Assembly: GCF_007970665.1 (NCBI RefSeq)
Contig: NZ_CP042430.1
Location: 1,860,001-1,924,000, forward strand
Source of the DNA: Baekduia soli
GTDB lineage: Bacteria > Actinomycetota > Thermoleophilia > Solirubrobacterales > Solirubrobacteraceae
DNA length: 64,000 nt
Reading direction: 5' to 3'
Positions 1 through 64,000 of this stretch are shown here, piece after piece. The notes beneath the pieces are model-generated. The model was not told where the DNA came from and made no database searches. It saw only the letters and a list, made by a program, of their open reading frames with translations. A program made the position numbers and the translations under genes. Numbering within the stretch: the first letter of the stretch is position 1; every line of letters starts with the position of its first letter.

Positions 1-583
1 CACGCCCCGGGCAGAACCAGGGCGCGACCGTGGCGGTGCCGCCGACGGAGACCGCGACGGCGTCGCGCTCGCCCGAGCCCTCGACGCGGCCGCGGGACCA
101 CAGGTCGTCGAAGTCGCGCGCGTAGGCGGCCGCGACCGCCGCCGAGTCGACGGTGACGATGACGTTCTCCTCGCGGGTCCACGAGTCCAGCGTCCAGTTC
201 GTCGATCCCGTCCACACGCCGGTCCCGTCGCGCACGACGTACTTGTGGTGCATGAGGTCCGGCTCGCCTCCGATGCCGCGCAGCGGCACGCCGAGCTGGG
301 CGAGGATGTCCGGACGGGTCCGCGGCGGCGGCGGGAACGGGACGCGCCGGGCGCCGTCGACGTTGTAGGCGATGCGCACCGCGACGCCGCGCCCCGCGGC
401 CGAGCGCACGGTGCCGGCGACGGCGTCGCCGACGGCGCCGGGCAGGCGCACGTCGTACAGCGCGATGTCGAGGCTCGTGTGGGCCGTGCCCAGGAACGCG
501 ATGAGGTGGGCCGCCACCGCCTCGGCGGTCTGGCCGCCGTCGGTCAGGGTGTGCAGCGTGATGGGTCCGTCGCGTCCGTCCAT
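1..583 (-). CDS. Phospholipase D-like (HKD) protein, C-terminus cut by window edge
   Basis: The reading frame opens at an ATG at 583 and runs off the left edge, so only about 194 residues are visible. A full HxKx4D signature is present (His112, Lys114, Asp119), followed by TGSTNWTLDSW and a nearby EEN, the typical surroundings of the catalytic motif in phospholipase D superfamily proteins. Members hydrolyse or transfer phosphodiester bonds in phospholipids, DNA or cardiolipin precursors. One HKD motif is seen; a second may lie outside the window. The substrate cannot be told. A TAGCGT box (600-595) sits 11 bases before the ATG with no Shine-Dalgarno sequence, so the transcript may be leaderless. 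Confidence 0.8.
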   Translation of the reverse strand, partial: MDGRDGPITLHTLTDGGQTAEAVAAHLIAFLGTAHTSLDIALYDVRLPGAVGDAVAGTVRSAAGRGVAVRIAYNVDGARRVPFPPPPRTRPDILAQLGVPLRGIGGEPDLMHHKYVVRDGTGVWTGSTNWTLDSWTREENVIVTVDSAAVAAAYARDFDDLWSRGRVEGSGERDAVAVSVGGTATVAPWFCPGR

Positions 584-661
584 CGGCGGGCGCGACGCTA
601 CCGGCCGCGCCACCTGCTTGCATGCACGATCGCCCGGTGCCCCGCGCCGGCCGACCGCGCC

Positions 662-1075
662 ATGAGCGACGACGCCCTGCATCCCACCCGCTCGGTCCGC
701 ATCCCGCTGACCGAGGTCGTGCTGCGGGCGAGCCGGTCCTCGGGGCCGGGCGGCCAGCACGCCAACGTGACCGCGTCGCGGATCGAGGCCTCCTTCGACG
801 TGGCGGCCTCCACGGCGCTGACCCCCGAGCAGCGCCGCCGCGTCATGGACCGCTGCGGGCCGGTCGTGCGGGCGGTGGCCCAGGACGCCCGCAGCCAGGC
901 CCGCAACCGGGAGCTGGCCCTCCAGCGCCTGGAGGAGCGCCTGGCCCGCGCCCTGCACGTCCAGCGCTCGCGGACCCCGACGCGCCCCACGAAGGCCTCG
1001 CGGACGCGCCGCCTGGACGCCAAGGCCCGCCGCTCGTCGGTCAAGCGCGCCCGCCGGCCACCGGGCGACGACTGA
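662..1075 (+). CDS. arfB: ArfB/YaeJ-like peptidyl-tRNA hydrolase (RF-1 domain)
   Basis: This 137-residue protein carries the GGQ tripeptide (residues 30-32, in SSGPGGQHANV) that hydrolyses peptidyl-tRNA in class I release factors. It lacks the codon-recognition domains and ends in a basic Arg/Lys-rich tail, the design of ArfB, which rescues ribosomes stalled on non-stop mRNA by placing the tail in the empty mRNA channel. Length matches ArfB (about 140 residues). The ATG at 662 gives the normal N-terminus; longer in-frame starts would add an unrelated low-complexity extension. It is divergent from the phospholipase-like gene and ends 65 bases before the sigma factor. Confidence 0.88.
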   Translation: MSDDALHPTRSVRIPLTEVVLRASRSSGPGGQHANVTASRIEASFDVAASTALTPEQRRRVMDRCGPVVRAVAQDARSQARNRELALQRLEERLARALHVQRSRTPTRPTKASRTRRLDAKARRSSVKRARRPPGDD

Positions 1076-1140
1076 TCCGACGCGCCAGGTCGGGGCCCGC
1101 GCCGTTTACCGCGTGGTCCGACCGGGAACCTCCAAGGTCT

Positions 1141-1929
1141 ATGACGGTCGTTTCCACGCCTCGTCCCGCCGAGGGCACCACCCACCTGCCCCCGCGCACC
1201 GACGCCCAGCTGCTGGAGGCCTATGCGCACTCGCGCGATCCCCGTCTCCGCAGCGCCCTCGTCGAGCGCTTCCTGCCGCTGGCCCGCTCGATCGCCAAGC
1301 GCTACCGCAAGGCCGAGGAGCCCTTCGACGACCTGCTGCAGGTCGCCAGCCTCGGGCTTCTGAAGGCGATCGACCGCTTCGACCCCGCCCGCGGAATCGC
1401 GTTCTCGAGCTTTGCCGTGCCGACCATCGTCGGCGAGCTGCGCCGCCACTTCCGCGACCGCTGCTGGTCGGTGCGCCCGCCGCGCGAGCTGCAGGAGCGC
1501 GCGCTGGAGGTCGACAAGTACCGCACCGAGCTCACGACACGGCTGGGGCGCTCACCGTCGGTCCGCGAGATCGGCCAGGCGCTCGAGCTCGACGACGAGC
1601 AGGTGCTCGAGGCGCTGCAGGCCCAGCAGGGCATGCGCGCCACGTCGCTGGACGCCCCGCGCGGCAACGGCGAGGACCAGGACGCCACGCTGGCCGACGC
1701 GTTCGGCGCCGAGGACCCCGAGCTGGGCCGCGCGGAGCATCGCGCGACGCTGTCGCGGCTCTTCGAGCGCCTCGACGAGCGCGAGCAGCGCGTGCTGCGC
1801 CTGCGCTTCGAGGAGGACCTCACCCAGGAGGAGATCGGCCGCATCGTCGGCGTCTCCCAGATGCAGGTCTCGCGCATCATCCGCGGCGCGGTGGGCAAGC
1901 TGTCCGCGTCGCGCGGCCGGTCGCTCTGA
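1141..1929 (+). CDS. Alternative RNA polymerase sigma factor, SigB/SigF/SigG type
   Basis: A 262-residue sigma-70 protein with regions 2, 3 and 4. Region 2 has FDDLLQVASLGLLKAIDRFD and FSSFAVPTIVGELRRHFRD, diagnostic of the SigB/F/G stress and sporulation group. Region 3 holds VREIGQALELDDEQVLEAL. Region 4 ends in the helix-turn-helix LTQEEIGRIVGVSQMQVSRI. Such factors usually direct general stress regulons and are held by RsbW-type anti-sigma kinases, but no such partner gene lies next to it, so its control must be encoded elsewhere. The start is the ATG at 1141. Confidence 0.9.
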   Translation: MTVVSTPRPAEGTTHLPPRTDAQLLEAYAHSRDPRLRSALVERFLPLARSIAKRYRKAEEPFDDLLQVASLGLLKAIDRFDPARGIAFSSFAVPTIVGELRRHFRDRCWSVRPPRELQERALEVDKYRTELTTRLGRSPSVREIGQALELDDEQVLEALQAQQGMRATSLDAPRGNGEDQDATLADAFGAEDPELGRAEHRATLSRLFERLDEREQRVLRLRFEEDLTQEEIGRIVGVSQMQVSRIIRGAVGKLSASRGRSL

Positions 1930-1982
1930 CCCGTCGTCCCGGTGGGCGGCGGACCTCACGCCCCGCGGGATGGGGTCGGGCG

Positions 1983-3500
1983 ATGAGCGCCAACCTCGCG
2001 ACGATCCTCACCGCCTCCGCGGGGCGTCATCCCGACCGCGTCGCGCTCAAGCTCGACGACGCGGATTTCAGCTACGCGTTGCTCGACGAGGCCGCCGCGC
2101 GGGTGGCGGCGATGCTGAAGGCCAAGGGCGTCGAGCCCGGCGACCGCGTCGGGATCATGCTGCCCAACGTCCCCTACTTCCCCGTGGCCTACTACGGGGT
2201 GCTGCGCGCCGGCGGCGTCGTCGTCCCGATGAACGTCCTGCTCAAGGGCCGCGAGGCCGGGTTCTACCTCTCGGACCCGCAGGCCAAGCTCCTCTTCGCC
2301 TGGCACGACTTCGCCGACGCCGCGCGCCAGGGCGCCGAGGCGGCCGGGGCCGAGCTCGTCCTCGTCAAGCCCGGCGAGATCGAGGGCATCATCTTCGAGC
2401 ACGAGCCCGACCCCGAGGTCGCCGAGCGCGCCGACGACGACACCGCGGTCATCCTCTACACGTCGGGCACGACCGGGACGCCCAAGGGCGCCGAGCTCAC
2501 CCACAGCAACATGCGCCGCAACGCCGAGGCGTCCGTGGCGCTGTTCGGGCTGGCCGAGGACGTCGTGGTCCTGGGGGCACTGCCGTTGTTCCACTCCTTC
2601 GGCCAGACGTGCGGGATGAACGCCACGATCCTCGCGGGCGGCTGCCTCACGCTCATCCCGCGCTTCGAGCCGGCCAAGGCCCTGGAGATCATCCAGCGTG
2701 ACCACGTCACCGTCTTCGAGGGCGTGCCGACGATGTACAACGCGATGCTGCACCTCGACGGCCGCGAGCAGTACGACACGTCGTCGCTGAAGGTCTGCGC
2801 CTCGGGCGGCGCGGCCCTGCCCGTCGAGCTGCTGCACGGCTTCGAGGCGGCGTTCGGCTGCAAGGTCCTGGAGGGCTACGGCCTCTCGGAGACCTCGCCG
2901 GTGGCCTCGTTCAACCACCCCGACCGCGAGCGCAAGGCGGGGTCCATCGGCACGCCCATCGAGGGCGTGGAGATGAAGGTCGTCGACGAGTCCGACGACG
3001 AGGTGGCCCCCGGCGAGGTCGGCGAGATCGTCATCCGCGGCCACAACGTCATGAAGGGCTACTGGGGCAGGCCCGATGCGACCGAGGAGGTCATGCGCGG
3101 CGGGTGGTTCCACACGGGCGACATGGCCAAGGTCGACGAGGACGGCTACTTCTTCATCGTGGACCGCAAGAAGGACCTCATCATCCGCGGCGGCTACAAC
3201 GTCTACCCGCGCGAGATCGAGGAGGTGCTCTACGAGCACCCGGCCGTCCGCGAGGCCGCAGTCGTCGCCGTTCCGCACCCCGAGCTGGGGGAGGAGGTCG
3301 GTGCCGCCGTCGTGCTCAAGGACGGCGAGGACGTCGACGAGGACGCCATCCGGGCCTACGTGAAGGAGAACGTCGCGGCCTACAAATACCCGCGGCACGT
3401 GTGGTTCGTCGACGAGCTGCCCAAGGGTCCCACCGGCAAGATCCTCAAGCGTGAGATCGAGGCGCCGGACGTCGAGTCCGCCGGTTCGCAGGACGGCTGA
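1983..3500 (+). CDS. Long-chain fatty-acid-CoA ligase (class I adenylate-forming enzyme)
   Basis: A 505-residue AMP-dependent acyl-CoA synthetase that activates a fatty acid with ATP and transfers it to CoA. Visible motifs are the P-loop YTSGTTGTPKG near residue 159, the GYGLSETSP acid-binding motif, the GWFHTGD and DRKKDLIIRGGYNVYP hinge region, and the C-terminal GPTGKILKRE that carries the catalytic lysine. Length is at the short end for FadD-type enzymes, as is common in actinobacteria. The ATG at 1983 gives an N-terminus resembling related ligases. It is followed by 192 bases and then the cold-shock gene, so it is probably expressed separately. The chain-length preference cannot be read from sequence. 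Confidence 0.9.
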   Translation: MSANLATILTASAGRHPDRVALKLDDADFSYALLDEAAARVAAMLKAKGVEPGDRVGIMLPNVPYFPVAYYGVLRAGGVVVPMNVLLKGREAGFYLSDPQAKLLFAWHDFADAARQGAEAAGAELVLVKPGEIEGIIFEHEPDPEVAERADDDTAVILYTSGTTGTPKGAELTHSNMRRNAEASVALFGLAEDVVVLGALPLFHSFGQTCGMNATILAGGCLTLIPRFEPAKALEIIQRDHVTVFEGVPTMYNAMLHLDGREQYDTSSLKVCASGGAALPVELLHGFEAAFGCKVLEGYGLSETSPVASFNHPDRERKAGSIGTPIEGVEMKVVDESDDEVAPGEVGEIVIRGHNVMKGYWGRPDATEEVMRGGWFHTGDMAKVDEDGYFFIVDRKKDLIIRGGYNVYPREIEEVLYEHPAVREAAVVAVPHPELGEEVGAAVVLKDGEDVDEDAIRAYVKENVAAYKYPRHVWFVDELPKGPTGKILKREIEAPDVESAGSQDG

Positions 3501-3692
3501 CCCACGGCGGCCGGGCCCGATCCGGGTCCGCGTTCACCGCGGATTCACGGACGGCGCTTGCGACACCTGGTACGTTCCCCGGCGAACGGCCGGGGGTTGG
3601 CCCCGGTGGACAAGTCGTGCGGGCGTCGCAGGTGGCAGGAGCGTCTCCTCCCAGACGAAACGCAGCACACGAGGGACGGAGAGAACACTCAC

Positions 3693-3896
3693 ATGCCCAG
3701 CGGAACCGTGAAGTGGTTCAGCGACGACAAGGGGTTCGGGTTCATCACCCCGGACGCCGGCGGCAAGGACCTGTTCGTGCACCACAGCGCGATCATCGCC
3801 GACGGCTACCGCTCGCTGCCCGAGGGCGCGAGCGTGACCTACGAGGAGGAGAGCGGGGACAAGGGGCCCAAGGCCGTCAACGTCCAGCGCGTCTGA
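3693..3896 (+). CDS. cspA: Cold-shock protein, CspA family
   Basis: A single 67-residue cold-shock domain that starts [19 protein letters not shown]. It contains RNP1 (KGFGFI) and RNP2 (LFVHHS), the aromatic patches that bind single-stranded RNA or DNA. CspA proteins act as RNA chaperones during cold shock and active growth. The 192-base stretch before it leaves room for a long 5' leader, as in many cold-shock mRNAs, with GGGACGGAGAG about 10 bases before the ATG as a probable ribosome binding site. A strong hairpin follows, so this is probably a single-gene transcript. Confidence 0.95.
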
Positions 3897-3937
3897 TCCG
3901 CCGCGCGGCGGTCGTCCGCCCGCGCACCGAAGCTCCC

Positions 3938-3961
3938 GGAGGCCCGCCCTGGCGGGCCTCC
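3938..3961. terminator. Rho-independent-like terminator after cspA
   Basis: An 11-bp perfect GC-rich inverted repeat (GGAGGCCCGCC and its complement) with a 2-base centre. It lies 41 bases after the cold-shock gene and just before the convergent rhodanese stop at 3975. There is no U-tract, which is usual in high-GC actinobacteria. Its place between convergent genes suggests it works in both directions. Confidence 0.75.
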
Positions 3962-3974
3962 GACGTGCTGCGGG

Positions 3975-4334
3975 TCAGTGGTCGGCGACCGACCCGTCGG
4001 GCGGGTCCAGCGGCAGGCCCGCGTCGTGCCAGGCCTGGATGCCGCCGGCCAGCGACCAGGCGTCGAAGCCGGCCCGGCGGAACGCCTGGGCGGCCATGAG
4101 CGACCGGGCGCCGAGACGGCACTGGAACACGACGGGCCGCTGGCGGTCGATCGTCGCGGCCTGCGAGCTCAGGCGCTCGAGCTCGATGTGGCGGCTGTCG
4201 CCGGGGATGCGCCCGGCATCCCACTCGTACTGCTCGCGGACGTCGATGAGCTGGATCTCACCGGCGTCGAGGCGCCTGCGGACGTCGTCGGGGGTCACTT
4301 CCAGCTCGGGATCGGCCAAGGGGTGCTCGCTCAC
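3975..4334 (-). CDS. Single-domain rhodanese-like sulfurtransferase
   Basis: A 119-residue rhodanese-homology domain. The active-site loop is CRLGARS with the catalytic Cys72, and the N-terminal CH2A-type motif LIDVREQYEWDAGRIPG is intact. Single-domain rhodaneses move sulfane sulfur through a cysteine persulfide, for example from thiosulfate or persulfides. The C-terminal SLAGGIQAWHDAGLP is also typical. The start is a GTG at 4334, chosen because GGAGGA lies about 6 bases upstream. A TAGACT -10 box about 25 bases further up (around 4361-4366) suggests a normal leadered promoter. Confidence 0.9.
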   Translation of the reverse strand: MSEHPLADPELEVTPDDVRRRLDAGEIQLIDVREQYEWDAGRIPGDSRHIELERLSSQAATIDRQRPVVFQCRLGARSLMAAQAFRRAGFDAWSLAGGIQAWHDAGLPLDPPDGSVADH

Positions 4335-4386
4335 GTGTGGTCCTCCGGGAATCGGGCCCCGAGTCTAGGAGACCGGCGCCCCGGGG

Positions 4387-5724
4387 TCAGTGGTGGAAGC
4401 CGATGCGCGCGCCGGGCGCACGCGCCTCGTCGCCCGTGAGACGGGCGACGACGGACTGCAGGTCGCGCACGAGCAGCCCGGCCATGTCGCGGCTGAAGCC
4501 GTTGCGCACGACGATCCGCAGCACGTGGAGGTCCTCCAGGCCCTGGGGCATCGGGTAGGCGGGGACGATCCACCCGTGCGCCCGCAGGCGCTCGGAGACG
4601 TCGTAGACCGTCCACCCCGCGTCGGGCGCCGCGACGCTGAAGGCCAGCACGGGGAGCTCCTCGCCGCGCGACAGCAGGGAGAACGCGCCGATCGACCCGA
4701 TCTCGCGGGCCAGCCAGCGGGCCACGTCGCGGCAATCCTGGCCCACCGCACGGTAGCCCTCACGCCCGAGGCGCACGAAGGTGTAGTACTGCGCGGCGAC
4801 CTGCGCACCGGGGCGCGAGAAGCTCAGGCCGTAGGTCGGCATGCTCCCGCCGAGGTAGTCCACGTCGAAGACGAGCTCGCGCGGGAGCGCGGCCTCGTCG
4901 CGCCACAGGCCCCAGCCGATCCCCGGGTAGACGAGCCCGTACTTGTGGCCCGAGGCGTTGATGGACTGCACCCGCGCCAGGCGGAAGTCCCAGACCAGAT
5001 CGGGGTCCAGGAACGGCGCGATGAAGCCGCCCGAGGCGGCGTCGACGTGCATCGGCACGTCGGGCCCGCCGCGGTCGCGCAGCGCGTCGAGCGCAGCGGC
5101 GATGCCGGCGACCGGCTCGTAGGTGCCGTCGAACGTCGAGCCGAGGATCGCCACGACGCCGATCGTCTGCGCGTCGCAGGCGGCCACGGCCCGCTCAGCG
5201 GTCAGGTGCGTCGTGCCGTCGCCGACGCGCAGCAGGCGCGGCTCGACGTCCCAGTAGCGGCAGAACTTCTCCCAGCAGACCTGGACGTTGGCGCCCATCA
5301 CGAGGTTCGGGCGCCCGGTGGCGCCGCGGGCGCGCCAGCGGCGCTGCAGGGCGATGCCGGCGAGCATGCACGCCTCGCTGGAGCCCGTGGTCGAGGTGCC
5401 GACCGCGGTGCCCGGCGCGCCCCACAGGTCGCCGAGCATCGCCACGCAGCGGCGCTCGAGCTCGGCGGTCTGGGGGTACTCGTCCTTGTCGACGAGGTTG
5501 CGGTCCTGGCACTCGGCCATGAGCTCGCGCGCCTCGGGCTCCATCCACGTCGTCACGAACGTGGCGAGGTTGAGCCGCGAGCGGCCGTCGAGCATCAGCT
5601 CGTCGTGGACGAGCTGGCGCGCGGCGTGGGCGTCGATCGAGTGCTCGGGCAGACGGCCGCGCGGGATCTCGACGCGCCCGTCGAGGCCGAGCTGTGGGCG
5701 CACCCAGATCGCGTCGTCGTCCAT
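4387..5724 (-). CDS. gadB: Glutamate decarboxylase (PLP-dependent)
   Basis: A 445-residue group II PLP-dependent decarboxylase that converts glutamate to GABA, using a proton and so often helping acid resistance. The PLP lysine lies in SGHKYG (Lys261). Upstream are the cofactor-binding HVDAASGGF and the substrate-loop TGSSEACMLAG, and the N-terminal TFVTTWMEPEA matches bacterial GadA/GadB. Length is near the 450-466 residues of known enzymes. The ATG at 5724 gives MDDDAIWV. It follows the ParB-like gene by 11 bases on the same strand and could be cotranscribed with it. No GABA antiporter (GadC) is present here. Confidence 0.92.
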   Translation of the reverse strand: MDDDAIWVRPQLGLDGRVEIPRGRLPEHSIDAHAARQLVHDELMLDGRSRLNLATFVTTWMEPEARELMAECQDRNLVDKDEYPQTAELERRCVAMLGDLWGAPGTAVGTSTTGSSEACMLAGIALQRRWRARGATGRPNLVMGANVQVCWEKFCRYWDVEPRLLRVGDGTTHLTAERAVAACDAQTIGVVAILGSTFDGTYEPVAGIAAALDALRDRGGPDVPMHVDAASGGFIAPFLDPDLVWDFRLARVQSINASGHKYGLVYPGIGWGLWRDEAALPRELVFDVDYLGGSMPTYGLSFSRPGAQVAAQYYTFVRLGREGYRAVGQDCRDVARWLAREIGSIGAFSLLSRGEELPVLAFSVAAPDAGWTVYDVSERLRAHGWIVPAYPMPQGLEDLHVLRIVVRNGFSRDMAGLLVRDLQSVVARLTGDEARAPGARIGFHH

Positions 5725-5735
5725 GTGTACGGGTC

Positions 5736-6922
5736 CTAGCCCGTGAGCACGCCGGCCAGGGCGCGCGGCGGCACCGGGTCGGCGGCCAGGAGCTCGCCGG
5801 CCAGCGCGCGCAAGACGCCGAGGCGCTCGCGCGGGTGCAACGAGAACGCGTACTCCTGCGCGGCCTCGTGGCCGGCGATGCCGAGCGAGGCGCGGTGCTC
5901 CTGGGTGGCCACGCGCGCGAGCACGAGCCCGAGCACGTAGGCGTCGAGGTCCTCGGCCTGCACCCGCGGCGCCACGCCCCCGGGCCGCGGCGCGGCGGCG
6001 CCGGGCGGCGGTCGTGCGCGCGGACCTCGGCGCCGTCGAAGTCGCGGTCCTGGGCACGCTCGCCGGGCTGGGGTCGGTCGCTCTCGCGGGCCGCGGCCCA
6101 GCGCGCCTCGTCGAGCTTGCGCGACAACTCGTCGTAGTCCTTGGGCTTGGGCGGCACGTAGCCGACGCCGAGCTTGAGCGCGCCGCCGCTGATCTCGCCG
6201 TCGGCGTGCTGCTGGACGAGGTCCTCGGCGCGCTCCTCGCTGACCGCGCCGCGCGCGATCCCGCGGCGGACGATGTCGGCGGCCGTGAACGAGAGGTCGC
6301 CCTGCTCGACGCGCGTCACGATCGCGTCGGGGAGGTCGAGCAGCCGCAGCGCCTTGCGCGTCCACTCCAGCGGCGCGCCGACCAGGCGCGAGACCTCCGC
6401 GGCCGTGAGCTGCGGGTCCTCGCTCATGATGGCCCGCGCGGCGCGGGCGAACTGCACGGGCTCGGGGCGGCTCTGGTGGAAGTTCTCGGCGAACTGCATC
6501 GTGAGCGCCTCGCGGCGCGAGATGTCGTCGATGAGCGTGAACCGCCACTCGCGGTCGCCCTCGGCGGCGTCCAGGAGCTGCATCGCGCCGAAGCGGCGGC
6601 GGCCGGCCAGCAGCTCGTAGGGCTGGTCGTCCTCGCCGGTGGCTCGGACGAGCGGTGGGTGCAGCAGGCCGGTCTCCTTGATGGAGACCGCCAGCTCATG
6701 GAGGTCCGGCAGCGGGCCGGTGCGCATGTTGACCATCGTGCGCACCTGAGCCAGGCGCGCCGCGATCGCGCGGTGCTCCTTGGCTGCGGTGGGGGACAGG
6801 GGAGCCTTGCGCAGGTCGGCGTCGCGGGCCTCGCGCTCGGTGCGCGATGCCTCCTCGCGCAGCTGCGCGACCTGTTCTTCGGCGTCTTGGAGCTTGTCGA
6901 CCTGGGACATGGAGTCGCGCAT
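5736..6922 (-). CDS. ParB/RepB-like partition protein, interrupted by a one-base frameshift
   Basis: The N-terminal two thirds read as a ParB-type protein: a coiled-coil-like start, then a ParB nuclease-like domain with LLAGRRRFGAMQLLD (the ParB box, which binds CTP in known ParB proteins), then a KorB/HTH-like DNA-binding region (LTAAEVSRLVGAPLEWTRKAL). After a Pro/Arg-rich linker the frame is lost, and a conserved-looking C-terminus (VQAEDLDAYVLGLVLARV to LAGVLTG) continues in another frame. Adding one G to the C-run at 5977-5981 (minus-strand G) restores one frame of about 395 residues. The start is 6922 or the ATG at 6910. It is not next to the ParA gene at 62.7 kb, so it may be a non-canonical ParB homologue. 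Confidence 0.7.
5977..5981. other. Probable indel in a C-run of the ParB-like gene
   Basis: The run has five C. Six C would join the two coding frames of the ParB-like gene through PGGVAPRVQA. Sequencing or assembly error is the likeliest cause, since both halves are well preserved. Confidence 0.65.
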
Positions 6923-7070
6923 CGAAGCAGACGCCCCGGAGGTCTCCGCAAACGCCCTGCACCGGGGCGGTTCGGGGGTGGGGGGCGTCGTGGGGCGCGG
7001 GCGGTCGCCGGCGATCGTGCCGCCGTGCGCGGGGAGGGGCGACGGGCGGCGGGGCGCCGGTCCCGACGCC

Positions 7071-7898
7071 CTACCCCCAATACAGGTTGAACAGGCCGAA
7101 CTGGCGGTCGGGGCGCCAGGCCACCGCAGGGCCCAGGCGCATGCGCAGCGCGTCGTTGAGCCGCACGAAGCGCCAGGTCCGCAGGGCCTCGGTCGCCGCC
7201 GCGTTCCCGTCGGGCACGATGAGCGTGCCGGCCGCGGGACCCGCCGTCGCCGCGGCCATGAGCGCCACCCCGACGTCGGGGTCCAGCGCGCCGATGGCCG
7301 TGCCCGCGCCCCAGGGCGACGCGATCGCCCAGCCCGCCATCCTGCCACCGGCGTCGCGGACCGCCACGCCCGCGGGCGCCTCGATGACGTCGAGCACCGC
7401 GTCGCGCCGCTCCCCGGTCACCGCCGCGTCCAGGGCGCGCAGGTGCGCGCGATCCTCGGAGCGCACGGGATGCAGGTCGGCCTCCGGCGCGGCGCCGGCG
7501 ACGCCGCGCCAGGCGATCGCGCGCTCCTCGGCGACGAAGCCGAGCCGTTCGTAGACCGGGCGCCCGGCCTCCGTCGCGTAGAGCAGGACGGTGCGGGCGT
7601 CGCGCGCCTGCAGCCACGCGACGGCGGCCTCGGTCAGCGCCGCGCCCAGGCCCCGGCGCCGGGCCTCGGGCAGCACGCCGAGCGCGCCGATCCAGCCCGT
7701 GGTCGCGAAGGCCGCCGTGCACACCACCCCACCGATGCCCTCGGGCCCGGCGGCGACCAGGATCGCGCCGTGCGGCGAGAGGCGCGGGTAGTCCAGCAGT
7801 CGCGCGACCTGGGTCCCGAAGCCGGCCCGGCGCAGGACCTCGACCACCGTCGGGATCTCGAGGTCGGTGGCCGGCCGGATCGCCGCTGCGACACGCAC
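7071..7898 (-). CDS. GNAT-family acetyltransferase with a second C-terminal domain
   Basis: About 275 residues. The N-terminal half is a GNAT domain: IGALGVLPEARRRGLGAAL is the acetyl-CoA-binding motif A, and PVYERLGFVAEE is motif B. The C-terminal half resembles the Acetyltransf_18 domain of YitH-type proteins. The substrate is unknown. The start is uncertain. An ATG at 7916 is possible, but the TAGGCT box at 7911-7906 would then lie inside the gene. Two in-frame GTG codons follow that box (7901 and 7898), so a leaderless GTG start at 7898 is preferred. Confidence 0.8.
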   Translation of the reverse strand: MRVAAAIRPATDLEIPTVVEVLRRAGFGTQVARLLDYPRLSPHGAILVAAGPEGIGGVVCTAAFATTGWIGALGVLPEARRRGLGAALTEAAVAWLQARDARTVLLYATEAGRPVYERLGFVAEERAIAWRGVAGAAPEADLHPVRSEDRAHLRALDAAVTGERRDAVLDVIEAPAGVAVRDAGGRMAGWAIASPWGAGTAIGALDPDVGVALMAAATAGPAAGTLIVPDGNAAATEALRTWRFVRLNDALRMRLGPAVAWRPDRQFGLFNLYWG

Positions 7899-8022
7899 CA
7901 CCGGCAGCCTATCCATCCCTCCCGCGCCAATCGGGTCGCTCGGGCCCGCGGTCCGGCGGGACACCGGTGCGCGCCGCGGAGCGCCGTCGCGCGTGCGCGA
8001 CGGCGCTAGTCTCGTTGCGGAC

Positions 8023-8643
8023 ATGCGCCGCACCGCCTTCGCCGCCGTCTTCGCCATGAGCCTCGGGCTGTCGGCGATCGTCGTCCTGCAGGGCGGCTTC
8101 AGCTCGATCGGCATGGTCCGCATCCTCGAGATCCTCGCCGTGATCCTCGTCGGCGCCGCGGTGCTGATGTCCATCATGTCGATCGTCGGCCTGCGGCTGG
8201 CGGGATGGCGCGAGCCGGTCTCGGAGACCGAGTTCGAGGAGGTCGTGCTGCGCGCCGAGCGGCTGGCCCGCGAGGGCACCGCCGCCGAGCCCGACGAGGG
8301 CGAGTTCCTCGACCTCGACCCCTACGACGACCACGACTTCGAGGAGCTCGTCCGCGACGCGATGGACGACCTGCCCGACCTCCTGCGCGCCGCCTTGGAC
8401 CGCAACGTCGCCGTCGTCATCTCCGACGGCGGCCGCCGCCGCGGCGCGTACGGCCTCTACCACGGCGACGGCGCACACCGCGACGAGGTCCCCGACCGCA
8501 TCGTCATCTACCGCGACACGCTGCGCCGCGACTTCGGCCACGACGCCGAGCTGCTGCGCGAGCAGGTCGTCGTCACCGTCCGCCACGAGCTCGCCCACCA
8601 CATCGGGTTCGACGAGCTCGGCGTGCGCGACCTCGGACTCTGA
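8023..8643 (+). CDS. Membrane-anchored zincin metallopeptidase-like protein
   Basis: 206 residues. Two hydrophobic segments at the N-terminus (about residues 5-27 and 32-55) anchor it in the membrane. A long acidic linker (EPDEGEFLDLDPYDDHDFEE) leads to a zincin domain with HELAHHIGFDE (His188, Glu189, His192), the HExxHxxG zinc site. The domain resembles the DUF1025/Zincin_1 family, whose members are usually soluble and about 120 residues long, so the membrane extension is unusual. A TAGTCT -10 box ends 10 bases before the ATG with no ribosome binding site, so expression is probably leaderless. The target protein is unknown. The next gene starts 12 bases downstream. Confidence 0.78.
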   Translation: MRRTAFAAVFAMSLGLSAIVVLQGGFSSIGMVRILEILAVILVGAAVLMSIMSIVGLRLAGWREPVSETEFEEVVLRAERLAREGTAAEPDEGEFLDLDPYDDHDFEELVRDAMDDLPDLLRAALDRNVAVVISDGGRRRGAYGLYHGDGAHRDEVPDRIVIYRDTLRRDFGHDAELLREQVVVTVRHELAHHIGFDELGVRDLGL

Positions 8644-8654
8644 CCCCGGCGCCT

Positions 8655-9617
8655 GTGGCCGTCGCGCCGCGCTTTGCGTCGTTCGGCCCGCGCGGCGGCT
8701 ACGAGTCGTTCTTCCTGCGCGCCGTCGACCCCGACCGTCCCCGGGCCGTCTGGCTGCGCCACACCGTGCACCGCGCTCCGGGGCACGTCCCGGCGCTCGG
8801 CGCGATCTGGATCACGCTGTTCGACGCGGACGCACCGGCGCCTGTGACCCACAAGGTGACGCTCCCGGCGCCCGAGGCCCTGCCCGACGGCGTGCGCATC
8901 GGCGACAGCCGCTTCGGCCCGGGCGCCGTGCGCGGCGGCGACGAGGCCGCGGCCTGGGACCTGGAGTGGGACGGCGCGGCGGCGCCGCTGCGCCACCTGC
9001 CCACCGAGCTGCTGTACCGGACCGCGCTGCCGCGCACGAAGCTCGAGGCGCTCGCGCCGCGGGCGGCGTTCCGCGGCACGGTGACCGTCGGCGACACGAC
9101 GATGCGGCTGCACGGCTGGCCCGGGACGGTCGGCCACAACTGGGGCACCGAGCACGCCGAGCGCTGGATCTGGCTGCACGCCGTCGCCCTCGACGGCGCG
9201 CCCGGGGCCTGGCTGGACCTCGCGCTGGGCCGCGTGCGCGTCGGCCGGGCGACGACCCCGTGGATCGCCGACGGGGCGCTGGAGCTCGACGGCCGCCGCC
9301 TGCGCCTCGGGGGCCCGGCCGCACGGCCCCGGGTCGCCGAGACCGCCACGGCACTGGACCTGCGCCTGCGCGGCGGCGCGCTCCGCCTGCGCCTCACCGT
9401 CCACGCGCCGCCGTCGCAGACCGTCGTCTGGCGCTACGCCGACCCCGGCGCCCGCGAGCACCACGTCGCGCACTGCTCGGTCGCGGCGCTGGAGGCGGTC
9501 GTCGCTCCGCGCGACGGCGGCGCGGTCCTCCTGCGCACCCGGCACGGCGCCGCCTACGAGCGCGGCATGGCCGAGGCGACGCACGGGCTGCCCGTCCAGC
9601 CCCACGGCGATCCCTGA
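8655..9617 (+). CDS. Tocopherol cyclase/CrtC-like lipocalin-fold protein
   Basis: 320 residues with no signal peptide. The signature GHNWGTEHAERWIWLHA in the middle is shared with tocopherol-cyclase-like and hydroxyneurosporene-synthase (CrtC)-like proteins, which form a double lipocalin barrel binding hydrophobic isoprenoids. The C-terminal Trp/Arg-rich strands fit such a barrel. The real reaction is unknown; many homologues sit outside carotenoid or tocopherol pathways, and no isoprenoid genes are nearby. The GTG at 8655, 12 bases after the zincin gene, is the most likely start, so the two are probably cotranscribed. Family assignment is by motif recall only. Confidence 0.6.
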   Translation: MAVAPRFASFGPRGGYESFFLRAVDPDRPRAVWLRHTVHRAPGHVPALGAIWITLFDADAPAPVTHKVTLPAPEALPDGVRIGDSRFGPGAVRGGDEAAAWDLEWDGAAAPLRHLPTELLYRTALPRTKLEALAPRAAFRGTVTVGDTTMRLHGWPGTVGHNWGTEHAERWIWLHAVALDGAPGAWLDLALGRVRVGRATTPWIADGALELDGRRLRLGGPAARPRVAETATALDLRLRGGALRLRLTVHAPPSQTVVWRYADPGAREHHVAHCSVAALEAVVAPRDGGAVLLRTRHGAAYERGMAEATHGLPVQPHGDP

Positions 9618-9632
9618 CGGCCGGGGCTCCGG

Positions 9633-10306
9633 TCATGCGCCGGCCGACCCGGAGGCCCTCAGCCACGCCAGGACCGCGAGGACCCGCAGGTTGCCGCCCG
9701 CCGCCGCGTGCAGGCCGAGCTTGCCGAAGATGCTCGTGACGTGCTTCTCCACGGCGCCCTCGGTCACCACGAGCCGCCCGGCGACCGCCGCGTTGGACAG
9801 GCCCTGGGCCATGAGCTCGAGGACCTCGCGCTCGCGTGGCGTCAGCTCGGACAGCGGGTCGTCGGCGCGGCGGCGGGCCAGGAGCTGGGCGACGACCTCC
9901 TGGTCGATCGCCGTGCCCCGTCGGCGACCCGCGCGACCTGGGCGACGAAATCGGCGGGGTCGGCGACGCGGTCCTTGAGCAGGTAGCCCACGGCGGGCCT
10001 GGACGGGTCGACGTTCTCGGCCAGCAGCTCGGCGGCGTAGGACTCCTCGACGTACTGGGACAGGACGAGCACCGGCGTGCCCGGGACGAGCCGGCGCGCC
10101 TCGAGCGCCGCGCGCAGCCCCTCGTCGCGCTGGGAGGGCGGCAGCCGCACGTCGACGATCGCGACGTCGGGCCGGTGCTCCTGCACCGCGGCCACGAGCG
10201 CGGGCCCGTCGCCCACCGCGGCCACGACCTCGTGCCCGTGGGCCTCGAGCAGGCGCTGCAGGCCGTCGCGCAGCAGCACGAGGTCCTCGGCGATCACGAT
10301 GCGCAC
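9633..10306 (-). CDS. NarL/LuxR-type response regulator, interrupted by a one-base frameshift
   Basis: The receiver domain (RIVIAEDLVLLRDGLQRLL, phosphoacceptor in DVAIVDVRLPP, switch lysine in YLLKDRV) reads well to about residue 130. The LuxR-type helix-turn-helix (LTPREREVLELMAQGLSNAA, then VTEGAVEKHVTSIFGKLGL) is in another frame. Adding one C to the run at 9916-9919 (minus-strand GGGG to GGGGG) joins them through DGGTAIDQEV into a normal 224-residue protein. The GTG start at 10306 overlaps the end of the histidine kinase gene by 13 bases, so the pair is translationally coupled. Confidence 0.85.
9916..9919. other. Probable indel in a C-run of the response regulator gene
   Basis: Four C are present. 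Five would restore a single frame from receiver to LuxR domain. Both sides are intact, which argues for an assembly error. Confidence 0.7.
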
Positions 10307-11532
10307 GGCAGCTCCGCCCGCAGGACCGTGCCCCGGCCGGGTGCGCCGGTGACGGTCAGCCGCCCGTCGAGGGCCTCCACGCGCCCGCGCAGACCGGCGA
10401 TGCCCGTGCCCCGACGCGCGTCGGCGTCGCCGCGGCCGTCGTCGCGCACCTCGACGACCAGGCGCCCGCCGGCCAGCGTCCCGGCGACCTCGCACCGGTG
10501 CGCGCCGCTGTGCTTGGCCACGTTGGTGAGCGCCTCGGCCACGGTGAAGTAGGCGGCCGACTCGACCGCGGCGGGCAGCCGCTGCGGCACGTCCATCGCC
10601 ACGGTGCAGGGGACGGGGCACCGCGCGGCCAGGGCCGAGACGGCGGCGTCGAGGCCGCGGTCGGCGAGGATCGCCGGGTGGATCCCCCGGGCGAGGTCGC
10701 GCAGCTCGACGAGCGCGGTCTTGGCGTCCTCGTGGGCGCCCTCGAGCAGGCGGGCCGCGCCGTCGGGATCGCTGTCCAGCCGCTCGCGTGCGAGGCCGAG
10801 GTCCATGGCCAGGGCGACGAGCCGGGCCTGCGCGCCGTCGTGCAGGTCGCGCTCGATGCGCCGCAGCTCGACGGCGGCGGCGTCCACGGCGCCGGCGCGC
10901 GAGACCTGCAGCTCGGTGATGCGCTCCTGCTCGTCGCCGCGCAGCAGCGCCTGGGCCAGCAGCGCCTCGGCCAGCGCGCACCCGCGCACGGTCCAGGCCG
11001 CCGCGACGACGGCCGGCGGCCCGGCCAGGACGCCGATCGCGATCTGCTCCCAGGTCCGGTCGGCCGTGAACGCTCCGAAGTCCACGCCGCCCGACACCGA
11101 CCAGGCCCACGCCGGCGCCGTGATGAGCGCCAGGGCCACCGACCACGCGATGACGCCCACGCAGAACGCGCCGAGCCCGAAGGCGAAGAGCACGACGGCC
11201 CACACGAGCTCGCGCCAGAGCATGGGGTCGCGCAGCGCCGCGGCCAGCCGTGCGGGCAGGTTGCGACCCTGCCACGTGCGGCGCGACAGGGGGATCGGCA
11301 CGCCGGCCAGGGCACCGCGGCGGCGCTCGAGGTTCGCCCACCAGCGGACGACCCATGCGTCGGCGTAGAGCTTGACGAAGCCGACCAGCGTGATGAGCAG
11401 CAGGACGCCCGTGACCGGGCCGGCGAACACGAGCGTCAGCGACGCGCAGCCGGACACGAGGCCGAGCGTGAGGTAGGTGAGGTCCACCCACGGCGTGGCG
11501 GTCATCGGGAGCGTGAGGATGCGCCGGAGCAC
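10294..11532 (-). CDS. NarL-type sensor histidine kinase (HisKA_3)
   Basis: 412 residues. The N-terminal 200 residues hold four or so membrane helices in two pairs, with a WW/RRR-rich cytoplasmic loop between them. The dimerisation and phosphoacceptor segment ERDLHDGAQARLVALAMDLG is the classic HisKA_3 box with the phosphorylated His. A HATPase_c domain follows (EALTNVAKHSGAH for the N-box, VRDDGRG for the G1 box, GIAGLRGRVEALDG for the G2 box). This design pairs with the LuxR-type regulator encoded just downstream. The stimulus is unknown. The GTG at 11532 was chosen because GAAGG lies 7 bases before it; an ATG at 11505 is an alternative. Confidence 0.88.
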   Translation of the reverse strand: MLRRILTLPMTATPWVDLTYLTLGLVSGCASLTLVFAGPVTGVLLLITLVGFVKLYADAWVVRWWANLERRRGALAGVPIPLSRRTWQGRNLPARLAAALRDPMLWRELVWAVVLFAFGLGAFCVGVIAWSVALALITAPAWAWSVSGGVDFGAFTADRTWEQIAIGVLAGPPAVVAAAWTVRGCALAEALLAQALLRGDEQERITELQVSRAGAVDAAAVELRRIERDLHDGAQARLVALAMDLGLARERLDSDPDGAARLLEGAHEDAKTALVELRDLARGIHPAILADRGLDAAVSALAARCPVPCTVAMDVPQRLPAAVESAAYFTVAEALTNVAKHSGAHRCEVAGTLAGGRLVVEVRDDGRGDADARRGTGIAGLRGRVEALDGRLTVTGAPGRGTVLRAELPCAS

Positions 11533-11630
11533 GCCGTGACCTTCGCAGGGGACCGGGGACCGCACAATCCGGCAGGCCGCCGCGCGCGGGGTGGGGGAAC
11601 CCGGAGGCGGCTGGCCTAGCCTGGAGGCCC

Positions 11631-12170
11631 GTGAGCGACCGCGAGCCCCTGAGCTACCGTCTCGTCGAGGCCGTCGAGAGCCGGCTGCGCCGCCATGCCC
11701 CCGTCGTGGCGCTGCGCGTGGCCTACCGGGTGGGCTACGTCGTGCTGCGGCCCTGGTGGTACCTGACCCGCCCGCAGACCCAGGGCGTCAAGGTCGTCGT
11801 GCGCTGCGGCGACGAGGTCCTGCTCGTGCGCCACAGCTACGCGCGGCGCGGGCAGTGGGACCTGCCCGGGGGCTTCGTCCATCCCGGCGAGGACCCGGAG
11901 GTCGCGCTGCGCCGCGAGCTCTCCGAGGAGCTCGGGGTCACGCCGCTGGCCACGCGGCGCATCGCGTGCACGCCCTCGCGGCTGGACGGCAAGCGCGAGG
12001 TCCTGTTCACCTACCTCGCTGAGGTGGCCGACACGACGATCGACCCCAGCCCGGCCGAGATCGACCAGGCCCGCTGGTACCCGGTGGATGCGCTGCCGGT
12101 ACCGGCCACCCGGCTGGCCCGCCAGATGTCGGCGCGCTCGGCCTGGGAGCACGGGCCCGACGACGACTGA
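11631..12170 (+). CDS. Nudix hydrolase
   Basis: A 179-residue protein with a complete Nudix box, GX5EX7REUXEEXGU, from the Gly-Gly of DLPGGFVHPGED to RRELSEELGV. The box binds the divalent metals that hydrolyse nucleoside diphosphates linked to another group. The first 45 residues form an extra hydrophobic and basic segment (VVALRVAYRVGYVVLRPWWYL) that could touch the membrane. The substrate is unknown. The GTG start lies 8 bases after a TAGCCT box and probably starts a leaderless mRNA. Transcription ends at a hairpin shared with the convergent catalase gene. Confidence 0.88.
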   Translation: MSDREPLSYRLVEAVESRLRRHAPVVALRVAYRVGYVVLRPWWYLTRPQTQGVKVVVRCGDEVLLVRHSYARRGQWDLPGGFVHPGEDPEVALRRELSEELGVTPLATRRIACTPSRLDGKREVLFTYLAEVADTTIDPSPAEIDQARWYPVDALPVPATRLARQMSARSAWEHGPDDD

Positions 12171-12202
12171 GCCGTCCCCGGGCCCGCGGGCCGGGCGGCT
12201 CA
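12168..12202. terminator. Bidirectional terminator hairpin spanning both stop codons
   Basis: An imperfect inverted repeat whose outer arms are TGAGCCG and CGGCTCA, with GC-rich inner arms (CCCGGGCCCG against CGGGCCGGG). The outer arms contain the stop codons of the Nudix gene (12168-12170) and of the convergent catalase gene (12202-12200). One hairpin thus serves both genes with almost no spacer. Confidence 0.7.
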
Positions 12203-13846
12203 GGCCGTGATCGGCTCGCCCACGGGCGCGTGCTCGTTGGGCACGCAGTGCGTCATGACGAGGCCGCTCACGTCGCGCGGCGGGTTGGCGCCGAGGTTGG
12301 CGCGGCGCTGCTCCTCCTCGGGCGTGAGCGTCTGGGTGGCCAGCGGCTCGAGGTGGCGGACGTCGTCGGCGGTCAGCTCCAAGCCCTGGCCGACGCGGTC
12401 GCCCAGCTCGGTCTCGGCCATGTAGAGGTGCCAGAGCATCCGCTCCTGGATCGGCCGGTCGCACTGCGACAGGTTGGCGATCCAGTTGGCGACGAGCTCG
12501 TCCTGCTCCCACGGCTCGGAGAGCAGGTAGCGCTCGCCGGCCTGCGCGTAGTCGTTCGTGCGCGCGATCCTCTGGCGCGTCAGTCGGCCCTCGACGACCG
12601 GCCCCTGCTCGGTGTGCGTGGGCTTGGGCGCCTCCTGCGGGCCGCCGGTGATGGACGGCTCGTAGTTGACCGACGGGTTGCCCGACCCGCCGTCCACGGC
12701 GTAGGTCATCGCCCCGTCGCGCTGGTTGGTGGTGACGCGCGCGTTCTTGGGGGTGTTGACCGGCAGCTGCAGGTAGTTGGGCCCGATGCGGTGGCGCTGG
12801 GTGTCGCTGTAGCTGAACGTGCGCCCGACGAGCATCTTGTCGTCGGAGAAGTCCAGGCCATCGACCAGGACGCCGGTGCCGAAGGCGATCTGCTCGCTCT
12901 CGGCGAAGAAGTCCTCCGGCGCACGGTCGAGCACCATACGGCCGATCCTGCGCACCGGGAACACGTGCTCGGGCCAGACCTTGGTGTCGTCGAGCGGGTC
13001 GAACTCCAGCTCGGGGTGCTCATGGTCGTCCATGAGCTGGACGGCGAGCTCCCACTCGGGGTACTGGCCGGCGGCGATGGCGCCGTAGAGGTCCTTGGTG
13101 TGCACGCCGAGCTCGAGGCCCTGCTGCTTGCCGGCGTCCTCCTCGGTCCAGGACTTCACGGCCTGCTTGGGCAGCCAGTGGTACTTGACCAGCTTCGTCT
13201 CGCCGGCGGCGTTGACCCACTTGTAGGTGTTGACCCCGAAGCCCTGCATGGTGCGGTAGCTGGCCGGCACGCCGCGGGGGCTCAGGACCAGGTTGAACAT
13301 GTGCAGCGACTCGGGTGACTGCGAGGCGAAGTCGAAGACCCGGTTGGGCACCTGGCGCTCGAACGTGACGGGGTCGGGCTTCTGGGAGTGGATGAAGTCG
13401 GGGAACTTGATCGCGTCACGGATGAAGAAGACGCCGAGGTTGTTGCCGACGAGGTCCCAGTTGCCGTCCTCGGTGTAGAACTTCACCGCGAAGCCGCGCG
13501 GGTCGCGAACGGCCTCGGACGAGTCCCGCCCGCCGGCCACCGTCGAGAAGCGCACCGCGACCTCGGTCCGCTTGCCGGCCGGCTCGAACAGCTTGGCGCG
13601 GGAGTGCGTGGAGATGGGCTCCTCGCCGCCCACGGTCCCGTAGGTCTCGAAGAAGCCGAACGCCGTGGCGCCGCGCGCGTGCACGACGCGCTCGGGCACG
13701 CGCTCGCGATCGAAGTGGGCCAGCTTCTCCATGAACTGGTAGTTCTCGAGCGTGGCCGGGCCGCGCTCACCGATCGTCCGCGTGTTCTGGTTGTCGGCGA
13801 TGGGCTGGCCGTTGCGGGTGGTGAGGGTGTTGTCCTCGTCGGTCAT
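12200..13846 (-). CDS. katA: Monofunctional haem catalase
   Basis: A 548-residue catalase that turns hydrogen peroxide into water and oxygen. The distal histidine lies in [15 protein letters not shown] (His56), the distal asparagine in [16 protein letters not shown], and the proximal haem tyrosine in [14 protein letters not shown]. Length suits a small to medium-subunit catalase with an extended C-terminus. Its ATG overlaps the furA stop (ATGA at 13846-13843), so it is translationally coupled to the regulator, as in catR-catA and furA-kat operons of actinobacteria. Peroxide sensing by the Fur protein would relieve repression. Confidence 0.95.
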
Positions 13847-14290
13847 GCGACCTGCCTTCCTTCGTGGGTTGCTCCTGCGCACGGGGGACAGAGCCCCCAG
13901 AAGGTGACCTCGGCCTCGTCGACGGCGTAGCCGTGGGCCGTGCCGGCCTCCAGGCAGGGGGGCGTGGCCCACGACGCAGTCGACGTCGGCGACCGCGCCG
14001 CAGGCGCGGCACACCAGGTGATGGTGGTTGTCGCCGACCCTCGCCTCGTAGCGCGCGGGGCCGCCGGCGGGCTCGATGCGGCGCGCGAGCACGCCGCGGT
14101 GCAGCGCCTCGCAGCAGTCGTAGGCGGCCTGCGTCGAGATCGCCACGCCGTGTGCGCGGACGCGCTCGATGATCTGGTCGACGCGCGGGTGGTCGGTCGC
14201 CTCGCCCAGGACCCGCAGGACGGCCAGGCGCGGGGCGGTGACCCGCAGGCCGGCGGCGCGGAGACGCTGTTGGAGGAGGACGTCGGTCAC
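13843..14290 (-). CDS. furA: Fur-family peroxide/iron regulator, interrupted by a one-base frameshift
   Basis: Fur/PerR-type repressor. The winged-helix N-terminus ([19 protein letters not shown]) and the metal-binding [12 protein letters not shown] with its CxxC are clear. After VVGHAP the frame breaks; removing one base from the six-base G-run at 13957-13962 gives [17 protein letters not shown] (second CxxC) and a natural stop that overlaps the catalase ATG. The repaired protein has 148 residues, normal for FurA/CatR. The start is the GTG at 14290. A 6-1-6 inverted repeat 19 bases upstream is a likely autoregulatory operator. Confidence 0.87.
13957..13962. other. Probable extra base in a G-run of furA
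   Basis: Six G are present; five would restore furA. This is the only one of the six frame breaks in the window that needs a base removed rather than added. Confidence 0.7.
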
Positions 14291-14309
14291 TCCATCGGGC
14301 GTACCGCCC

Positions 14310-14322
14310 TGGAACGGTTCCA
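14310..14322. promoter_or_regulatory. Candidate Fur-type operator upstream of furA
   Basis: TGGAACGGTTCCA is a perfect 6-1-6 inverted repeat (arms TGGAAC and GTTCCA) with A/T bases in the arms, unlike the surrounding GC-rich DNA. It lies 19 bases before the furA start. Fur and PerR proteins bind 7-1-7 repeats, so this is a good candidate for furA-katA self-repression. Confidence 0.55.
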
Positions 14323-14415
14323 AACCATCCCGGCGCCTCGGTGTCCTGGCGACGAGGACGTCCAGGGCTGTCGGTCGCGAATAGCCCGATCGGGTGAGTA
14401 TCCTCCTGGGAAGGC

Positions 14416-14470
14416 CCCGTGGAGTGCGACCGCCGGGGGATAAACCTGCCCGTGGTGTGCGACCGCCGGG
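14416..14470 (+). repeat. Two 22-bp direct repeats 33 bp apart, upstream of the thiolase gene
   Basis: Copies at 14416-14437 and 14449-14470 share the core GTGCGACCGCCGGG and differ at one position (GGAG against GGTG). The 33-base spacing is close to three helical turns, so two regulator molecules could bind the same face. They lie 24 bases or more before the thiolase ATG, in the divergent furA-thiolase region. Confidence 0.6.
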
Positions 14471-14494
14471 CGTCATCTCCGAGAGGAACCATCC

Positions 14495-15658
14495 ATGCCC
14501 GAAGCCGTCATCGTCGACGCCGTCCGGACGCCCGTCGGACGAGCCTTCAAGGGCTCGCTGGCCCCCCTGCGTCCCGACGAGACCCTCGCCTTCATCGTCG
14601 ACGCGCTGCTGGAGCGCAACCCCGGCGTCGACCCGGCCACCGTGGAGGAGCTCATCGCGGGCTGCGGCATGCCGCAGGGTCTGCAGGCCAACAACATCGG
14701 CCGCATCGCGGTCCTGCTGTCGGACAAGCTCGGCCAGGCCACCAACGGCTCGACCATCTCGCGCTACTGCGCGTCGGGCCTGGATGCCATCCGCATCGCG
14801 GCCAACAACGTCGTCGCGGGCCAGGGCGACGTCTACGTCGCCGGCGGCGTCGAGTTCGTCTCGCGCTACAACGCGCAGGCCGAGGCCGCCCACCCCGAGG
14901 ACCAGAACGAGCACCTGCACGGCACCGACGGCCGCCCCGACGCCTACATCGCGATGGGCTTGACCGCCGAGAACGTCGCCGAGCGCTACGGGGTCTCGCG
15001 CGAGGACCAGGACCGCTACGCCCAGCGCTCGCAGGAGCGCGCCGTCGCCGCCCAGGAGGCCGGGGTCTTCGACCGTGAGATCGTGCCCGTCACCCTCGCC
15101 GACGGCACCGTGGTCGGCAAGGACGACGGCCCGCGGGCGTCCTCGACCTACGAGAAGCTCGCGACGCTCGAGCCGGCCTTCAAGCCCGGTGGCACCGTCA
15201 CGGCCGGCAACGCGTGCCCGCTCAACGACGGCGCGGCCGCCGCGCTGGTCATGAGCGCCGCCAAGGCGGCCGAGCTGGGCCTGACGCCGCGGGCGCGCAT
15301 CATCACCGCCGCGACGTGGGGCAACGAGCCCGAGTACATGGGCGTCGCGCCCATCGGGGCGATCAAGAAGGCACTCGACCGCGCCGGGATGTCGATCTCC
15401 GACATCGACGTGACCGAGCTCAACGAGGCGTTCGCGGCCCAGGTGCTGCCGATCGCCGCCGAGGTCGGCATCGACATGGACGCGCTGAACCCGCACGGCG
15501 GCGCGATCGCGCTCGGCCACCCCTTCGGGATGACCGGCGTGCGCATCATGACCACGCTGCTCAACGACCTCGAGACGCTCGACGGGACGATCGGCCTCGA
15601 GACGATGTGCGTCGCCCAGGGCCAGGGCGAGGCCATGATCATCGAGCGACTCCGCTAG
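14495..15658 (+). CDS. Acetyl-CoA C-acyltransferase (thiolase)
   Basis: 387 residues. The nucleophilic cysteine is Cys92 in [12 protein letters not shown], and [17 protein letters not shown] carries the catalytic histidine. The enzyme cleaves 3-ketoacyl-CoA with CoA in beta-oxidation, or condenses acyl-CoA units. The C-terminal second-cysteine motif reads CVAQGQGEA in place of the usual CxGGGxG, a variant seen in some long-chain degradative thiolases; the cysteine is kept. It stands opposite a short-chain dehydrogenase gene that may act on beta-oxidation intermediates. GAGAGGA about 9 bases before the ATG is the ribosome binding site. Confidence 0.92.
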
Positions 15659-15679
15659 TCCTGGGCCGATACCCGCTGA

Positions 15680-15709
15680 GGGAACCCGGCCCCCTGGGCC
15701 GGTGTTCCC
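15680..15709. terminator. Bidirectional terminator between thiolase and SDR genes
   Basis: An inverted repeat with arms GGGAACCCGGCC and GGCCGGTGTTCCC (one bulge) around CCCTG. It lies between the convergent thiolase stop (15658) and dehydrogenase stop (15710). Confidence 0.75.
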
Positions 15710-16471
15710 CTATCGCGGCGCCATGCGGATCGCGCCGTCGAGCCGGATCGTCTCGCCGTTGAGCATCGGGTTGACGATGATCTGCTCGGCCAGCAGCGCG
15801 TACTCCGACGGGCGCCCCAGGCGCGGCGGGAACGGGATGGACTTCCCGAGCGACTCGCGCGCCTCCTCGGGCAGCGTGGCCAGCAGCGGCGTGTCGAACA
15901 GGCCGGGGGCGATCGTGTTGACCCTGATCCCGTACTGCGCCAGGTCGCGGGCCACCGGGAGCGTCATGCCGACCACGCCGCCCTTGCTGGCCGAGTAGGC
16001 GACCTGGCCGATCTGGCCGTCGAAGGCCGCGACCGACGCGGTGTTGATGAGCACGCCGCGCTCGCCGTCGGCGTTGGGCTCGTTGGCGATCATCGCCGCG
16101 GCTGCGAAGCGCAGCAGGTTGAACGTGCCGATCAGGTTGATGGCGATGATGGTCTCGAACGGCTGCAGCGGGTGCGGGCCCTTCGAGTTGGCCACGCGCT
16201 GCGCCCAGCCCGTGCCGGCGCACGTGACGGCGATCCGCAGCCCGCCGTCGGCCTCGGCGGCCTGCCGCACCGCGGCCTGCACCTGGTCCTCCTCGCGGAC
16301 GTCGACCGCCACGAACGCGGCGCCGAGCTCGTCGGCGACGGCCTGGCCCTTCTCGGCGTTGACGTCGGCGATCGTCAGCACGGCGCCCTGCTCGGCCAGC
16401 CGCCGCGATGTGGCCTCGCCGAGGCCCGAGGCGCCGCCGACGACGAGCGCACCACTCCCTGAGATGTCCAT
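15710..16471 (-). CDS. SDR-family oxidoreductase, 3-hydroxyacyl-CoA dehydrogenase (HSD10)-like
   Basis: A 253-residue classical short-chain dehydrogenase. The NAD-binding motif is [12 protein letters not shown]; the Asp in TIADVN suggests NAD rather than NADP. The catalytic Ser and YSASK are present. The insertion around [25 protein letters not shown] resembles HSD10/type 2 3-hydroxyacyl-CoA dehydrogenases, which oxidise 3-hydroxyacyl-CoA, one step before thiolase. The convergent thiolase gene fits that role. The ATG at 16471 lies 7 bases after TAGGGT (16484-16479), so the mRNA is probably leaderless. Confidence 0.88.
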
Positions 16472-16527
16472 GCCGTAGACCCTACCCTGGTGACACAGGC
16501 GTCAACTTCGCGGCGATGCCGTGGCGG

Positions 16528-17562
16528 TCAGCGCCCGGCGGGGGCCGGCGCGCGCCGCAGGCCGTCCTTGCCGCCGGCCTTGCTGGCCCGCAACGCCTGG
16601 TCGGCGCGCTCCAGCACCTCGGCGGGCCCCTCGGGCTCGACCCACTCGGCGACGCCGCAGGAGACGGTGATGCCCTCCTGGCCGCCGTCGGGGAGCGCGA
16701 TGCGGATCTCCCGCAGCGCCCGCAGCGCGCGCTCGGCGGCGATGTCGGCCCGCGGGCCGCGGACGTTGGGAAGGATGACGACGAACTCGTCGCCGCCGTA
16801 GCGCGCGACCTGGTCGAAGCTGCGGTACTCGGCGCGCAGCGCGTCGGCGACATGGCGCAGCAGCGCGTCGCCGGTGAGGTGGCCGTGCACGTCGTTGACG
16901 CGCTTGAAGTCGTCGAGGTCGAGGATCGTGACGGCCAGCGGGGTGCCCTGGCGCCGGGCGCGGGCGATCTCCTGCGACAGGCGCTCACGCATCGCGCCGT
17001 GGTTCAGGCAGCCCGTCAGCGGATCGATCGCGGCGGCCAGGCGCGCGTCGCGCAGGGCGACGGCCGTGCCGGCCAGCGCAGTGAGCGCGGCGGCGGCCTG
17101 CAGGTCGGCGGCGGGCCAGGCGCGCGGGGTCCGCGAGCCGAGCACGACGACGGCGCGCACGGCCTCGCCGACGGTGAGCGGCAGGACCGCCGCGGTCACC
17201 GGCCCGTAGGTGCGCACGAGCTCGGCCGGCAGCGTGCCCGCCACGGCGGTGTCGGGGACGGTGACCGCGCGCCCGGCGTCGGCGACCCAGTCCAGCGCGT
17301 CGCCGCCGGCGCCGCGCGTCAGGAGGTACTCGGCGCAGCCGGCGCCCCGGAGGGCGACGACGCCGTGCGACGGCCGCCCGCCGGCGAGCACGACGACGTG
17401 GGCCTGGTCGAGGCCCAGCGCGGCCACCAGCTCCTCGGCCAGCGCACGCTGGACGAGCGCCGGCTCGGCGTCGCGCTGCGCGAGACGGGCGAGGCGCTCG
17501 ACGCTCTGCGGGAACTGCTGCACGTGGGTCCGATCGGCCTTCCGGCGATGCGGCGCGCCCAT
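16528..17562 (-). CDS. GAF-GGDEF diguanylate cyclase
   Basis: 344 residues. The N-terminal half (about 20-170) looks like a GAF sensor domain. The C-terminal half is a GGDEF domain that makes cyclic di-GMP: DPLTGCLNHGAM at the start, LDLDDFKRVNDVHGHLTGD, and the active-site loop RYGGDEFVVIL, all intact. An inhibitory I-site (RxxD) is not obvious before the loop. A TACACT box at 17606-17601 lies about 38 bases before the ATG. The signal sensed by the GAF domain is unknown. A pilT homologue at 53 kb is one possible c-di-GMP-linked function. Confidence 0.9.
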   Translation of the reverse strand: MGAPHRRKADRTHVQQFPQSVERLARLAQRDAEPALVQRALAEELVAALGLDQAHVVVLAGGRPSHGVVALRGAGCAEYLLTRGAGGDALDWVADAGRAVTVPDTAVAGTLPAELVRTYGPVTAAVLPLTVGEAVRAVVVLGSRTPRAWPAADLQAAAALTALAGTAVALRDARLAAAIDPLTGCLNHGAMRERLSQEIARARRQGTPLAVTILDLDDFKRVNDVHGHLTGDALLRHVADALRAEYRSFDQVARYGGDEFVVILPNVRGPRADIAAERALRALREIRIALPDGGQEGITVSCGVAEWVEPEGPAEVLERADQALRASKAGGKDGLRRAPAPAGR

Positions 17563-17685
17563 CGGGTCATCCGTGCCCGGGCGCCGCGTCGGCTGCGATC
17601 AGTGTAGAAGTGGAGCTTCGGTCCGGAAAGACCAGGTTTGCGACCTGGACCCCCGTGGGGGTCCGGCCGCGGTCGGTGCCCGGCC

Positions 17686-18684
17686 TCAGCCGCGCACGCT
17701 GGCGAGGTTCAGCGCGAACAGGCCGTCGGGATCGGTGTACTGGGCGGCGAGCTCCATCCCCGACGCGGCGAGGTCGCCCTCGATGCGGGCGCGCGTGAAC
17801 TTGGCGCTGATCTCCGTGCGCAGCTCCTCGCCGGCCGCGAACGTCACGCGCAGGCCCAGGGCGCCGACGCGGACCCGCTGGGGGCGGCGGGCGCGCAGGC
17901 GCATCTCGATCCACTCGCGGTCACGGTCGAAGAACGCCACGTGCTCGAAGGCGTCGGGGACGAAGTCGGCCTGCAGCTCGCGGTTGAGCACGTGCAGCAC
18001 GTTGCGGTTGAACTCGGCCGTCACGCCCTGGGCGTCGTTGTAGGCCGCCTCGAGCACGGCGGGGTCCTTGACGAGGTCGGTGCCGACGAGGAGGTAGCCG
18101 TCCTCGCCGAGCAGGCGCCGCAGGGACCGCAGGAAGCGCCGGCGCGTGCCGGGGGCGAAGTTGCCGATGGTGCCGCCGAGGAACGCGAGGATGCGCGGGC
18201 CGGGCGTGACAGGGGGCGGGATGCGGTCCAGGTGGCGCTCGAAGTCGCCGACGATCCCGTGCACCCGCAGGCCGTCGAACTCGTCGACGAGCTCGTGCGC
18301 GCTGGCGCGGACCATGGACTCGGTGACGTCGAACGGGACGTAGCGGTGCAGCGTGCCCGCCTCGTGCATCGCCCGCAGCAGCAGGCGCGTCTTGGCGGCG
18401 GTGCCCGAGCCCAGCTCGACGAGCTCGGTGGCGCCCGTGAGGTCGACGATGCTCGCGCTGTCGGCCTGCAGGATCGCCCGCTCGCAGCGGGTGGGGTAGT
18501 ACTCGGGCAGGTCGCAGATGCGGTCGAACAGCTCGGCGCCGCGCGCGTCGTAGAAGTGCTTGGGGGGCAGCTCCTTGAACGGCTTGGTCAGCCCGTCGAG
18601 CACGTCATCGGCCAGCGTGCGGTGCTCGCCGCCCTCGAGGTGGGACTCGACGACGACGCGGGCCGGGGCGATGACGGGCTCCAT
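17686..18684 (-). CDS. egtD: L-histidine N-alpha-trimethyltransferase EgtD
   Basis: A 332-residue SAM-dependent methyltransferase that makes hercynine, the first step of ergothioneine synthesis. The SAM motif is LVELGSGTAAKTR. Family-specific segments include PEYYPTRCERAIL, FDVTESMVRA, GGTIGNFAPGTRRRFL, and YNDAQGVTAEFNRNVL with the asparagine and tyrosine region that binds histidine. Length matches mycobacterial EgtD (about 320). The ATG overlaps the egtB stop by one base (TGATG at 18686-18682), so translation is coupled. Confidence 0.95.
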   Translation of the reverse strand: MEPVIAPARVVVESHLEGGEHRTLADDVLDGLTKPFKELPPKHFYDARGAELFDRICDLPEYYPTRCERAILQADSASIVDLTGATELVELGSGTAAKTRLLLRAMHEAGTLHRYVPFDVTESMVRASAHELVDEFDGLRVHGIVGDFERHLDRIPPPVTPGPRILAFLGGTIGNFAPGTRRRFLRSLRRLLGEDGYLLVGTDLVKDPAVLEAAYNDAQGVTAEFNRNVLHVLNRELQADFVPDAFEHVAFFDRDREWIEMRLRARRPQRVRVGALGLRVTFAAGEELRTEISAKFTRARIEGDLAASGMELAAQYTDPDGLFALNLASVRG

Positions 18685-19799
18685 CAGGAGTCCTCCTCAG
18701 GGCGGGGGGAGTGGGGCTCGCGGGCCAGTCGCACTCCGGCGAAGATCTGCCGTCGCTCGGGGAGGTCCCAGTTGCGGAACGTCGTGGTCGCCACGCGTGG
18801 ATGGGTGGCCCAGGAGCCGCCGCGAAGTACGCGGTAACGCTCACCGAAGAAGACTTCCGAGTATTGCGGGTAGGGGTGTGCGTGGAAGCCGGGGTAGCCG
18901 GTGAAGGGGCTCGCCGTCCACTCCCACACGAGACCGACGCCGTCGAGGCGGGGGGCTGCGAGCTCCCACTCGGCCTCGGTGGGGAGCCGTGCTCCGCTCC
19001 ACCGGGCCAAGGCGTGCGCCTCGAACCAGGACAGGTGGCAGGCGGGCGCGTCGTCAGGCCCGTCTGCCACGGCGGCGTGGTGGGAGATGTCGTACTCCTC
19101 CTTCCACGCCCAGCCCTCGTCCGACCACCACTCGCGGCGCTCGTAGCCGCCGCCCTCGGCGAAGCGCCGCCAGGTCGCGGTGGTCACGGGCCGGCGGCCG
19201 ATGTGGAAGGGCGCGACCTCGACGTCGTGGCGCGGCCGCTCGTTGTCGTAGGCGAACCCGTCGTCGCCGGCGCCGAGCGCGTGGGTGCCGCCGGGCACCG
19301 CGACCCAGCCCCGGGCCTCGGGCAGCGGCTGGAGCGCCGGGAGCCGGGGCTCGCCCGGGGGCAGGAGCCCGGCGATCGCCATCGCCTGGCGCATCGTCTC
19401 GGTGTGCTGGAGCTCGTGGCGGAGCACCATCTCGTGGATGACGGGGTCGATGCCGTGCGTGCCGATCGCCGCCAGCGTGCGCTCGCGCACCTCGGCGAGG
19501 TAGGCGACCGCGTCGCGGTGGCCGAGGATCTCGAGGTCGCCGCGCACCGCGCGGGGCGTCTCGAAGGCGTCGTAGAGCGCCGCGAGCTCGGGGTGCAGCA
19601 GGGGGAGGCCGGCATGGCGGTGCACGAGCCACAGGTCCTCGTAGGCGGCGATGTGCCCGAGGTCCCAGACGAGGGGGCTCATGATCGGGGCGATCTGGCG
19701 CTCGAGGTCGGCGGTGCCCAGGTGGGCCACGGCCGCGAAGGTACCCCGGCGGGCTTCGGCCAGATCGTCGACGAGGTTGGCGGATTCGGTGGCCGTCAT
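18684..19799 (-). CDS. egtB: Ergothioneine sulfoxide synthase EgtB
   Basis: About 371 residues. The N-terminal DinB_2 domain carries the iron-ligand region: LVWDLGHIAAYE gives one His and RHELQHTETMRQ gives two. The C-terminal FGE-sulfatase domain has LSWFEAHALARWSGARLPTE and ends in VLRGGSWATHPRVATTTFRNW. EgtB joins a thiol (cysteine or gamma-glutamylcysteine) to hercynine using oxygen. The start is the ATG at 19799; a GTG at 19823 directly after GGGAGGGA would add eight residues. Only egtB and egtD lie here, so the C-S lyase (EgtE), the EgtA ligase and EgtC amidase are elsewhere or not needed. Confidence 0.94.
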   Translation of the reverse strand: MTATESANLVDDLAEARRGTFAAVAHLGTADLERQIAPIMSPLVWDLGHIAAYEDLWLVHRHAGLPLLHPELAALYDAFETPRAVRGDLEILGHRDAVAYLAEVRERTLAAIGTHGIDPVIHEMVLRHELQHTETMRQAMAIAGLLPPGEPRLPALQPLPEARGWVAVPGGTHALGAGDDGFAYDNERPRHDVEVAPFHIGRRPVTTATWRRFAEGGGYERREWWSDEGWAWKEEYDISHHAAVADGPDDAPACHLSWFEAHALARWSGARLPTEAEWELAAPRLDGVGLVWEWTASPFTGYPGFHAHPYPQYSEVFFGERYRVLRGGSWATHPRVATTTFRNWDLPERRQIFAGVRLAREPHSPRPEEDS

Positions 19800-19885
19800 C
19801 GCTTGGAGCGAGAGTCTCCCCACTCCCTCCCACGTTACACACCCCGATCCGCCGTCCTGGCACCTCCCGCCTTCCGCGGCTTGGG

Positions 19886-20629
19886 ATGATGTGGCCCTTG
19901 CGCGTCGCGCTGTTCATCACGTGCCTCGCCGACACCCTGTTCCCCGAGGTCGGCCGGGCCACCGTCACGGTGCTTGAGCGCCTGGGCCACGAGGTCGTCT
20001 TCCCCGAGGAGCAGACCTGCTGCGGGCAGATGCACGCCAACACGGGCTACCGCGCGGAATCGGTCCCGCTCGTGCGCCGCTTCGCCCGGGCGTTCGAGGG
20101 CGCCGGGGCCGACGCGATCGTCTGCCCGTCGGGCTCGTGCACCGCGATGGTCCGCGACCAGTACGCGGGCCTGGCCGCCGCCTCGGGCGACGCGGGGCTG
20201 GAGGCCTCCGTGACCGCGCTCGTGCCGCGCGTGTTCGAGCTGTCGCAGTTCCTGGTCGGCGAGCTCGGCGTGGAGGACGTCGGCGCCGCCTTCCCGCACC
20301 GGGTGACCTACCACCCGACCTGCCACTCGCTGCGCCTGCTGCGCGTGGGCGACGCGCCGCTGCGGCTGCTGCGCGCCGTGCGCGGCATCGACCTCGTCGA
20401 GCTCGGCGAGGCCGAGGCGTGCTGCGGCTTCGGCGGCACGTTCGCGGTCAAGAACGCCGACACGTCGACCGCGATGCTCACCGACAAGCTCCAGCACGTC
20501 CTGGCCACGGGCGCCGAGGTCTGCACCGCGGCCGACAGCTCGTGCCTCATGCACCTCGGCGGCGGCCTGAGCCGCCGCCGGGCCGGGGTGCGCACGATGC
20601 ATCTGGCCGAGATCCTGGCGGCGACGTGA
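19886..20629 (+). CDS. lutA: LutA-type (Fe-S)-binding subunit of L-lactate dehydrogenase complex
   Basis: A 247-residue CCG-domain protein with two cysteine-rich repeats, EEQTCCGQMHANTGY and AEACCGFGGTFAVKN, that hold a 4Fe-4S cluster or heterodisulfide-reductase-like site. It is one of three subunits of the LutABC complex that oxidises L-lactate to pyruvate without flavocytochrome. The stop overlaps the lutB start (GTGA), so the three genes form one coupled operon. The ATG at 19886 is used; ATG at 19889 is equivalent. Confidence 0.93.
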   Translation: MMWPLRVALFITCLADTLFPEVGRATVTVLERLGHEVVFPEEQTCCGQMHANTGYRAESVPLVRRFARAFEGAGADAIVCPSGSCTAMVRDQYAGLAAASGDAGLEASVTALVPRVFELSQFLVGELGVEDVGAAFPHRVTYHPTCHSLRLLRVGDAPLRLLRAVRGIDLVELGEAEACCGFGGTFAVKNADTSTAMLTDKLQHVLATGAEVCTAADSSCLMHLGGGLSRRRAGVRTMHLAEILAAT

Positions 20630-22035
20630 ACGGCCCGCGCCGCTTCCCGGAGGCCGCGCGCGAGGCGCTGGGCGACAGCCAGCTGCGCGCCAACCTGCGC
20701 CGGGCGACGCACACGATCCGCGACAGGCGCGCCGCCGTCGTGGCCGAGATCGGCGAGTGGGAGGCGCTGCGCGAGGCCGGCCGGGCCATCAAGGAGGCCA
20801 CGATGCGCCACCTCGACGTCCACCTCGAGGCGCTCGAGCGATCGGTGACCGACCGCGGCGGCGTCGTGCACTGGGCCCGCGACGCCGCTGAGGCCAACGC
20901 CACCGTCGCCCGGCTCGTGCACGAGGCCGGGGCGCGCGAGGTCGTCAAGGTCAAGTCGCTGGCCACCGACGAGATCGGGCTCAACGACGCGCTGGCCGCC
21001 GAGGGCATCACGGCCCACGAGACCGACCTGGCCGAGCTCATCGTGCAGCTGGCCCACGACACGCCGTCGCACATCCTCGTCCCGGCGATCCACCGCAACC
21101 GGGCCGAGATCGCCGCGCTGTTCCGGCGGACGCTGCCCGGCGCGCAGGGCGTCTCCGACGAGCCCGCCGCGCTGGCCGAGGCCGCGCGGCGCTTCCTGCG
21201 CGAGCGCTTCCTCGGCGCGCGCGTCGGCGTCAGCGGCGCGAACTTCGCCGTCGCGCAGACGGGCACGGTCTGCGTCGTGGAGTCCGAGGGCAACGGCCGG
21301 ATGTGCACCACCCTGCCGGAGGTCCTCATCACGGTCATGGGCATCGAGAAGGTCATCCCGTCGCTCGCCGACCTCGGCGTGATGCTCCAGCTGCTGCCGC
21401 GCTCCTCGACGGGCGAGCGGATGAACCCCTACACGTCGCTGTGGACCGGCGTGGCGCCCGACGACGGGCCGCAGGCGTTCCACCTCGTCCTGCTGGACAA
21501 CGGCCGCACCGACGTCCTGGCCGACGCGACCGGCCGCCAGGCGCTGCACTGCATCCGCTGCTCGGCGTGCCTCAACGTCTGCCCCGTCTACGAGCGCACG
21601 GGCGGCCACGCCTACGGCGACACCTACCCCGGCCCGATCGGGGCGATCCTCGCGCCACAGCTGCACGGGATGCGGGGGCCGACGACGTCGCTGCCGTGGG
21701 CGTCGACGCTCTGCGGCGCGTGCGCCGACGTCTGCCCCGTGGGCATCGACATCCCCGGGGTGCTCATCCACCTGCGCGGGCGCGTCGTCGCGCAGGCGGC
21801 CAGGGGCGACGTGCCCGCCGGCGAGCGGCTGGGCATGGAGGCGATGGCGCGCGTGTTCTCCAGCCGGCGGCGCTACGAGGCCGCCCAGCGGCTCGCCCGC
21901 GCGGGCGCGCGGCCGCTGGCGCGCGGCGGGCGGATCGAGCACCGGCTCCCCGGGCCGCTGGCCGGCTGGACGATGTCGCGCGATCTGCCCGCGCCGCCCG
22001 CCCAGACGTTCCGCGAGTGGTGGCGTGCGCGATGA
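20626..22035 (+). CDS. lutB: LutB-type iron-sulfur lactate oxidation subunit
   Basis: 469 residues. The central part matches the LUD domain (DEIGLNDALAAEGI, SGANFAVAQTGTVCVVESEGN). The C-terminal part has two 4Fe-4S motifs, CIRCSACLNVCPVY and CGACADVCPVGID, and ends like LutB. It would carry electrons from lactate toward the respiratory chain together with LutA and LutC. The GTG at 20626 overlaps the lutA stop, and the gene's own stop overlaps the lutC ATG. Confidence 0.94.
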   Translation: MNGPRRFPEAAREALGDSQLRANLRRATHTIRDRRAAVVAEIGEWEALREAGRAIKEATMRHLDVHLEALERSVTDRGGVVHWARDAAEANATVARLVHEAGAREVVKVKSLATDEIGLNDALAAEGITAHETDLAELIVQLAHDTPSHILVPAIHRNRAEIAALFRRTLPGAQGVSDEPAALAEAARRFLRERFLGARVGVSGANFAVAQTGTVCVVESEGNGRMCTTLPEVLITVMGIEKVIPSLADLGVMLQLLPRSSTGERMNPYTSLWTGVAPDDGPQAFHLVLLDNGRTDVLADATGRQALHCIRCSACLNVCPVYERTGGHAYGDTYPGPIGAILAPQLHGMRGPTTSLPWASTLCGACADVCPVGIDIPGVLIHLRGRVVAQAARGDVPAGERLGMEAMARVFSSRRRYEAAQRLARAGARPLARGGRIEHRLPGPLAGWTMSRDLPAPPAQTFREWWRAR

Positions 22036-22676
22036 GCGGCGGCGCGGCCCGTGCGGCGGTCCTGGCGCGCGTCCGCTCGGCGCTGGCCGACGTGCCCGCC
22101 GGGGAGCCCGGCGCCGCCGTGCCCGCGGTCCCGGCGGCGGCCGCGCCCGACGACCTCGCGGGGCTGTTCGCCGACCGCGTGGCCGACTACCGCGCGACCG
22201 TCACGCGCTGCGCGGCCGACGACGCCGCGATCGCCGCCGCGATCGGCGAGGCCTTCGCCCGCCACGGGGCGGGCTCCTCCGTCGTGGCGCCGGGCGTGCC
22301 GGAGGCGTGGCGGGCGGCCGCGCCCGGCCCCGAGGTCGACGAGCCGGCGCTGGCCCTGGAGCGCCTGGACGCCGTCGACGGCGTGCTCAGCGGCTGCGCC
22401 CTGGGGATCGCGGAGACCGGCACGATCATCCTCGACGGGGCGCGACGCAGCGGCCGGCGCGCCATCACCCTGGTGCCCGACCTGCACGTCTGCGTGGTCC
22501 TCGCGGCCGACGTCGTGGCCGGGGTCGCCGAGGCGACCGCGCGGCTGGGCGCCGCGATCGTCGCCGGCCGGCCGGTCACGCTGGTCTCCGGCCCGTCGGC
22601 GACGTCGGACATCGAGCTCGACCGCGTCGAGGGCGTGCACGGCCCCCGGCGCCTGGAGGTCGTGCTCGCCGGCTAG
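22032..22676 (+). CDS. lutC: LutC-type LUD-domain subunit
   Basis: A 214-residue LUD (DUF162) protein, the third member of the lutABC operon. The typical core GCALGIAETGTIILDGARRS and the C-terminal VSGPSATSDIELDRVEGVHG are present; the latter is the most conserved part of the family. It overlaps lutB by ATGA. The stop codon shares the tetranucleotide CTAG (22673-22676) with the convergent GH15 gene, so the genes overlap by three bases and no separate terminator fits between them. Confidence 0.93.
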   Translation: MSGGAARAAVLARVRSALADVPAGEPGAAVPAVPAAAAPDDLAGLFADRVADYRATVTRCAADDAAIAAAIGEAFARHGAGSSVVAPGVPEAWRAAAPGPEVDEPALALERLDAVDGVLSGCALGIAETGTIILDGARRSGRRAITLVPDLHVCVVLAADVVAGVAEATARLGAAIVAGRPVTLVSGPSATSDIELDRVEGVHGPRRLEVVLAG

Positions 22677-24679
22677 AAGACCGGGTTGGCCTGCTCGTCG
22701 CGGATGACGTGCATGACCGCGTTGATGAGCGCCAGGTGCGTGAAGGCCTGGGGGAAGTTGCCCAGGTGGCGGCCGGTGGATGCCTCGAGCTCCTCGGCGT
22801 AGAGGTCCAGCGACGAGGCCAGCGACAGGAGGCGCTCGCAGAGCGCGCGGCCCTGCTTGCGCTCGCCGATCTCCAGCAGCGCGCTGACGAGCCAGAACGA
22901 GCAGATGAGGAACGTGCCCTCCTCGCCGGAGAGCCCGTCGTCGGTCTCCTCGGTGCGATAGCGCAGCACGAGGCCGTTCTCGGTCAGATCCTCGGCGACG
23001 GCCATGACCGTGTGGTGCACGCGCGGGTCGTCGTGGGGAAGGAAGCGCACGAGCGGGATGAGCAGCAGCGACGCGTCGAGGTTGCGCGAGCCGTAGTACT
23101 GCGTGAACCGGCCCCGCTCGTCGACGCCCCGCTCGCAGATCTCGGCGTGGATCTCGTTGGCCACCAGGCGCCAGCGGTCGGCGAGCTCGTCCTTGCCGCG
23201 GCGGGCGGCCAGCCGGGCCCCGCGATCCAGCGCCACCCAGCACATCAACTTGCTCGAGACGTAGTGGCGGGCCTCGCCGCGTGTCTCCCAGATGCCCTGG
23301 TCGGGCAGCCGCCACGACGCGATGGCCTGCTCGACCTGGTCGTGGATGACCGGCCACAGGCGCGCCGAGTTGTGCCCGTACTCCTTGGCGTGCAGCCACA
23401 GCGAGTCCAGCACGGCGCCGAAGACGTCGTTCTGGCGCTGGTGGTAGGCGTCGTTGCCGATGCGCACGGGGCGCGCGCCCTCGTAGCCCGTGAGGTGGTC
23501 GAGCGTCTGCTCCTCGAGCACGCGCTCGCCGCCGATCCCGTACATGATCTGCAGGGCGCCGTCCTCGTTGCGCCCCAGGTCGGCCACGAACTGGATGAAG
23601 TCGTCGGCCTCCCAGTTGAGGCCGAGGGAGTGCAGGCCCGACAGCGTGAACGTCGCGTCTCGCATCCACGTGAAGCGGTAGTCCCAGTTGCGCTCGCCGC
23701 CGGGGGTCTCGGGCAGCGACGTGGTCGGCGCGGCGACCAGCGCGCCGGTCGGCGCGTAGGTCAGGCCCTTCAGCGTCAGCGCGCTGCGCTCGAGGTGGTT
23801 GCGCCAGCGGTGGTCGGGGAAGTCGGCGTCGGCCAGCCAGCCGCGCCAGTACTCGCTCGTGACGGCCAGCGCGTGCGTGGCCTGCTCGGCCGTGCGCGGC
23901 CCGTCGAGCAGGCGCGACCACGACAACGCGCAGAAGCGGGTCTCGCCACGCTCGATGCGGTGGCGTGCGCGGACGCAGCCGCCCTCGATGCCGAGGTTGA
24001 GGTCCGACATGAGGCGCAGCGCGCGCTCGCCGTCGGTGGCGTCCAGCGCGTGGTTGTCGTTGGGCACCGCGCTCCACGTGGCGGGGACGCGGCCGTAGTC
24101 GAACATCGGCTCGCACAGGAGCTCGATCTGCGCCTGGCCGTGGATGCAGGTGATCGTGCGCACGAGGACGTGGTGGGCCTCGTAGTCGGTGGGCGGACGC
24201 GTGTGGGCCGTCGTCGAGCCCTGCGTGCGCTCGCGCCACGGGCCGATGACCAGCGCGTCGCGGACGATGACCCAGCCCGTCGGCGTCATCCACGTCGTCT
24301 CGAGGATCATCGTGCCGGGCTCGTAGCGGCGCCCGGCGGGGACGCCCATCGCGCTCGGGCCGAGGCGGAAGCCGCCGGCGGAGCGGTCGAGGATCGCGCC
24401 GAACACGCTCGGGGAGTCGAAGCGCGGGGGGCACAGCCACTCCACGGTGCCGTCGGGCGCCAGCAGCGCGCCCGTGTGGCAGTCGCTGAGGAACCCGTAG
24501 TCGGCGATGGGCGGGAACGCCGAGCGCACGGGCGTGCGCTGCACGAACGGCGTCGTGTCGCGGACTTCGACGAAGCCCGGGTCCATCGCGCCGGCGCGGG
24601 GCGGGTGCAGGGTGTCGGGGTCGGCGTCGCGGGCGGGGGAGCCGGCGGGTGCCGTCGCGAGATCGGGATGCGGGTCCAT
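22673..24679 (-). CDS. Glycoside hydrolase family 15 protein (trehalase/glucoamylase-like), copy 1
   Basis: About 668 residues. The N-terminal super-sandwich domain begins PPIADYGFLSDCHTGALLAP. The (alpha/alpha)6 catalytic domain has GGERNWDYRFTWMRDATF, GIWETRGEARHYVSSKLMCW (likely general acid Glu) and LSGEEGTFLICSFWLVSAL (likely base Glu). This subfamily includes mycobacterial GH15 trehalases as well as glucoamylase-like enzymes, so the substrate is either trehalose or an alpha-glucan; I cannot decide. No signal peptide is seen, so it acts in the cytoplasm. Start options are ATG 24679 and ATG 24586. A paralogue lies at 28.6 kb. Confidence 0.9.
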   Translation of the reverse strand: MDPHPDLATAPAGSPARDADPDTLHPPRAGAMDPGFVEVRDTTPFVQRTPVRSAFPPIADYGFLSDCHTGALLAPDGTVEWLCPPRFDSPSVFGAILDRSAGGFRLGPSAMGVPAGRRYEPGTMILETTWMTPTGWVIVRDALVIGPWRERTQGSTTAHTRPPTDYEAHHVLVRTITCIHGQAQIELLCEPMFDYGRVPATWSAVPNDNHALDATDGERALRLMSDLNLGIEGGCVRARHRIERGETRFCALSWSRLLDGPRTAEQATHALAVTSEYWRGWLADADFPDHRWRNHLERSALTLKGLTYAPTGALVAAPTTSLPETPGGERNWDYRFTWMRDATFTLSGLHSLGLNWEADDFIQFVADLGRNEDGALQIMYGIGGERVLEEQTLDHLTGYEGARPVRIGNDAYHQRQNDVFGAVLDSLWLHAKEYGHNSARLWPVIHDQVEQAIASWRLPDQGIWETRGEARHYVSSKLMCWVALDRGARLAARRGKDELADRWRLVANEIHAEICERGVDERGRFTQYYGSRNLDASLLLIPLVRFLPHDDPRVHHTVMAVAEDLTENGLVLRYRTEETDDGLSGEEGTFLICSFWLVSALLEIGERKQGRALCERLLSLASSLDLYAEELEASTGRHLGNFPQAFTHLALINAVMHVIRDEQANPVF

Positions 24680-24798
24680 GGGAGGTCTTCTCGGGGTGAT
24701 CGGCCGCAGGGGGACAGGACCGCAGAGCAACGCAGCGGCCCAGACTAGCGACGCTGCACGATCGCACCAGCTGTGCAAGGCGGCCCGTCACGCCCGTG

Positions 24799-24849
24799 CC
24801 CGTAGGGGCGGTCCCCGACGAACCCCTACGGGTGGGGTCATCCCCACCC
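24799..24849. promoter_or_regulatory. Two inverted repeats upstream of the MMPL gene
   Basis: CCCGTAGGGG (24799-24808) faces CCCCTACGGG (24823-24832), a perfect 10-bp repeat with 14 bases between. A second perfect repeat, GGGTGGGG (24830-24837) and CCCCACCC (24842-24849), overlaps the right arm. They lie 45-95 bases before the transporter start, where a local repressor of the efflux gene might bind. Confidence 0.45.
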
Positions 24850-24893
24850 CTGGACGCCAGTCCCCCACATGGCCCATCCGGCGGCGTCTCGCG

Positions 24894-27191
24894 ATGCTGG
24901 CGCCCATGACCCCCTCCTCCGCCGCTTCTTCCCCCTCGCTGGCGGCACGCGTCGGCCGCTGGAGCACGCGGCACCGCCGGACGGCCATCGCCGGCTGGTT
25001 CGTGTTCGTGCTCATCGCGGTGTTCGCCGGCAGCTCCGTCGGGACCGTGCACCCCTCCAACGACTCCGGCGGGCACGGCGACTCGGCCCGTGCGGACCGC
25101 ATCGTCAACGACGCCTACCCCGACCGCGCCGACGAGTCGGTGCTCATCCAGTCCACCGCGGGTCATCCCCGCACCGCGAAGGACCCCGAGTTCCGCCGGA
25201 CCGTCGCCGACGTCGTCGCCGGCGTCACACGGCAGCCCGGCGTGGTCGACGTGCAGTCGCCCTACACCGCGGGCAACGGCGGTCAGATCGCCGAGGACGG
25301 CCACTCCGCCATGGTGTCCTTCAAGATCAACGGCGACTCCAAGCTGGCCGAGAAGCGCGTCGGCCCCGTCGAGGACGCGGTCAGGGCCGCGGCCGACAGG
25401 CACCCGTCGGTCTACGTCGGGCAGTTCGGATCGGCCAGCGCCGACAAGGCGCTGTCCAAGGCGTTCGGCGACGACTTCGCCAAGGCCGGGATGCTCTCCG
25501 TCCCGGTCACGCTCCTCATCCTCGTGCTGACGTTCGGTGCGCTGGTCGCCGCGGGCGTCCCGCTGCTGCTGGGCCTGACCGCCGTGGTGGGCACGATCGG
25601 CCTGCTGGGCCCGATCAGCCACCTCGTCGCCCTCGACGAGTTCATCAACGAGATCGTCCTGCTCGTCGGCCTCGCGGTCGGCGTCGACTACTCGCTGTTC
25701 TACCTGCGCCGCGAGCGCGAGGAGAAGGCCCGCGGGGCGAGCCCCAGGGAGGCCGTGGCGATCGCCGCCGGCACCTCGGGCCGCGCCGTGCTGGTCTCCG
25801 GCGTGACCGTCATGGTCGCGATGGCGGGCATGATGTTCGCCGGCGACGCGACGTTCACGGCGTTGGGCATCGGTGCGATCCTCGTGGTCGCGGTGGCGAT
25901 GATCGGCTCGGTCACCGTGATCCCGGCGCTGCTGTCGGGCTCGGGCAGGTGGCTGGAGCGCGGCCGCATCCCGTTCCTGGGCAAGCGCATGGCCGCCGCC
26001 CGGACGCGTGACATCGACTCCGGCGGCCGCGCGTGGAACGCCGTGCTCAACGCCGTGCTGCGGCGCCCGTGGCTCTCGGCGGTGGCCGCCGCGACCGTCC
26101 TGCTGGTGATGGCACTGCCCGTGCTGCACATGCACACGGCCGACAGCGGCACCGACGCGATCCCGCGCGACCAGCCGGTCATGAAGGTCTACGACAGGAT
26201 GCAGGCCGCGTTCCCCGGCGGCGAGATCCCGGCCGTGGTGGTCCTCAAGGCCGCCGACGTGACCAGCCCGCGGATCACCGCCGCGGTCAGGCAGCTCGAG
26301 GCCGACGCGCTGGCGACCGGCAAGGTCAAGGCGCCGATCGACACCACCGTGTCGCCCGACCGGCATGTGCTGCAGGTCAGCCTGCCCATCGTGGGCTCGG
26401 GCACCGACGACGCGTCGAACGCGGCCCTGGCCACTCTGCGCGGCGACGTCGTGCCGAAGTTCGAGCAGCGCGCCGGGACCAAGGCCTACGTGACGGGCAT
26501 GACCGCCGGCTCCAAGGATTTCAACGACCTCATGAAGTCCCGCTGGCCGATCGTGTTCGCGTTCGTCCTCAGCCTGGCCTTCGTGCTCCTGCTGCTGACG
26601 TTCCGCTCCATCGTGATCCCGCTCAAGGCCATCGTGTTGAACCTGCTGTCCGTCGGCGCCGCCTACGGCGTGCTGACCTGGGTCTTCCAGGACGGCCATG
26701 GCGAGGGGCTGCTGGGCTTCAAGAGCACCGGGTCGATCACGAGCTGGCTGCCCATGTTCCTGTTCGTGATCCTGTTCGGCCTCTCGATGGACTACCACGT
26801 GTTCATCCTCAGCCGGATCCGCGAGGCGTTCGATCGCGGGATGCGGACCCAGGACGCGGTGGCGCATGGGATCCGCACGACGGCCGGCACGGTCACGAGC
26901 GCGGCGATCGTGATGGTCGCGGTGTTCGGCATCTTCGCGACGCTGAGCTACCTCGACTTCAAGATGATGGGCGTGGGCCTGGCCACCGCCATCCTCATCG
27001 ACGCCACGATCGTCCGGGCGGTCCTGCTGCCCGCCACGATGAAGCTCCTCGGGGACTGGAACTGGTACCTGCCCCGCTGGCTGGAGTGGCTGCCCCGCAT
27101 CGGCGGCCACGAGGGCCACGCCGCCCCGGCGCCGGCGCCGGCGCCCGGCCCGCGGCGGATCGAGCGCGAGCCCGAGTACGCGGAGGTCTGA
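24894..27191 (+). CDS. MMPL-family RND transporter
   Basis: About 765 residues with the two-fold MMPL layout. There is a TM helix near residue 30, a large periplasmic loop, then five TM helices (for example AGMLSVPVTLLILVLTFGALV and FINEIVLLVGLAVGVDYSLFY), and the same order again in the second half (PIVFAFVLSLAFVLLLLTF; LPMFLFVILFGLSMDYHVFIL). The charged residues of the proton relay appear in GVDYSLF and SMDYHVF. MMPL proteins export lipids or drugs. The cytoplasmic tail is Pro/Ala-rich. Starts at 24894 or 24906 are equally likely. It lies between two GH15 genes and is transcribed opposite to both. Confidence 0.92.
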   Translation: MLAPMTPSSAASSPSLAARVGRWSTRHRRTAIAGWFVFVLIAVFAGSSVGTVHPSNDSGGHGDSARADRIVNDAYPDRADESVLIQSTAGHPRTAKDPEFRRTVADVVAGVTRQPGVVDVQSPYTAGNGGQIAEDGHSAMVSFKINGDSKLAEKRVGPVEDAVRAAADRHPSVYVGQFGSASADKALSKAFGDDFAKAGMLSVPVTLLILVLTFGALVAAGVPLLLGLTAVVGTIGLLGPISHLVALDEFINEIVLLVGLAVGVDYSLFYLRREREEKARGASPREAVAIAAGTSGRAVLVSGVTVMVAMAGMMFAGDATFTALGIGAILVVAVAMIGSVTVIPALLSGSGRWLERGRIPFLGKRMAAARTRDIDSGGRAWNAVLNAVLRRPWLSAVAAATVLLVMALPVLHMHTADSGTDAIPRDQPVMKVYDRMQAAFPGGEIPAVVVLKAADVTSPRITAAVRQLEADALATGKVKAPIDTTVSPDRHVLQVSLPIVGSGTDDASNAALATLRGDVVPKFEQRAGTKAYVTGMTAGSKDFNDLMKSRWPIVFAFVLSLAFVLLLLTFRSIVIPLKAIVLNLLSVGAAYGVLTWVFQDGHGEGLLGFKSTGSITSWLPMFLFVILFGLSMDYHVFILSRIREAFDRGMRTQDAVAHGIRTTAGTVTSAAIVMVAVFGIFATLSYLDFKMMGVGLATAILIDATIVRAVLLPATMKLLGDWNWYLPRWLEWLPRIGGHEGHAAPAPAPAPGPRRIEREPEYAEV

Positions 27192-27220
27192 GGGCCCGCG
27201 CCCCGATCGACGCCGCAGCG

Positions 27221-27252
27221 CCGCCGCCCCCGGGGACCCCCGGGGGCGGCGG
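27221..27252. terminator. Terminator after the MMPL gene
   Basis: A perfect 15-bp inverted repeat (27221-27235 and 27238-27252) with a 2-base centre, made only of G and C. It lies 30 bases after the transporter stop and before the convergent phosphatase gene. Confidence 0.8.
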
Positions 27253-27320
27253 TCGTCCGGGGGGCGTCAGGCGGAGGAGCCCGGACCGCGGACGCACCCC
27301 CCGGCCGTCCGCGTGCAGAC

Positions 27321-27881
27321 CTACACGTTCCAACCCGTGAGCACGCGCGTCTCGCGCTCGAAGCCGCAGCGGCCGACCCCCGCCGTGCGCAGCGCGAGGC
27401 GGCCGCCGAAGGCCGGGTCCTGCTCGGTCCAGCGTGCCGCCAGAACGCGCAGCACGTGCCCGTGGGCCACGAGGGCCACGTCGCCGTCGATCCCCAGGGC
27501 CTCGGCGATCACGCGGTCGGCGCGGGCGCCGACGTCGGCCGCGCTCTCGCCGCCCGGCACCCCGTCGCGCCACAGGAGCCAGTCCGGGCGCTCGGCGCGG
27601 ATCTCGGCGGTCGTCCTGCCCTCGTAGTCGCCGTAGTCCCACTCCATGAGGTCGTCGCGCACGAGCGCCCCGGCGTCCAGGCCGGCGAGCTGCGCGGTCT
27701 CGCGGGCGCGCACGAGCGGGCTGACGAGGACCGCCGCGAACGCGCGGCCGCCGAGCCGGTCGCGCAGGCCGCGGGCGTGCTCGCGGCCCGCATCGGTCAG
27801 CGGGATGTCCGAACGGCCCGTGTGCCGGCCGGCCAGCGACCACGGCGTCTCGGCGTGGCGGATGAGCCAGAGCTCGTGCAC
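27321..27881 (-). CDS. Histidine phosphatase family protein (phosphoglycerate mutase-like)
   Basis: A 186-residue histidine phosphatase. The phosphorylated His is in WLIRHAETPWS (RHG-type motif), the acid is in LMEWDYGDYEGRT, and the second catalytic His is in VALVAHGHVLRVL. It is the last gene of the pentose phosphate operon, six bases after pgl, so it may act on a sugar phosphate (GpmB, SixA and sugar phosphatases share the fold), but the substrate is not fixed by sequence. Confidence 0.9.
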   Translation of the reverse strand: MHELWLIRHAETPWSLAGRHTGRSDIPLTDAGREHARGLRDRLGGRAFAAVLVSPLVRARETAQLAGLDAGALVRDDLMEWDYGDYEGRTTAEIRAERPDWLLWRDGVPGGESAADVGARADRVIAEALGIDGDVALVAHGHVLRVLAARWTEQDPAFGGRLALRTAGVGRCGFERETRVLTGWNV

Positions 27882-27887
27882 GGGCCG

Positions 27888-28556
27888 TCAGTCGGGCAGG
27901 ACGGACGCGTCGGCCATGATGAGCAGCTTCGTGCGGTCCAGCAGGGACGCCGGGGTCCGGCGGTCCGGCGGTCCCATCGCACGCGTCAGCGCCTCGCTCT
28001 TGCCCTCGCCGGCGGCCAGCAGCACGATCCGCCGAGACGAGTTGATCTTGGGCAGCGTGAGGGTGATCCGCTGCGGCGGCGGCTTGGGCGAGTCGGTCAC
28101 TCCGGCGGCCACGCCGTGGGCGTCGAGCACCGGGTGGTCGGGGAACAGCGATGCCGTGTGGCCATCGGGCCCCATCCCGAGCTGGATGATGTCGAGCACG
28201 GTGTCGCCGAGCTCGCGGCTGTACTCGATGGCGCCCTCGGCCGGGCCGAGCGTCGCGGGCATCGGGTGCCAGGTCGCCCCCCGGGCGCGCAGGCGGTCCT
28301 TGACCTGGCCGTGGTTGGACTCCGGGTCGTCGAACGGCACGCAGCGCTCGTCGCCGTACCAGAGGTGCACCTCGGTCCAGTCGGAGAGCTGGCCGTCCAT
28401 GAGCTCGTAGCAGCGCATGGGCGTCGAGCCGCCGGCGAGGCCGACGTGGGCGACGCCCCGCTCGGCGCGGGCGTGGGCGATCGCGGTGGCCAGGTCGCGG
28501 GCGGCGTGGCGCGCCAGGGACTCGGCGTCGGCTTGGCGGGAGAGCTGGACGGGCAC
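27888..28556 (-). CDS. pgl: 6-phosphogluconolactonase
   Basis: A 222-residue NagB/Pgl-family enzyme that hydrolyses 6-phosphogluconolactone to 6-phosphogluconate. Motifs are GLAGGSTPMRCYELM, WYGDERCVPFDDPESNHG and LGMGPDGHTASLFPDHP, the last holding the catalytic His typical of Pgl rather than NagB. It lies 37 bases after the GH15 gene and six bases before the phosphatase, within the same minus-strand operon as zwf, opcA and gnd. Confidence 0.94.
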   Translation of the reverse strand: MPVQLSRQADAESLARHAARDLATAIAHARAERGVAHVGLAGGSTPMRCYELMDGQLSDWTEVHLWYGDERCVPFDDPESNHGQVKDRLRARGATWHPMPATLGPAEGAIEYSRELGDTVLDIIQLGMGPDGHTASLFPDHPVLDAHGVAAGVTDSPKPPPQRITLTLPKINSSRRIVLLAAGEGKSEALTRAMGPPDRRTPASLLDRTKLLIMADASVLPD

Positions 28557-28592
28557 GGGGACTCCGGGGTCGCGGGTCGCGGGGTGGGCCGG

Positions 28593-30572
28593 TCAGGCCG
28601 GCGGGGTCGTCGAGGACTGAGGCGCGGCGGGCGCCGGCACCGGCGAGGGCGCGCGGCCGTTCTCGCTGCGGCGCGCGTCGAGGGGCTGCTGGGTGACGGC
28701 CAGGTCGTGGTCGGCGCGGATGACGTGCATCACGGCGTTGATGAGCGCGAGGTGCGTGAAGGCCTGGGGGAAGTTGCCCAGGTGGCGGCCCGAGCGCGGG
28801 TCGAGCTCCTCGGCGTAGAGCAGCAGCGGCGAGGCGTAGCCCAGCAGCCGCTCGCACAGCTCGCGGGCCCGGCGCGGCTCGCCGATCTCGGCCAGGGCGC
28901 TGACGAGCCAGAACGAGCAGATGAGGAACGAGCCCTCCTCGCCGCTGAGCCCGTCGTCGGTCTCCTGCGTGCGGTAGCGCAGGATCAGCCCGTCGACGCT
29001 GAGCTCCTCGGCGATCGCGTTGACCGTCGCCACGATCCGCGGGTCGTCGGGGGGCAGGAACCGCACGAGCGGCATGAGCAGGCAGGACGCGTCGAGCGTG
29101 TCGGCGTCGTAGTGCTGGCGGAACACGCCGCGCCGGTCGACGCCGCGCATGAGCACGTCGGCCTGGATCTCGTCGGCGGCGGCCTGCCAGCGCGTCGTGC
29201 GCTCGTGGTCCTGGCGCAGCCGCGCGAGGCGGGCGCCGCGGTCGCACGCGACCCAGCACATCATCTTGGAGCTGACGAAGTGGCGCGGCTCGCCACGGAC
29301 CTCCCAGATGCCCTGGTCGGGGTCGCGCCAGTTGGCGATCGCCGCCTCCACGAGCCGGCAGAGCAGCGGCCATACGCTCTCGGGCAGCTCGTCGCGCGAC
29401 TTCGTGTGCAGGTAGATGGAGTCCAGGACGGCGCCCCACACGTCGTGCTGCTTCTGGTCGAACGCCCCGTTGCCGATGCGGACCGGCCGCGCGCCCTCAT
29501 AGCCTTCGAGGTGGTCGAGCACCTGCTCGGTGAGCTTCCGCTCGCCGCCGATCCCGTACATGATCTGCAGGTCGTGCTCGGAGTCGGCGACGTCCGCGAT
29601 GAAGTAGAAGAAGTCGTTGGCCTCCCAGTCGAAGCCGAGCGTGTACAGGCCCCACAGCGCGAACGTGGAGTCCCGGATCCACGAGTAGCGGTAGTCCCAG
29701 TTGCGCTCGCCGCCGGGCGTCTCGGGCAGGGACGTCGTCGAGGCCGCGATGATCGCGCCGGTCGGGGCGTAGGACAGGCCCTTGAGCGTCAGCGCGCTGC
29801 GCTGGAGGTGGCCGCGCCACGGGTGGTCGGGGAACTCGCCGTGGGCGAGCCACTCGTGCCAGTAGTCCGCGGTCCCCACGAGCGAGGTGTAGGCCTCGTC
29901 GTAGGACTGCGGCGCGCCGTGCACCGACCACGACAGCGCCACGAACGCCGTGTCGCCGTCGCGCAGCGTCGTGCGCGCCCGCGCCCGGTGGCCCTCGAAG
30001 CCCAGCCGCAGGTCGGTGTCGAGCTGGAGGACGACGTCGCTCTGCGCCCCCGTCGCGCGGGCGTGGTGGTAGCCGCTCGAGCTGTACTCCCAGGTGGCCG
30101 GGTCGGTGCCGTAGCCGAAGATGGGGGAGCACTCGAGGTTCACCTCCACCGAGCCGTTGACGCAGCGCAGCGTGCGCAGCAGGACGTGGTCGGCGTCGTA
30201 GTCGGTGGGGCTGCGCCGATGTGTCGTCGAGCGGTCCTCCTCGTGGTGCCACGGGCCGATGAGCAGGACGTCGCGGACGATGACCCACCCCGTCCGGGTG
30301 CCCCACGTCGTCTCGAGGATCATCGTGCCCGGCAGGTAGCGCCGGCCGGCGGGGACGGTCTGGTCGACCGGGCCGAGGCGGAAGTTGCCGGCGTCGCGGT
30401 CCAGGATCGCGCCGAACACCGACGGCCCGTCCATCCGCGGCAGGCACAGCCACTCGATGTTGCCGCTCGGCGCGACGAGTGCGGTCGTCTCGCAGTCCGA
30501 GAGGAACGCGTACTCCGCGATCGGCGGATACGGGCTGCCGCCCAGCGGGACGTCGCCGACGATCTGTCGCAT
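28593..30572 (-). CDS. Glycoside hydrolase family 15 protein, copy 2, in the pentose phosphate operon
   Basis: 659 residues, a close paralogue of the protein at 22.7 kb: same N-terminus (PPIAEYAFLSDCETTALVAP), same GGERNWDYRYSWIRDSTF, general-acid region GIWEVRGEPRHFVSSKMMCW and C-terminal GRHLGNFPQAFTHLALINAV. It ends in a Pro/Ala tail that the other copy lacks. Its place between opcA and pgl suggests that it supplies glucose, for example from trehalose, to the glucokinase at the head of the operon. A TAGCGT box 9 bases before the ATG (30587-30582) points to an internal leaderless promoter, so it may also be expressed apart from zwf. Confidence 0.9.
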   Translation of the reverse strand: MRQIVGDVPLGGSPYPPIAEYAFLSDCETTALVAPSGNIEWLCLPRMDGPSVFGAILDRDAGNFRLGPVDQTVPAGRRYLPGTMILETTWGTRTGWVIVRDVLLIGPWHHEEDRSTTHRRSPTDYDADHVLLRTLRCVNGSVEVNLECSPIFGYGTDPATWEYSSSGYHHARATGAQSDVVLQLDTDLRLGFEGHRARARTTLRDGDTAFVALSWSVHGAPQSYDEAYTSLVGTADYWHEWLAHGEFPDHPWRGHLQRSALTLKGLSYAPTGAIIAASTTSLPETPGGERNWDYRYSWIRDSTFALWGLYTLGFDWEANDFFYFIADVADSEHDLQIMYGIGGERKLTEQVLDHLEGYEGARPVRIGNGAFDQKQHDVWGAVLDSIYLHTKSRDELPESVWPLLCRLVEAAIANWRDPDQGIWEVRGEPRHFVSSKMMCWVACDRGARLARLRQDHERTTRWQAAADEIQADVLMRGVDRRGVFRQHYDADTLDASCLLMPLVRFLPPDDPRIVATVNAIAEELSVDGLILRYRTQETDDGLSGEEGSFLICSFWLVSALAEIGEPRRARELCERLLGYASPLLLYAEELDPRSGRHLGNFPQAFTHLALINAVMHVIRADHDLAVTQQPLDARRSENGRAPSPVPAPAAPQSSTTPPA

Positions 30573-30625
30573 CGGAGCGGGACGCTACCCGACGCCCGGG
30601 CGGACCCGGCGGATGTCGGAGGGGC

Positions 30626-31690
30626 TCATGCCATGAGCTCCGCAGCCCGGGCCAGGGCGGGCGCGTAGGTCGGATCGCGCAGCAAGGCCTGCCGGATGCC
30701 CTCGCCCAGGATGCCCGCCTCCCCGCGCGAGGCGCCGAGGATCGTCCAGTCGCGCCGGTCGCCGCGCGCGTTCTCGAAGTGGGCGTGCAGGCCGCCGGGC
30801 CCGCGGTCCAGGGAGTAGCTGCGCCCCGAGGCGGTGGCCAGCGTCAGCCCGGCCAGGCCGCGCACCTGCAGCTGCGGGTCGGGCTCCAGGCGCAGCTTGA
30901 CGTCCTGGCGGCGGGCGTGCAGCGAGCCCTCCAGCACCCCGCCGCGGTGCTCGACCAGCGGGCCCACGCGCCAGTCCAGGCGGGAGGCCATCCAGCCCGC
31001 CAGCAGCAGCGCCGCGCACGCCGAGTCGGGGTGGTGGCGGACGGTCACCGCGGAGATCGTGCGCAGCTCGGGGCGCACGACCGGCGGGTCGAAGGTCGCG
31101 GCGATGCGCTCCCGCCACGGCGTGGAGCGCAGCCACGCGAGGTCGACGACGTACACGCGGTCCGAGAGCTGGCGGGCGCGGCGGATCGCGTCGCCGGGCT
31201 CGGGCTCGTCGACGCTGTCCAGCAGGGCGACCTGCGCGAGGTCCAGGAGCGAGTCGACGCCGTCGGCGTGGCCGTGCGGTGCCCACACGCAGGTCAGCAG
31301 ATCGGTGACGACGAGCGGGTCCACGATGCGGTCCAGGTGCTCGAGGTGGCGCTCGCCGCACTCGACGACCACGGTCTCGCGCAGCAGGCCGATGTCGCCC
31401 TGGCGGACCTCGGACGGCGCGGCGATCGTCGCGACCGCATCGAGCGTGGTGCGCCGCGGGTCGACGGAGCACACGATGGTGCGCGAGGGGTGGTAGCGGC
31501 CCACGTTGCGCAGGCGGTTGGCGATCTCGCCCGAGTACTGGCGGTCGACGATGCACACCAGGTTGAGCACGCGCGCAGGCGCGTAGCCGGCGTTCTCGCG
31601 GTGCACCTCCGAGAGCGCCGCGCGCAGCGCGGCGTCGATCGCGCCCGGGTTCGTGTCGGTCGCGCGCCAGACGGTGTCGACGGTGGCCAT
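30626..31690 (-). CDS. opcA: Glucose-6-phosphate dehydrogenase assembly protein OpcA
   Basis: A 354-residue protein with the OpcA fold. The N-terminal half has VLNLVCIVDRQYSGEIANRL and RTIVCSVDP; the C-terminal part has CAALLLAGWMASRLDW. In cyanobacteria and actinobacteria OpcA binds Zwf and raises its activity under redox control. It follows zwf by 8 bases. The ATG at 31690 gives MATVDTVWRATDT. Stop TGA at 30626. Confidence 0.93.
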   Translation of the reverse strand: MATVDTVWRATDTNPGAIDAALRAALSEVHRENAGYAPARVLNLVCIVDRQYSGEIANRLRNVGRYHPSRTIVCSVDPRRTTLDAVATIAAPSEVRQGDIGLLRETVVVECGERHLEHLDRIVDPLVVTDLLTCVWAPHGHADGVDSLLDLAQVALLDSVDEPEPGDAIRRARQLSDRVYVVDLAWLRSTPWRERIAATFDPPVVRPELRTISAVTVRHHPDSACAALLLAGWMASRLDWRVGPLVEHRGGVLEGSLHARRQDVKLRLEPDPQLQVRGLAGLTLATASGRSYSLDRGPGGLHAHFENARGDRRDWTILGASRGEAGILGEGIRQALLRDPTYAPALARAAELMA

Positions 31691-31698
31691 CGCGTCGC

Positions 31699-33251
31699 CT
31701 AGATGGCGCGCCAGCGCGCGCCCGCCTCGAAGAGCCGGCCGGCCTCGGCCGGTCCCTGGGTGCCCGACTCGTACTGCGCCAGCGGCCCGGGCGTCGCCTC
31801 CCACCTCGCGACGATCGGGTCGCAGATCTGCCACTGCGCCTCGACCTCGTCGTTGCGGGTGAAGAGCGTGGCGTCGCCGCGCATCGCGTCCAGGATGAGC
31901 CGCTCGTAGGCCTCGGGCGACTGCGACATGAACGAGGTCCCGTACAGGAACTCCATGTTGACCGGGCGGATGCGCATCCGGGCCCCGGGGATCTTCGCCC
32001 CCAGCGACAGCGAGACGCCCTCGTTGGGCTGCATGGTGAGGATGAGCTGGTTGGGGCGCACGCCGACCGAGCCCTCCTGCTGGAAGGCCAGGTGGGGGAC
32101 GGGCTTCAGCGTGATCGCGATCTCGGTGAGCTTGCGCGCCAGGCGCTTGCCCGTGCGCAGGTAGAACGGCACGCCCGCCCAGCGCCAGTTGTCGATCTCC
32201 AGGCGCAGGGCCGCGTAGGTCTCCGTGTTGGAGTCGGCCGGGACGCCCTCCTCCTGCAGGTAGCCGACGACGTCCTCGCCCCCGACCGTGCCCGGCCCGT
32301 ACTGCGCGCGGACGGCGAGCTCGTCGACGGTCTCCGGCGTGGGCCGGATCACCGAGCGCAGGACCTTGACCTTCTCGTCGCGGATCTCGTCGGCCTCGAA
32401 GTGCACCGGCGGCTCCATGGCCACGTTGCACAGCAGCTGGAGCATGTGGTTCTGCACGAGGTCGCGCAGCGCGCCCGCGTGGTCGTAGTAGCCGGCGCGC
32501 GTGCCGATGCCCAGGTCCTCGGCGGCCGTGATCTCGACGCGGTCGATGTAGTTGCGGTTCCACACCGGCTCGAACAGGCCGTTGGCGAACCGGAACGCCA
32601 TGAGGTTCTGGACGGTCTCCTTGCCGAGGTAGTGGTCGATGCGGAAGACCTGCTTCTCGGCGAAGACCGCCAGGACGCGGCGGTTGAGCTCCTTGGCCTC
32701 GGCCAAGGTCGTCCCGAACGGCTTCTCGATGACCGCGCGCACCTCGGCGCCCTCGTGGGCGTTGAGGTCGTGGCCGCCGAGCTCCTCGATGATGACGGGG
32801 AAGAACTCCGGCGCCGTCGACAGGTAGAACGCCCGGTTCAGCGGCTGGCCCGCGGTCTGGTCGTAGGCGTCGAGGTGGACCGCCAGCTGCCGGTAGACCT
32901 CGTCGTCGTCGAAGCTGCCGCTGACATAGCGGACCTGCGCGAGCAGCTCGGTGAGCACGGTCTCGTCGGGCGGCCGGCGGCTGAACTGCCGGATCGCCTC
33001 GGCGGTGTGCTCGGCGAACGCCTCGTGGGTCATCTCGCTGCGCGAGCTGCCCACCAGGTTGAAGCGCTCGGGCAGCGCGCCCTCGTGCGCGAGGTTGTAG
33101 ATCGCCGGGAGCAGCTTGCGCCGCGCGAGGTCGCCCGTCGCGCCGAAGATGACGAGCGTGGTGGGGTGGACGGGCAGCCGCTCGAGGCCCTCGACGAGCG
33201 GGTTGCCCTCCTCCGGCGTCTCGCCGAGGCGGGCGTCGCCGGTGGTGGTCA

Positions 33252-33252
<1 letters not shown>
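31699..33252 (-). CDS. zwf: Glucose-6-phosphate 1-dehydrogenase
   Basis: 517 residues. The NADP-binding motif VIFGATGDLARRKLLPA is near the N-terminus. The active site is RIDHYLGKETVQNLMAFRF with its catalytic His, and the C-terminal PFYLRTGKRL holds sugar-phosphate contacts. It catalyses the first oxidation of the pentose phosphate pathway and is a main source of NADPH. Its ATG overlaps the gnd stop by one base, so gnd and zwf are translationally coupled, and opcA follows 8 bases later. Confidence 0.96.
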
Positions 33253-34181
<929 letters not shown>

Positions 34182-34184
34182 GGG

Positions 34185-36886
34185 TTAGAGCTGCTCCTTG
34201 ATGGTGCGCAGCGCCGCGACCGGGTCGCCGCGGAGGACGATGCGCTCCGCCGGCAGGCCATGGTCGCGCAGGACGAGCAGGTCGCCGTCCGCCTGTGCGC
34301 GCTTGAGGGTCTCGAAGGTGTAGGACTCGCCCGGCACCGTGACGTCGTCGTCGGCCTCGTGCAGGAGCTGCAGGAAGCGGCCCTCCGGCGGGCCGCCCTT
34401 GTGCAGCTGGCCCGTGGAGTGCAGGTAGCGCGGGCCGTAGCCGAACGTGGTGGCCATGCGGCTGCGGTCGCGGATGAGCGAGCGCAGGTCGGCGACCTCG
34501 CCGTCGAACTCCTCACTCGGCGGGAGGTAGCCCTGGATGGCCAGGTAGGACGGCGGCCCCGCGCCCAGCAGCGCGCGCAGCGCGGCCAGGTCGGCCTCGT
34601 CGATGGCGGGCGGCGTGGCCTGGCCGAGGACCTCCTTCGTCTTGTCCTTGGCGGACTGCACGTTGGGCTGGTCGAACGGGTTGATGCCGAGCACCCAGCC
34701 CGAGACCGCGGTGGCGAACTCGGCGAAGACCATGATCCGGCCGAGGTCGGACGCGCCGTGCTGGGCGAGCGTGAGCACGGGCTGGCCGGCGCCGGCCAGG
34801 CGCCCGACGGCGGCGTCGTGGTCGGCGTGGGCCGCGCTGCGCAGGTGCAGGAAGACGCGGTCGGGCCCGTAGGCCTCCGCGGCGCCGACGGGCTCGTCGG
34901 CCACGGGCAGGAGCCCCTTGCCGTGCTTGCCCAGCGACTCGGCGACGAGCTGCTCGACCCAGAGGCCGAACGCCGAGATCGGCGGGTCGACGACGAACGT
35001 CAGCTTGTCGCGCCCCTGGAGCGAGAGCTCGCCGAGCGCGCAGCCGAGCCAGAGCCCCGGGTTCTGCGCGGCGTCCGGGTTGCTGCACGTCCGGGCGGCG
35101 ACCTGCGCTCCCTCCAGCACGGCGCGGACGTCGGCACCCAGCAGCGCGGCAGGCACGATCCCGAAGTACGACAGCGCGCTGTAGCGCCCGCCGATCTCGG
35201 GGTCGTTGGTGAACACGCGGCGGAAGCCCTTCTCCCGCCCGAGGTCCTGGAGCGACGTGCCCGGGTCGGTGATCGCGATGAAGCGCGATCCGTCGCCGCC
35301 CGTGGCCTCCCAGAAGTGCTTGAACGCCGACAGCGTCTCGATCGTGCCGCCCGACTTCGAGGACACGATGAACAGCGTGCGCTCCAGGTCGACCTCGGCC
35401 TCGACGTCGCGCACGGCGTCGGCGTCGGTCGAGTCCAGGACGAGCAGGATGAGCCCGTCCTCGGCCGTCCCGAAGGCGTGCTTGAAGACCTCGGGCGCCA
35501 GCGACGACCCACCCATGCCCAGCAGCACCGCGTGGCGCAGGCCCTCGGCGTGCAGGCCCTGGGCGAACGCGACGAGGTCGTCGGCCTCCTCGAGCAGCTT
35601 GTCGTGGATGTCGAGCCACCCCAGGCGGTCCTTGACCTCGGCCTGGCCGGCCGGCCCCCACAGCGTGTCGTCCTTCGTGAAGATCCGGCGGGCGACGTCC
35701 TCCCGGCCGGCGCGGGCCACGCGCGCGGCGATGGCCGCCTGGTAGCGGTCGGGGATCCGCGAGTCGATGGTCTGCGGGCGGCCGGTGACGATCGCCTCGC
35801 GCTTGGACTCGATGCCGGCCAGCAGCTTCTCCATCGGCGTCACGAACGCGGCGACGCCGTCGCGCAGCAGCTTGTCGGTCACGTCGCCGAGGTCGATGCC
35901 GGCCGCGGCGAGCGCCTCGAGGTCGGCCGTCGGGTCCAGCGCGACGGTGGCCTCGGCGACCTCGCTCTGGTCGCGGGCTGCGTCCAGCGTCGCGATGGGC
36001 ATGGTGTTGACGGTCTCGGGCCCGGCGAGGCCGTCGACGTACAGCGTGTCGGGGTACTTGGGGTTCTTGACGCCGGTCGAGGCCCACAGCGGCCGCTGCA
36101 CCGCCGCGCCGGCCTCGCGCAGGGCGGCGAAGCGCTCGCCGAGCAGCACGCGCCGGAAGGCCTGGTAGGCGGCGCGGGCGTTGGCGACGCCGGCGCGCCC
36201 CTGCAGGTCGGCGTGGGCCGTGCCCTCCAGGCGCCTGTCGACCTCGGTGTCGACGCGCGAGACGAAGAACGAGGCCACGGAGTGCACGTCGAGCGAGCGG
36301 CCCTCCTCGTGGCGGCGCTCGAGCCCGCGGACGAACGCCTCCATGACCTTCTCGTACTGGGCGACCTTGAACAGCAGCGTCACGTTGATGTTCAGCCCTC
36401 GTAGAGCATCTGCTCGACGGCGGGCAGCCCCTCGTCGGTGCCCGGGATCTTGATCATCAGGTTGGGGCGGTCGACCCGGCCCCAGTACTCGCGCGCCTGC
36501 TGCATCGTGCGGGCGGTGTCGAAGGCCAGGTCGGGGTCGACCTCCAGCGAGACGTAGCCGTCGTGGCCGCCGGTCTCGTCGTAGACGCCGCGCAGGACGT
36601 CGCAGGCCTCCTGGACGTCCTGGATCGCGATGGCCTGGTAGATCGTGCGGGCGTCGCCGCCCGAGCGCGCGACGGCCTCGATCTGCTCGTCGTACTCGGG
36701 CGAGCCCAGGATGGCCTTCTCGAAGATCGCCGGGTTGGAGGTGACCCCGCGCAGGCAGTCGTCGCGGACGAGCTTGGCCAGCTCGCCGGTCTGCACGAGC
36801 GACCGGCGGATCTGGTCGAGCCAGATGCTCGTCCCCAGGCCGGTCAGCCGCTGCAGGCGCTCGTTGACGGATGCCGTGGAAGCCAT
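34185..36886 (-). CDS. tal-pgi: Bifunctional transaldolase/glucose-6-phosphate isomerase, with a one-base frameshift
   Basis: The first 164 residues are a transaldolase N-terminus (TSNPAIFEKAILGS, Schiff-base Lys146 in NLMIKIPGT). The frame then stops at EG*. Adding one base at 36395 gives EGLNINVTLLFKVAQYEKV, the expected next transaldolase strand, and one continuous protein of 900 residues. The rest is transaldolase to about residue 360, then phosphoglucose isomerase with GMGGSSLAPEV and SSKSGGTIETLSAF. Fused Tal-Pgi enzymes are known in actinobacteria and cyanobacteria. The fusion links the non-oxidative branch to glucose-6-phosphate recycling. The start is the ATG at 36886. Confidence 0.88.
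36395..36395. other. Probable missing base in tal-pgi
   Basis: GAGGGCTGAAC on the coding strand should read GAGGGCCTGAAC to continue the transaldolase. The break creates an in-frame TGA in the middle of an otherwise intact 900-residue enzyme. Confidence 0.75.
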
Positions 36887-36956
36887 GGTTGCCCTCTCGT
36901 GACGTCGAAGTACCCGTTCGATCCTACGACCGGTGCTGTGAAGGCAACCCAGGGCT

Positions 36957-37865
36957 TCACCGGACCAGCACCTCCTGACCCGCCAGCAGGGCGGCACCGC
37001 GGACGCCGGCCTGCGGCCCGTAGCGCGCCAGACGGATCTCCGTGCGGCCACCCACCCCCGGCAGGACGAAGCGCCGGGCGACCGCGCGGGCCGGCTCGAG
37101 CAGCAGGTCCCCGGCCGCCGACACGCCGCCGCCGATCACGACCTGCTCAGGGTCGAACACGTTGATGGCGTTGGCGATCCCGACGCCCAGGCGCTCACCG
37201 AGGATGTGCACCGCCTCGAGCGCATCGGCGTCGCCGGCCTGCGCGGCCTCGACCACGGCGGGGCCGTCGGGGAAGCCGCGGTCGCGGCCCAGGGAATCGA
37301 GCGCACGGCCCGAGGCCAGGCGCTCGAGCGAGCCCGGCTGGGGCGCCTCGTCGCTGTGCTCGGGCGCGCCGTCGGTGAGCGAGGCGCCGATGAGCTGGTG
37401 GCCGAGCTCGCCGGCCGCGCCCGTCGCGCCGCGGTAGATGCGCCCGCCGATGACGATGCCGCCACCGACGCCGGTGCCGACCGTGAACAGCACGAGGGTC
37501 TGGGCGACGAGGCCGAGGTCGTCGCCGTGGGCCTCGGCCAGCGCGGCGACCGTCGCGTCGTTGTCGACGTAGACCGGCATGCGCAGGCGCTCGGTCAGCA
37601 GCCGGCGCAGCGGGACGTCCTCGAGCGGGACGTTGACCGAGTGGCGGGCCGTGCCCGTGGCGAAGTCGATGACGGAGGGGACTCCGATGCCGACGGCGTC
37701 GGCCGGGCCCTGCTCCTGGATGACGTGGGCGAGCTGGTCGATCAGGCCCTGCGAGCTGCTCAGGACCGTCGGGCGCAGGATGGGCTCGGAGAGCACGGTG
37801 CCCTCGAGCACCGCGACCGACACCTTCGTCCCGCCGACGTCCACGCCGATGAACCGCTGCGCCAT
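36957..37865 (-). CDS. glk: ROK-family glucokinase lacking the zinc-finger cysteines
   Basis: A 302-residue ROK sugar kinase. ATP-binding GVDVGGTKVSVAVLEG, the substrate/catalytic YVDNDATVAALAEAHG, and GTGVGGGIVIGGRIYRG are all present, as is GELGHQ with the zinc-ligand His. But the CxCGxxGCxE segment is replaced by APQPGSLERLASGRAL, with no cysteine left, so the structural zinc site cannot form in the usual way. It heads the pentose phosphate operon, 70 bases upstream of tal-pgi, and would phosphorylate glucose released by the GH15 enzymes. Confidence 0.88.
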   Translation of the reverse strand: MAQRFIGVDVGGTKVSVAVLEGTVLSEPILRPTVLSSSQGLIDQLAHVIQEQGPADAVGIGVPSVIDFATGTARHSVNVPLEDVPLRRLLTERLRMPVYVDNDATVAALAEAHGDDLGLVAQTLVLFTVGTGVGGGIVIGGRIYRGATGAAGELGHQLIGASLTDGAPEHSDEAPQPGSLERLASGRALDSLGRDRGFPDGPAVVEAAQAGDADALEAVHILGERLGVGIANAINVFDPEQVVIGGGVSAAGDLLLEPARAVARRFVLPGVGGRTEIRLARYGPQAGVRGAALLAGQEVLVR

Positions 37866-37930
37866 CCCGTCTCCTGATCGCCTCCGGAGACCAGGACAGT
37901 GACACGACCGGTCCCTGCCGTGCGTGGCGG

Positions 37931-37945
37931 TAGAGTCGCGCTCCG
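37931..37945 (+). promoter_or_regulatory. -10 box and leaderless start of the ECF sigma gene
   Basis: GGTAGAGT contains a TAGAGT -10 box (37931-37936) that ends 9 bases before the ATG at 37946. No Shine-Dalgarno sequence fits between them. Transcription would begin at or very near the start codon. Confidence 0.55.
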
Positions 37946-38572
37946 ATGACCGCCGTGTCCGACGCCGCCGACCAGGATCTGGTCCGGCGTGCGAGGGCGG
38001 GCGACGAGGAGGCCTTCACGGTCCTCGTGCGGCGCCACAGCCCGGCGCTGCTGCGCCTCGCGCGCATGTACGTCTCCACGCAGGCCGCCGCCGAGGACGT
38101 CGTCCAGGAGACCTGGCTCGGCGTGCTGCGGGGGCTCGAGCGCTTCGAGGAGCGCTCGTCGTTCAAGACGTGGCTCTTCCGCATCCTGGTCAACCGCGCC
38201 AAGACCCGCGGTGTGCGCGACCACCGGACGCTGCCGTTCGCGTCGCTGGGCGGGGGCGACGAGGACGCCGACGAGCCGTCGGTCGACCCGGCCCGCTTCG
38301 CGCCCGAGGGCAACTGGTCCTCGCCGCCGCGGCGCTGGGAGGACGACCCCGAGGTCGCGTTGGAGTCCGCCGAGGCGCGGCGGATCGCCGAGGAGGCCAT
38401 CGCGGCGCTGCCCGAGCGTCAGCGGATCGTCATCACGCTGCGCGACCTGGAAGGTCTGAGCGCGGAGGAGGTCCGCAACGCCCTGGACCTGACGGAGACC
38501 AACCAGAGGGTCCTCCTGCACCGCGCGCGGTCCAGGGTGCGCGAGGCCCTCGAGAACTGGATCGACGGATGA
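37946..38572 (+). CDS. ECF sigma factor (SigR/SigH-like context)
   Basis: A 208-residue ECF sigma factor. Region 2 has DEEAFTVLVRRHSPALLRLARMYV with DVVQETWLGVLRGLERFEERSSFKTWLFRIL. An Asp/Glu-rich linker follows, then region 4 (ALPERQRIVITLRDLEGLSAEEV, then LDLTETNQRVLLHRAR). The anti-sigma gene starts inside its stop codon (ATGA), and a disulfide reductase gene follows in the same way. This three-gene order recalls SigR-RsrA systems that respond to thiol oxidation. Confidence 0.93.
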   Translation: MTAVSDAADQDLVRRARAGDEEAFTVLVRRHSPALLRLARMYVSTQAAAEDVVQETWLGVLRGLERFEERSSFKTWLFRILVNRAKTRGVRDHRTLPFASLGGGDEDADEPSVDPARFAPEGNWSSPPRRWEDDPEVALESAEARRIAEEAIAALPERQRIVITLRDLEGLSAEEVRNALDLTETNQRVLLHRARSRVREALENWIDG

Positions 38573-38859
38573 GCAGACGGTGGTTTCCCTGGCGCAGGCG
38601 CACGGCGGGTCCTCCCGGGGACCTGAGCTGCCGCGAGCTCGTCGAGCTCGTCACGACCTACCTCGACGGCGGCCTGTCGGACCGCGACCGCGCCAGGTTC
38701 GAGGCGCACATCGCGGCGTGCGAGCACTGCACCGCGTACCTCGAGCAGATCCGGGACACCATCCGCCTGACCGGGGAGCTGGTCCCCGAGGGCCTGGCTC
38801 CCGAGATGGAGCGCGACCTGCTCGATGCGTTCCGCGACTGGAAGGCGGGTGGTGCGTGA
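38569..38859 (+). CDS. Zinc-binding anti-sigma factor (ZAS, RsrA-like)
   Basis: A 96-residue soluble anti-sigma factor. It has the ZAS pattern: Cys21 in LSCRELVELV, then His47-x3-Cys51-x2-Cys54 in AHIAACEHC. In RsrA these residues hold zinc, and oxidation to a disulfide releases the sigma factor. No membrane segment is present, as in RsrA and unlike many other ECF anti-sigma factors. Coupled by ATGA to the sigma gene and by GTGA to the reductase gene. Confidence 0.92.
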   Translation: MSRRWFPWRRRTAGPPGDLSCRELVELVTTYLDGGLSDRDRARFEAHIAACEHCTAYLEQIRDTIRLTGELVPEGLAPEMERDLLDAFRDWKAGGA

Positions 38860-40225
38860 GCCACGAGCGGGAGGTCGACGTGGTGGTGCTGGGGGCCGGG
38901 CCGGCGGGCGAGGTGATCGCCGGGCGGCTGGCCGACCGCGACGTGGAGGTCGCGATCGTCGAGGACCGGCTGGTCGGCGGCGAGTGCTCCTACTGGGGCT
39001 GCATGCCGTCCAAGGCGATGCTGCGCCCGGCGCAGGCGCTGGCCGAGGCGCGGCGGGTGCCGGGCGCGGCGGAGGCCGCCCGTGGCGAGCTCGACGTGGG
39101 CGCGGTGCTGCGCCGCCGCGACCAGGTCGTCCACGACTTCGACGACGCCGGCCAGCTGCCGTGGCTCGAGGACCGCGGCATCGCGCTCGTGCGCGGCCAC
39201 GGCCGCCTGACCGGCGAGCGCACGGTGGCCGTCGGCGACGTCGTGCTGCGGGCGCGGCGCGCGGTCGTCGTCGCCGTGGGGACCGCGCCGGCGATCCCGC
39301 CGATCCCCGGGCTGGCCGAGGCGCGGCCGTGGACGAACCGCGAGGCCGTCGCGGTCCACGAGGTCCCGCGGTCGCTCATCGTGCTCGGCGGCGGGCCGAT
39401 CGGGGCCGAGCTGGGCCAGGCGTTCGCGACGCTCGGCGCCGAGGTCACGCTGCTGGAGGCCGCGCCGCGGATCCTCGAGCGCGAGGAGGAGTACGCGGCC
39501 GGCCAGGTCCGGGAGGGGATGGAGGCCGACGGGGTCACGGTGCACGCCGGCGTGCAGGTGTCGTCGGTGACGCGCGGGCCCGACGGGCGCGTGACGGTGG
39601 AGGCCGGGGGGCCGGCACGCTGCAGGCCGACGAGATCCTCGTCGCCGCCGGCCGGCGCCACCAGACCGACGCGTGCGGGCTGGAGACCGTGGGGATCGAG
39701 GCCGACGGGCCCGTCGAGGTCGGCGACGACCTGCGGGTGCCCGGGCATGACTGGCTCTACGTGATCGGCGACGCCAACGGGCGCTCGCTGCTCACGCACA
39801 TGGGCAAGTACCAGGCGCGGATCGCCGCCGACGTCATCTGCGGCCTCGACGCGCGGGTGCGCGACATGGGCCCGCCGCCGCGCGTGACGTTCACCGAGCC
39901 CCAGGTCGCGGCCGTCGGCCACACGCTGACCACGGCGCAGCAGGCCGGGATCCGCGCGCGCGCCGTCGACGTCTCCAGCGACGGCACCGCGGGCGCGAGC
40001 TTCCACGGCAAGGGCGGCGGCGGCACCTCGCGCCTGGTCATCGACGAGGACCGCGGCGTGCTCGTGGGCGCGACGTTCGTCGGCGTCGACGTCGCCGAGT
40101 GGGTCCACGCCGCGACGATCGCGGTCGCCGCGGCGACGGCGCTGGACGACCTGTGGCACGCGGTGCCGGCGTTCCCCACCCGCAGCGAGGTGTGGCTCAA
40201 CCTGCTGCAGGCGGCGGGGCTGTAG
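38856..40225 (+). CDS. Class I pyridine nucleotide-disulfide oxidoreductase, with a one-base frameshift
   Basis: An FAD enzyme of the lipoamide dehydrogenase/mercuric reductase group. FAD motif VVLGAGPAGEVIAGRLA; redox-active pair in GGECSYWGCMPSKAM; NAD(P) motif VLGGGPIGAELGQAFATLGA. At 39606-39611 a G-run is one base short; restoring it continues GGAGTLQADEILVAAGRR, then the FAD-binding VIGDANGRS and the dimerisation domain. The catalytic His of the usual HPT motif is replaced in PAFPTRSEVW, so it is not a standard lipoamide dehydrogenase. The repaired length is about 456 residues. The position after an RsrA-like gene suggests a thiol-disulfide reductase. Confidence 0.85.
39606..39611. other. 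Probable missing base in a G-run of the disulfide reductase gene
   Basis: Six G are present; seven would join the two halves of the reductase through EAGGAGTLQADE. Confidence 0.72.
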
Positions 40226-40281
40226 GGCTCCGCGTCCGGGGGACGGGTTTGGCCGCCGGGGCGCTGGGTGACCCCGTGGGG

Positions 40282-40863
40282 ATGAGCGCCCTCACGCCCT
40301 CCAGCGATCTCGTCAGCCAGGCCGGACGGGCCGCCCACGAGCTCGGCCTCGCCGCGCTGCTGGGCGGCAACCTCTTCGGCCGCCTGGCCCTGCACCCGGC
40401 CGTCGAGCGGATCACCGACCCGCGGGAGCGCGGGGAGGTCGTCAACGCCGCGTGGCGACGCTACGGGACCGTCAACTCGCTCGGGCTCGCCGCGATGACG
40501 GCCGGCTGGGTGGGCGCCCGCGCCGAGGAGGCCCGCGGGGCCGCGCGGCTCACCGGCCGCGAGCGGGCGCTGGCCCGGGTCAAGGACGGGCTGGTGGGGA
40601 CGGTCGTCGTCACCGGGCTGGCCACGGCGGCCGAGGGCGTGCGCTTCGCGCGCCAGCCGCCGGACGGTGCGGTGCCGCTCACCGACGGCTCGACGGCGGC
40701 GCCGTCGGCGTCGCCGGCGGCCGCGAGGCTGAAGCGCAAGCTCAACGTGCTCGGCGCGGTGGCCATCGGCGCCGAGGCGGCGCTCGTCATCGCCGACGCG
40801 GCGCTGGCCCAGGAGAACTTCCGCCGGGCGCCGCTGCGCCGGCGGGTGCGCCGCTGGGGATGA
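40282..40863 (+). CDS. Hypothetical membrane protein
   Basis: 193 residues that I do not recognise. Three or four hydrophobic stretches are visible (around 24-36, 65-82, 113-130 and 155-175), with an Ala/Ser-rich loop and an Arg-rich C-terminus (RRAPLRRRVRRWG) that would face the cytoplasm. The N-terminus begins MSALTPSSDLVSQAGRAAHE. It lies 56 bases after the reductase gene, close enough for cotranscription but without overlap. Function unknown. Confidence 0.65.
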   Translation: MSALTPSSDLVSQAGRAAHELGLAALLGGNLFGRLALHPAVERITDPRERGEVVNAAWRRYGTVNSLGLAAMTAGWVGARAEEARGAARLTGRERALARVKDGLVGTVVVTGLATAAEGVRFARQPPDGAVPLTDGSTAAPSASPAAARLKRKLNVLGAVAIGAEAALVIADAALAQENFRRAPLRRRVRRWG

Positions 40864-41100
40864 GCCATCGGTAGGGCGCATGGTCGGCGGGACGCCACGC
40901 GCATCGGTGCCGACGGCCCGCCGGACGTCACGGGCAGCGACACCACCGACGACGCCCGGGCACCGCGGGCCGGCGCGCGAGCGCAGTGGCCGACGAAGAT
41001 CATCCCGGACGGTCCGCCCGGCCACCCAGCCCGCACCCGCACCCGCACCCGCCGCCCCTGGCGCCACGCGGCCGACTCGCGTACCATCGGCGCCCACGTG

Positions 41101-41139
41101 ATGCAGGTCCTTCGAGTAGCGCACGCCGGCACCCCCTAA
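41101..41139 (+). CDS. Putative 12-residue leader peptide
   Basis: ATG CAG GTC to CCC TAA encodes MQVLRVAHAGTP. It begins 13 bases after a TACCAT -10 box (or 10 bases if the in-frame GTG at 41098 is used), so it could be translated from a leaderless mRNA. A hairpin (GGCCCGC-AGACA-GCGGGTCC) begins directly after its stop, 70 bases before the nitroreductase-like gene. The layout is that of an attenuator, but the peptide has no run of one amino acid that would show what is sensed. Confidence 0.3.
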   Translation: MQVLRVAHAGTP

Positions 41140-41140
41140 C

Positions 41141-41160
41141 GGCCCGCAGACAGCGGGTCC
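41141..41160 (+). promoter_or_regulatory. Leader hairpin upstream of the nitroreductase-like gene
   Basis: Arms CCCGC (41143-41147) and GCGGG (41153-41157) with loop AGACA; two more pairs form across a bulged T. It lies between the short open frame and the Shine-Dalgarno sequence. Confidence 0.35.
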
Positions 41161-41211
41161 GGTGTCCGGTCGTCCCCGCACTCGTCGCATCACCCCTAGG
41201 AGGTCCCCTTC

Positions 41212-41718
41212 ATGCCGTCGCTCACCGACGACCTGCGCACCGCGCCGACCACGCTGCGCCCCTTCCGCGCCGATCCCGTGCAGCCCGCGGCGCTGGCCCG
41301 TGCCGTCCACCGCGCGCGCCTGGCGCCCTGGAGGGTCCGTGCCGTCACCGACCCGGAGCGCCGCCGGGCGATCCGGGACGCACACCTGCCCCACTGGGCC
41401 GCCCACCTCGCCGCGACGGGCGGCCTGCGGATCATCGCCGACGACGCGCCCGCCCGCCGGGCGCGGGAGCTGCGTGCCGCCGACGTGTTCGCCCACGAGC
41501 TGCACGAGGTGCCCGTCCACCTCGTGGTGCTCGCCCGCCGCGCCGGCACGCTGCGGGCCGGCGCGCTCGGCGACCTCGGCGACGCCCTGCGCGCCGAGGG
41601 CCTGGACGCCGCGCCCATCCCGTTCACCGCCCGCGCCGAGCCCGAGCTGCGCACGCTGCTCGCGCTCGACGACGACCTGACGATCGCGGGCATCCTCGTC
41701 ACGAGGCCGCAGCGATGA
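41212..41718 (+). CDS. Short nitroreductase-fold protein
   Basis: 168 residues. The pattern LARAVHRARLAPWRVRAVTDPERRRAI matches the FMN-binding N-terminal part of nitroreductase-family proteins (arla-Ps-NtqPW-vvtd), and HELHEVPVHLVVLARR matches their central strand. The Ser/Asn residues of the usual APSxGNxQPW motif are missing (LAPWRV), and the protein is 40-50 residues shorter than normal, so FMN binding is doubtful. A perfect AGGAGGT lies 7 bases before the ATG, one of the strongest in the window. Coupled by ATGA to the aminotransferase gene. Confidence 0.6.
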   Translation: MPSLTDDLRTAPTTLRPFRADPVQPAALARAVHRARLAPWRVRAVTDPERRRAIRDAHLPHWAAHLAATGGLRIIADDAPARRARELRAADVFAHELHEVPVHLVVLARRAGTLRAGALGDLGDALRAEGLDAAPIPFTARAEPELRTLLALDDDLTIAGILVTRPQR

Positions 41719-42935
41719 CGGGCGCCGCCGGCCAGCCGGCGATCTCGACGGCCCCGCCGCCCGCGGCCGGGCGGCTGCGCGGCGTGGCGTCCTCGCCGGT
41801 GCGAGAGATCCTCGCGCTGACCCAGCGCCCGGGGATCATCTCGTTCGCCGGCGGGCTGCCCGCGCCCGAGCTCTTCGACGCCGCCGGCCTGCGCGAGGCG
41901 TTCGCGACGGCCCTGGCCGACGACGCCTACGGGCGCACGCTGCAGTACTCGACGACGGAGGGCGACCCGCAGCTGCGCGCGGCGATCGCCGCGCGCCTGG
42001 GCCGCCGCGGCCTGCCCACCGAGCCCGACGACGTCCTGGTCACCACCGGATCCCAGCAGGCGCTGACGCTCATCGCCGCCGTCCTCCTGGAGCCCGGCGA
42101 CGTCGTGCTGGCCGAGGAGCCGTCCTATCTCGCCGCGCTGCAGTGCTTCCAGATGGCCGGCGCCCGCGTCGTCGGCGTGCCGTGCGACGACGACGGCCTG
42201 GACCCCGACGCGCTCGCGGCCCTCGTGCGCCGCGAGCAGCCCAAGCTCCTGTACACGGTGCCCACCTTCCACAACCCCACGGGCCGCACGCTGCCGCTCG
42301 CGCGCCGCGAGGCCATCGCCCAGGTCGCCGCGCGGCTGGGGCTGTGGATCGTCGAGGACGATCCCTACGGCGAGCTGCGCTACCGCGGCGAGGCCGTCGC
42401 GCCGATCGCCGCGCTCCCCGGCGCGCGGGACCGCACGATCGCGCTCTCCACGCTCTCCAAGGTGCTGGTGCCCGGCCTGCGCATCGGCTGGCTGCGCGCG
42501 CCCGCCGCCCTGCACCGCGCGCTCGTCGTCGCCAAGCAGGCGGCCGACCTGCACACGTCGACGATCGACCAGGCCGCCGCCGCGCACTGGCTGACGACGT
42601 GCGACCTCGACGCGCACATCGCCGGCCTGCGCGCCGCCTACGGGCCGCGCCGCGACGCGCTCGTCGAGGGGCTGCCGGCCGCGCTTCCGGAGGGCTCGCG
42701 CTGGACGCGGCCCGACGGCGGCATGTTCGTCTGGGCGCGGCTGCCCGACGGCTGGGACGCCGAGGCGCTGCTGGCGGACGCATTGGAGCACGAGGTCGCG
42801 TTCGTCCCGGGCTGGCCGTTCTACGCCGGGCCGCCGGACCGCGCGACGCTGCGGCTGTCGTTCACCGCCCACGACACGGAGGAGATCGCCGAGGGCCTCG
42901 GGCGGCTGCGTGCCGCGGTGGACAGCCGCCCCTGA
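41715..42935 (+). CDS. PLP-dependent aminotransferase, class I/II (2-aminoadipate/LysN-like)
   Basis: A 406-residue fold type I aminotransferase. The N-terminus SSPVREILALTQRPGIISFAGGLP and VTTGSQQALTLIAAVLL are typical of the LysN/KAT II/MocR-related branch. EDDPYGELRY and the PLP lysine in STLSKVLVPGLRIGW are intact, and the substrate arginine lies in ATLRLSFT. There is no N-terminal GntR domain, so it is an enzyme, not a MocR regulator. Substrate likely an aromatic, branched or aminoadipate-type amino acid. Its start overlaps the previous stop. Confidence 0.9.
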   Translation: MTGAAGQPAISTAPPPAAGRLRGVASSPVREILALTQRPGIISFAGGLPAPELFDAAGLREAFATALADDAYGRTLQYSTTEGDPQLRAAIAARLGRRGLPTEPDDVLVTTGSQQALTLIAAVLLEPGDVVLAEEPSYLAALQCFQMAGARVVGVPCDDDGLDPDALAALVRREQPKLLYTVPTFHNPTGRTLPLARREAIAQVAARLGLWIVEDDPYGELRYRGEAVAPIAALPGARDRTIALSTLSKVLVPGLRIGWLRAPAALHRALVVAKQAADLHTSTIDQAAAAHWLTTCDLDAHIAGLRAAYGPRRDALVEGLPAALPEGSRWTRPDGGMFVWARLPDGWDAEALLADALEHEVAFVPGWPFYAGPPDRATLRLSFTAHDTEEIAEGLGRLRAAVDSRP

Positions 42936-42953
42936 GCCGGTAGCGTCGCCGGG

Positions 42954-43361
42954 GTGGAGCCCCTCGACGGCATCGCCGAGGCCGACGCCCGTCTCGGCCG
43001 GCCGGTCCCGCTGCCGCGCGCCGCGCTGCCGCTGGTGCGGTGGGTCGACGTCCACGCCGTGGGTCCGCGGGCGGTCGAGGTCGCCTTCAACCTGGACGAC
43101 TCGCGCCCGGGCAGCCCCGGGCGCCTCGCGCTGTACGCGGGCGTGGACCGCCCGCCGCCGCACACGCTGCAGGACGCGACCGATCCGGAGACCGTCGCGG
43201 CGGGCATGACCCATCGCCAGGCGCCGCTGGCCGAGGCCCAGCCGTCACTGCGCCCCGTGCACGAGCTGTGCTGGGAGCGCGACGGCCTGCACCTGCGGCT
43301 GACCGCCCAGGGACCGTGGAGGGCGGCCGACCTCGTGGCGCTCGCACAGAGCGTCGCCTAG
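42954..43361 (+). CDS. Hypothetical protein, 135 residues
   Basis: I do not recognise this protein. It is soluble, with alternating strand-like segments (RWVDVHAVGPRAVEVAFNLDD; LCWERDGLHLRLTAQGPW) and a C-terminal helix. It starts at a GTG 7 bases after a TAGCGT box (42941-42946), with no ribosome binding site, so it is probably leaderless. It lies 18 bases after the aminotransferase and 22 bases before glpX, yet both this gene and glpX seem to have their own -10 boxes. Confidence 0.7.
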   Translation: MEPLDGIAEADARLGRPVPLPRAALPLVRWVDVHAVGPRAVEVAFNLDDSRPGSPGRLALYAGVDRPPPHTLQDATDPETVAAGMTHRQAPLAEAQPSLRPVHELCWERDGLHLRLTAQGPWRAADLVALAQSVA

Positions 43362-43383
43362 CCGCGATCCATAGGATCGCGTC

Positions 43384-44379
43384 ATGTCGCAGACGCCGGG
43401 ACCCGACCGCAACCTCGCCATGGAGCTCGTCCGCACCACCGAGGCGGCCGCGCTGGCCGCCGCCCGCATGGTGGGCCGCGGCGACAAGATCGGGGCCGAC
43501 CAGGCCGCCGTCGACGCCATGCGGCTCGTGCTGGGCACGGTCAGCATGGACGGGACGGTCGTCATCGGCGAGGGGGAGAAGGACGAGGCGCCCATGCTGT
43601 ACAACGGCGAGCGCATCGGCGACGGCGCGCCGCCCGAGGTCGACATCGCCGTGGACCCGCTGGAGGGCACGACGCTGGCGGCCAAGGGCATGCCCAGCGC
43701 CCTGGCCGTCATCGCCCTGTCCGAGCGCGGCACGATGTTCAACCCGGGCCCGATCGTCTACATGGAGAAGCTCGCCGGCGCCGAGGACATCGCCGACCTG
43801 CTCGACCTCGAGCGCCCGCTGACCAAGACCATCGAGCTGGTCGCCGAGCGCCGCGGCGTGGAGATCAACGACGTCATGGTCGTCATGCTCGAGCGCGACC
43901 GCCACGAGCAGACGCTCAAGGAGGTCCGCGAGCTCGGCGCCCGCGTGCGGCTCATCGCCCACGGCGACGTGAGCGCTGCGATGCTCGCGGTGTCCGACCG
44001 CTCGCCCGTCGACCTGCTCTGGGGGATCGGCGGCACGCCGGAGGGCGTGATCTCGGCCGCGGCGATCAAGTCGCTCGGCGGCGGGATGGTCGGCCGCCTG
44101 TGGCCGCGCGACGACGCCGAGCGCCAGGCCGCGATCGACGAGGGCTACGACCTCTCCCGCCAGCTCACCCAGGACGACCTCGTCCGCGGCGACGACTGCT
44201 TCTTCGCGGCGACGGGTGTCACGGACGGCGACATGCTCCAGGGCGTGCGCTACCACGGCGCGAAGTCCGCGACGACCGAGTCGCTCGTGATGCGCTCCCG
44301 CAGCGGCACCGTGCGCCGCATCTCGGCCCGCCACGACCGCAGCAAGCTGCGGTCGCTGGGCTCGGGCCGCTACGGTTGA
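43384..44379 (+). CDS. glpX: Class II fructose-1,6-bisphosphatase
   Basis: 331 residues, the GlpX type that is the main gluconeogenic phosphatase of actinobacteria. Motifs are GEGEKDEAPMLYNGE, the metal-binding DIAVDPLEGTTLAAKG, and LLWGIGGTPEGVISAAAIK. It removes the 1-phosphate from fructose-1,6-bisphosphate and so feeds fructose-6-phosphate to the Tal-Pgi enzyme encoded at 34-37 kb. The ATG follows a TAGGAT box by 6 bases, the tightest leaderless spacing in this window. Confidence 0.95.
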   Translation: MSQTPGPDRNLAMELVRTTEAAALAAARMVGRGDKIGADQAAVDAMRLVLGTVSMDGTVVIGEGEKDEAPMLYNGERIGDGAPPEVDIAVDPLEGTTLAAKGMPSALAVIALSERGTMFNPGPIVYMEKLAGAEDIADLLDLERPLTKTIELVAERRGVEINDVMVVMLERDRHEQTLKEVRELGARVRLIAHGDVSAAMLAVSDRSPVDLLWGIGGTPEGVISAAAIKSLGGGMVGRLWPRDDAERQAAIDEGYDLSRQLTQDDLVRGDDCFFAATGVTDGDMLQGVRYHGAKSATTESLVMRSRSGTVRRISARHDRSKLRSLGSGRYG

Positions 44380-44408
44380 GGCGGAGGCTCCTTCGCCCCG
44401 GCGCGGGC

Positions 44409-44426
44409 TCGGCCCCCTGGGGCCGA
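44409..44426. terminator. Bidirectional terminator after glpX
   Basis: Perfect 8-bp arms TCGGCCCC and GGGGCCGA around CT. It lies 30 bases after glpX and before the convergent gene that ends at 44465. Confidence 0.7.
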
Positions 44427-44464
44427 CCCCCGCAGAACCAATCCGGCCCCTGGGTCGACGTTCG

Positions 44465-45184
44465 TCAGGCCTTGTCGCGCTCGCGCTGCGGCGGGGGCGT
44501 GTCCTTGCCCTCGGGCACCTCGCGGAAGCGCCCGGTGACCGACTCCTCGAGGTCGCGGCGCGCCAGGCGGCGCAGGAAGCCGTGCGTGACGATGACGTGG
44601 ATCCGCGACTGCGTGTTGGCGTACAGGAACCGGCCGAGCCGGCTGGCGATCGCCGGGTAGAAGTTGGCCACCTCGACCTCGACGTGGATGCGCGCCTGGC
44701 CGGCCACGTCGCAGTCCATCCGCTGGACGTCGATCTCCAGGTAGCCATCGCCCGAGCGCCCGGCCGAGGCGACGAGCAGGCCCTGCACGATGCGCCAGCG
44801 CACGATCCCGCGGTCGGCGTCGGTCTCGTACTCGGGCGCGCCGAACGTCAGCAGCTTGAACGGCCGCGCCAGGACGCAGACGTAGCGCTCGCGCTCGGTG
44901 TAGTAGACGCGGACGATCCCCAGCGTGGCGTGCGACAGGAAGGACCAGTACGTGCGCGCGAGGCGCTCGAGCGTCTGGGTGCTCCACAGCTCGCCGAGCA
45001 GCTCCTCGGGCAGGACGATCTCGGCGCCCTGGATCGACCGCACGGCGCCGTCGGCGCCGATCTTGGTGTCGTCGGTCGGCGTGCGGACCGTGACGCCCTC
45101 GATGCGCTGGGAGCCGATGAAGAGCCGGCGGGCGGCCGCGGCGGCGAGCACGACGGCCGCGAGGATGGCCAGGGGCACCAGCAT
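44465..45184 (-). CDS. Membrane-anchored hypothetical protein
   Basis: A 239-residue protein of unknown function. One N-terminal TM helix (LVPLAILAAVVLAAAAARRLF) anchors a soluble domain of about 200 residues. That domain looks alpha/beta, with repeated strand-like segments (IVRVYYTERERYVCVLARP; ARIHVEVEVANFYPAIASRLG; SRIHVIVTHGFLRRLARRD) that may face the membrane. The C-terminus is charged and Pro-rich. It lies 12 bases after the NAD(P)-binding protein gene on the same strand, so the two are likely one transcript. Confidence 0.75.
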   Translation of the reverse strand: MLVPLAILAAVVLAAAAARRLFIGSQRIEGVTVRTPTDDTKIGADGAVRSIQGAEIVLPEELLGELWSTQTLERLARTYWSFLSHATLGIVRVYYTERERYVCVLARPFKLLTFGAPEYETDADRGIVRWRIVQGLLVASAGRSGDGYLEIDVQRMDCDVAGQARIHVEVEVANFYPAIASRLGRFLYANTQSRIHVIVTHGFLRRLARRDLEESVTGRFREVPEGKDTPPPQRERDKA

Positions 45185-45196
45185 CGGCGACCCACC

Positions 45197-46099
45197 TTAC
45201 GGAGCGAGCGCCGCGCGCACGGCGTCGTCGAAGCCCATCGGCGCGTCGTTGAGGCCGGGGGGCGGGGCCCGGCGCACGACGGTCTCGGAGTTCAGGCCCT
45301 CCACGAGCGGCTGGACGAGCCCGAGCTCGACCGGCGTGACGAGCGCCACCCAGTAGGAGGACAGGCGCGGGGTGAAGAACGGCACGCGCAGCAACAGCGG
45401 CTGGCGGCGGCCGAGCAGCGCCGCCACACGGCCGAGCATCTCGCGGTAGGTCAGCACGTCGGCGCCGCCGAGGTGGACCTCGTCGGGCGCGTCGTCGCGC
45501 ACGGCCAGCGCGGCGAGCGTGGAGACGACGTCGCCGATCGCCACGGGCTGGCTGCGGGTCTCCAGCCAGCGCGGCGTGATCATCACGGGCAGCCGCTCGA
45601 CGAGCCCGCGCAGCATCTTGAAGGACGTGCTGCCGGCCCCGACGATCATCGCCGCACGGACGTAGACGAGTCCCGCGCCGACCTCGTCGCGCAGCACGCC
45701 GGCGACCTCGTGGCGGCTGCGCAGGTGCTCCGACGCCGCGTCGTCGCCGCCCTCGAGGCCGCCGAGGTAGATCGTGCGGGCCACGCCGGCCCGGGCCGCG
45801 GCGGCGCCGAAGGTGCGGGCGCCGTCGCGGTCGCGTGCGGCGAAGTCGCCCTTGCCGCCGCCCATCGAGTGCACGAGGTAGTACGCGACGTCGGCGCCGG
45901 CCATCGCCTCGTCCAGGCCGTCGCCCGACAGGACGTCGCCGCGCACGACCACGGCCCCGGCGGGCAGGTCGGCGCGCGCGGGGTCGCGCACGACGCAGCG
46001 CACCTCGTGGCCGTCCTGCAGGAGCGTGGGCAGCAGCCTCCCGCCGACGTAGCCGGTGGCGCCGGTGAGGACGATGATCTTGGCGGCGCGAGTGTTCAC
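45197..46099 (-). CDS. NAD(P)-binding atypical SDR (NDUFA9/NmrA-like)
   Basis: A 300-residue Rossmann-fold protein with LTGATGYVGGRLLPTLLQDG (the TGxxGxxG motif), then RCVVRDP and GADVAYYLVHSMGG (AYYLVHSM is a common motif of this subgroup). The YxxxK catalytic pair of classical SDRs is not kept, as in atypical SDRs that act as reductases or NAD(P)H sensors. The GTG at 46099 is the likely start. The divergent gene is a MerR regulator, 123 bases away, which may control it. Confidence 0.85.
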   Translation of the reverse strand: MNTRAAKIIVLTGATGYVGGRLLPTLLQDGHEVRCVVRDPARADLPAGAVVVRGDVLSGDGLDEAMAGADVAYYLVHSMGGGKGDFAARDRDGARTFGAAAARAGVARTIYLGGLEGGDDAASEHLRSRHEVAGVLRDEVGAGLVYVRAAMIVGAGSTSFKMLRGLVERLPVMITPRWLETRSQPVAIGDVVSTLAALAVRDDAPDEVHLGGADVLTYREMLGRVAALLGRRQPLLLRVPFFTPRLSSYWVALVTPVELGLVQPLVEGLNSETVVRRAPPPGLNDAPMGFDDAVRAALAP

Positions 46100-46222
46100 G
46101 TGTCGGATTACGGGCGATCGGGCCGGGGCGATGACCCCGGCGCACCCCGGGCGTCGTACCCCCACGGGCAGCAAGGAACACTGAACGTCGTGTTGAAGCT
46201 CGGTTCCGAGCTGTTGGAGACC

Positions 46223-47068
46223 ATGCCAGAACTCGCCATCAAGGACGTCGCGGAACGGACCGGCATCGCCGCCGGCACGATCCGCATGTGGGAGCAGCGC
46301 TACGGCTTCCCCGTGCCCGGGCGCACCGCGGCCGGCTACCGGCGCTACACGGAGTCCGACGTCGAGCTGCTGCGCAAGGTCCTCGCCCTGCGCCATCGCG
46401 GCCTCTCGGTCCCGGCGGCCATCGAGCGCGCCCACGACGCCGGGGGCGGGGCCTCCGACCACCCGTCGATCTACGCCGCGGTCGCGTCGGCCGACCGCGG
46501 CATCCGCCCGCAGGTGCTCAAGAAGTCCACGCTCGTCGCGCTCTCGCGCGCCATCGAGCACGAGACCCTCGCCCACGCCGCCGCGCCCATCGTCTTCGGC
46601 GCCTTCCAGCGCGAGCGCTTCTACCGCCAGGTCGAGCCGCGCTACCGGCGCATGGCGATGCATGCCGACGCCTCCGCGGTCTTCGCCGACTTCCCGGCCG
46701 TCGGCCGTCCCGACGGCGGCCCGGTCGAGCTGCCGATCGACCCGCAGGACGCCCTGGGCAACGAGTGGGCGGTCGTCGTCGACGCCCCCGGGTACGCGGC
46801 GTGCCTGCTGGCCTGGGAGCAGCCGGGCGTGACCGAGCCCGGCGCCGAGGGCGACGGCGAGCGCCACTTCGAGGCGATCTGGACCATCGACGCCGCCGCG
46901 ACGCGCCGCGCCACGGAGGTCTCCGCGCGCCTCGCGGCCCGCGCCGACCCCGAGCTCGGCGAGCGCCTGCAGGAGCTGCTCGCCGACCGCCCGCTCGCCT
47001 TGGAGTCCCCGGCGCCCGCGCTCACCGCGCTGACGACCCGCATGGTCGCCTACCTCGAGCGCGCCTGA
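46223..47068 (+). CDS. MerR-family regulator with DICT sensory domain
   Basis: 281 residues. The N-terminal MerR helix-turn-helix (LAIKDVAERTGIAAGTIRMWEQRYGFPVPGR) matches the CarA/LitR-like subgroup with a WEQRYG motif. Residues about 105-235 match the DICT domain, often joined to GGDEF and two-component modules, with ALSRAIEHETLAHAA. No B12-binding domain is present. The start ATG at 46223 has GGAGA 3 bases upstream; longer starts are possible. The signal is unknown. It ends 5 bases before the convergent moeA stop. Confidence 0.87.
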   Translation: MPELAIKDVAERTGIAAGTIRMWEQRYGFPVPGRTAAGYRRYTESDVELLRKVLALRHRGLSVPAAIERAHDAGGGASDHPSIYAAVASADRGIRPQVLKKSTLVALSRAIEHETLAHAAAPIVFGAFQRERFYRQVEPRYRRMAMHADASAVFADFPAVGRPDGGPVELPIDPQDALGNEWAVVVDAPGYAACLLAWEQPGVTEPGAEGDGERHFEAIWTIDAAATRRATEVSARLAARADPELGERLQELLADRPLALESPAPALTALTTRMVAYLERA

Positions 47069-47073
47069 GCCGC

Positions 47074-48255
47074 TCAGACCGGCTCGAGCACGACCTCGCT
47101 GCCCGCGGACAGCTCGCCCTCGCCGCGCGGCACGATGGCCAGCGCCGTGGCTCCGACGAGCGAGGACAGCACGTGCGAGCCCTGCGGGCCCGTCGGGTGG
47201 ACCGTGCCGTCGGCCGCGGCCCGGACGCGCACGCACTCGTCGCGGTCGGGATGCCGAGGCACCGCGGTGCCCAGTGCCGCGGTCGTGCGCGGGACCGTCG
47301 GGTCGCCGCCCTGCAGCGCGGCCAGCGCCGGGCGCGCGAAGAGCAGGAACGTGACGTAGGCCGAGACCGGGTTGCCCGGCAGGCCGAGCACGAGCGTGCC
47401 GTCGCGCTCGCCCATCCACGTCGGCTTGCCCGGGCGCAGCGCGACGCGCCACAGCAGCTCGCGGACGCCGAGGTCCGACAGCGCGGGCTTGACGTGGTCG
47501 TGGCGGCCGACGGAGACGCCGCCGGCCAGCACGACGAGGTCGGCCGCCTCGAGGGCCTGCGCGATGACGCCGCGGGTGGCCTCGAGGTCGTCTCCGACGT
47601 GGCCGACCCCGGCGACCTCGGCCCCGCAGCGGTGCGCCAGCGCCGCGAGCGTCGGGCCGTTGGTGTCGTGGATCTGGCCCGGGACGAGCGCGTCGCCGGC
47701 GGTCACGAGCTCGTCGCCGGTCGTGACGATCGCGACCCGCGGCCGCTGGGCGCAGCGGACCGCCGCCCGGCCCGCGCCGATCGCGACGCCCAGCTCGGCG
47801 GGCCCGACGCGGGTGCCGGACCGCAGCACGACGGTCCCCGCGGTCAGGTCGCTGCCGGCGTCGCGCACGTTGCGCCCGGGCGTCACGGCCTCGCCGAGGA
47901 CGATCGCGTCGCCGTCGTCGTCGACGAGCTCGAGCTGCAGCACGCCGTCGGCGCCGGCGGGCAGGGCGGCTCCCGTGGAGATCCGCACCGCCTCGCCCTC
48001 GGCCACCGTGCCGGGGTAGGGCGCGCCGGCCCGCGACTCGCCCGCGACGCGCAGGTGCGAGCCGGCCGCCGCCGCCCGGGTGGCGAAGCCGTCCATGGCG
48101 CTGTTGGCGAAGACGGGCACGTCGTGGGCGGCGACGACGTCCTCGGCGAGGACGAGGTCCAGCGCGTCGGTCACCGCGATGTCGGTGGTGGGCAGCGGGG
48201 TGACGGCCGCGAGCAGGATCGCGCGGGCCTCGTCGATGGAGGGCAGCAGGGGCAC
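47074..48255 (-). CDS. moeA: Molybdopterin molybdenumtransferase MoeA
   Basis: A 393-residue MoeA that inserts molybdate into adenylated molybdopterin. Domain order is typical: SAMDGFATRA, RISTGAALPAGAD, the MogA-like domain with IVTTGDEL and IHDTNGPTLAAL, then LAGGVSVGRHDHVK (here an R/H pair in place of the usual DYD) and LPGNPVSAYVTF. A small C-terminal domain follows. The GTG at 48255 gives VPLLPSIDEAR, which is the usual N-terminus. No other molybdenum cofactor gene is near. Confidence 0.93.
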   Translation of the reverse strand: MPLLPSIDEARAILLAAVTPLPTTDIAVTDALDLVLAEDVVAAHDVPVFANSAMDGFATRAAAAGSHLRVAGESRAGAPYPGTVAEGEAVRISTGAALPAGADGVLQLELVDDDGDAIVLGEAVTPGRNVRDAGSDLTAGTVVLRSGTRVGPAELGVAIGAGRAAVRCAQRPRVAIVTTGDELVTAGDALVPGQIHDTNGPTLAALAHRCGAEVAGVGHVGDDLEATRGVIAQALEAADLVVLAGGVSVGRHDHVKPALSDLGVRELLWRVALRPGKPTWMGERDGTLVLGLPGNPVSAYVTFLLFARPALAALQGGDPTVPRTTAALGTAVPRHPDRDECVRVRAAADGTVHPTGPQGSHVLSSLVGATALAIVPRGEGELSAGSEVVLEPV

Positions 48256-48356
48256 GGACGCATTCTCGCGTGTCCGGCGACGACCCTCGCCGACCGACCA
48301 GGATGTGGTCCGGGCCGGGCCAACCCGTCGGGTACGGCTGCCAAGATGCGCGCTCC

Positions 48357-49520
48357 ATGGATGGAGCTGGACACCACGGTCGCCGGCCGCGCCCCGTCGC
48401 CGACGCGCCGACCGCCGACCCTGTCGCGATCGCCAAGGCATGGCTGCTGGCGCTGGTCGCCGAGGCGCCGTTGGCGCAGGCCGGCGCGGTGCCCGCCGCC
48501 GAGTTGGCGCGCGGCGGTCCCGAGCTGTGCGCCGCGGTCCTCGCGGCGCTGTCCTCCGATCGCGAGCTGGAGCGCCTGGTCGGCGGGGACGGCCGCCCGG
48601 CCCCGGGGGCCGCGGCGGCCCGGCTGACCGGCGCGCGCACGCCGGCCGCGCTGGCCGCGGGCGTCGAGGCGCTGCGCGCGGTGACCTGGCGGGCGCTGCG
48701 CGCTGCGCTCGGCGACGCGCCGCCCGAGCTCATGGCCGACCTCGGCGACCGCCTGGCCCACGTGTGTGCCCGCGTCACCGCCGCGTCCCTGGCCGCGCCC
48801 GCGGTCCCCGGTCGCGCCGGCCCGCTGGCCACCGCCCTCGCGGGCGCGCCGACCGAGCCCGGCCCCGCGCCGGCCGCCGACCCCGAGGCCCCGCCGCCGC
48901 CGCGCGGCGTCCACGTCGTCGACCCGCCGCCCGGCGGGGGCGTCGACCCGCTGACGACGCTCGCCGAGGAGCTGGCCGCGAGCCCGCCCGCAGGCGCCGA
49001 CTGGCCCGCCGGTGGCGCGGCCGGCGGCCCGACCGTCACGCGCGGCGGCTCGGTGGACACGAGCTGGGAGGACGCGGGGCGCCCCGCGCCGCCGTGGCTG
49101 TCGGCGATCGACCGCCGCCTGCGGCGCCGCCGGTCCGACGGCCGGCCGTTCGCGGTGCTCGTGGTCGAGATCGACGACCTGGATCGCCTGCTGGCGGCGC
49201 AGAGCGGCCGTGAGGTCGCCGTCGCGCTCGAGGCGGCCGAGCGCGGGCTGACCGCGGAGCTGGCGCCCGCCGACCTCGTCGTGCGCGAGCGCCTCGGGCG
49301 CTGGTGGCTGACCAGCCCCGACCGCGACGGCGCCTCGGCGCGTGAGCTCGGCGCGCGCATCGCCGCGGCGATCGGGCGCGCGGTGCTGGCCGGCGCGCCG
49401 CTGGCGGCGTCGGTCGGCGTGGCCGCCTGCCCGGAGCACGGTGCGAGCGTCGCCGACCTGGCCGGCCGCGCGGACCAGGGCATGTTCGCCGCCCGCGCCG
49501 CGGGCGTGCCGCTGACCTAG
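48357..49520 (+). CDS. Degenerate GGDEF-domain protein
   Basis: 387 residues. The first 240 are Ala/Pro/Gly-rich with a helical core (PVAIAKAWLLALVAEAPLAQ). The last 140 have the shape of a GGDEF domain: FAVLVVEIDDLDRLLAAQSG, then, where RYGGDEF should be, RERLGRWWLTSPD, and ASVGVAACPEHGASVADLAG with ADQGMFAARAAG at the end. The catalytic Gly-Gly-Asp/Glu loop is gone, so no c-di-GMP synthesis is expected; it may bind a nucleotide or be structural. Its stop shares CTAG with the convergent RlpA-like gene. Confidence 0.75.
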   Translation: MDGAGHHGRRPRPVADAPTADPVAIAKAWLLALVAEAPLAQAGAVPAAELARGGPELCAAVLAALSSDRELERLVGGDGRPAPGAAAARLTGARTPAALAAGVEALRAVTWRALRAALGDAPPELMADLGDRLAHVCARVTAASLAAPAVPGRAGPLATALAGAPTEPGPAPAADPEAPPPPRGVHVVDPPPGGGVDPLTTLAEELAASPPAGADWPAGGAAGGPTVTRGGSVDTSWEDAGRPAPPWLSAIDRRLRRRRSDGRPFAVLVVEIDDLDRLLAAQSGREVAVALEAAERGLTAELAPADLVVRERLGRWWLTSPDRDGASARELGARIAAAIGRAVLAGAPLAASVGVAACPEHGASVADLAGRADQGMFAARAAGVPLT

Positions 49521-50320
49521 GAGGGCGCAGGGACCACGGCGGGTGCCGGGTCCGTGGCGCGGACGGCGCCGAGGACGGTCGTCGTCGTGACGCCGAGCGC
49601 CTGCGCCGTCGCCGCGGTGAGGTCGTAGCTCGTCCCGGCGCGGAACGGGCCGCGGTCGATGACGGGCACCGTGACGGTGCGGCCGTCCTTGTAGAGCTCG
49701 ACGAGCGTGCCGCAGGGCAGGGTCTTGTGGGCCACGCCGAGGGTCGCCTTGGTCAGCCGCCGCCCGCAGGCCGTGCGGCGGCCGTAGAAGCCGGGGCCGT
49801 ACCAGGTGGCGCGCGCGCGATGGAACACGGTGAGCTCGCGGCCGCCGGCGGCGTCCGACGCGGCGGTGGCGGCGGGCGCCGGCTGCCCGGCGGCGACCAC
49901 GCGCAGGCGCGGATGGCCGCTGTGGCCGGGCTTGAACCCGGCGCTGTAGGTCCCGTCGGCCGCGACGGTCGCGGTGGCGACCTGCACCCAGCCCGTGCTC
50001 GCGTCGAGCTGCTGGACGACCACGGAGTCGCCGGGGTGCGAGCCGGCGAGCGTGCCCGTGACCGGGACGATGTCGCCCAACAGGCCGGCGAGCGGGGCGA
50101 CGAGGGTCGAGCCGTCGGCGAAGACGCTGGGCTCCGAGGGATCGGAGAAGCCGAGGCCGCCGGGCGAGGGCGCCGTGCCGGCGGCGGGCGCCGGGGCGGC
50201 GGCGGGTGCGGCCGGGGTGGCGTCAGCGGCCGCGACCGCGGTCGGGAGGGCGATGGCGAGAGCGCCAAGGGCGGCGCCCAGCTTGACGGTGGTCGTCTGC
50301 AACTCGTGCTCGGTCCTCAT
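49517..50320 (-). CDS. RlpA-like double-psi beta-barrel cell wall protein
   Basis: 267 residues. A signal peptide (VKLGAALGALAIALPTAVAAADA) is followed by an Ala/Pro linker, then a carbohydrate-binding-like beta-sandwich (about 60-150), and a C-terminal RlpA/DPBB domain: ATWYGPGFYGRRTACG, LGVAHKTLPCGTLVEL, VIDRGPF. RlpA proteins are lytic transglycosylases or peptidoglycan-binding proteins; the Asp of VIDRGPF and the His of GVAHKTLP are the usual active-site pair and are present. The gene follows a c-di-AMP riboswitch almost without spacer, so its expression should depend on c-di-AMP. Confidence 0.88.
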   Translation of the reverse strand: MRTEHELQTTTVKLGAALGALAIALPTAVAAADATPAAPAAAPAPAAGTAPSPGGLGFSDPSEPSVFADGSTLVAPLAGLLGDIVPVTGTLAGSHPGDSVVVQQLDASTGWVQVATATVAADGTYSAGFKPGHSGHPRLRVVAAGQPAPAATAASDAAGGRELTVFHRARATWYGPGFYGRRTACGRRLTKATLGVAHKTLPCGTLVELYKDGRTVTVPVIDRGPFRAGTSYDLTAATAQALGVTTTTVLGAVRATDPAPAVVPAPS

Positions 50321-50324
50321 CCAA

Positions 50325-50475
50325 CGGCCTACGGGGTGAGCTGACGGGCTCGCGCCGGACGACGGCGCTACGGACGCTGCTGGACCGATTCGCCCCGGTG
50401 GGCCGCTCGGTGCGACCCACAGGTGGTTCCCCCGCTTCCGGCACTCGAGGTGGTGCCGGAACTCGGCTGACGGCG
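50325..50475 (-). ncRNA. Cyclic di-AMP riboswitch (ydaO/yuaA type)
   Basis: The minus-strand leader of the RlpA-like gene carries the ydaO-type conserved blocks in order: a GC stem (TTCCGGCACC and its partner), GCGGGGGAACCAC (50435-50423), GGGGCGAATCGG (50396-50385) and the 3' block CCCGTCAGCTCACCCCGTAG (from 50348). In actinobacteria these riboswitches stand before resuscitation factors and cell wall hydrolases; high c-di-AMP turns expression off. Here the 3' block ends about 5 bases before the ATG at 50320, leaving no free Shine-Dalgarno sequence, so control may be at translation. Confidence 0.88.
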
Positions 50476-50537
50476 CGGGAGCATAACACCCCGCCGACGG
50501 CGGGGGGGCATGCGCCGGGATCCGGCGCGTCCGCGAT

Positions 50538-51128
50538 CTAGGGGCGCGGCAGGCGCGAGAGCGCGCGGCGCAGCGCCTGGCCGCCGTAGGTGAGGCCGAT
50601 CTGCGCGAGTTCGCCGACGGCCTGGACCGTCGTGCCCAGCAGCTCGCCCGTGCCGCCGCGGGGCTCCTCGCCGTGCGGGGCGGCCCAGCCCGCCGGCGGG
50701 GGCGGCGTGCTCGCGGCCCGCGGGGGCGGGACGGTCGCCTTCGGCGCCGCCGGCCGGGGTGCGGTGGCCCGGCGCGGCTTCGGCTCGGCCGACGCGGCCT
50801 TCGGCTTGGCGGCCGCGGGCCTGGCCTTGGCGGCCGCGGGCCTGGCCTTGGCGGCCGCGGGCTTCGGCCTGGCGGGCGCCGGCTTGGGCGCGGCGGGCGC
50901 GGCGGCCTTCGGCTTGCCGGCCGCGGGCTCGGCCTTCGGCTTGGCGGCCGCGGGCTTGGCCTTCGGCTTCGGCTTCGGCTTGGCCTTGGGCCTGGCGGCT
51001 GTCGGTGCCGCGGGGGCCGGCGACGCCGCGACGTCGCCCGCGACCGCCCGGCCGCCGCGCTTGGCGCTGCGGCGGGTCGGGCGCGTGCGGGGGAGGCTCG
51101 TGAGGACGTCGCGGTCGGCGGGGCTCAT
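50538..51128 (-). CDS. Histone-H1-like Lys/Ala/Pro-rich protein
   Basis: 196 residues. The centre (about 40-135) is a low-complexity Lys/Ala/Pro domain built on the pattern AAAKARP/AAKPK, like eukaryotic histone H1 tails and the C-terminal tails of actinobacterial HupB/HU. The last 35 residues (GELLGTTVQAVGELAQIGLTYG) could form an amphipathic helix. It probably binds DNA or polyanions through its tail, but has no HU domain. The ATG at 51128 has GGAAGG 3 bases upstream. Low-complexity sequence limits any firmer assignment. Confidence 0.7.
   Translation of the reverse strand: MSPADRDVLTSLPRTRPTRRSAKRGGRAVAGDVAASPAPAAPTAARPKAKPKPKPKAKPAAAKPKAEPAAGKPKAAAPAAPKPAPARPKPAAAKARPAAAKARPAAAKPKAASAEPKPRRATAPRPAAPKATVPPPRAASTPPPPAGWAAPHGEEPRGGTGELLGTTVQAVGELAQIGLTYGGQALRRALSRLPRP
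50815..50865. repeat. Tandem repeat in the histone-like gene
   Basis: A unit of about 24 bases (core GGGCCTGGCCTTGGCGGCC) is repeated two to three times and encodes AAAKARP copies. Such repeats can change length by slippage. Confidence 0.6.
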
Positions 51129-51467
51129 GCCTTCCATCCTCGCACGGGTGCCGCGCGGGCCCGTCGACAGCAGGGCGCCCAGCACTCAGGGACGGCGCGG
51201 GACCTGCCGATGCCCTGATCGAGCAAGAACGCGAAACCAACCAGCCGGACGGGGTAGACCTGATAGAGGTCTGCGTCACGAGGGCAGCGCTGCCGGGGTG
51301 TGACGGCGGTCACACGACGTTGCTGTGGTCCCGGCCAGCGACTACCCTTGGGACCTACGCTCGGGACCGTTGCGTCGCCAGTGCCGACGTCATCGAGTCA
51401 CGAACGTCCTCTTGAACCCCCGATAACCCTGCCGGCGACGCCACGCCGGCGAACTGAACGGACGTCG
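51129..51467 (+). other. 339-base upstream region of sigA
   Basis: The stretch separates the divergent histone-like gene and sigA. It is less GC-rich than its surroundings. The only recognisable part is a candidate sigA promoter at 51320-51348. About 120 bases of untranslated leader would follow, with no clear riboswitch motif. Confidence 0.5.
51320..51348 (+). promoter_or_regulatory. Candidate sigA promoter
   Basis: TTGCTG (51320-51325), 17 bases, then TACCCT (51343-51348). The -10 box with its flank GACTACCCTTGGGAC recurs as GACTACCCTGGACC before the PGRP gene at 55.5 kb. Confidence 0.5.
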
Positions 51468-52571
51468 ATGTCAGTAGTTGAACTGCAGGAACTCGAGGAG
51501 ATCAAGGGCCTCCTGGCGCGTGGCCAGGTCACCGGCGTGCTGACGTTCGCCGAGATCGCGACCGCCGTCGCCGAGATCGACCTCGACGAATCCGACATCG
51601 AGGAGCTCCACGGCTTCCTGGAGCGCAGCGAGATCGAGCTCGTCGAGGAGATCGACCCCGCCTCCACCGCGGCCAACGAGGTCGACCGCGCGCCCGACAA
51701 GCGCACGCGGCGCAAGACGAAGAACCAGCTGGACCTGCGGCCCGACATGACCACGGACAGCCTCCAGCTGTTCCTCAAGGACATCGGCAAGGTCCGCCTC
51801 CTGACCGCTCAGGAGGAGGTCGATCTCGCCAAGCGCATCGAGCGCGGCGATCTCGACGCCAAGCAGAAGATGGTCGAGTCCAACCTGCGCCTCGTCGTCT
51901 CCATCGCCAAGAACTACCGCAACCAGGGCCTGCCGTTCCTCGACCTGATCCAGGAGGGGACGCTCGGGCTCGTCCGCGCGGCGGAGAAGTTCGACTACCG
52001 CAAGGGATTCAAGTTCTCCACGTACGCGACCTGGTGGATCCGCCAGGCCATCGCGCGGGCGCTCGCCGACAAGGCGCGGACGATCCGCATCCCGGTGCAT
52101 GTCGTCGAGAAGCTCAACAAGATCGGCCGCGCCGAGCGCAAGCTCGTCACCGAGCTGGGCCGCGAGCCCACCGCCGAGGAGATCGCCGAGGTCACCGGCA
52201 TCGATCCCGAGGAGGTCGACTCCATCAAGCGCTCCGCGCAGGCGCCGGTCTCCCTCGAGAAGCCGGTCGGCGACGAGGAGGAGTCCGAGTTCGGCCAGTT
52301 CATCGCCGACGAGCGGGCCGAGTCGCCGTACGAGCGCGCCGCCGAGATCCTCACGAAGGAGGCGCTGCGCGAGGCGCTGGAGAACCTCTCCTACCGCGAG
52401 CGCCGCGTCCTCGAGCTCCGCTACGGCCTGGGCGGCGAGCACCCGCGCACGCTCGACGAGGTCGGACGCACGTTCAACGTGACGCGCGAGCGCATCCGTC
52501 AGATCGAGAACCAGTCGCTCAAGAAGCTCCAGTCGCTGGCGGAGGCGCAGAAGCTGCGCGACGTGGCCTAG
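51468..52571 (+). CDS. sigA: Principal RNA polymerase sigma factor SigA/RpoD
   Basis: A 367-residue group 1 sigma factor. Region 1.1-like N-terminus, region 1.2 [24 protein letters not shown], region 2 with [21 protein letters not shown] and [15 protein letters not shown], region 3, and region 4 with [21 protein letters not shown] followed by SLKKL. The [10 protein letters not shown] linker is short, as in other Thermoleophilia and actinobacteria. The ATG at 51468 gives [12 protein letters not shown]. It is the housekeeping sigma factor and likely essential. A strong terminator follows. Confidence 0.95.
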
Positions 52572-52597
52572 CGGCTCCGGTCCTCCCGCCGTGCCTC

Positions 52598-52624
52598 CGA
52601 AGGGCCCGCGTTGCGGGCCCTTCG
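52598..52624 (+). terminator. Terminator after sigA
   Basis: A perfect 12-bp inverted repeat (CGAAGGGCCCGC and its complement, 3-base loop) 26 bases after the sigA stop, followed by TCGTTC, the closest thing to a U-tract among terminators in this window. Confidence 0.85.
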
Positions 52625-52900
52625 TCGTTCGGGCTCCCGGCGCTGGTGGTGCGGCGGGCGCCGGCACGGCCCAAGCGCCTCGGGCCCGGCTCCGTGATCG
52701 CCGGTGGGGCGGGGACCCTCGTCGGGAGCGACGGCTTCCGACCCGGCGCCGGTGGGCCGCGTGCCCCGGCGCGCCGCCGACCGAGGGGGTCCGGCATCGC
52801 GCAGACGGAGCGCGGGGGCGGGCAGGAAGCGGATCGGACGGGTGTCCAGTGCCCCACGGAGGCCATCAAGACGCCGGGACCGGGGCCGAACCCCTGGATC
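52625..52900 (+). other. Intergenic region before pilT
   Basis: From the sigA stop to the pilT start are 329 bases, of which 276 follow the terminator. I see no gene, clear promoter or riboswitch motif. The pilT frame stays open through it but reads as low-complexity sequence. Confidence 0.5.
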
Positions 52901-54055
52901 GTGTCCTTCGATCTGCATCGTTCCCTGGCCAAGCTGGTCGAGCTCAACGGCTCCGACCTGCACCTCAAGGTGCCCTCGCAGCCCCTCTGCCGCGTCGACG
53001 GCGAGCTCGTGCCCGTGCCCGGCGCCGAGCCCCTGGAGTCCGAGGACACCGACAACGCGGTGAAGATGATGCTGGGTGGCGACGCCACCAAGCTCGCCGA
53101 GTTCGACGCCCAGGGCGAGGTCGACTTCGCCTACGCCGTCGTCGGCCTCGCGCGCTTCCGCGTCAACGCGTTCCGCCAGCGCGGCTCGGTCTCCATCGTC
53201 ATGCGCGCGATCCCCTACGGGATCAAGACGATCGAGGAGCTCGACCTCCCGCCCGTCATCCGGGAACTGGCCGAGGAGGAGCGCGGCATCGTCCTGCTGA
53301 CCGGCACGACCGGCTCGGGCAAGTCGACCACGCTGGCCGCGATGATCGACCACATCAACTCGACCAGGTCGCGCCACATCGTGACGATCGAGGACCCGAT
53401 CGAGTTCCTGCACCTCGACAAGCGCTCCGTCATCAACCAGCGCGAGATCGGGATGGACACCGCCAGCTTCAAGACCGCCCTGCGCCGCGTCCTGCGCCAG
53501 GACCCCGACGTCATCCTCATCGGCGAGATGCGCGACGAGGAGACCGTCCAGACCGCCCTGAGCGCGGCGGAGACCGGCCACCTCGTGTTCTCCACGGTCC
53601 ACACGATGGACGCCCCCGAGACGGTCAACCGCCTCATCGAGTTCTTCCCGCCGCACATGCACAACCAGGTGCGCGCGATGATCGCCAGCACGCTGCGCGG
53701 CGCCGTCTCCCAGCGCCTGGTGCCCACGTCGGACGGCACGGGCCGCGTCGCCACCTGCGAGGTCCTGCGCATGACGGGCCGCGTCAAGGACATGATCATG
53801 GACCCGCAGCAGACCGGCCGCCTGCCCGAGGTCATCGCCGACGGCGGCTACTACGGCATGCAGACGTTCGACCAGGCGCTCTTCCACCACCTCAAGGCGG
53901 GGCGGATCACCATGGACGACGCGATGGCCTTCGCCTCCAGCCCGCACGACTTCAAGCTCCTCGTCGCCGCCGACGGCCGTCGCGGCACCACGATGGACGA
54001 CCTGAACTCGGCCGACCACGGCACCACCGGCACCGCCGCCAACGTCCTGCGCTAG
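52901..54055 (+). CDS. pilT: PilT-like type IV pilus retraction ATPase
   Basis: 384 residues. N-terminal LNGSDLHLKVPSQPLCRVDG is the PAS-like PilT domain. Walker A is GTTGSGKSTTLA, the Asp box HIVTIEDPIEF, Walker B ILIGEMRDEETVQTAL, the His box AAETGHLVFSTVHTMDA. The AIRNLIRE signature of classical PilT is not evident in the C-terminus, so it belongs to the wider PilT/PilU group. It would power pilus retraction (twitching), but no pilB, pilC or pilin gene lies here. The start is the GTG at 52901; no ATG fits. Confidence 0.9.
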   Translation: MSFDLHRSLAKLVELNGSDLHLKVPSQPLCRVDGELVPVPGAEPLESEDTDNAVKMMLGGDATKLAEFDAQGEVDFAYAVVGLARFRVNAFRQRGSVSIVMRAIPYGIKTIEELDLPPVIRELAEEERGIVLLTGTTGSGKSTTLAAMIDHINSTRSRHIVTIEDPIEFLHLDKRSVINQREIGMDTASFKTALRRVLRQDPDVILIGEMRDEETVQTALSAAETGHLVFSTVHTMDAPETVNRLIEFFPPHMHNQVRAMIASTLRGAVSQRLVPTSDGTGRVATCEVLRMTGRVKDMIMDPQQTGRLPEVIADGGYYGMQTFDQALFHHLKAGRITMDDAMAFASSPHDFKLLVAADGRRGTTMDDLNSADHGTTGTAANVLR

Positions 54056-54126
54056 CCCATCCGGCGCCCGCCGGCCTACGGCTAGCCCTCCTTGACCGCC
54101 CGGCGGCGGTCGGGGAGGGTCGGGTC

Positions 54127-54840
54127 ATGCAGACGACCCTGGCCCAGTACAACGAGACGCAGTCCACCGAGTCCTTCACGCTGCAGAACTCCAAGCTGCT
54201 GAAGGTCTCGCTGACCGGCAACACGATCCAGGCCAAGCTCGGGTCGATGGTCGCCTACCAGGGCGATGCGACCTTCGAGCACGGCGGGTCGGGCGGCATG
54301 AGCCGGATGCTCAAGAAGGCGATGACCGGCGAGGGCCAGACCCTCATGAAGGTCTCGGGCACCGGCGAGGTCTTCCTGGCCGACACCGCCCAGGACGTGC
54401 ACCTGGTCTACCTCGAGGGCGAGAAGATCACGGTCAACGGCCCCAACCTGCTGGCCTTCGACGCCGACATCGACTGGAGCATCGAGCGCGTCCAGGGCGC
54501 CAGCGGCATGATGGGCGGCGGTCTGTACAACACCGCGCTGCATGGGACGGGCTGGGTCGCGATCCTCTCCGACGGACCGCCCGTGCTGCTCAACGTGGCG
54601 TCGGCGCCGACGTTCGCCGACGCGCAGGCCGCCATCACCTGGTCCCAGGGCGTCACGACGGCGCTGAAGACCGACTTCAAGATGAAGAACCTGATCGGCC
54701 GTGGCTCGGGCGAGTCGCTGCAGATGGCGTTCTCCGGCCAGGGGTGGGTGCTGGTGCAGCCGTCCGAGGGCCGCGTCGAGGCGGCGCCGGCGTCGGGCGG
54801 CGGCTCGGGCAACGCGCTCGGGAACCTGCTCGGGGGCTGA
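54127..54840 (+). CDS. AIM24-family protein
   Basis: 237 residues of the AIM24/TerD-unrelated beta-helical family (mitochondrial AIM24-like, PF01987): TFTLQNSKLLKVSLTGN-like start, YQGDATFEHGG, then GGMSRMLKKAMTGEGQTLMKVSG and GEVFLADTAQDVHLVYL, and a Gly-rich tail. Bacterial members are cytoplasmic or exported proteins of unknown role, often expressed near membrane stress genes. The C-terminal GGGSGNALGNLLGG is a glycine-rich tail. It starts 71 bases after pilT; cotranscription is possible. Confidence 0.85.
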   Translation: MQTTLAQYNETQSTESFTLQNSKLLKVSLTGNTIQAKLGSMVAYQGDATFEHGGSGGMSRMLKKAMTGEGQTLMKVSGTGEVFLADTAQDVHLVYLEGEKITVNGPNLLAFDADIDWSIERVQGASGMMGGGLYNTALHGTGWVAILSDGPPVLLNVASAPTFADAQAAITWSQGVTTALKTDFKMKNLIGRGSGESLQMAFSGQGWVLVQPSEGRVEAAPASGGGSGNALGNLLGG

Positions 54841-54989
54841 CGCCCCCACGGTCATCACCCTCCGACGTGCCTCCCGGATGGGCGCGCCGGCGCCCACCGA
54901 GGGATCGGATGTCGCGAAGGTGTGGTCGTGCGCCACCAACGCGCCATTCGGGCGCCGGCAGACGACCCCCGGCGCCCCGGCCGACCCGA

Positions 54990-55014
54990 CTTCATTCGGT
55001 ATAGTTATGGGCCG
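54990..55014 (+). promoter_or_regulatory. AT-rich promoter/operator of the HxlR gene
   Basis: TTCATTCGGTATAGTTATGG is a short AT-rich island in 74% GC DNA. TATAGT (55000-55005) is a consensus -10 box; 9 bases later is the ATG at 55015. Self-repression by the HxlR protein at this site is likely from family habit, not proven. Confidence 0.5.
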
Positions 55015-55377
55015 ATGCCCGTGGATCCAACGTGTCCCGTGTGCCAGACGGCGGAGATCATCTGCGGCAAGTGGACGCTGCTGCTCATCCGGGATCTCGC
55101 CGAGGGGCACTCGCGGTTCTGCGAGCTCGAGCGCTCGCTGCAGGGCATCTCGCCCCGCACCCTCTCGCTGCGCCTCCGCGCGCTGGAGGAGGAGGCGATC
55201 GTCGAGCGCCACACGTTCGCCGAGGTCCCGCCGCGCGTCGAGTACGCGCTGACCGAGAAGGGCCGCGCGCTGCTGCCGCTCATCGACCACATGCGCTCCT
55301 ACGGCGAGCGCTGGCTCGGCGGCACCTGCGCCAACGCGGCCGACGAGCAGCTCCCGCCCGTCGCCGCCGTCGCCTGA
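55015..55377 (+). CDS. HxlR-family winged-helix regulator
   Basis: A 120-residue HxlR/MarR-like regulator. It begins CPVCQTAEIICGKWTLLLIRDL, with the family's conserved GKW and a redox-type Cys (Cys7 or Cys10), then the winged helix SRFCELERSLQGISPRTLSLRL and the wing VEYALTEKG. Such regulators respond to aldehydes, disulfides or reactive electrophiles through the N-terminal cysteines. The usual divergent target (an oxidoreductase) is not next to it: the AIM24 gene is on the same strand. Confidence 0.9.
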   Translation: MPVDPTCPVCQTAEIICGKWTLLLIRDLAEGHSRFCELERSLQGISPRTLSLRLRALEEEAIVERHTFAEVPPRVEYALTEKGRALLPLIDHMRSYGERWLGGTCANAADEQLPPVAAVA

Positions 55378-55501
55378 CGCGCGCCCGGACGCCGTGCGGC
55401 CGCCGGGTCGCAACTCTGCACCGCCGCCGGGGGTTCTCACCCCGATGGCACGGTTGCCTGCACGCCTTGCGGCTCCTGGGCCCGCGACTACCCTGGACCG
55501 G

Positions 55502-57238
55502 GTGGACGCTCCGCCGCTCACGCGGCGGCGTGCCCTGGCCCTGGGTGCCGCCGCCGGTCTGACCTCCCTGTGGACGCGTGCGCCCGCCCCGGCGTGGGCG
55601 GGCCGCCTCGTGCGCCCGCGCGGCTTCGGCCTCGACGTCGCGCCCGGCGCGTTCTCGGGCCGGCGGACGGCCGTGCTGCGCGCCCCGCGCCGCTTCGACC
55701 TGCTCGGCGTCCGCGGCGCGGCGGCCGCCGGCCTGGAGGTGCGCGTGCGGCGCCGCGGCGGGACGTGGAGCCCCTGGGTGCCGCTCGGGGCCGGGGCCCA
55801 CCACCGGCCCGACACCGGCAGCGGCGACCACGCCTCGGACCCGGTCTGGACGGGCGGCTCCGACGAGCTGCAGCTGCGCGCGCAGCGCGCGCCGCGCACC
55901 GCCGTCCGGGTGCACTTCGTCGCCGTGCCCGCGGCGGCCCGCCGCGCCGGCGCCCGGGCGACCGCCCGCGCGGCCCGCGCGGCCCGCGCGCGCACCGCCC
56001 AGGCAGGCCCGCCGCCGATCATCCCGCGCGCGGCCTGGGGCGGCGACGCCGTCGTGCCCCGCGCCGCCCCCGAGTACGGCGACGTGCAGGTCGCCTTCGT
56101 CCACCACACCGTCACGGCCAACGACTACGCGCCCACGGACTCCGCCGCGATCGTGCTGGGCATCGCCAAGTACCACCGCGACACCAACGGCTGGAACGAC
56201 ATCGGCTACAACTTCCTCGTCGACAAGTACGGCCAGATCTTCGAGGGCCGTGCGGGCGGCGTCGACCAGGCCATCATCGGCGCCCAGGCCCAGGGCTACA
56301 ACAGCCACTCGACCGGCATCTCCAACCTTGGGACCTACTCCGACGTCGCCCAGACCGACGCCGCGATCAACGCGATGGCCGCGCTCATCGCCTGGAAGCT
56401 GCCGCTGCACGGCGCGCCGGTCGCCGGCCAGGTCGTGCTGACCTCCGGCGGCGGGGCGGACAACCGCTACCCCTCGGGGACCCCGGTGACGCTGCAGCGC
56501 ATCAGCGGGCACCGCGACGGCGACTCGACGGAGTGCCCGGGCAATGCGCTCTACGCCCAGCTGCCCGACCTGCGCGCCCGCACGCTGGCCATCGCGCCCG
56601 GCGTCCCGGTCGTCGCGGCGAGCATCGCGCTGGACCCGGTGCCCACCGGGGTCGTCTACGGCGAGGTGCTCCCCGTCAGCGGCAGCGTGCACCGCGGCGA
56701 CGGCTCGCCCGTGGCCGGCCAGGCCGTCCAGCTGCAGAAGCAGGGCACCCAGGGATGGGTCACGGTCGCCCGTGCGGTGACCGACGCCGACGGCGGCTTC
56801 ATCGCCGGGCCGGTGTGGCGCGCGGCGGGCCGGATCCGCGCCCGTGCCGCCGTCCCCGGGGCGGCCGTCGTGGTGACCGCCGGCACGCAGGTGGCCTGCC
56901 TGCCGGCGCTGGAGGCCAAGGCGCGCACGACGCGCGTGCGGGCCGGGCGCTCCCTCACGGTCCAGGGCAGCGTGCGGCCGCTGGCGCCGGTCACCGTCGT
57001 CGTCGAGCGCCAGGGCAGCGACGGGCGCTACCACCGCGTGCGCGCGCTCGTCGTGCGGCCGCGCGCGGCGAAGTTCTCGATCGACGTCGCGCTGCGCCGC
57101 CCCGGCCTGTACCGGCTGACCCCGCGCACCGGCTCGGGGACGACGACGGCGCGGGCCTCGGCGCTCTACGTCCGGGCCGTGCGGCCCGGCACCTCCCTGA
57201 CGCCGCCCTCGCCGGGCGGGACCGCGCCCGGACCCTAG
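55502..57238 (+). CDS. Tat-exported peptidoglycan recognition (PGRP) amidase
   Basis: 578 residues. A Tat signal is present (TRRRALALGAAAGL with a hydrophobic core and AWA cleavage-like site). Residues about 175-350 form a PGRP/amidase_2 domain: VAFVHHTVTAND, YNFLVDKYGQIFEGR, SGHRDGDSTECPG, giving the zinc ligands His, His and Cys. The C-terminal 200 residues are beta-sandwich repeats of a bacterial Ig/carbohydrate-binding type (VPTGVVYGEVLPVSGSVHRG). It cleaves the MurNAc-L-Ala bond in the wall. The GTG start lies 7 bases after TACCCT (55489-55494), so it looks leaderless. The stop shares CTAG with the next, convergent gene. Confidence 0.9.
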   Translation: MDAPPLTRRRALALGAAAGLTSLWTRAPAPAWAGRLVRPRGFGLDVAPGAFSGRRTAVLRAPRRFDLLGVRGAAAAGLEVRVRRRGGTWSPWVPLGAGAHHRPDTGSGDHASDPVWTGGSDELQLRAQRAPRTAVRVHFVAVPAAARRAGARATARAARAARARTAQAGPPPIIPRAAWGGDAVVPRAAPEYGDVQVAFVHHTVTANDYAPTDSAAIVLGIAKYHRDTNGWNDIGYNFLVDKYGQIFEGRAGGVDQAIIGAQAQGYNSHSTGISNLGTYSDVAQTDAAINAMAALIAWKLPLHGAPVAGQVVLTSGGGADNRYPSGTPVTLQRISGHRDGDSTECPGNALYAQLPDLRARTLAIAPGVPVVAASIALDPVPTGVVYGEVLPVSGSVHRGDGSPVAGQAVQLQKQGTQGWVTVARAVTDADGGFIAGPVWRAAGRIRARAAVPGAAVVVTAGTQVACLPALEAKARTTRVRAGRSLTVQGSVRPLAPVTVVVERQGSDGRYHRVRALVVRPRAAKFSIDVALRRPGLYRLTPRTGSGTTTARASALYVRAVRPGTSLTPPSPGGTAPGP

Positions 57239-57822
57239 AGGCCCGCGGGGTGGCGCACGCGGAAGCCGCGCGCGCTGCGCGGCGCCGCCTGCCAGCGTGA
57301 GCCGCCGCGAGCCCCGCTGGTGTCGAAGCGCAGGCCCGCCACGACCAGGTACGTGTGCCGGGCGTTGGCGTACACCGTGATCCACGCGCCCGGGCCGGCC
57401 TGGCCCCAGCGTTCCAGGCCCGTGGAGTCCAGCGTCGCGTCGAGCAGGCCCGCGCCGTGCAACGCGTAGGACACCGACCCCGAGCAGTCGTATCCCGTGT
57501 CCTGCCACGTGCCGTGGCCGCCACCGTAGCGGTAGGGCAGCGAGGCGATCGCGTTGCCGGCCGCCACGAGCGCGGCGACGGGCGCGGGCGCTCCCGCCGG
57601 GGCCGTCGCGCGGCCGTCGGGCCCGACGGTCGCCGGGACGACCGGCTCGACCGGGGCGACGGGGGCGGGCGGCACGAGCGCGGGCGCCGCCGCGGGCGGG
57701 GGAGCCGGCGCCGTCTCGGCATAGCCCAGCCCGCCTGTGCCGCCGGCCCGGGCGAAGGCGGGCAGCGCGAGGGCCGCGGCGAGGCCGAGGGCGATCAGGG
57801 AGGCGCGCGGGGCGGGCGACAC
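57235..57822 (-). CDS. Secreted NlpC/P60-type cysteine peptidase
   Basis: The C-terminal domain (last 110 residues) is an NlpC/P60 endopeptidase: PYRYGGGHGTWQDTGYDCSG with the catalytic Cys, and HTYLVVAGLRFD with the catalytic His. This group cuts peptide crosslinks in peptidoglycan. The GTG at 57822 gives a clean signal peptide (SLIALGLAAALALPAFARA), 195 residues in all. An in-frame ATG at 57963 would add 47 Ala/Arg-rich residues and leave only 20 bases for promoters of two divergent genes, so it is less likely. Together with the PGRP amidase and RlpA, it makes this a wall-remodelling neighbourhood. Confidence 0.88.
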   Translation of the reverse strand: MSPAPRASLIALGLAAALALPAFARAGGTGGLGYAETAPAPPPAAAPALVPPAPVAPVEPVVPATVGPDGRATAPAGAPAPVAALVAAGNAIASLPYRYGGGHGTWQDTGYDCSGSVSYALHGAGLLDATLDSTGLERWGQAGPGAWITVYANARHTYLVVAGLRFDTSGARGGSRWQAAPRSARGFRVRHPAGL

Positions 57823-57885
57823 GGTCGCTGCTGATTCGACGCCTCCTGCGGCCTTCCCGGCGGCCGCGGGCGATGCACGGGCTCG

Positions 57886-57954
57886 CCGTGCAGAACCTGC
57901 ACGGGGCCCCGCGGAAGCTGCAGCGGCCTGCAAGGCGTCCTGCGCGAGCAGGAC
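57886..57954. repeat. Two perfect inverted repeats between NlpC/P60 and HEPN-like genes
   Basis: CCGTGCAG (57886-57893) and CTGCACGG (57897-57904) with AAC between; GTCCTGC (57937-57943) and GCAGGAC (57948-57954) around GCGA. Both can form hairpins in RNA of either strand, the second with a GNRA tetraloop on the plus strand. They may be operators, RNA elements or both. Confidence 0.45.
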
Positions 57955-57983
57955 CGCCCGCACCGAACACGAACCGCACCGGC

Positions 57984-59242
57984 ATGCGCAATCGCCAGCT
58001 GCATGCCGCGCTCGCCGCCTTCGCCGAGGAGTCCGCCCACCAGCTCGCCGCGGACACCGCGGCCGGCGCCGAGGTGCCCTTCGAGGTCGTCGAGCTCGCC
58101 GGCAGCCGCCGCGAGGCGCCGCTGTACTGCTACCGCCCGCTGACCGGCGGCTTCATCGAGGAGCGCCGCTCGATCCTCGGTCGCCTCCCGAGCTTCCTGC
58201 CCGCCGTGCACGCGCTCGCCGCCTGCGGCGGGCTGGACGCCTACCTCGTCGCCTGCGGCGAGTCGCGCGTCCCCGGCGCCGACCGGGCCCGTGCCGAGTA
58301 CGCCCTGCGGCTGTTCCTGACCCGCGTCTTCGAGGACTCCGGCGACTTCGAGCTGTCGCCCGAGCGCCTGGCCCGGGCCTACGAGGACCTCGAGTCCGCG
58401 GTCATGGACGGCCGCGCGCTGACCGAGGTCGTCGCCCCGCTGCTCGGCCTGGCGCTGACCTCCGACGAGATCGCGCTGGGCGACGGCCTGGCGCTCGTGT
58501 GCGCCGACGCCTGCCCCGACGCGCCGCGCGAAGCGCTGTTCGAGCGCGAGGACGGCCACCAGGTCGTGCTCGCCCGGCTCACCTGGGAGTCGGCTCCGGG
58601 CGACGAGGCGCCGCTGCGCCACGCCCAGGTCCGGCTGCGGCGGCTGCTGACCGCGCTGCGCCTCTACGACGCCGCCGGGATCGTGCTGGCCCGCACGGCC
58701 TGGACGCGCACGGGCGGCGGCGGGTGGCAGCCGTTCGCGATGGCCGGCGGCGCCGTGGCGCGGGGCGTCTGCGTGATCCCGCCCCAGCAGGAGGACGAGC
58801 TGCGCGCGTTCCTGTCGCTCGTGGGGCGGCGCACCCCGCGCGGCGGCGAGCTGGCCTGGGCGCTGCAGCGCTTCGAGCTGGCCACCGACCGCGGCCGCCC
58901 GTCCGAGGCGTTGACCGACGTCCTGCTCGCGCTGCGCGCGCTGCTGGAGCCCGAGGGCCCCAGACCGGGAGGCTGGCGGGCCGCGTGGCGGCGCTGTGCG
59001 CGATCCCCGAGCAGCGCGCCCAGGTCACCGAGCGCATCGCGCACCTCGTCGCGCTGGAGCGCGCGGTCGTCGCCGGCGTCGCGCCCGAGGACGGCGCGCT
59101 GGAGGGCCTGGTCGACGAGCTGACCGGCTGGCTGCGAGCGCTGCTGCGCGACGTGCTCTGCGGGCATCTGGACAGCGACCTGCGCACGCTGGCCGACACG
59201 ATGCTGCGCGAGGAGGACGCCCGCCAGCAGACCGTGGTCTGA
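57984..59242 (+). CDS. ApeA/HEPN-like protein of unknown function, with a one-base frameshift
   Basis: A 419-residue protein when one C is added to the run at 58958-58961; the join then reads EGPQTGRLAGRVAALCAIPEQR. The first 250 residues are mixed alpha/beta with no family I recognise. The C-terminal 150 (SEALTDVLLALRALLEPEG, LAGRVAALCA, TERIAHLVALERAVVAG) resemble ApeA/HEPN domains of anti-phage and abortive infection proteins. The RNase motif RxxxxH is not kept (RAVVAG), so catalysis is doubtful. The ATG at 57984 is the likely start. Confidence 0.6.
58958..58961. other. Probable missing base in a C-run of the HEPN-like gene
   Basis: Four C are present; five restore one open frame from 57984 to 59242. 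Confidence 0.7.
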
Positions 59243-59256
59243 GGCGGGCCGCCCGC

Positions 59257-60117
59257 TCAGCGCTGCTCGCGCGCGCGGCGGGCGATCCGGCCGGCGATGC
59301 GGCGCGCAGCCTCCAGGACGCCGCCGTCGCGGTCGGCGGCCGGGTCGTAGGACGCCAGCGCCGCGGCGGCCACGCGCCCGTGGTCGAACACCGCGTCGAT
59401 CGTGGCGAGCACGGCGTCCAGGCCGGGCCCGCCGGGCGCCGCGTAGGCGTTGGCGTACCCGACCGACGTGTCGAGCACGTCGAGGTCGACGTGCAGGTAC
59501 AGCGGCACCGGCAGCGCGGCTATCGCGCGCCGCACGGCGTCCACCTCGGGAGCACCGGGCAGGGCCCGCACGCCGCTGCGGGCCAGCGCGTCGTGCTGCA
59601 GCGGGCTGAGGTCGCGCACGCCGACGAGCGCGACCGCCGAGGGGTCGACCGCCGCGAAGCCCGGGATCGACGAGCGCTGCACGCGCCAGCACCCGCCGGT
59701 GAGCACCGACAGCGCCATGACGTCCAGGAACCCCGACGCGTTGTCCTCTGGCGTGTCGAGGTCGGCGTGGGCGTCGAGCCACACCACCCCCGCGCCCGGG
59801 GCGCCGATCGCGCCGGCGACGGTGCCCGCCGCGCTGAGGCACCCGCCGGCGAGCACGAGGCAGAACGCGCCGCGCGCCGCGGCCGCCCGCACGTCGGCGG
59901 CGAGCTGGCGCAGCAGGTCGAACGTCTGTGCCACCTCGGGCGCTCGCGGGTCGGCGCTCGTGACGCGCTGCACCGTCGGCGCCCAGCCCGCGCCCTGCAG
60001 CGCCGCGTGCAGGCCGGCGTCGGTGGCCAGGGCAGCGGCCCCGGCGCCCATGCCGACGTCCGGCCGCGCGCAGTGGAAGGGCCAGGAGACGACGGCCAGG
60101 GGCGGGTCGGCGCTCAG
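59257..60117 (-). CDS. Arginase/agmatinase-family protein with degenerate metal site
   Basis: About 286 residues of the ureohydrolase fold. WLDAHADLDTPEDN keeps the DAHAD metal ligands and HVDLDVLDT keeps the DxD pair, but the first ligand motif GGDHS is GGCLS here, so one metal ligand (His) is missing. The start is a puzzle. Conserved sequence (WPFHCARPDVGMGAG) continues upstream of the first ATG (60051), and no ATG or GTG occurs before the ArsA stop. A CTG at 60117 overlapping that stop (CTGA) is the best candidate; 60051 is a conservative alternative. Substrate unknown. Confidence 0.6.
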   Translation of the reverse strand: MSADPPLAVVSWPFHCARPDVGMGAGAAALATDAGLHAALQGAGWAPTVQRVTSADPRAPEVAQTFDLLRQLAADVRAAAARGAFCLVLAGGCLSAAGTVAGAIGAPGAGVVWLDAHADLDTPEDNASGFLDVMALSVLTGGCWRVQRSSIPGFAAVDPSAVALVGVRDLSPLQHDALARSGVRALPGAPEVDAVRRAIAALPVPLYLHVDLDVLDTSVGYANAYAAPGGPGLDAVLATIDAVFDHGRVAAAALASYDPAADRDGGVLEAARRIAGRIARRAREQR

Positions 60118-61259
60118 AAGCCGCTCGCCTCGAGCATCGCGGCGCGCCGGGCCGCCGACGCGAACAGATGGCGGTGCACCGCCACGAGCCCGTCGACGTC
60201 GTGCACGTCGCCGTCGAGGTGGGGGATGAGGATCGGGTCCTCGTCCCCGAGCTCGGCGATCAGGCGCGCCGCCGCGGCGGCGTCGCGGTGGGCCAGCACC
60301 CGGAACTCGCGCAGCGTGCGGGCCACCTTGCGCGCCAGCGCCACGTCACCGCCCAGCTCGGCCGCCAGCGCCGCCTCGTCGACCTCGTCGCCCTCGGCGT
60401 CGAGCGGGTGCACGCGGTTGAGGATCAGCCCGCCGAACGGCATCGCGGCCTCGCGCAGCTTGCCGCGGAAGAAGATCGCCTCCTCGACGGGCTCGCGCTC
60501 GGGCGAGGTGACGATGAGGAACGTCGTGGCAGGGTCGGCGAGCAGCTCCTTGACGCCGGCGGCGCGCTCGCGGAAGCCGTCGAGCACGCCGCTCAGCGCC
60601 CCGAAGAACACCGACAGGTCGTCCATGAGGTCCACGCCGGTCACCTTGCGCAGCACGGAGAACACGACGCTCGTGCCGCGTCCGACGACGCGCGCGGCCA
60701 GCCCCGACGGGGCGAGGAACAGCCGCAGCGCCCGGCCCTCCAGGAAGCCGGTGAGGCGGTCGGGCGCGTCGAGGAAGTCCAGCGCGTTGCGCGACGGCGG
60801 GGTGTCGAGGACGATGACGTCGAAGAGCCCGGACCGGTCGAGCTCGTAGAGCTTGGCGACCGCGGTGAACTCCTGGGAGCCCGCCACGGCGCCCGAGAGC
60901 TCGCGGTAGATCCGGTTGGCCAGGATCTCGTCGCGGGTCCTGTCGTCGGGCGCGAGGAGCTCGATGAGCTCGTCGAACGTGCGCTTGGGGTCGAGCATCA
61001 TCGCCCACAGCTCGCCCTTGAGCTCGATGCCGTGGCCCTCGAACCGGTCGGCCTCCACGCGCCGCGGCTCCGAGCCGAGCTGCTCGATCCCCAGGGCGTC
61101 GGCCAGCCGCCGCGCCGGGTCGATCGTCACGACGGCGACGCGTGCCCCCTCGGCGGCCAGGCCCATCGCGATGGCGGCCGAGACGGTCGTCTTGCCGACG
61201 CCGCCCGAGCCCGCGCAGATGCAGACCCGCTTGCCCTCGAGCCGCTCAGCGACGCTCAC
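60114..61259 (-). CDS. Get3/ArsA-family ATPase, second of pair
   Basis: A 381-residue deviant Walker ATPase: AGSGGVGKTTVSAAIAM (P-loop), VVTIDPARRLADALG (switch I), VIVLDTPPSRNALDFL (switch II). These are the marks of the ArsA/Get3 anion-pump-like family. The pair resembles mycobacterial Rv3679-Rv3680 (BagA-BagB), where the two subunits work together; no arsenic genes lie nearby. The start is a GTG at 61259 with GGGGAG upstream, 16 bases after the stop of its partner. Confidence 0.9.
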   Translation of the reverse strand: MSVAERLEGKRVCICAGSGGVGKTTVSAAIAMGLAAEGARVAVVTIDPARRLADALGIEQLGSEPRRVEADRFEGHGIELKGELWAMMLDPKRTFDELIELLAPDDRTRDEILANRIYRELSGAVAGSQEFTAVAKLYELDRSGLFDVIVLDTPPSRNALDFLDAPDRLTGFLEGRALRLFLAPSGLAARVVGRGTSVVFSVLRKVTGVDLMDDLSVFFGALSGVLDGFRERAAGVKELLADPATTFLIVTSPEREPVEEAIFFRGKLREAAMPFGGLILNRVHPLDAEGDEVDEAALAAELGGDVALARKVARTLREFRVLAHRDAAAAARLIAELGDEDPILIPHLDGDVHDVDGLVAVHRHLFASAARRAAMLEASGF

Positions 61260-61275
61260 CGTGGACTCCCCGGGG

Positions 61276-62190
61276 TCATGTGACGAGCTCGCCGGCCAGG
61301 CGGCGCAGCTGCTCGGGTCCGAGCTCGCTCTCGAAGAGCTGGGGCAGCGAGCGCACCTCGACGCCGCCGACGCCGCGGCGCAGCCGGGCGATCTGCGCGC
61401 GGTGGGCCCGGGACCGGCGCGCCTCGGCCCGGGCGGCGCGCACGGCGCGCGAGCCGGGGACCACGCGGTCCAGCGCGTCGGCCTCGGCGCGCGAGAAGCG
61501 CTTGGGCAGCACCCCGTTGACCACGACGGCCGCGAACCGCTGGCCGAGCTCGGCCGCGAGCACCCGCTGCAGGGCCAGCGTCTCGTTGACGGGCATCTCC
61601 TCGGGGGTGGCTACCGCGACCACCGCCGTCCGGTCGGGATCGGCGAGCATCGCGTGGATGATGCCGCCCTGGCGGGCGACGGGCCCCATGCGTGCCGCGT
61701 CGGCGAACGTCTGCGGCGCCGTGAGGATCGCCACGCCGTGCCCCGTGGCGGGCGCGTCGAGGATCACGAGGTCGTACGGATGGGCGCCGGGCGTGCGGCG
61801 GTCGGGCTGGGCGAGCTCCCACACCTTGCCGACCGTGAGCAGCTCGCTCAGGCCCGGCGTGGCGGCCGCGAGGTAGCTGAACATCCGGCTGGAGGCCAGG
61901 ACGTCGGAGACGCCGCGGGGCAGCTGGTCGCGCAGGTACTCCTCCAAGGCGGACTCGGGGTCGATGGAGATGTGGTGCAGCCCCGACCCCACGGAGCGCT
62001 CGACGAACACCGAGCCGTCGCCGGTGCCCGCCAGGGCCCGGCTGACGTCGTCGCGGGCCGACACCTCGGCCACGATCGTGCGCAGCCCGCGGGCGGCGGC
62101 CGCGACGCCGAGGGCGGCGGCGACGGTGGACTTGCCCACGCCGCCCTTTCCGGTGACGACGAGCAGCGGCTTGGACAGGAGGTCCCGCAT
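61276..62190 (-). CDS. Get3/ArsA-family ATPase, first of pair
   Basis: A 304-residue partner of the previous ATPase: LLVVTGKGGVGKSTVAAALG (P-loop), EVSARDDVSRAL in place of the DPA switch I motif, and VILDAPATGHGVAIL (switch II). The second protein has the full DPAR switch motif and this one does not, so the pair may be an asymmetric heterodimer with one stronger ATPase site. A TAGGGT box (62210-62205) ends 14 bases before the ATG at 62190. The two genes are cotranscribed. Confidence 0.9.
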   Translation of the reverse strand: MRDLLSKPLLVVTGKGGVGKSTVAAALGVAAAARGLRTIVAEVSARDDVSRALAGTGDGSVFVERSVGSGLHHISIDPESALEEYLRDQLPRGVSDVLASSRMFSYLAAATPGLSELLTVGKVWELAQPDRRTPGAHPYDLVILDAPATGHGVAILTAPQTFADAARMGPVARQGGIIHAMLADPDRTAVVAVATPEEMPVNETLALQRVLAAELGQRFAAVVVNGVLPKRFSRAEADALDRVVPGSRAVRAARAEARRSRAHRAQIARLRRGVGGVEVRSLPQLFESELGPEQLRRLAGELVT

Positions 62191-62273
62191 GGGGTGCGCG
62201 CCAGACCCTATCGGCGTCCAGGTTGGGCTGGACGGGCTCAAGTCGTCCGCGAGGGGGCCGATGCACCTCCGGC

Positions 62274-62573
62274 ATGTCCGTCTCACCGACACCATCGGGC
62301 GCCACGCCGACGCTCGCCGAGATCCTCATGAGGCGCGCCTTCACCCGGCCGGCGAAGACGTTGGTGGACGGCGATGTGATCCGGGCCCTGTCGGAGGCTG
62401 ATCGCGAGCGCGCGGCCCAGGCGGCGCCGCCGAAGGCCCCGGCCGTGCCCGCCCGCGCCGCGGTGGCGGCCGCCGCCCCCGCCGCGCGGGCCGCGCTCGC
62501 CGCACGGGCCGGCACGCCGCCCGTCCCGGCGGCGGAGCTGCCCGGCGCCGTGCGCGTCGACGTGCGCGCCTGA
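62274..62573 (+). CDS. Hypothetical 99-residue protein
   Basis: The first 50 residues are structured (LAEILMRRAFTRPAKTLVDG, VIRALSEADRERAAQ); the rest is Ala/Pro-rich. It lies divergent from the Get3/ArsA pair with 83 bases between them. I do not recognise it; the ATG at 62274 is the likely start. Codon use is the normal GC-rich third-position pattern, so it is probably a real gene. Confidence 0.55.
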   Translation: MSVSPTPSGATPTLAEILMRRAFTRPAKTLVDGDVIRALSEADRERAAQAAPPKAPAVPARAAVAAAAPAARAALAARAGTPPVPAAELPGAVRVDVRA

Positions 62574-62723
62574 CGCGCGGCGTCGCTGCCCGCCGTCCCA
62601 GGAGCCGCAGGGCTCCGGCGGCGTCATCCGGCAGCTCCGGCCCGGCTGGGCCATCCGACGGCGGTGGTATTCCCGTCACACCGGGCGAAGGATTCGCCCG
62701 GGCGGATGCGAATACCCCCGACG

Positions 62724-63530
62724 ATGGGTCCCGAACCGACCACGACGGAGCCTTCCGTGCAGACCGAGAACCGGCCGAAGGTCATCGCCTTCGCCAACCA
62801 GAAGGGCGGCGTCGCGAAGACCACGACGACGCTGAACCTCGCTGTCGCGTTCGCCGAGAAGGGCAACCGCGTCCTGTGCATCGACATGGACCCCCAGGGC
62901 AACCTGACCATGTCGCAGGGCATCGACCCCGACACGGTCGAGCGCTCCATGTACGACGTGCTGGTGCACCACATGTCGATCCGCGAGGTCATCCGCAAGC
63001 GCGAGATCGACATCGCGTGCGCCTCGATCGACCTCGCCGGCGCCGAGATCGCGATGTCCGCCCAGATCGGTCGCGAGCGCTCCCTGCAGAAGGCCCTGCG
63101 GGCCGTCGCGGAGGACTACGACTTCGTCTGCATCGACACGCCGCCCTCCCTCGGGCTGCTCACGATCAACGCCCTGACGGCGGCGGACAAGGTGATCGTC
63201 CCCGTACAGTGCGAGTATCTGTCCATGCGGGGGCTCATCCAGCTGCAGAACACGCTGCAGATGATCCGGGAGAACCTGAACCCGGACGTGGAGATCGAGG
63301 GGATCCTCCCCACGCTCATGGACACCCGCACCGTCCACGCCAAAGAGGCCATCGAGATCCTGGAGGAGAACTTCGGCGACCGGGTCTTCGCATCGCGGAT
63401 CAAGAAGACGATCCGGTTCGCGGAGGCACCCGTCAAGGGCATGTCGGTGCTGAAGTACGATCCGGACGGGATGGCCGCCCAGTCCTATCGCGATCTCGCG
63501 ACGGAGGTTCTCGCCAATGGCAAGCGGTAA
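62724..63530 (+). CDS. parA: ParA/Soj-like chromosome-partition ATPase
   Basis: 268 residues. The deviant Walker A is NQKGGVAKTTTTLNLAVA, followed by CIDMDPQGNLT (Walker A') and FVCIDTPPSLGLLTINAL (Walker B). EYLSMRGLIQLQNTL and the C-terminus FAEAPVKGMSVLKYDPDG are typical of chromosomal ParA/Soj proteins. ATG at 62724 is the chosen start; ATG 62706 and GTG 62757 are in frame too. No parB follows; instead a Pro/Ala-rich gene overlaps its end. Confidence 0.93.
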   Translation: MGPEPTTTEPSVQTENRPKVIAFANQKGGVAKTTTTLNLAVAFAEKGNRVLCIDMDPQGNLTMSQGIDPDTVERSMYDVLVHHMSIREVIRKREIDIACASIDLAGAEIAMSAQIGRERSLQKALRAVAEDYDFVCIDTPPSLGLLTINALTAADKVIVPVQCEYLSMRGLIQLQNTLQMIRENLNPDVEIEGILPTLMDTRTVHAKEAIEILEENFGDRVFASRIKKTIRFAEAPVKGMSVLKYDPDGMAAQSYRDLATEVLANGKR

Positions 63531-64000
63531 GCGGGCCAGCATGAGGGAGGGCCCCCTGGCGGCGCTCTTCCGCCGCACCGACGAAGATCTCGAGGAGGGC
63601 GCCGAGGCCACCTCGGCCGCCGGTCCGGCACCGGAGGCGCGGGCGCCCGAGCCCCCGCGCGCCCAGGCGCCGACGCCCTCGCCCTCGCGCTACGAGGAGC
63701 CGGTGCCGCGCGCCGACGTCCCGGCGCGGACCCCGGCCCCCGAGCCGCCCGCGGAGCGCCCGCGCGCCGACGCCCCGACCCCGGCGGAGCGCATCGAGCG
63801 CGCGGAGGAGCGCGTCGCCCCCGCGACGCCCGCCGGCCGCGCGAACCGCCGCCACGAGGAGGAGCCGCCGCCCGCGCATCCGCGCGAGACCGGATACCCG
63901 CACCCGTCACTGGGCGCCACGCCCGAGGCCCACGAGCCCGAGCCCGCCCGCGTGCCGTCGGCTCAGGAGCGCCTGCGCAGCGCGTTCAGCTCCGAGCTGC
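63517..64000 (+). CDS. Pro/Ala/Glu-rich protein, cut by window edge
   Basis: It starts at ATG 63517, overlapping parA by 14 bases (an internal ATG at 63541 is possible), and runs off the right edge after about 161 residues. The visible part is disordered: GPLAALFRRTDEDLEEGAE, then a long Pro/Ala/Glu/Arg-rich region, then SAQERLRSAFSSEL. I do not recognise it. It could be the N-terminal extension of a cell division protein encoded after parA, but that is a guess. Confidence 0.6.
   Translation, partial: MASGKRASMREGPLAALFRRTDEDLEEGAEATSAAGPAPEARAPEPPRAQAPTPSPSRYEEPVPRADVPARTPAPEPPAERPRADAPTPAERIERAEERVAPATPAGRANRRHEEEPPPAHPRETGYPHPSLGATPEAHEPEPARVPSAQERLRSAFSSEL

What the first reader, a model, noticed from the sequence alone, without database searches (positions are those of the whole stretch)
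50325..50475. c-di-AMP riboswitch directly before an RlpA-like gene
The blocks GCGGGGGAACCAC, GGGGCGAATCGG and CCCGTCAGCTCACCCCGTAG lie in the right order on the minus strand. Actinobacterial ydaO riboswitches often stand before Rpf and wall hydrolases. Here the conserved 3' block ends about 5 bases before the start codon, so the aptamer itself seems to take the place of the ribosome binding site. That suggests translational control rather than a terminator switch.
Basis: partly seen in the sequence, partly recalled or inferred. Interest (0 to 1): 0.6.

Follow-up and report, generated by a model that had tools for sequence, protein, structure and literature searches.

The report
c-di-AMP riboswitch masking an RlpA ribosome site
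A real c-di-AMP-sensing RNA switch sits directly in front of a cell-wall enzyme gene, and comparison with 136 related switches indicates that its own folded tail is the gene's ribosome landing site, so binding the signal should hide that site and turn the protein off.

Summary
The finding is real. Rfam RF00379 scores 49.1 bits (gathering score 38) at 50478-50311, minus strand, and the genome holds nine such sites, mostly before wall-enzyme genes. It was wrong on the start codon. ATG 50320 lies inside the aptamer's pseudoknot strand. In one close ortholog a one-base deletion puts that ATG out of frame with the protein, while the downstream TTG keeps its frame. The likely start is TTG 50302.

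The RBS is not replaced. It overlaps the aptamer's 3' pseudoknot strand: loop UCGUCC (50362-50357) pairs with GGAUGA (50322-50317), which runs into the SD GAGGA (50318-50314). Over 136 relatives this loop-tail pairing covaries far beyond chance (71 loop types: 5.01 of 7 versus 4.09±0.09 permuted, 0 of 10,000). Most likely c-di-AMP stabilises the fold, the pseudoknot masks the SD, and RlpA synthesis falls.

The pseudoknot itself is known, and translational OFF control is published for C. glutamicum nlpC. New here are the order-wide covariation, the SD as pseudoknot strand, the RlpA-like target and the corrected start. Ligand binding and regulation are untested.

The parts
50480..50485 (-). putative -10 promoter box TATGCT; transcript probably starts around 50476-50471
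   Evidence: TTATGCTCCCGCGCCGTCAGCCGAG is identical in the orthologs of G001 and G006 while the sequence upstream differs. TANNNT lies 8-30 nt before P1 in 86 of 118 leaders versus 3 of 118 in a control zone further up. The TSS is inferred.
50311..50478 (-). c-di-AMP (ydaO/yuaA) riboswitch aptamer with its 3' tail
   Evidence: RF00379, 49.1 bits, gathering score 38, model positions 1-134
50465..50468 (-). P1 5' strand (AGCC)
   Evidence: cmscan alignment
50326..50329 (-). P1 3' strand (GGCC)
   Evidence: cmscan alignment; no extension of P1 beyond this in relatives
50357..50362 (-). pseudoknot 5' strand UCGUCC, in the loop of the last hairpin (stem 50368-50363 / 50357-50352)
   Evidence: complementary to GGAUGA in the tail; orthologs read UCAUCC; covariation over 136 leaders
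50314..50318 (-). Shine-Dalgarno core GAGGA, overlapping the pseudoknot strand by two bases
   Evidence: same place as the purine block GAAAGAGG of relatives; anti-SD CCUCC confirmed at the 16S 3' end of this genome
49517..50302 (-). RlpA-like DPBB wall protein, 261 aa, TTG start, signal peptide MQTTTVKLGAALGALAIALPTAVAAA
   Evidence: PF03330; PDB 4avr E 8.8e-11; start inferred from ortholog frames
49574..49810 (-). DPBB / lytic transglycosylase domain
   Evidence: residues 165-243 of the TTG-start protein; PF03330

Best explanation
This is a bona fide c-di-AMP riboswitch of the actinobacterial wall-hydrolase type with a minimal translational expression platform. The RNA probably starts a few bases before P1. 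The aptamer folds, and the loop of its last hairpin (UCGUCC) pairs with the 3' tail (GGAUGA) just past P1. That tail overlaps the Shine-Dalgarno sequence (GAGGA) of the RlpA-like gene, whose start codon is TTG 50302. When c-di-AMP binds and stabilises the fold, the pseudoknot should hold the SD region and keep ribosomes off (OFF switch). When c-di-AMP is low the tail is free and RlpA is made. Shown by sequence comparison: aptamer identity, covarying pseudoknot, SD in or next to the pseudoknot strand, no terminator found, frame evidence for the start. Inferred: c-di-AMP binding, direction of the switch, translational level.
For: RF00379 over threshold; nine copies in the genome and copies in 31 of 31 genomes of the group; diadenylate cyclase gene present (PF02457, E 1e-25). 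In 136 leaders the loop 7-mer pairs with its own tail far better than with swapped tails: 5.72 vs 4.82±0.06 of 7; with one leader per loop type (71), 5.01 vs 4.09±0.09, 0 of 10,000; z peaks at 19 in the exact register and falls on sliding. Many double changes occur (CUCUUUC/GAAAGAG, CUCUCUU/AAGAGAG, CUCGUUC/GAACGAG, CUCUCAUG/CAUGAGAG). The P2 loop, tested in a similar way, gives no signal. Of 82 leaders with both an SD and a paired tail, the SD overlaps the pseudoknot strand in 68 and is adjacent in 12. Starts usually lie 10-30 nt after P1, leaving little room for a terminator; the scan found none here. Start: TTG is in frame in window, G001 and G006, ATG is out of frame in G001. A related actinobacterial riboswitch (C. 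glutamicum nlpC) is reported as a translational OFF switch (PMC9960051).
Against: In the window itself the pseudoknot has six pairs with one G-U, and its strand covers only two bases of the SD core. The aptamer scores lower than most relatives (49 bits). The minimum-energy fold without pseudoknots prefers another pairing, UCGGUCC/GGACCGA, though it is shortened in G006 and absent in G001. In Streptomyces rpfA, transcription termination has been reported (reviewed in PMC10117811). The permutation test does not remove all relatedness. Gene starts were called automatically. Several RlpA leaders of the class lack an SD, or show only weak pairing with this loop.
Confidence: 0.72

Rival explanations
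1. One reading: the start codon is ATG 50320, there is no SD, and the folded aptamer ending 5-6 nt upstream blocks or replaces ribosome binding by proximity.
For: ATG is in frame in the window and in G006. Some RlpA leaders of the same class start 9-15 nt after P1 without an SD.
Against: In G001 (63% identical ortholog) the same ATG is out of frame with the protein while TTG keeps its frame. The letters around ATG are explained by the pseudoknot/SD (GGAUGAGGA), and the codons between ATG and TTG are otherwise not conserved. +6 would be among the shortest aptamer-to-start distances in the survey, the others that short having a better in-frame start downstream.
Confidence: 0.12
2. Transcriptional control: ligand-bound aptamer causes early termination (intrinsic or Rho-type) as in B. 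subtilis ydaO or as reported for Streptomyces rpfA.
For: Known mode for the class (PMC6488665, PMC10117811). Some other members of the phylum do show a hairpin plus U-run after the pseudoknot (L174, L176).
Against: No terminator-like site in 49400-51400. Only 24 nt lie between P1 and the start, and the same short spacing is typical of relatives.
Confidence: 0.1
3. Degenerate, non-functional aptamer: a relic that no longer responds to c-di-AMP.
For: Lower score than most relatives (49.1 bits) and a weak P4 stem with an A-C mismatch in P1.
Against: Core blocks, loop-tail pseudoknot and -10 box are preserved against 37-40% protein divergence in two orthologs, which score 59.8 and 61 bits.
Confidence: 0.06

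Closest known systems
Rfam RF00379 c-di-AMP (ydaO/yuaA) riboswitch aptamer; T. tengcongensis ydaO crystal structure 4QLM
   Same: Same conserved core. The 4QLM RNA has loop CUCCUUCG and 3' tail CGAAGGAG in the same places (sequence in PMC5393176), i.e. the same pseudoknot.
   Different: Here the tail strand overlaps the SD of the gene that starts about 14 nt further on, with no separate expression platform.
Corynebacterium glutamicum nlpC c-di-AMP riboswitch (PMC9960051)
   Same: Actinobacterial, wall-enzyme gene, no terminator, translational OFF; CTCC pairing with the RBS GGAG as a pseudoknot was proposed there.
   Different: Different class and target gene; there the pairing was a hypothesis without comparative test, here it is supported by covariation in 136 leaders.
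Streptomyces rpfA c-di-AMP riboswitch
   Same: Wall lytic enzyme target, several copies per genome (seven in S. coelicolor; PMC10117811).
   Different: Reported to act by premature transcription termination; no such structure here.
RlpA septal lytic transglycosylase (TIGR00413 / PRK10672)
   Same: DPBB domain at the C-terminus.
   Different: Scores below the NCBIfam cut-offs (57.4 vs 82.15; 39.2 vs 201); no SPOR domain was found, and no lipobox cysteine follows the signal peptide.

Membership tests
RF00379 c-di-AMP riboswitch | covariance-model score above Rfam gathering score | tested here: met
   49.1 vs 38 bits, full length
RF00379 c-di-AMP riboswitch | pseudoknot between last hairpin loop and tail after P1 | tested here: met
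   UCGUCC/GGAUGA in window; covariation across 136 leaders
RF00379 c-di-AMP riboswitch | binds c-di-AMP | not testable with these tools
   only the presence of a diadenylate cyclase gene in the genome was shown
translational (SD-sequestering) riboswitch | SD lies in the ligand-stabilised pairing | tested here: met
   SD GAGGA overlaps the pseudoknot strand by 2 nt in the window; overlap in 68 of 82 assessable relatives, adjacent in 12
translational (SD-sequestering) riboswitch | ligand changes protein per mRNA | not testable with these tools
   needs reporter assay
transcriptional ydaO-type riboswitch | intrinsic terminator between aptamer and start codon | tested here: not met
   none found by scan; 24 nt spacing
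RlpA (TIGR00413) | score above NCBIfam cut-off | tested here: not met
   57.4 vs 82.15 bits; it is a DPBB/RlpA-like protein (PF03330 above cut-off)

The most novel reading that the evidence does not exclude
In the order of this genome, and in several other actinobacterial groups sampled, the c-di-AMP aptamer carries no separate expression platform: its own pseudoknot strand overlaps or abuts the Shine-Dalgarno sequence, so ligand binding and ribosome access are mutually exclusive by design, in the manner of preQ1 or SAM-II riboswitches. c-di-AMP thereby controls a set of about nine mostly wall-enzyme genes translationally.
Probability: 0.55. Interest if true: 0.5.

Novelty: new member of a known kind. 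Interest (0 to 1): 0.38.

Why it matters
It gives a concrete, testable mechanism for how actinobacterial c-di-AMP riboswitches without terminators could work, an open point in the C. glutamicum nlpC study. It adds RlpA-like lytic proteins of Thermoleophilia to the c-di-AMP wall regulon and corrects a start codon that automatic annotation may place wrongly.

Tried and rejected
Extended P1 reaching the start codon: pairing beyond the fourth pair equals the permuted level. P2 loop CCACCUCG as anti-SD: conserved in three orthologs, but no signal over all leaders (8.65 vs 8.39±0.18). Alternative fold UCGGUCC/GGACCGA from energy folding: shortened in G006 and absent in G001. Intrinsic terminator: none. 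A MAFFT alignment for column-wise pair counts was of limited use because it left the tail register ungapped, so a permutation test that allows several registers was used instead. A first version of that test had the loop window off by one base and was corrected.

Full report
Observation. Rfam scanning of the whole window gave one hit: RF00379 at 50478-50311 minus, full model length, 49.1 bits against a gathering score of 38, E 2.3e-8. The gene after it encodes a DPBB/RlpA-like protein (PF03330) that falls below NCBIfam's RlpA cut-offs; its nearest solved relative is PA4485 (4avr).

Genome and relatives. The genome (5.21 Mb, one contig) has nine RF00379 sites, eight over threshold. Pfam on the genes behind the other eight shows peptidoglycan-binding domains in three, an Rpf-type transglycosylase in one of these, weak NlpC/P60 matches in two, an alginate-lyase match and a second DPBB/RlpA-like protein; two had no match. 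That second RlpA-like gene has a sub-threshold site of its own (27.4 bits). All 31 genomes searched, own and relatives, carry sites. Among RlpA-like homologs, 21 of 29 relative loci and 16 of 20 loci from named or binned records, mostly Thermoleophilia (Patulibacter, Solirubrobacter and MAGs), have the riboswitch upstream; 0 of 11 homologs from other groups do (loci). The two sets partly overlap. A diadenylate cyclase gene is present.

Start codon. In most of 138 leaders (hits; further sequence fetched) a purine block close to GAAAGAGG follows P1, and the start codon usually lies 10-30 nt after P1. In the window the same place reads GGAUGAGGA. The orthologs in G001 and G006 keep CGTTGGATGAGGACC exactly, but G001 has one base fewer between this ATG and the TTG that opens the signal peptide. 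The ATG is then out of frame in G001, and TTG is the only start in frame at the same place in all three. TTG 50302 is therefore the likely start.

Pseudoknot. The loop of the last aptamer hairpin is complementary to that purine block. In the window UCGUCC pairs GGAUGA with one G-U; in both orthologs UCAUCC pairs GGAUGA perfectly. Over 136 leaders, the loop 7-mer against its own tail scores 5.72 of 7, against swapped tails 4.82±0.06. With one leader per loop type (71) it is 5.01 against 4.09±0.09, and none of 10,000 permutations reached the native value. Sliding the loop window lowers the z-score from 19 on both sides. The P2 loop, tested in a similar way, gives nothing. Double changes are visible throughout. 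The same pairing can be read from the T. tengcongensis ydaO RNA whose crystal structure is known (sequence in PMC5393176), so the pseudoknot is a known part of the aptamer.

Mechanism. In 68 of 82 assessable leaders the SD overlaps the pseudoknot strand, and in 12 more it lies next to it. The genome's 16S end carries the usual CCUCC. There is little room for a terminator and none was found, whereas some other members of the phylum do show terminators after the pseudoknot. The best explanation is SD masking by the ligand-stabilised pseudoknot, an OFF switch at translation. The direction and level of control follow by analogy from C. glutamicum nlpC, where c-di-AMP lowered reporter protein but not mRNA and a CTCC/GGAG pseudoknot was proposed (PMC9960051). 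Streptomyces rpfA is reported to act by termination (PMC10117811), so the mode may differ between lineages.

Promoter. TATGCT at 50485-50480 is identical in both orthologs, and a TANNNT box 8-30 nt before P1 occurs in 86 of 118 leaders against 3 of 118 in a control zone. The transcript probably begins only a few bases before the aptamer.

Limits. Nothing here shows ligand binding or regulation. Gene starts were called automatically. The permutation test does not fully remove shared ancestry. Key structural papers could not be read, so novelty of the SD-pseudoknot link is uncertain.

Verdict. [quoted passage not shown]

Noticed in passing
G000:C1:1857446-1857608 (+), about 2.4 kb before the window start (L003): Another RF00379 site (70 bits) lies just outside the window, before a TTG-start gene for a peptidoglycan-binding protein; SD AAGAGAG pairs loop CUCUCUU.
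   Followed up: partly
window 50453-50446 (-): P2 hairpin loop CCACCUCG is nearly identical in three orthologs although its stem differs; CCUCG could pair UGAGG of the SD, but there is no signal over all leaders.
   Followed up: partly
L198, L208, L212, L045, L044: Some RlpA leaders of the class start 9-15 nt after P1 without a visible SD; in L198 and L044 a 5-bp loop-tail match ends right at the start codon.
   Followed up: partly
window 48270-49520 (+): Convergent gene overlapping the RlpA stop codon by a few bases carries a weak, sub-cut-off GGDEF match (20.4 vs 23.8 bits).
   Followed up: partly
window 50538-51128 (-): Upstream same-strand ORF codes a low-complexity Lys/Pro/Ala-rich protein without Pfam match.
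   Followed up: no
L106, L108, L116, L119, L141, L144: A second layout: the pseudoknot strand (e.g. GGUCU/AGACC) lies just 5' of the SD instead of overlapping it, often before a recurring membrane-protein type (RDLAS...LW..SLERSRRRR).
   Followed up: partly
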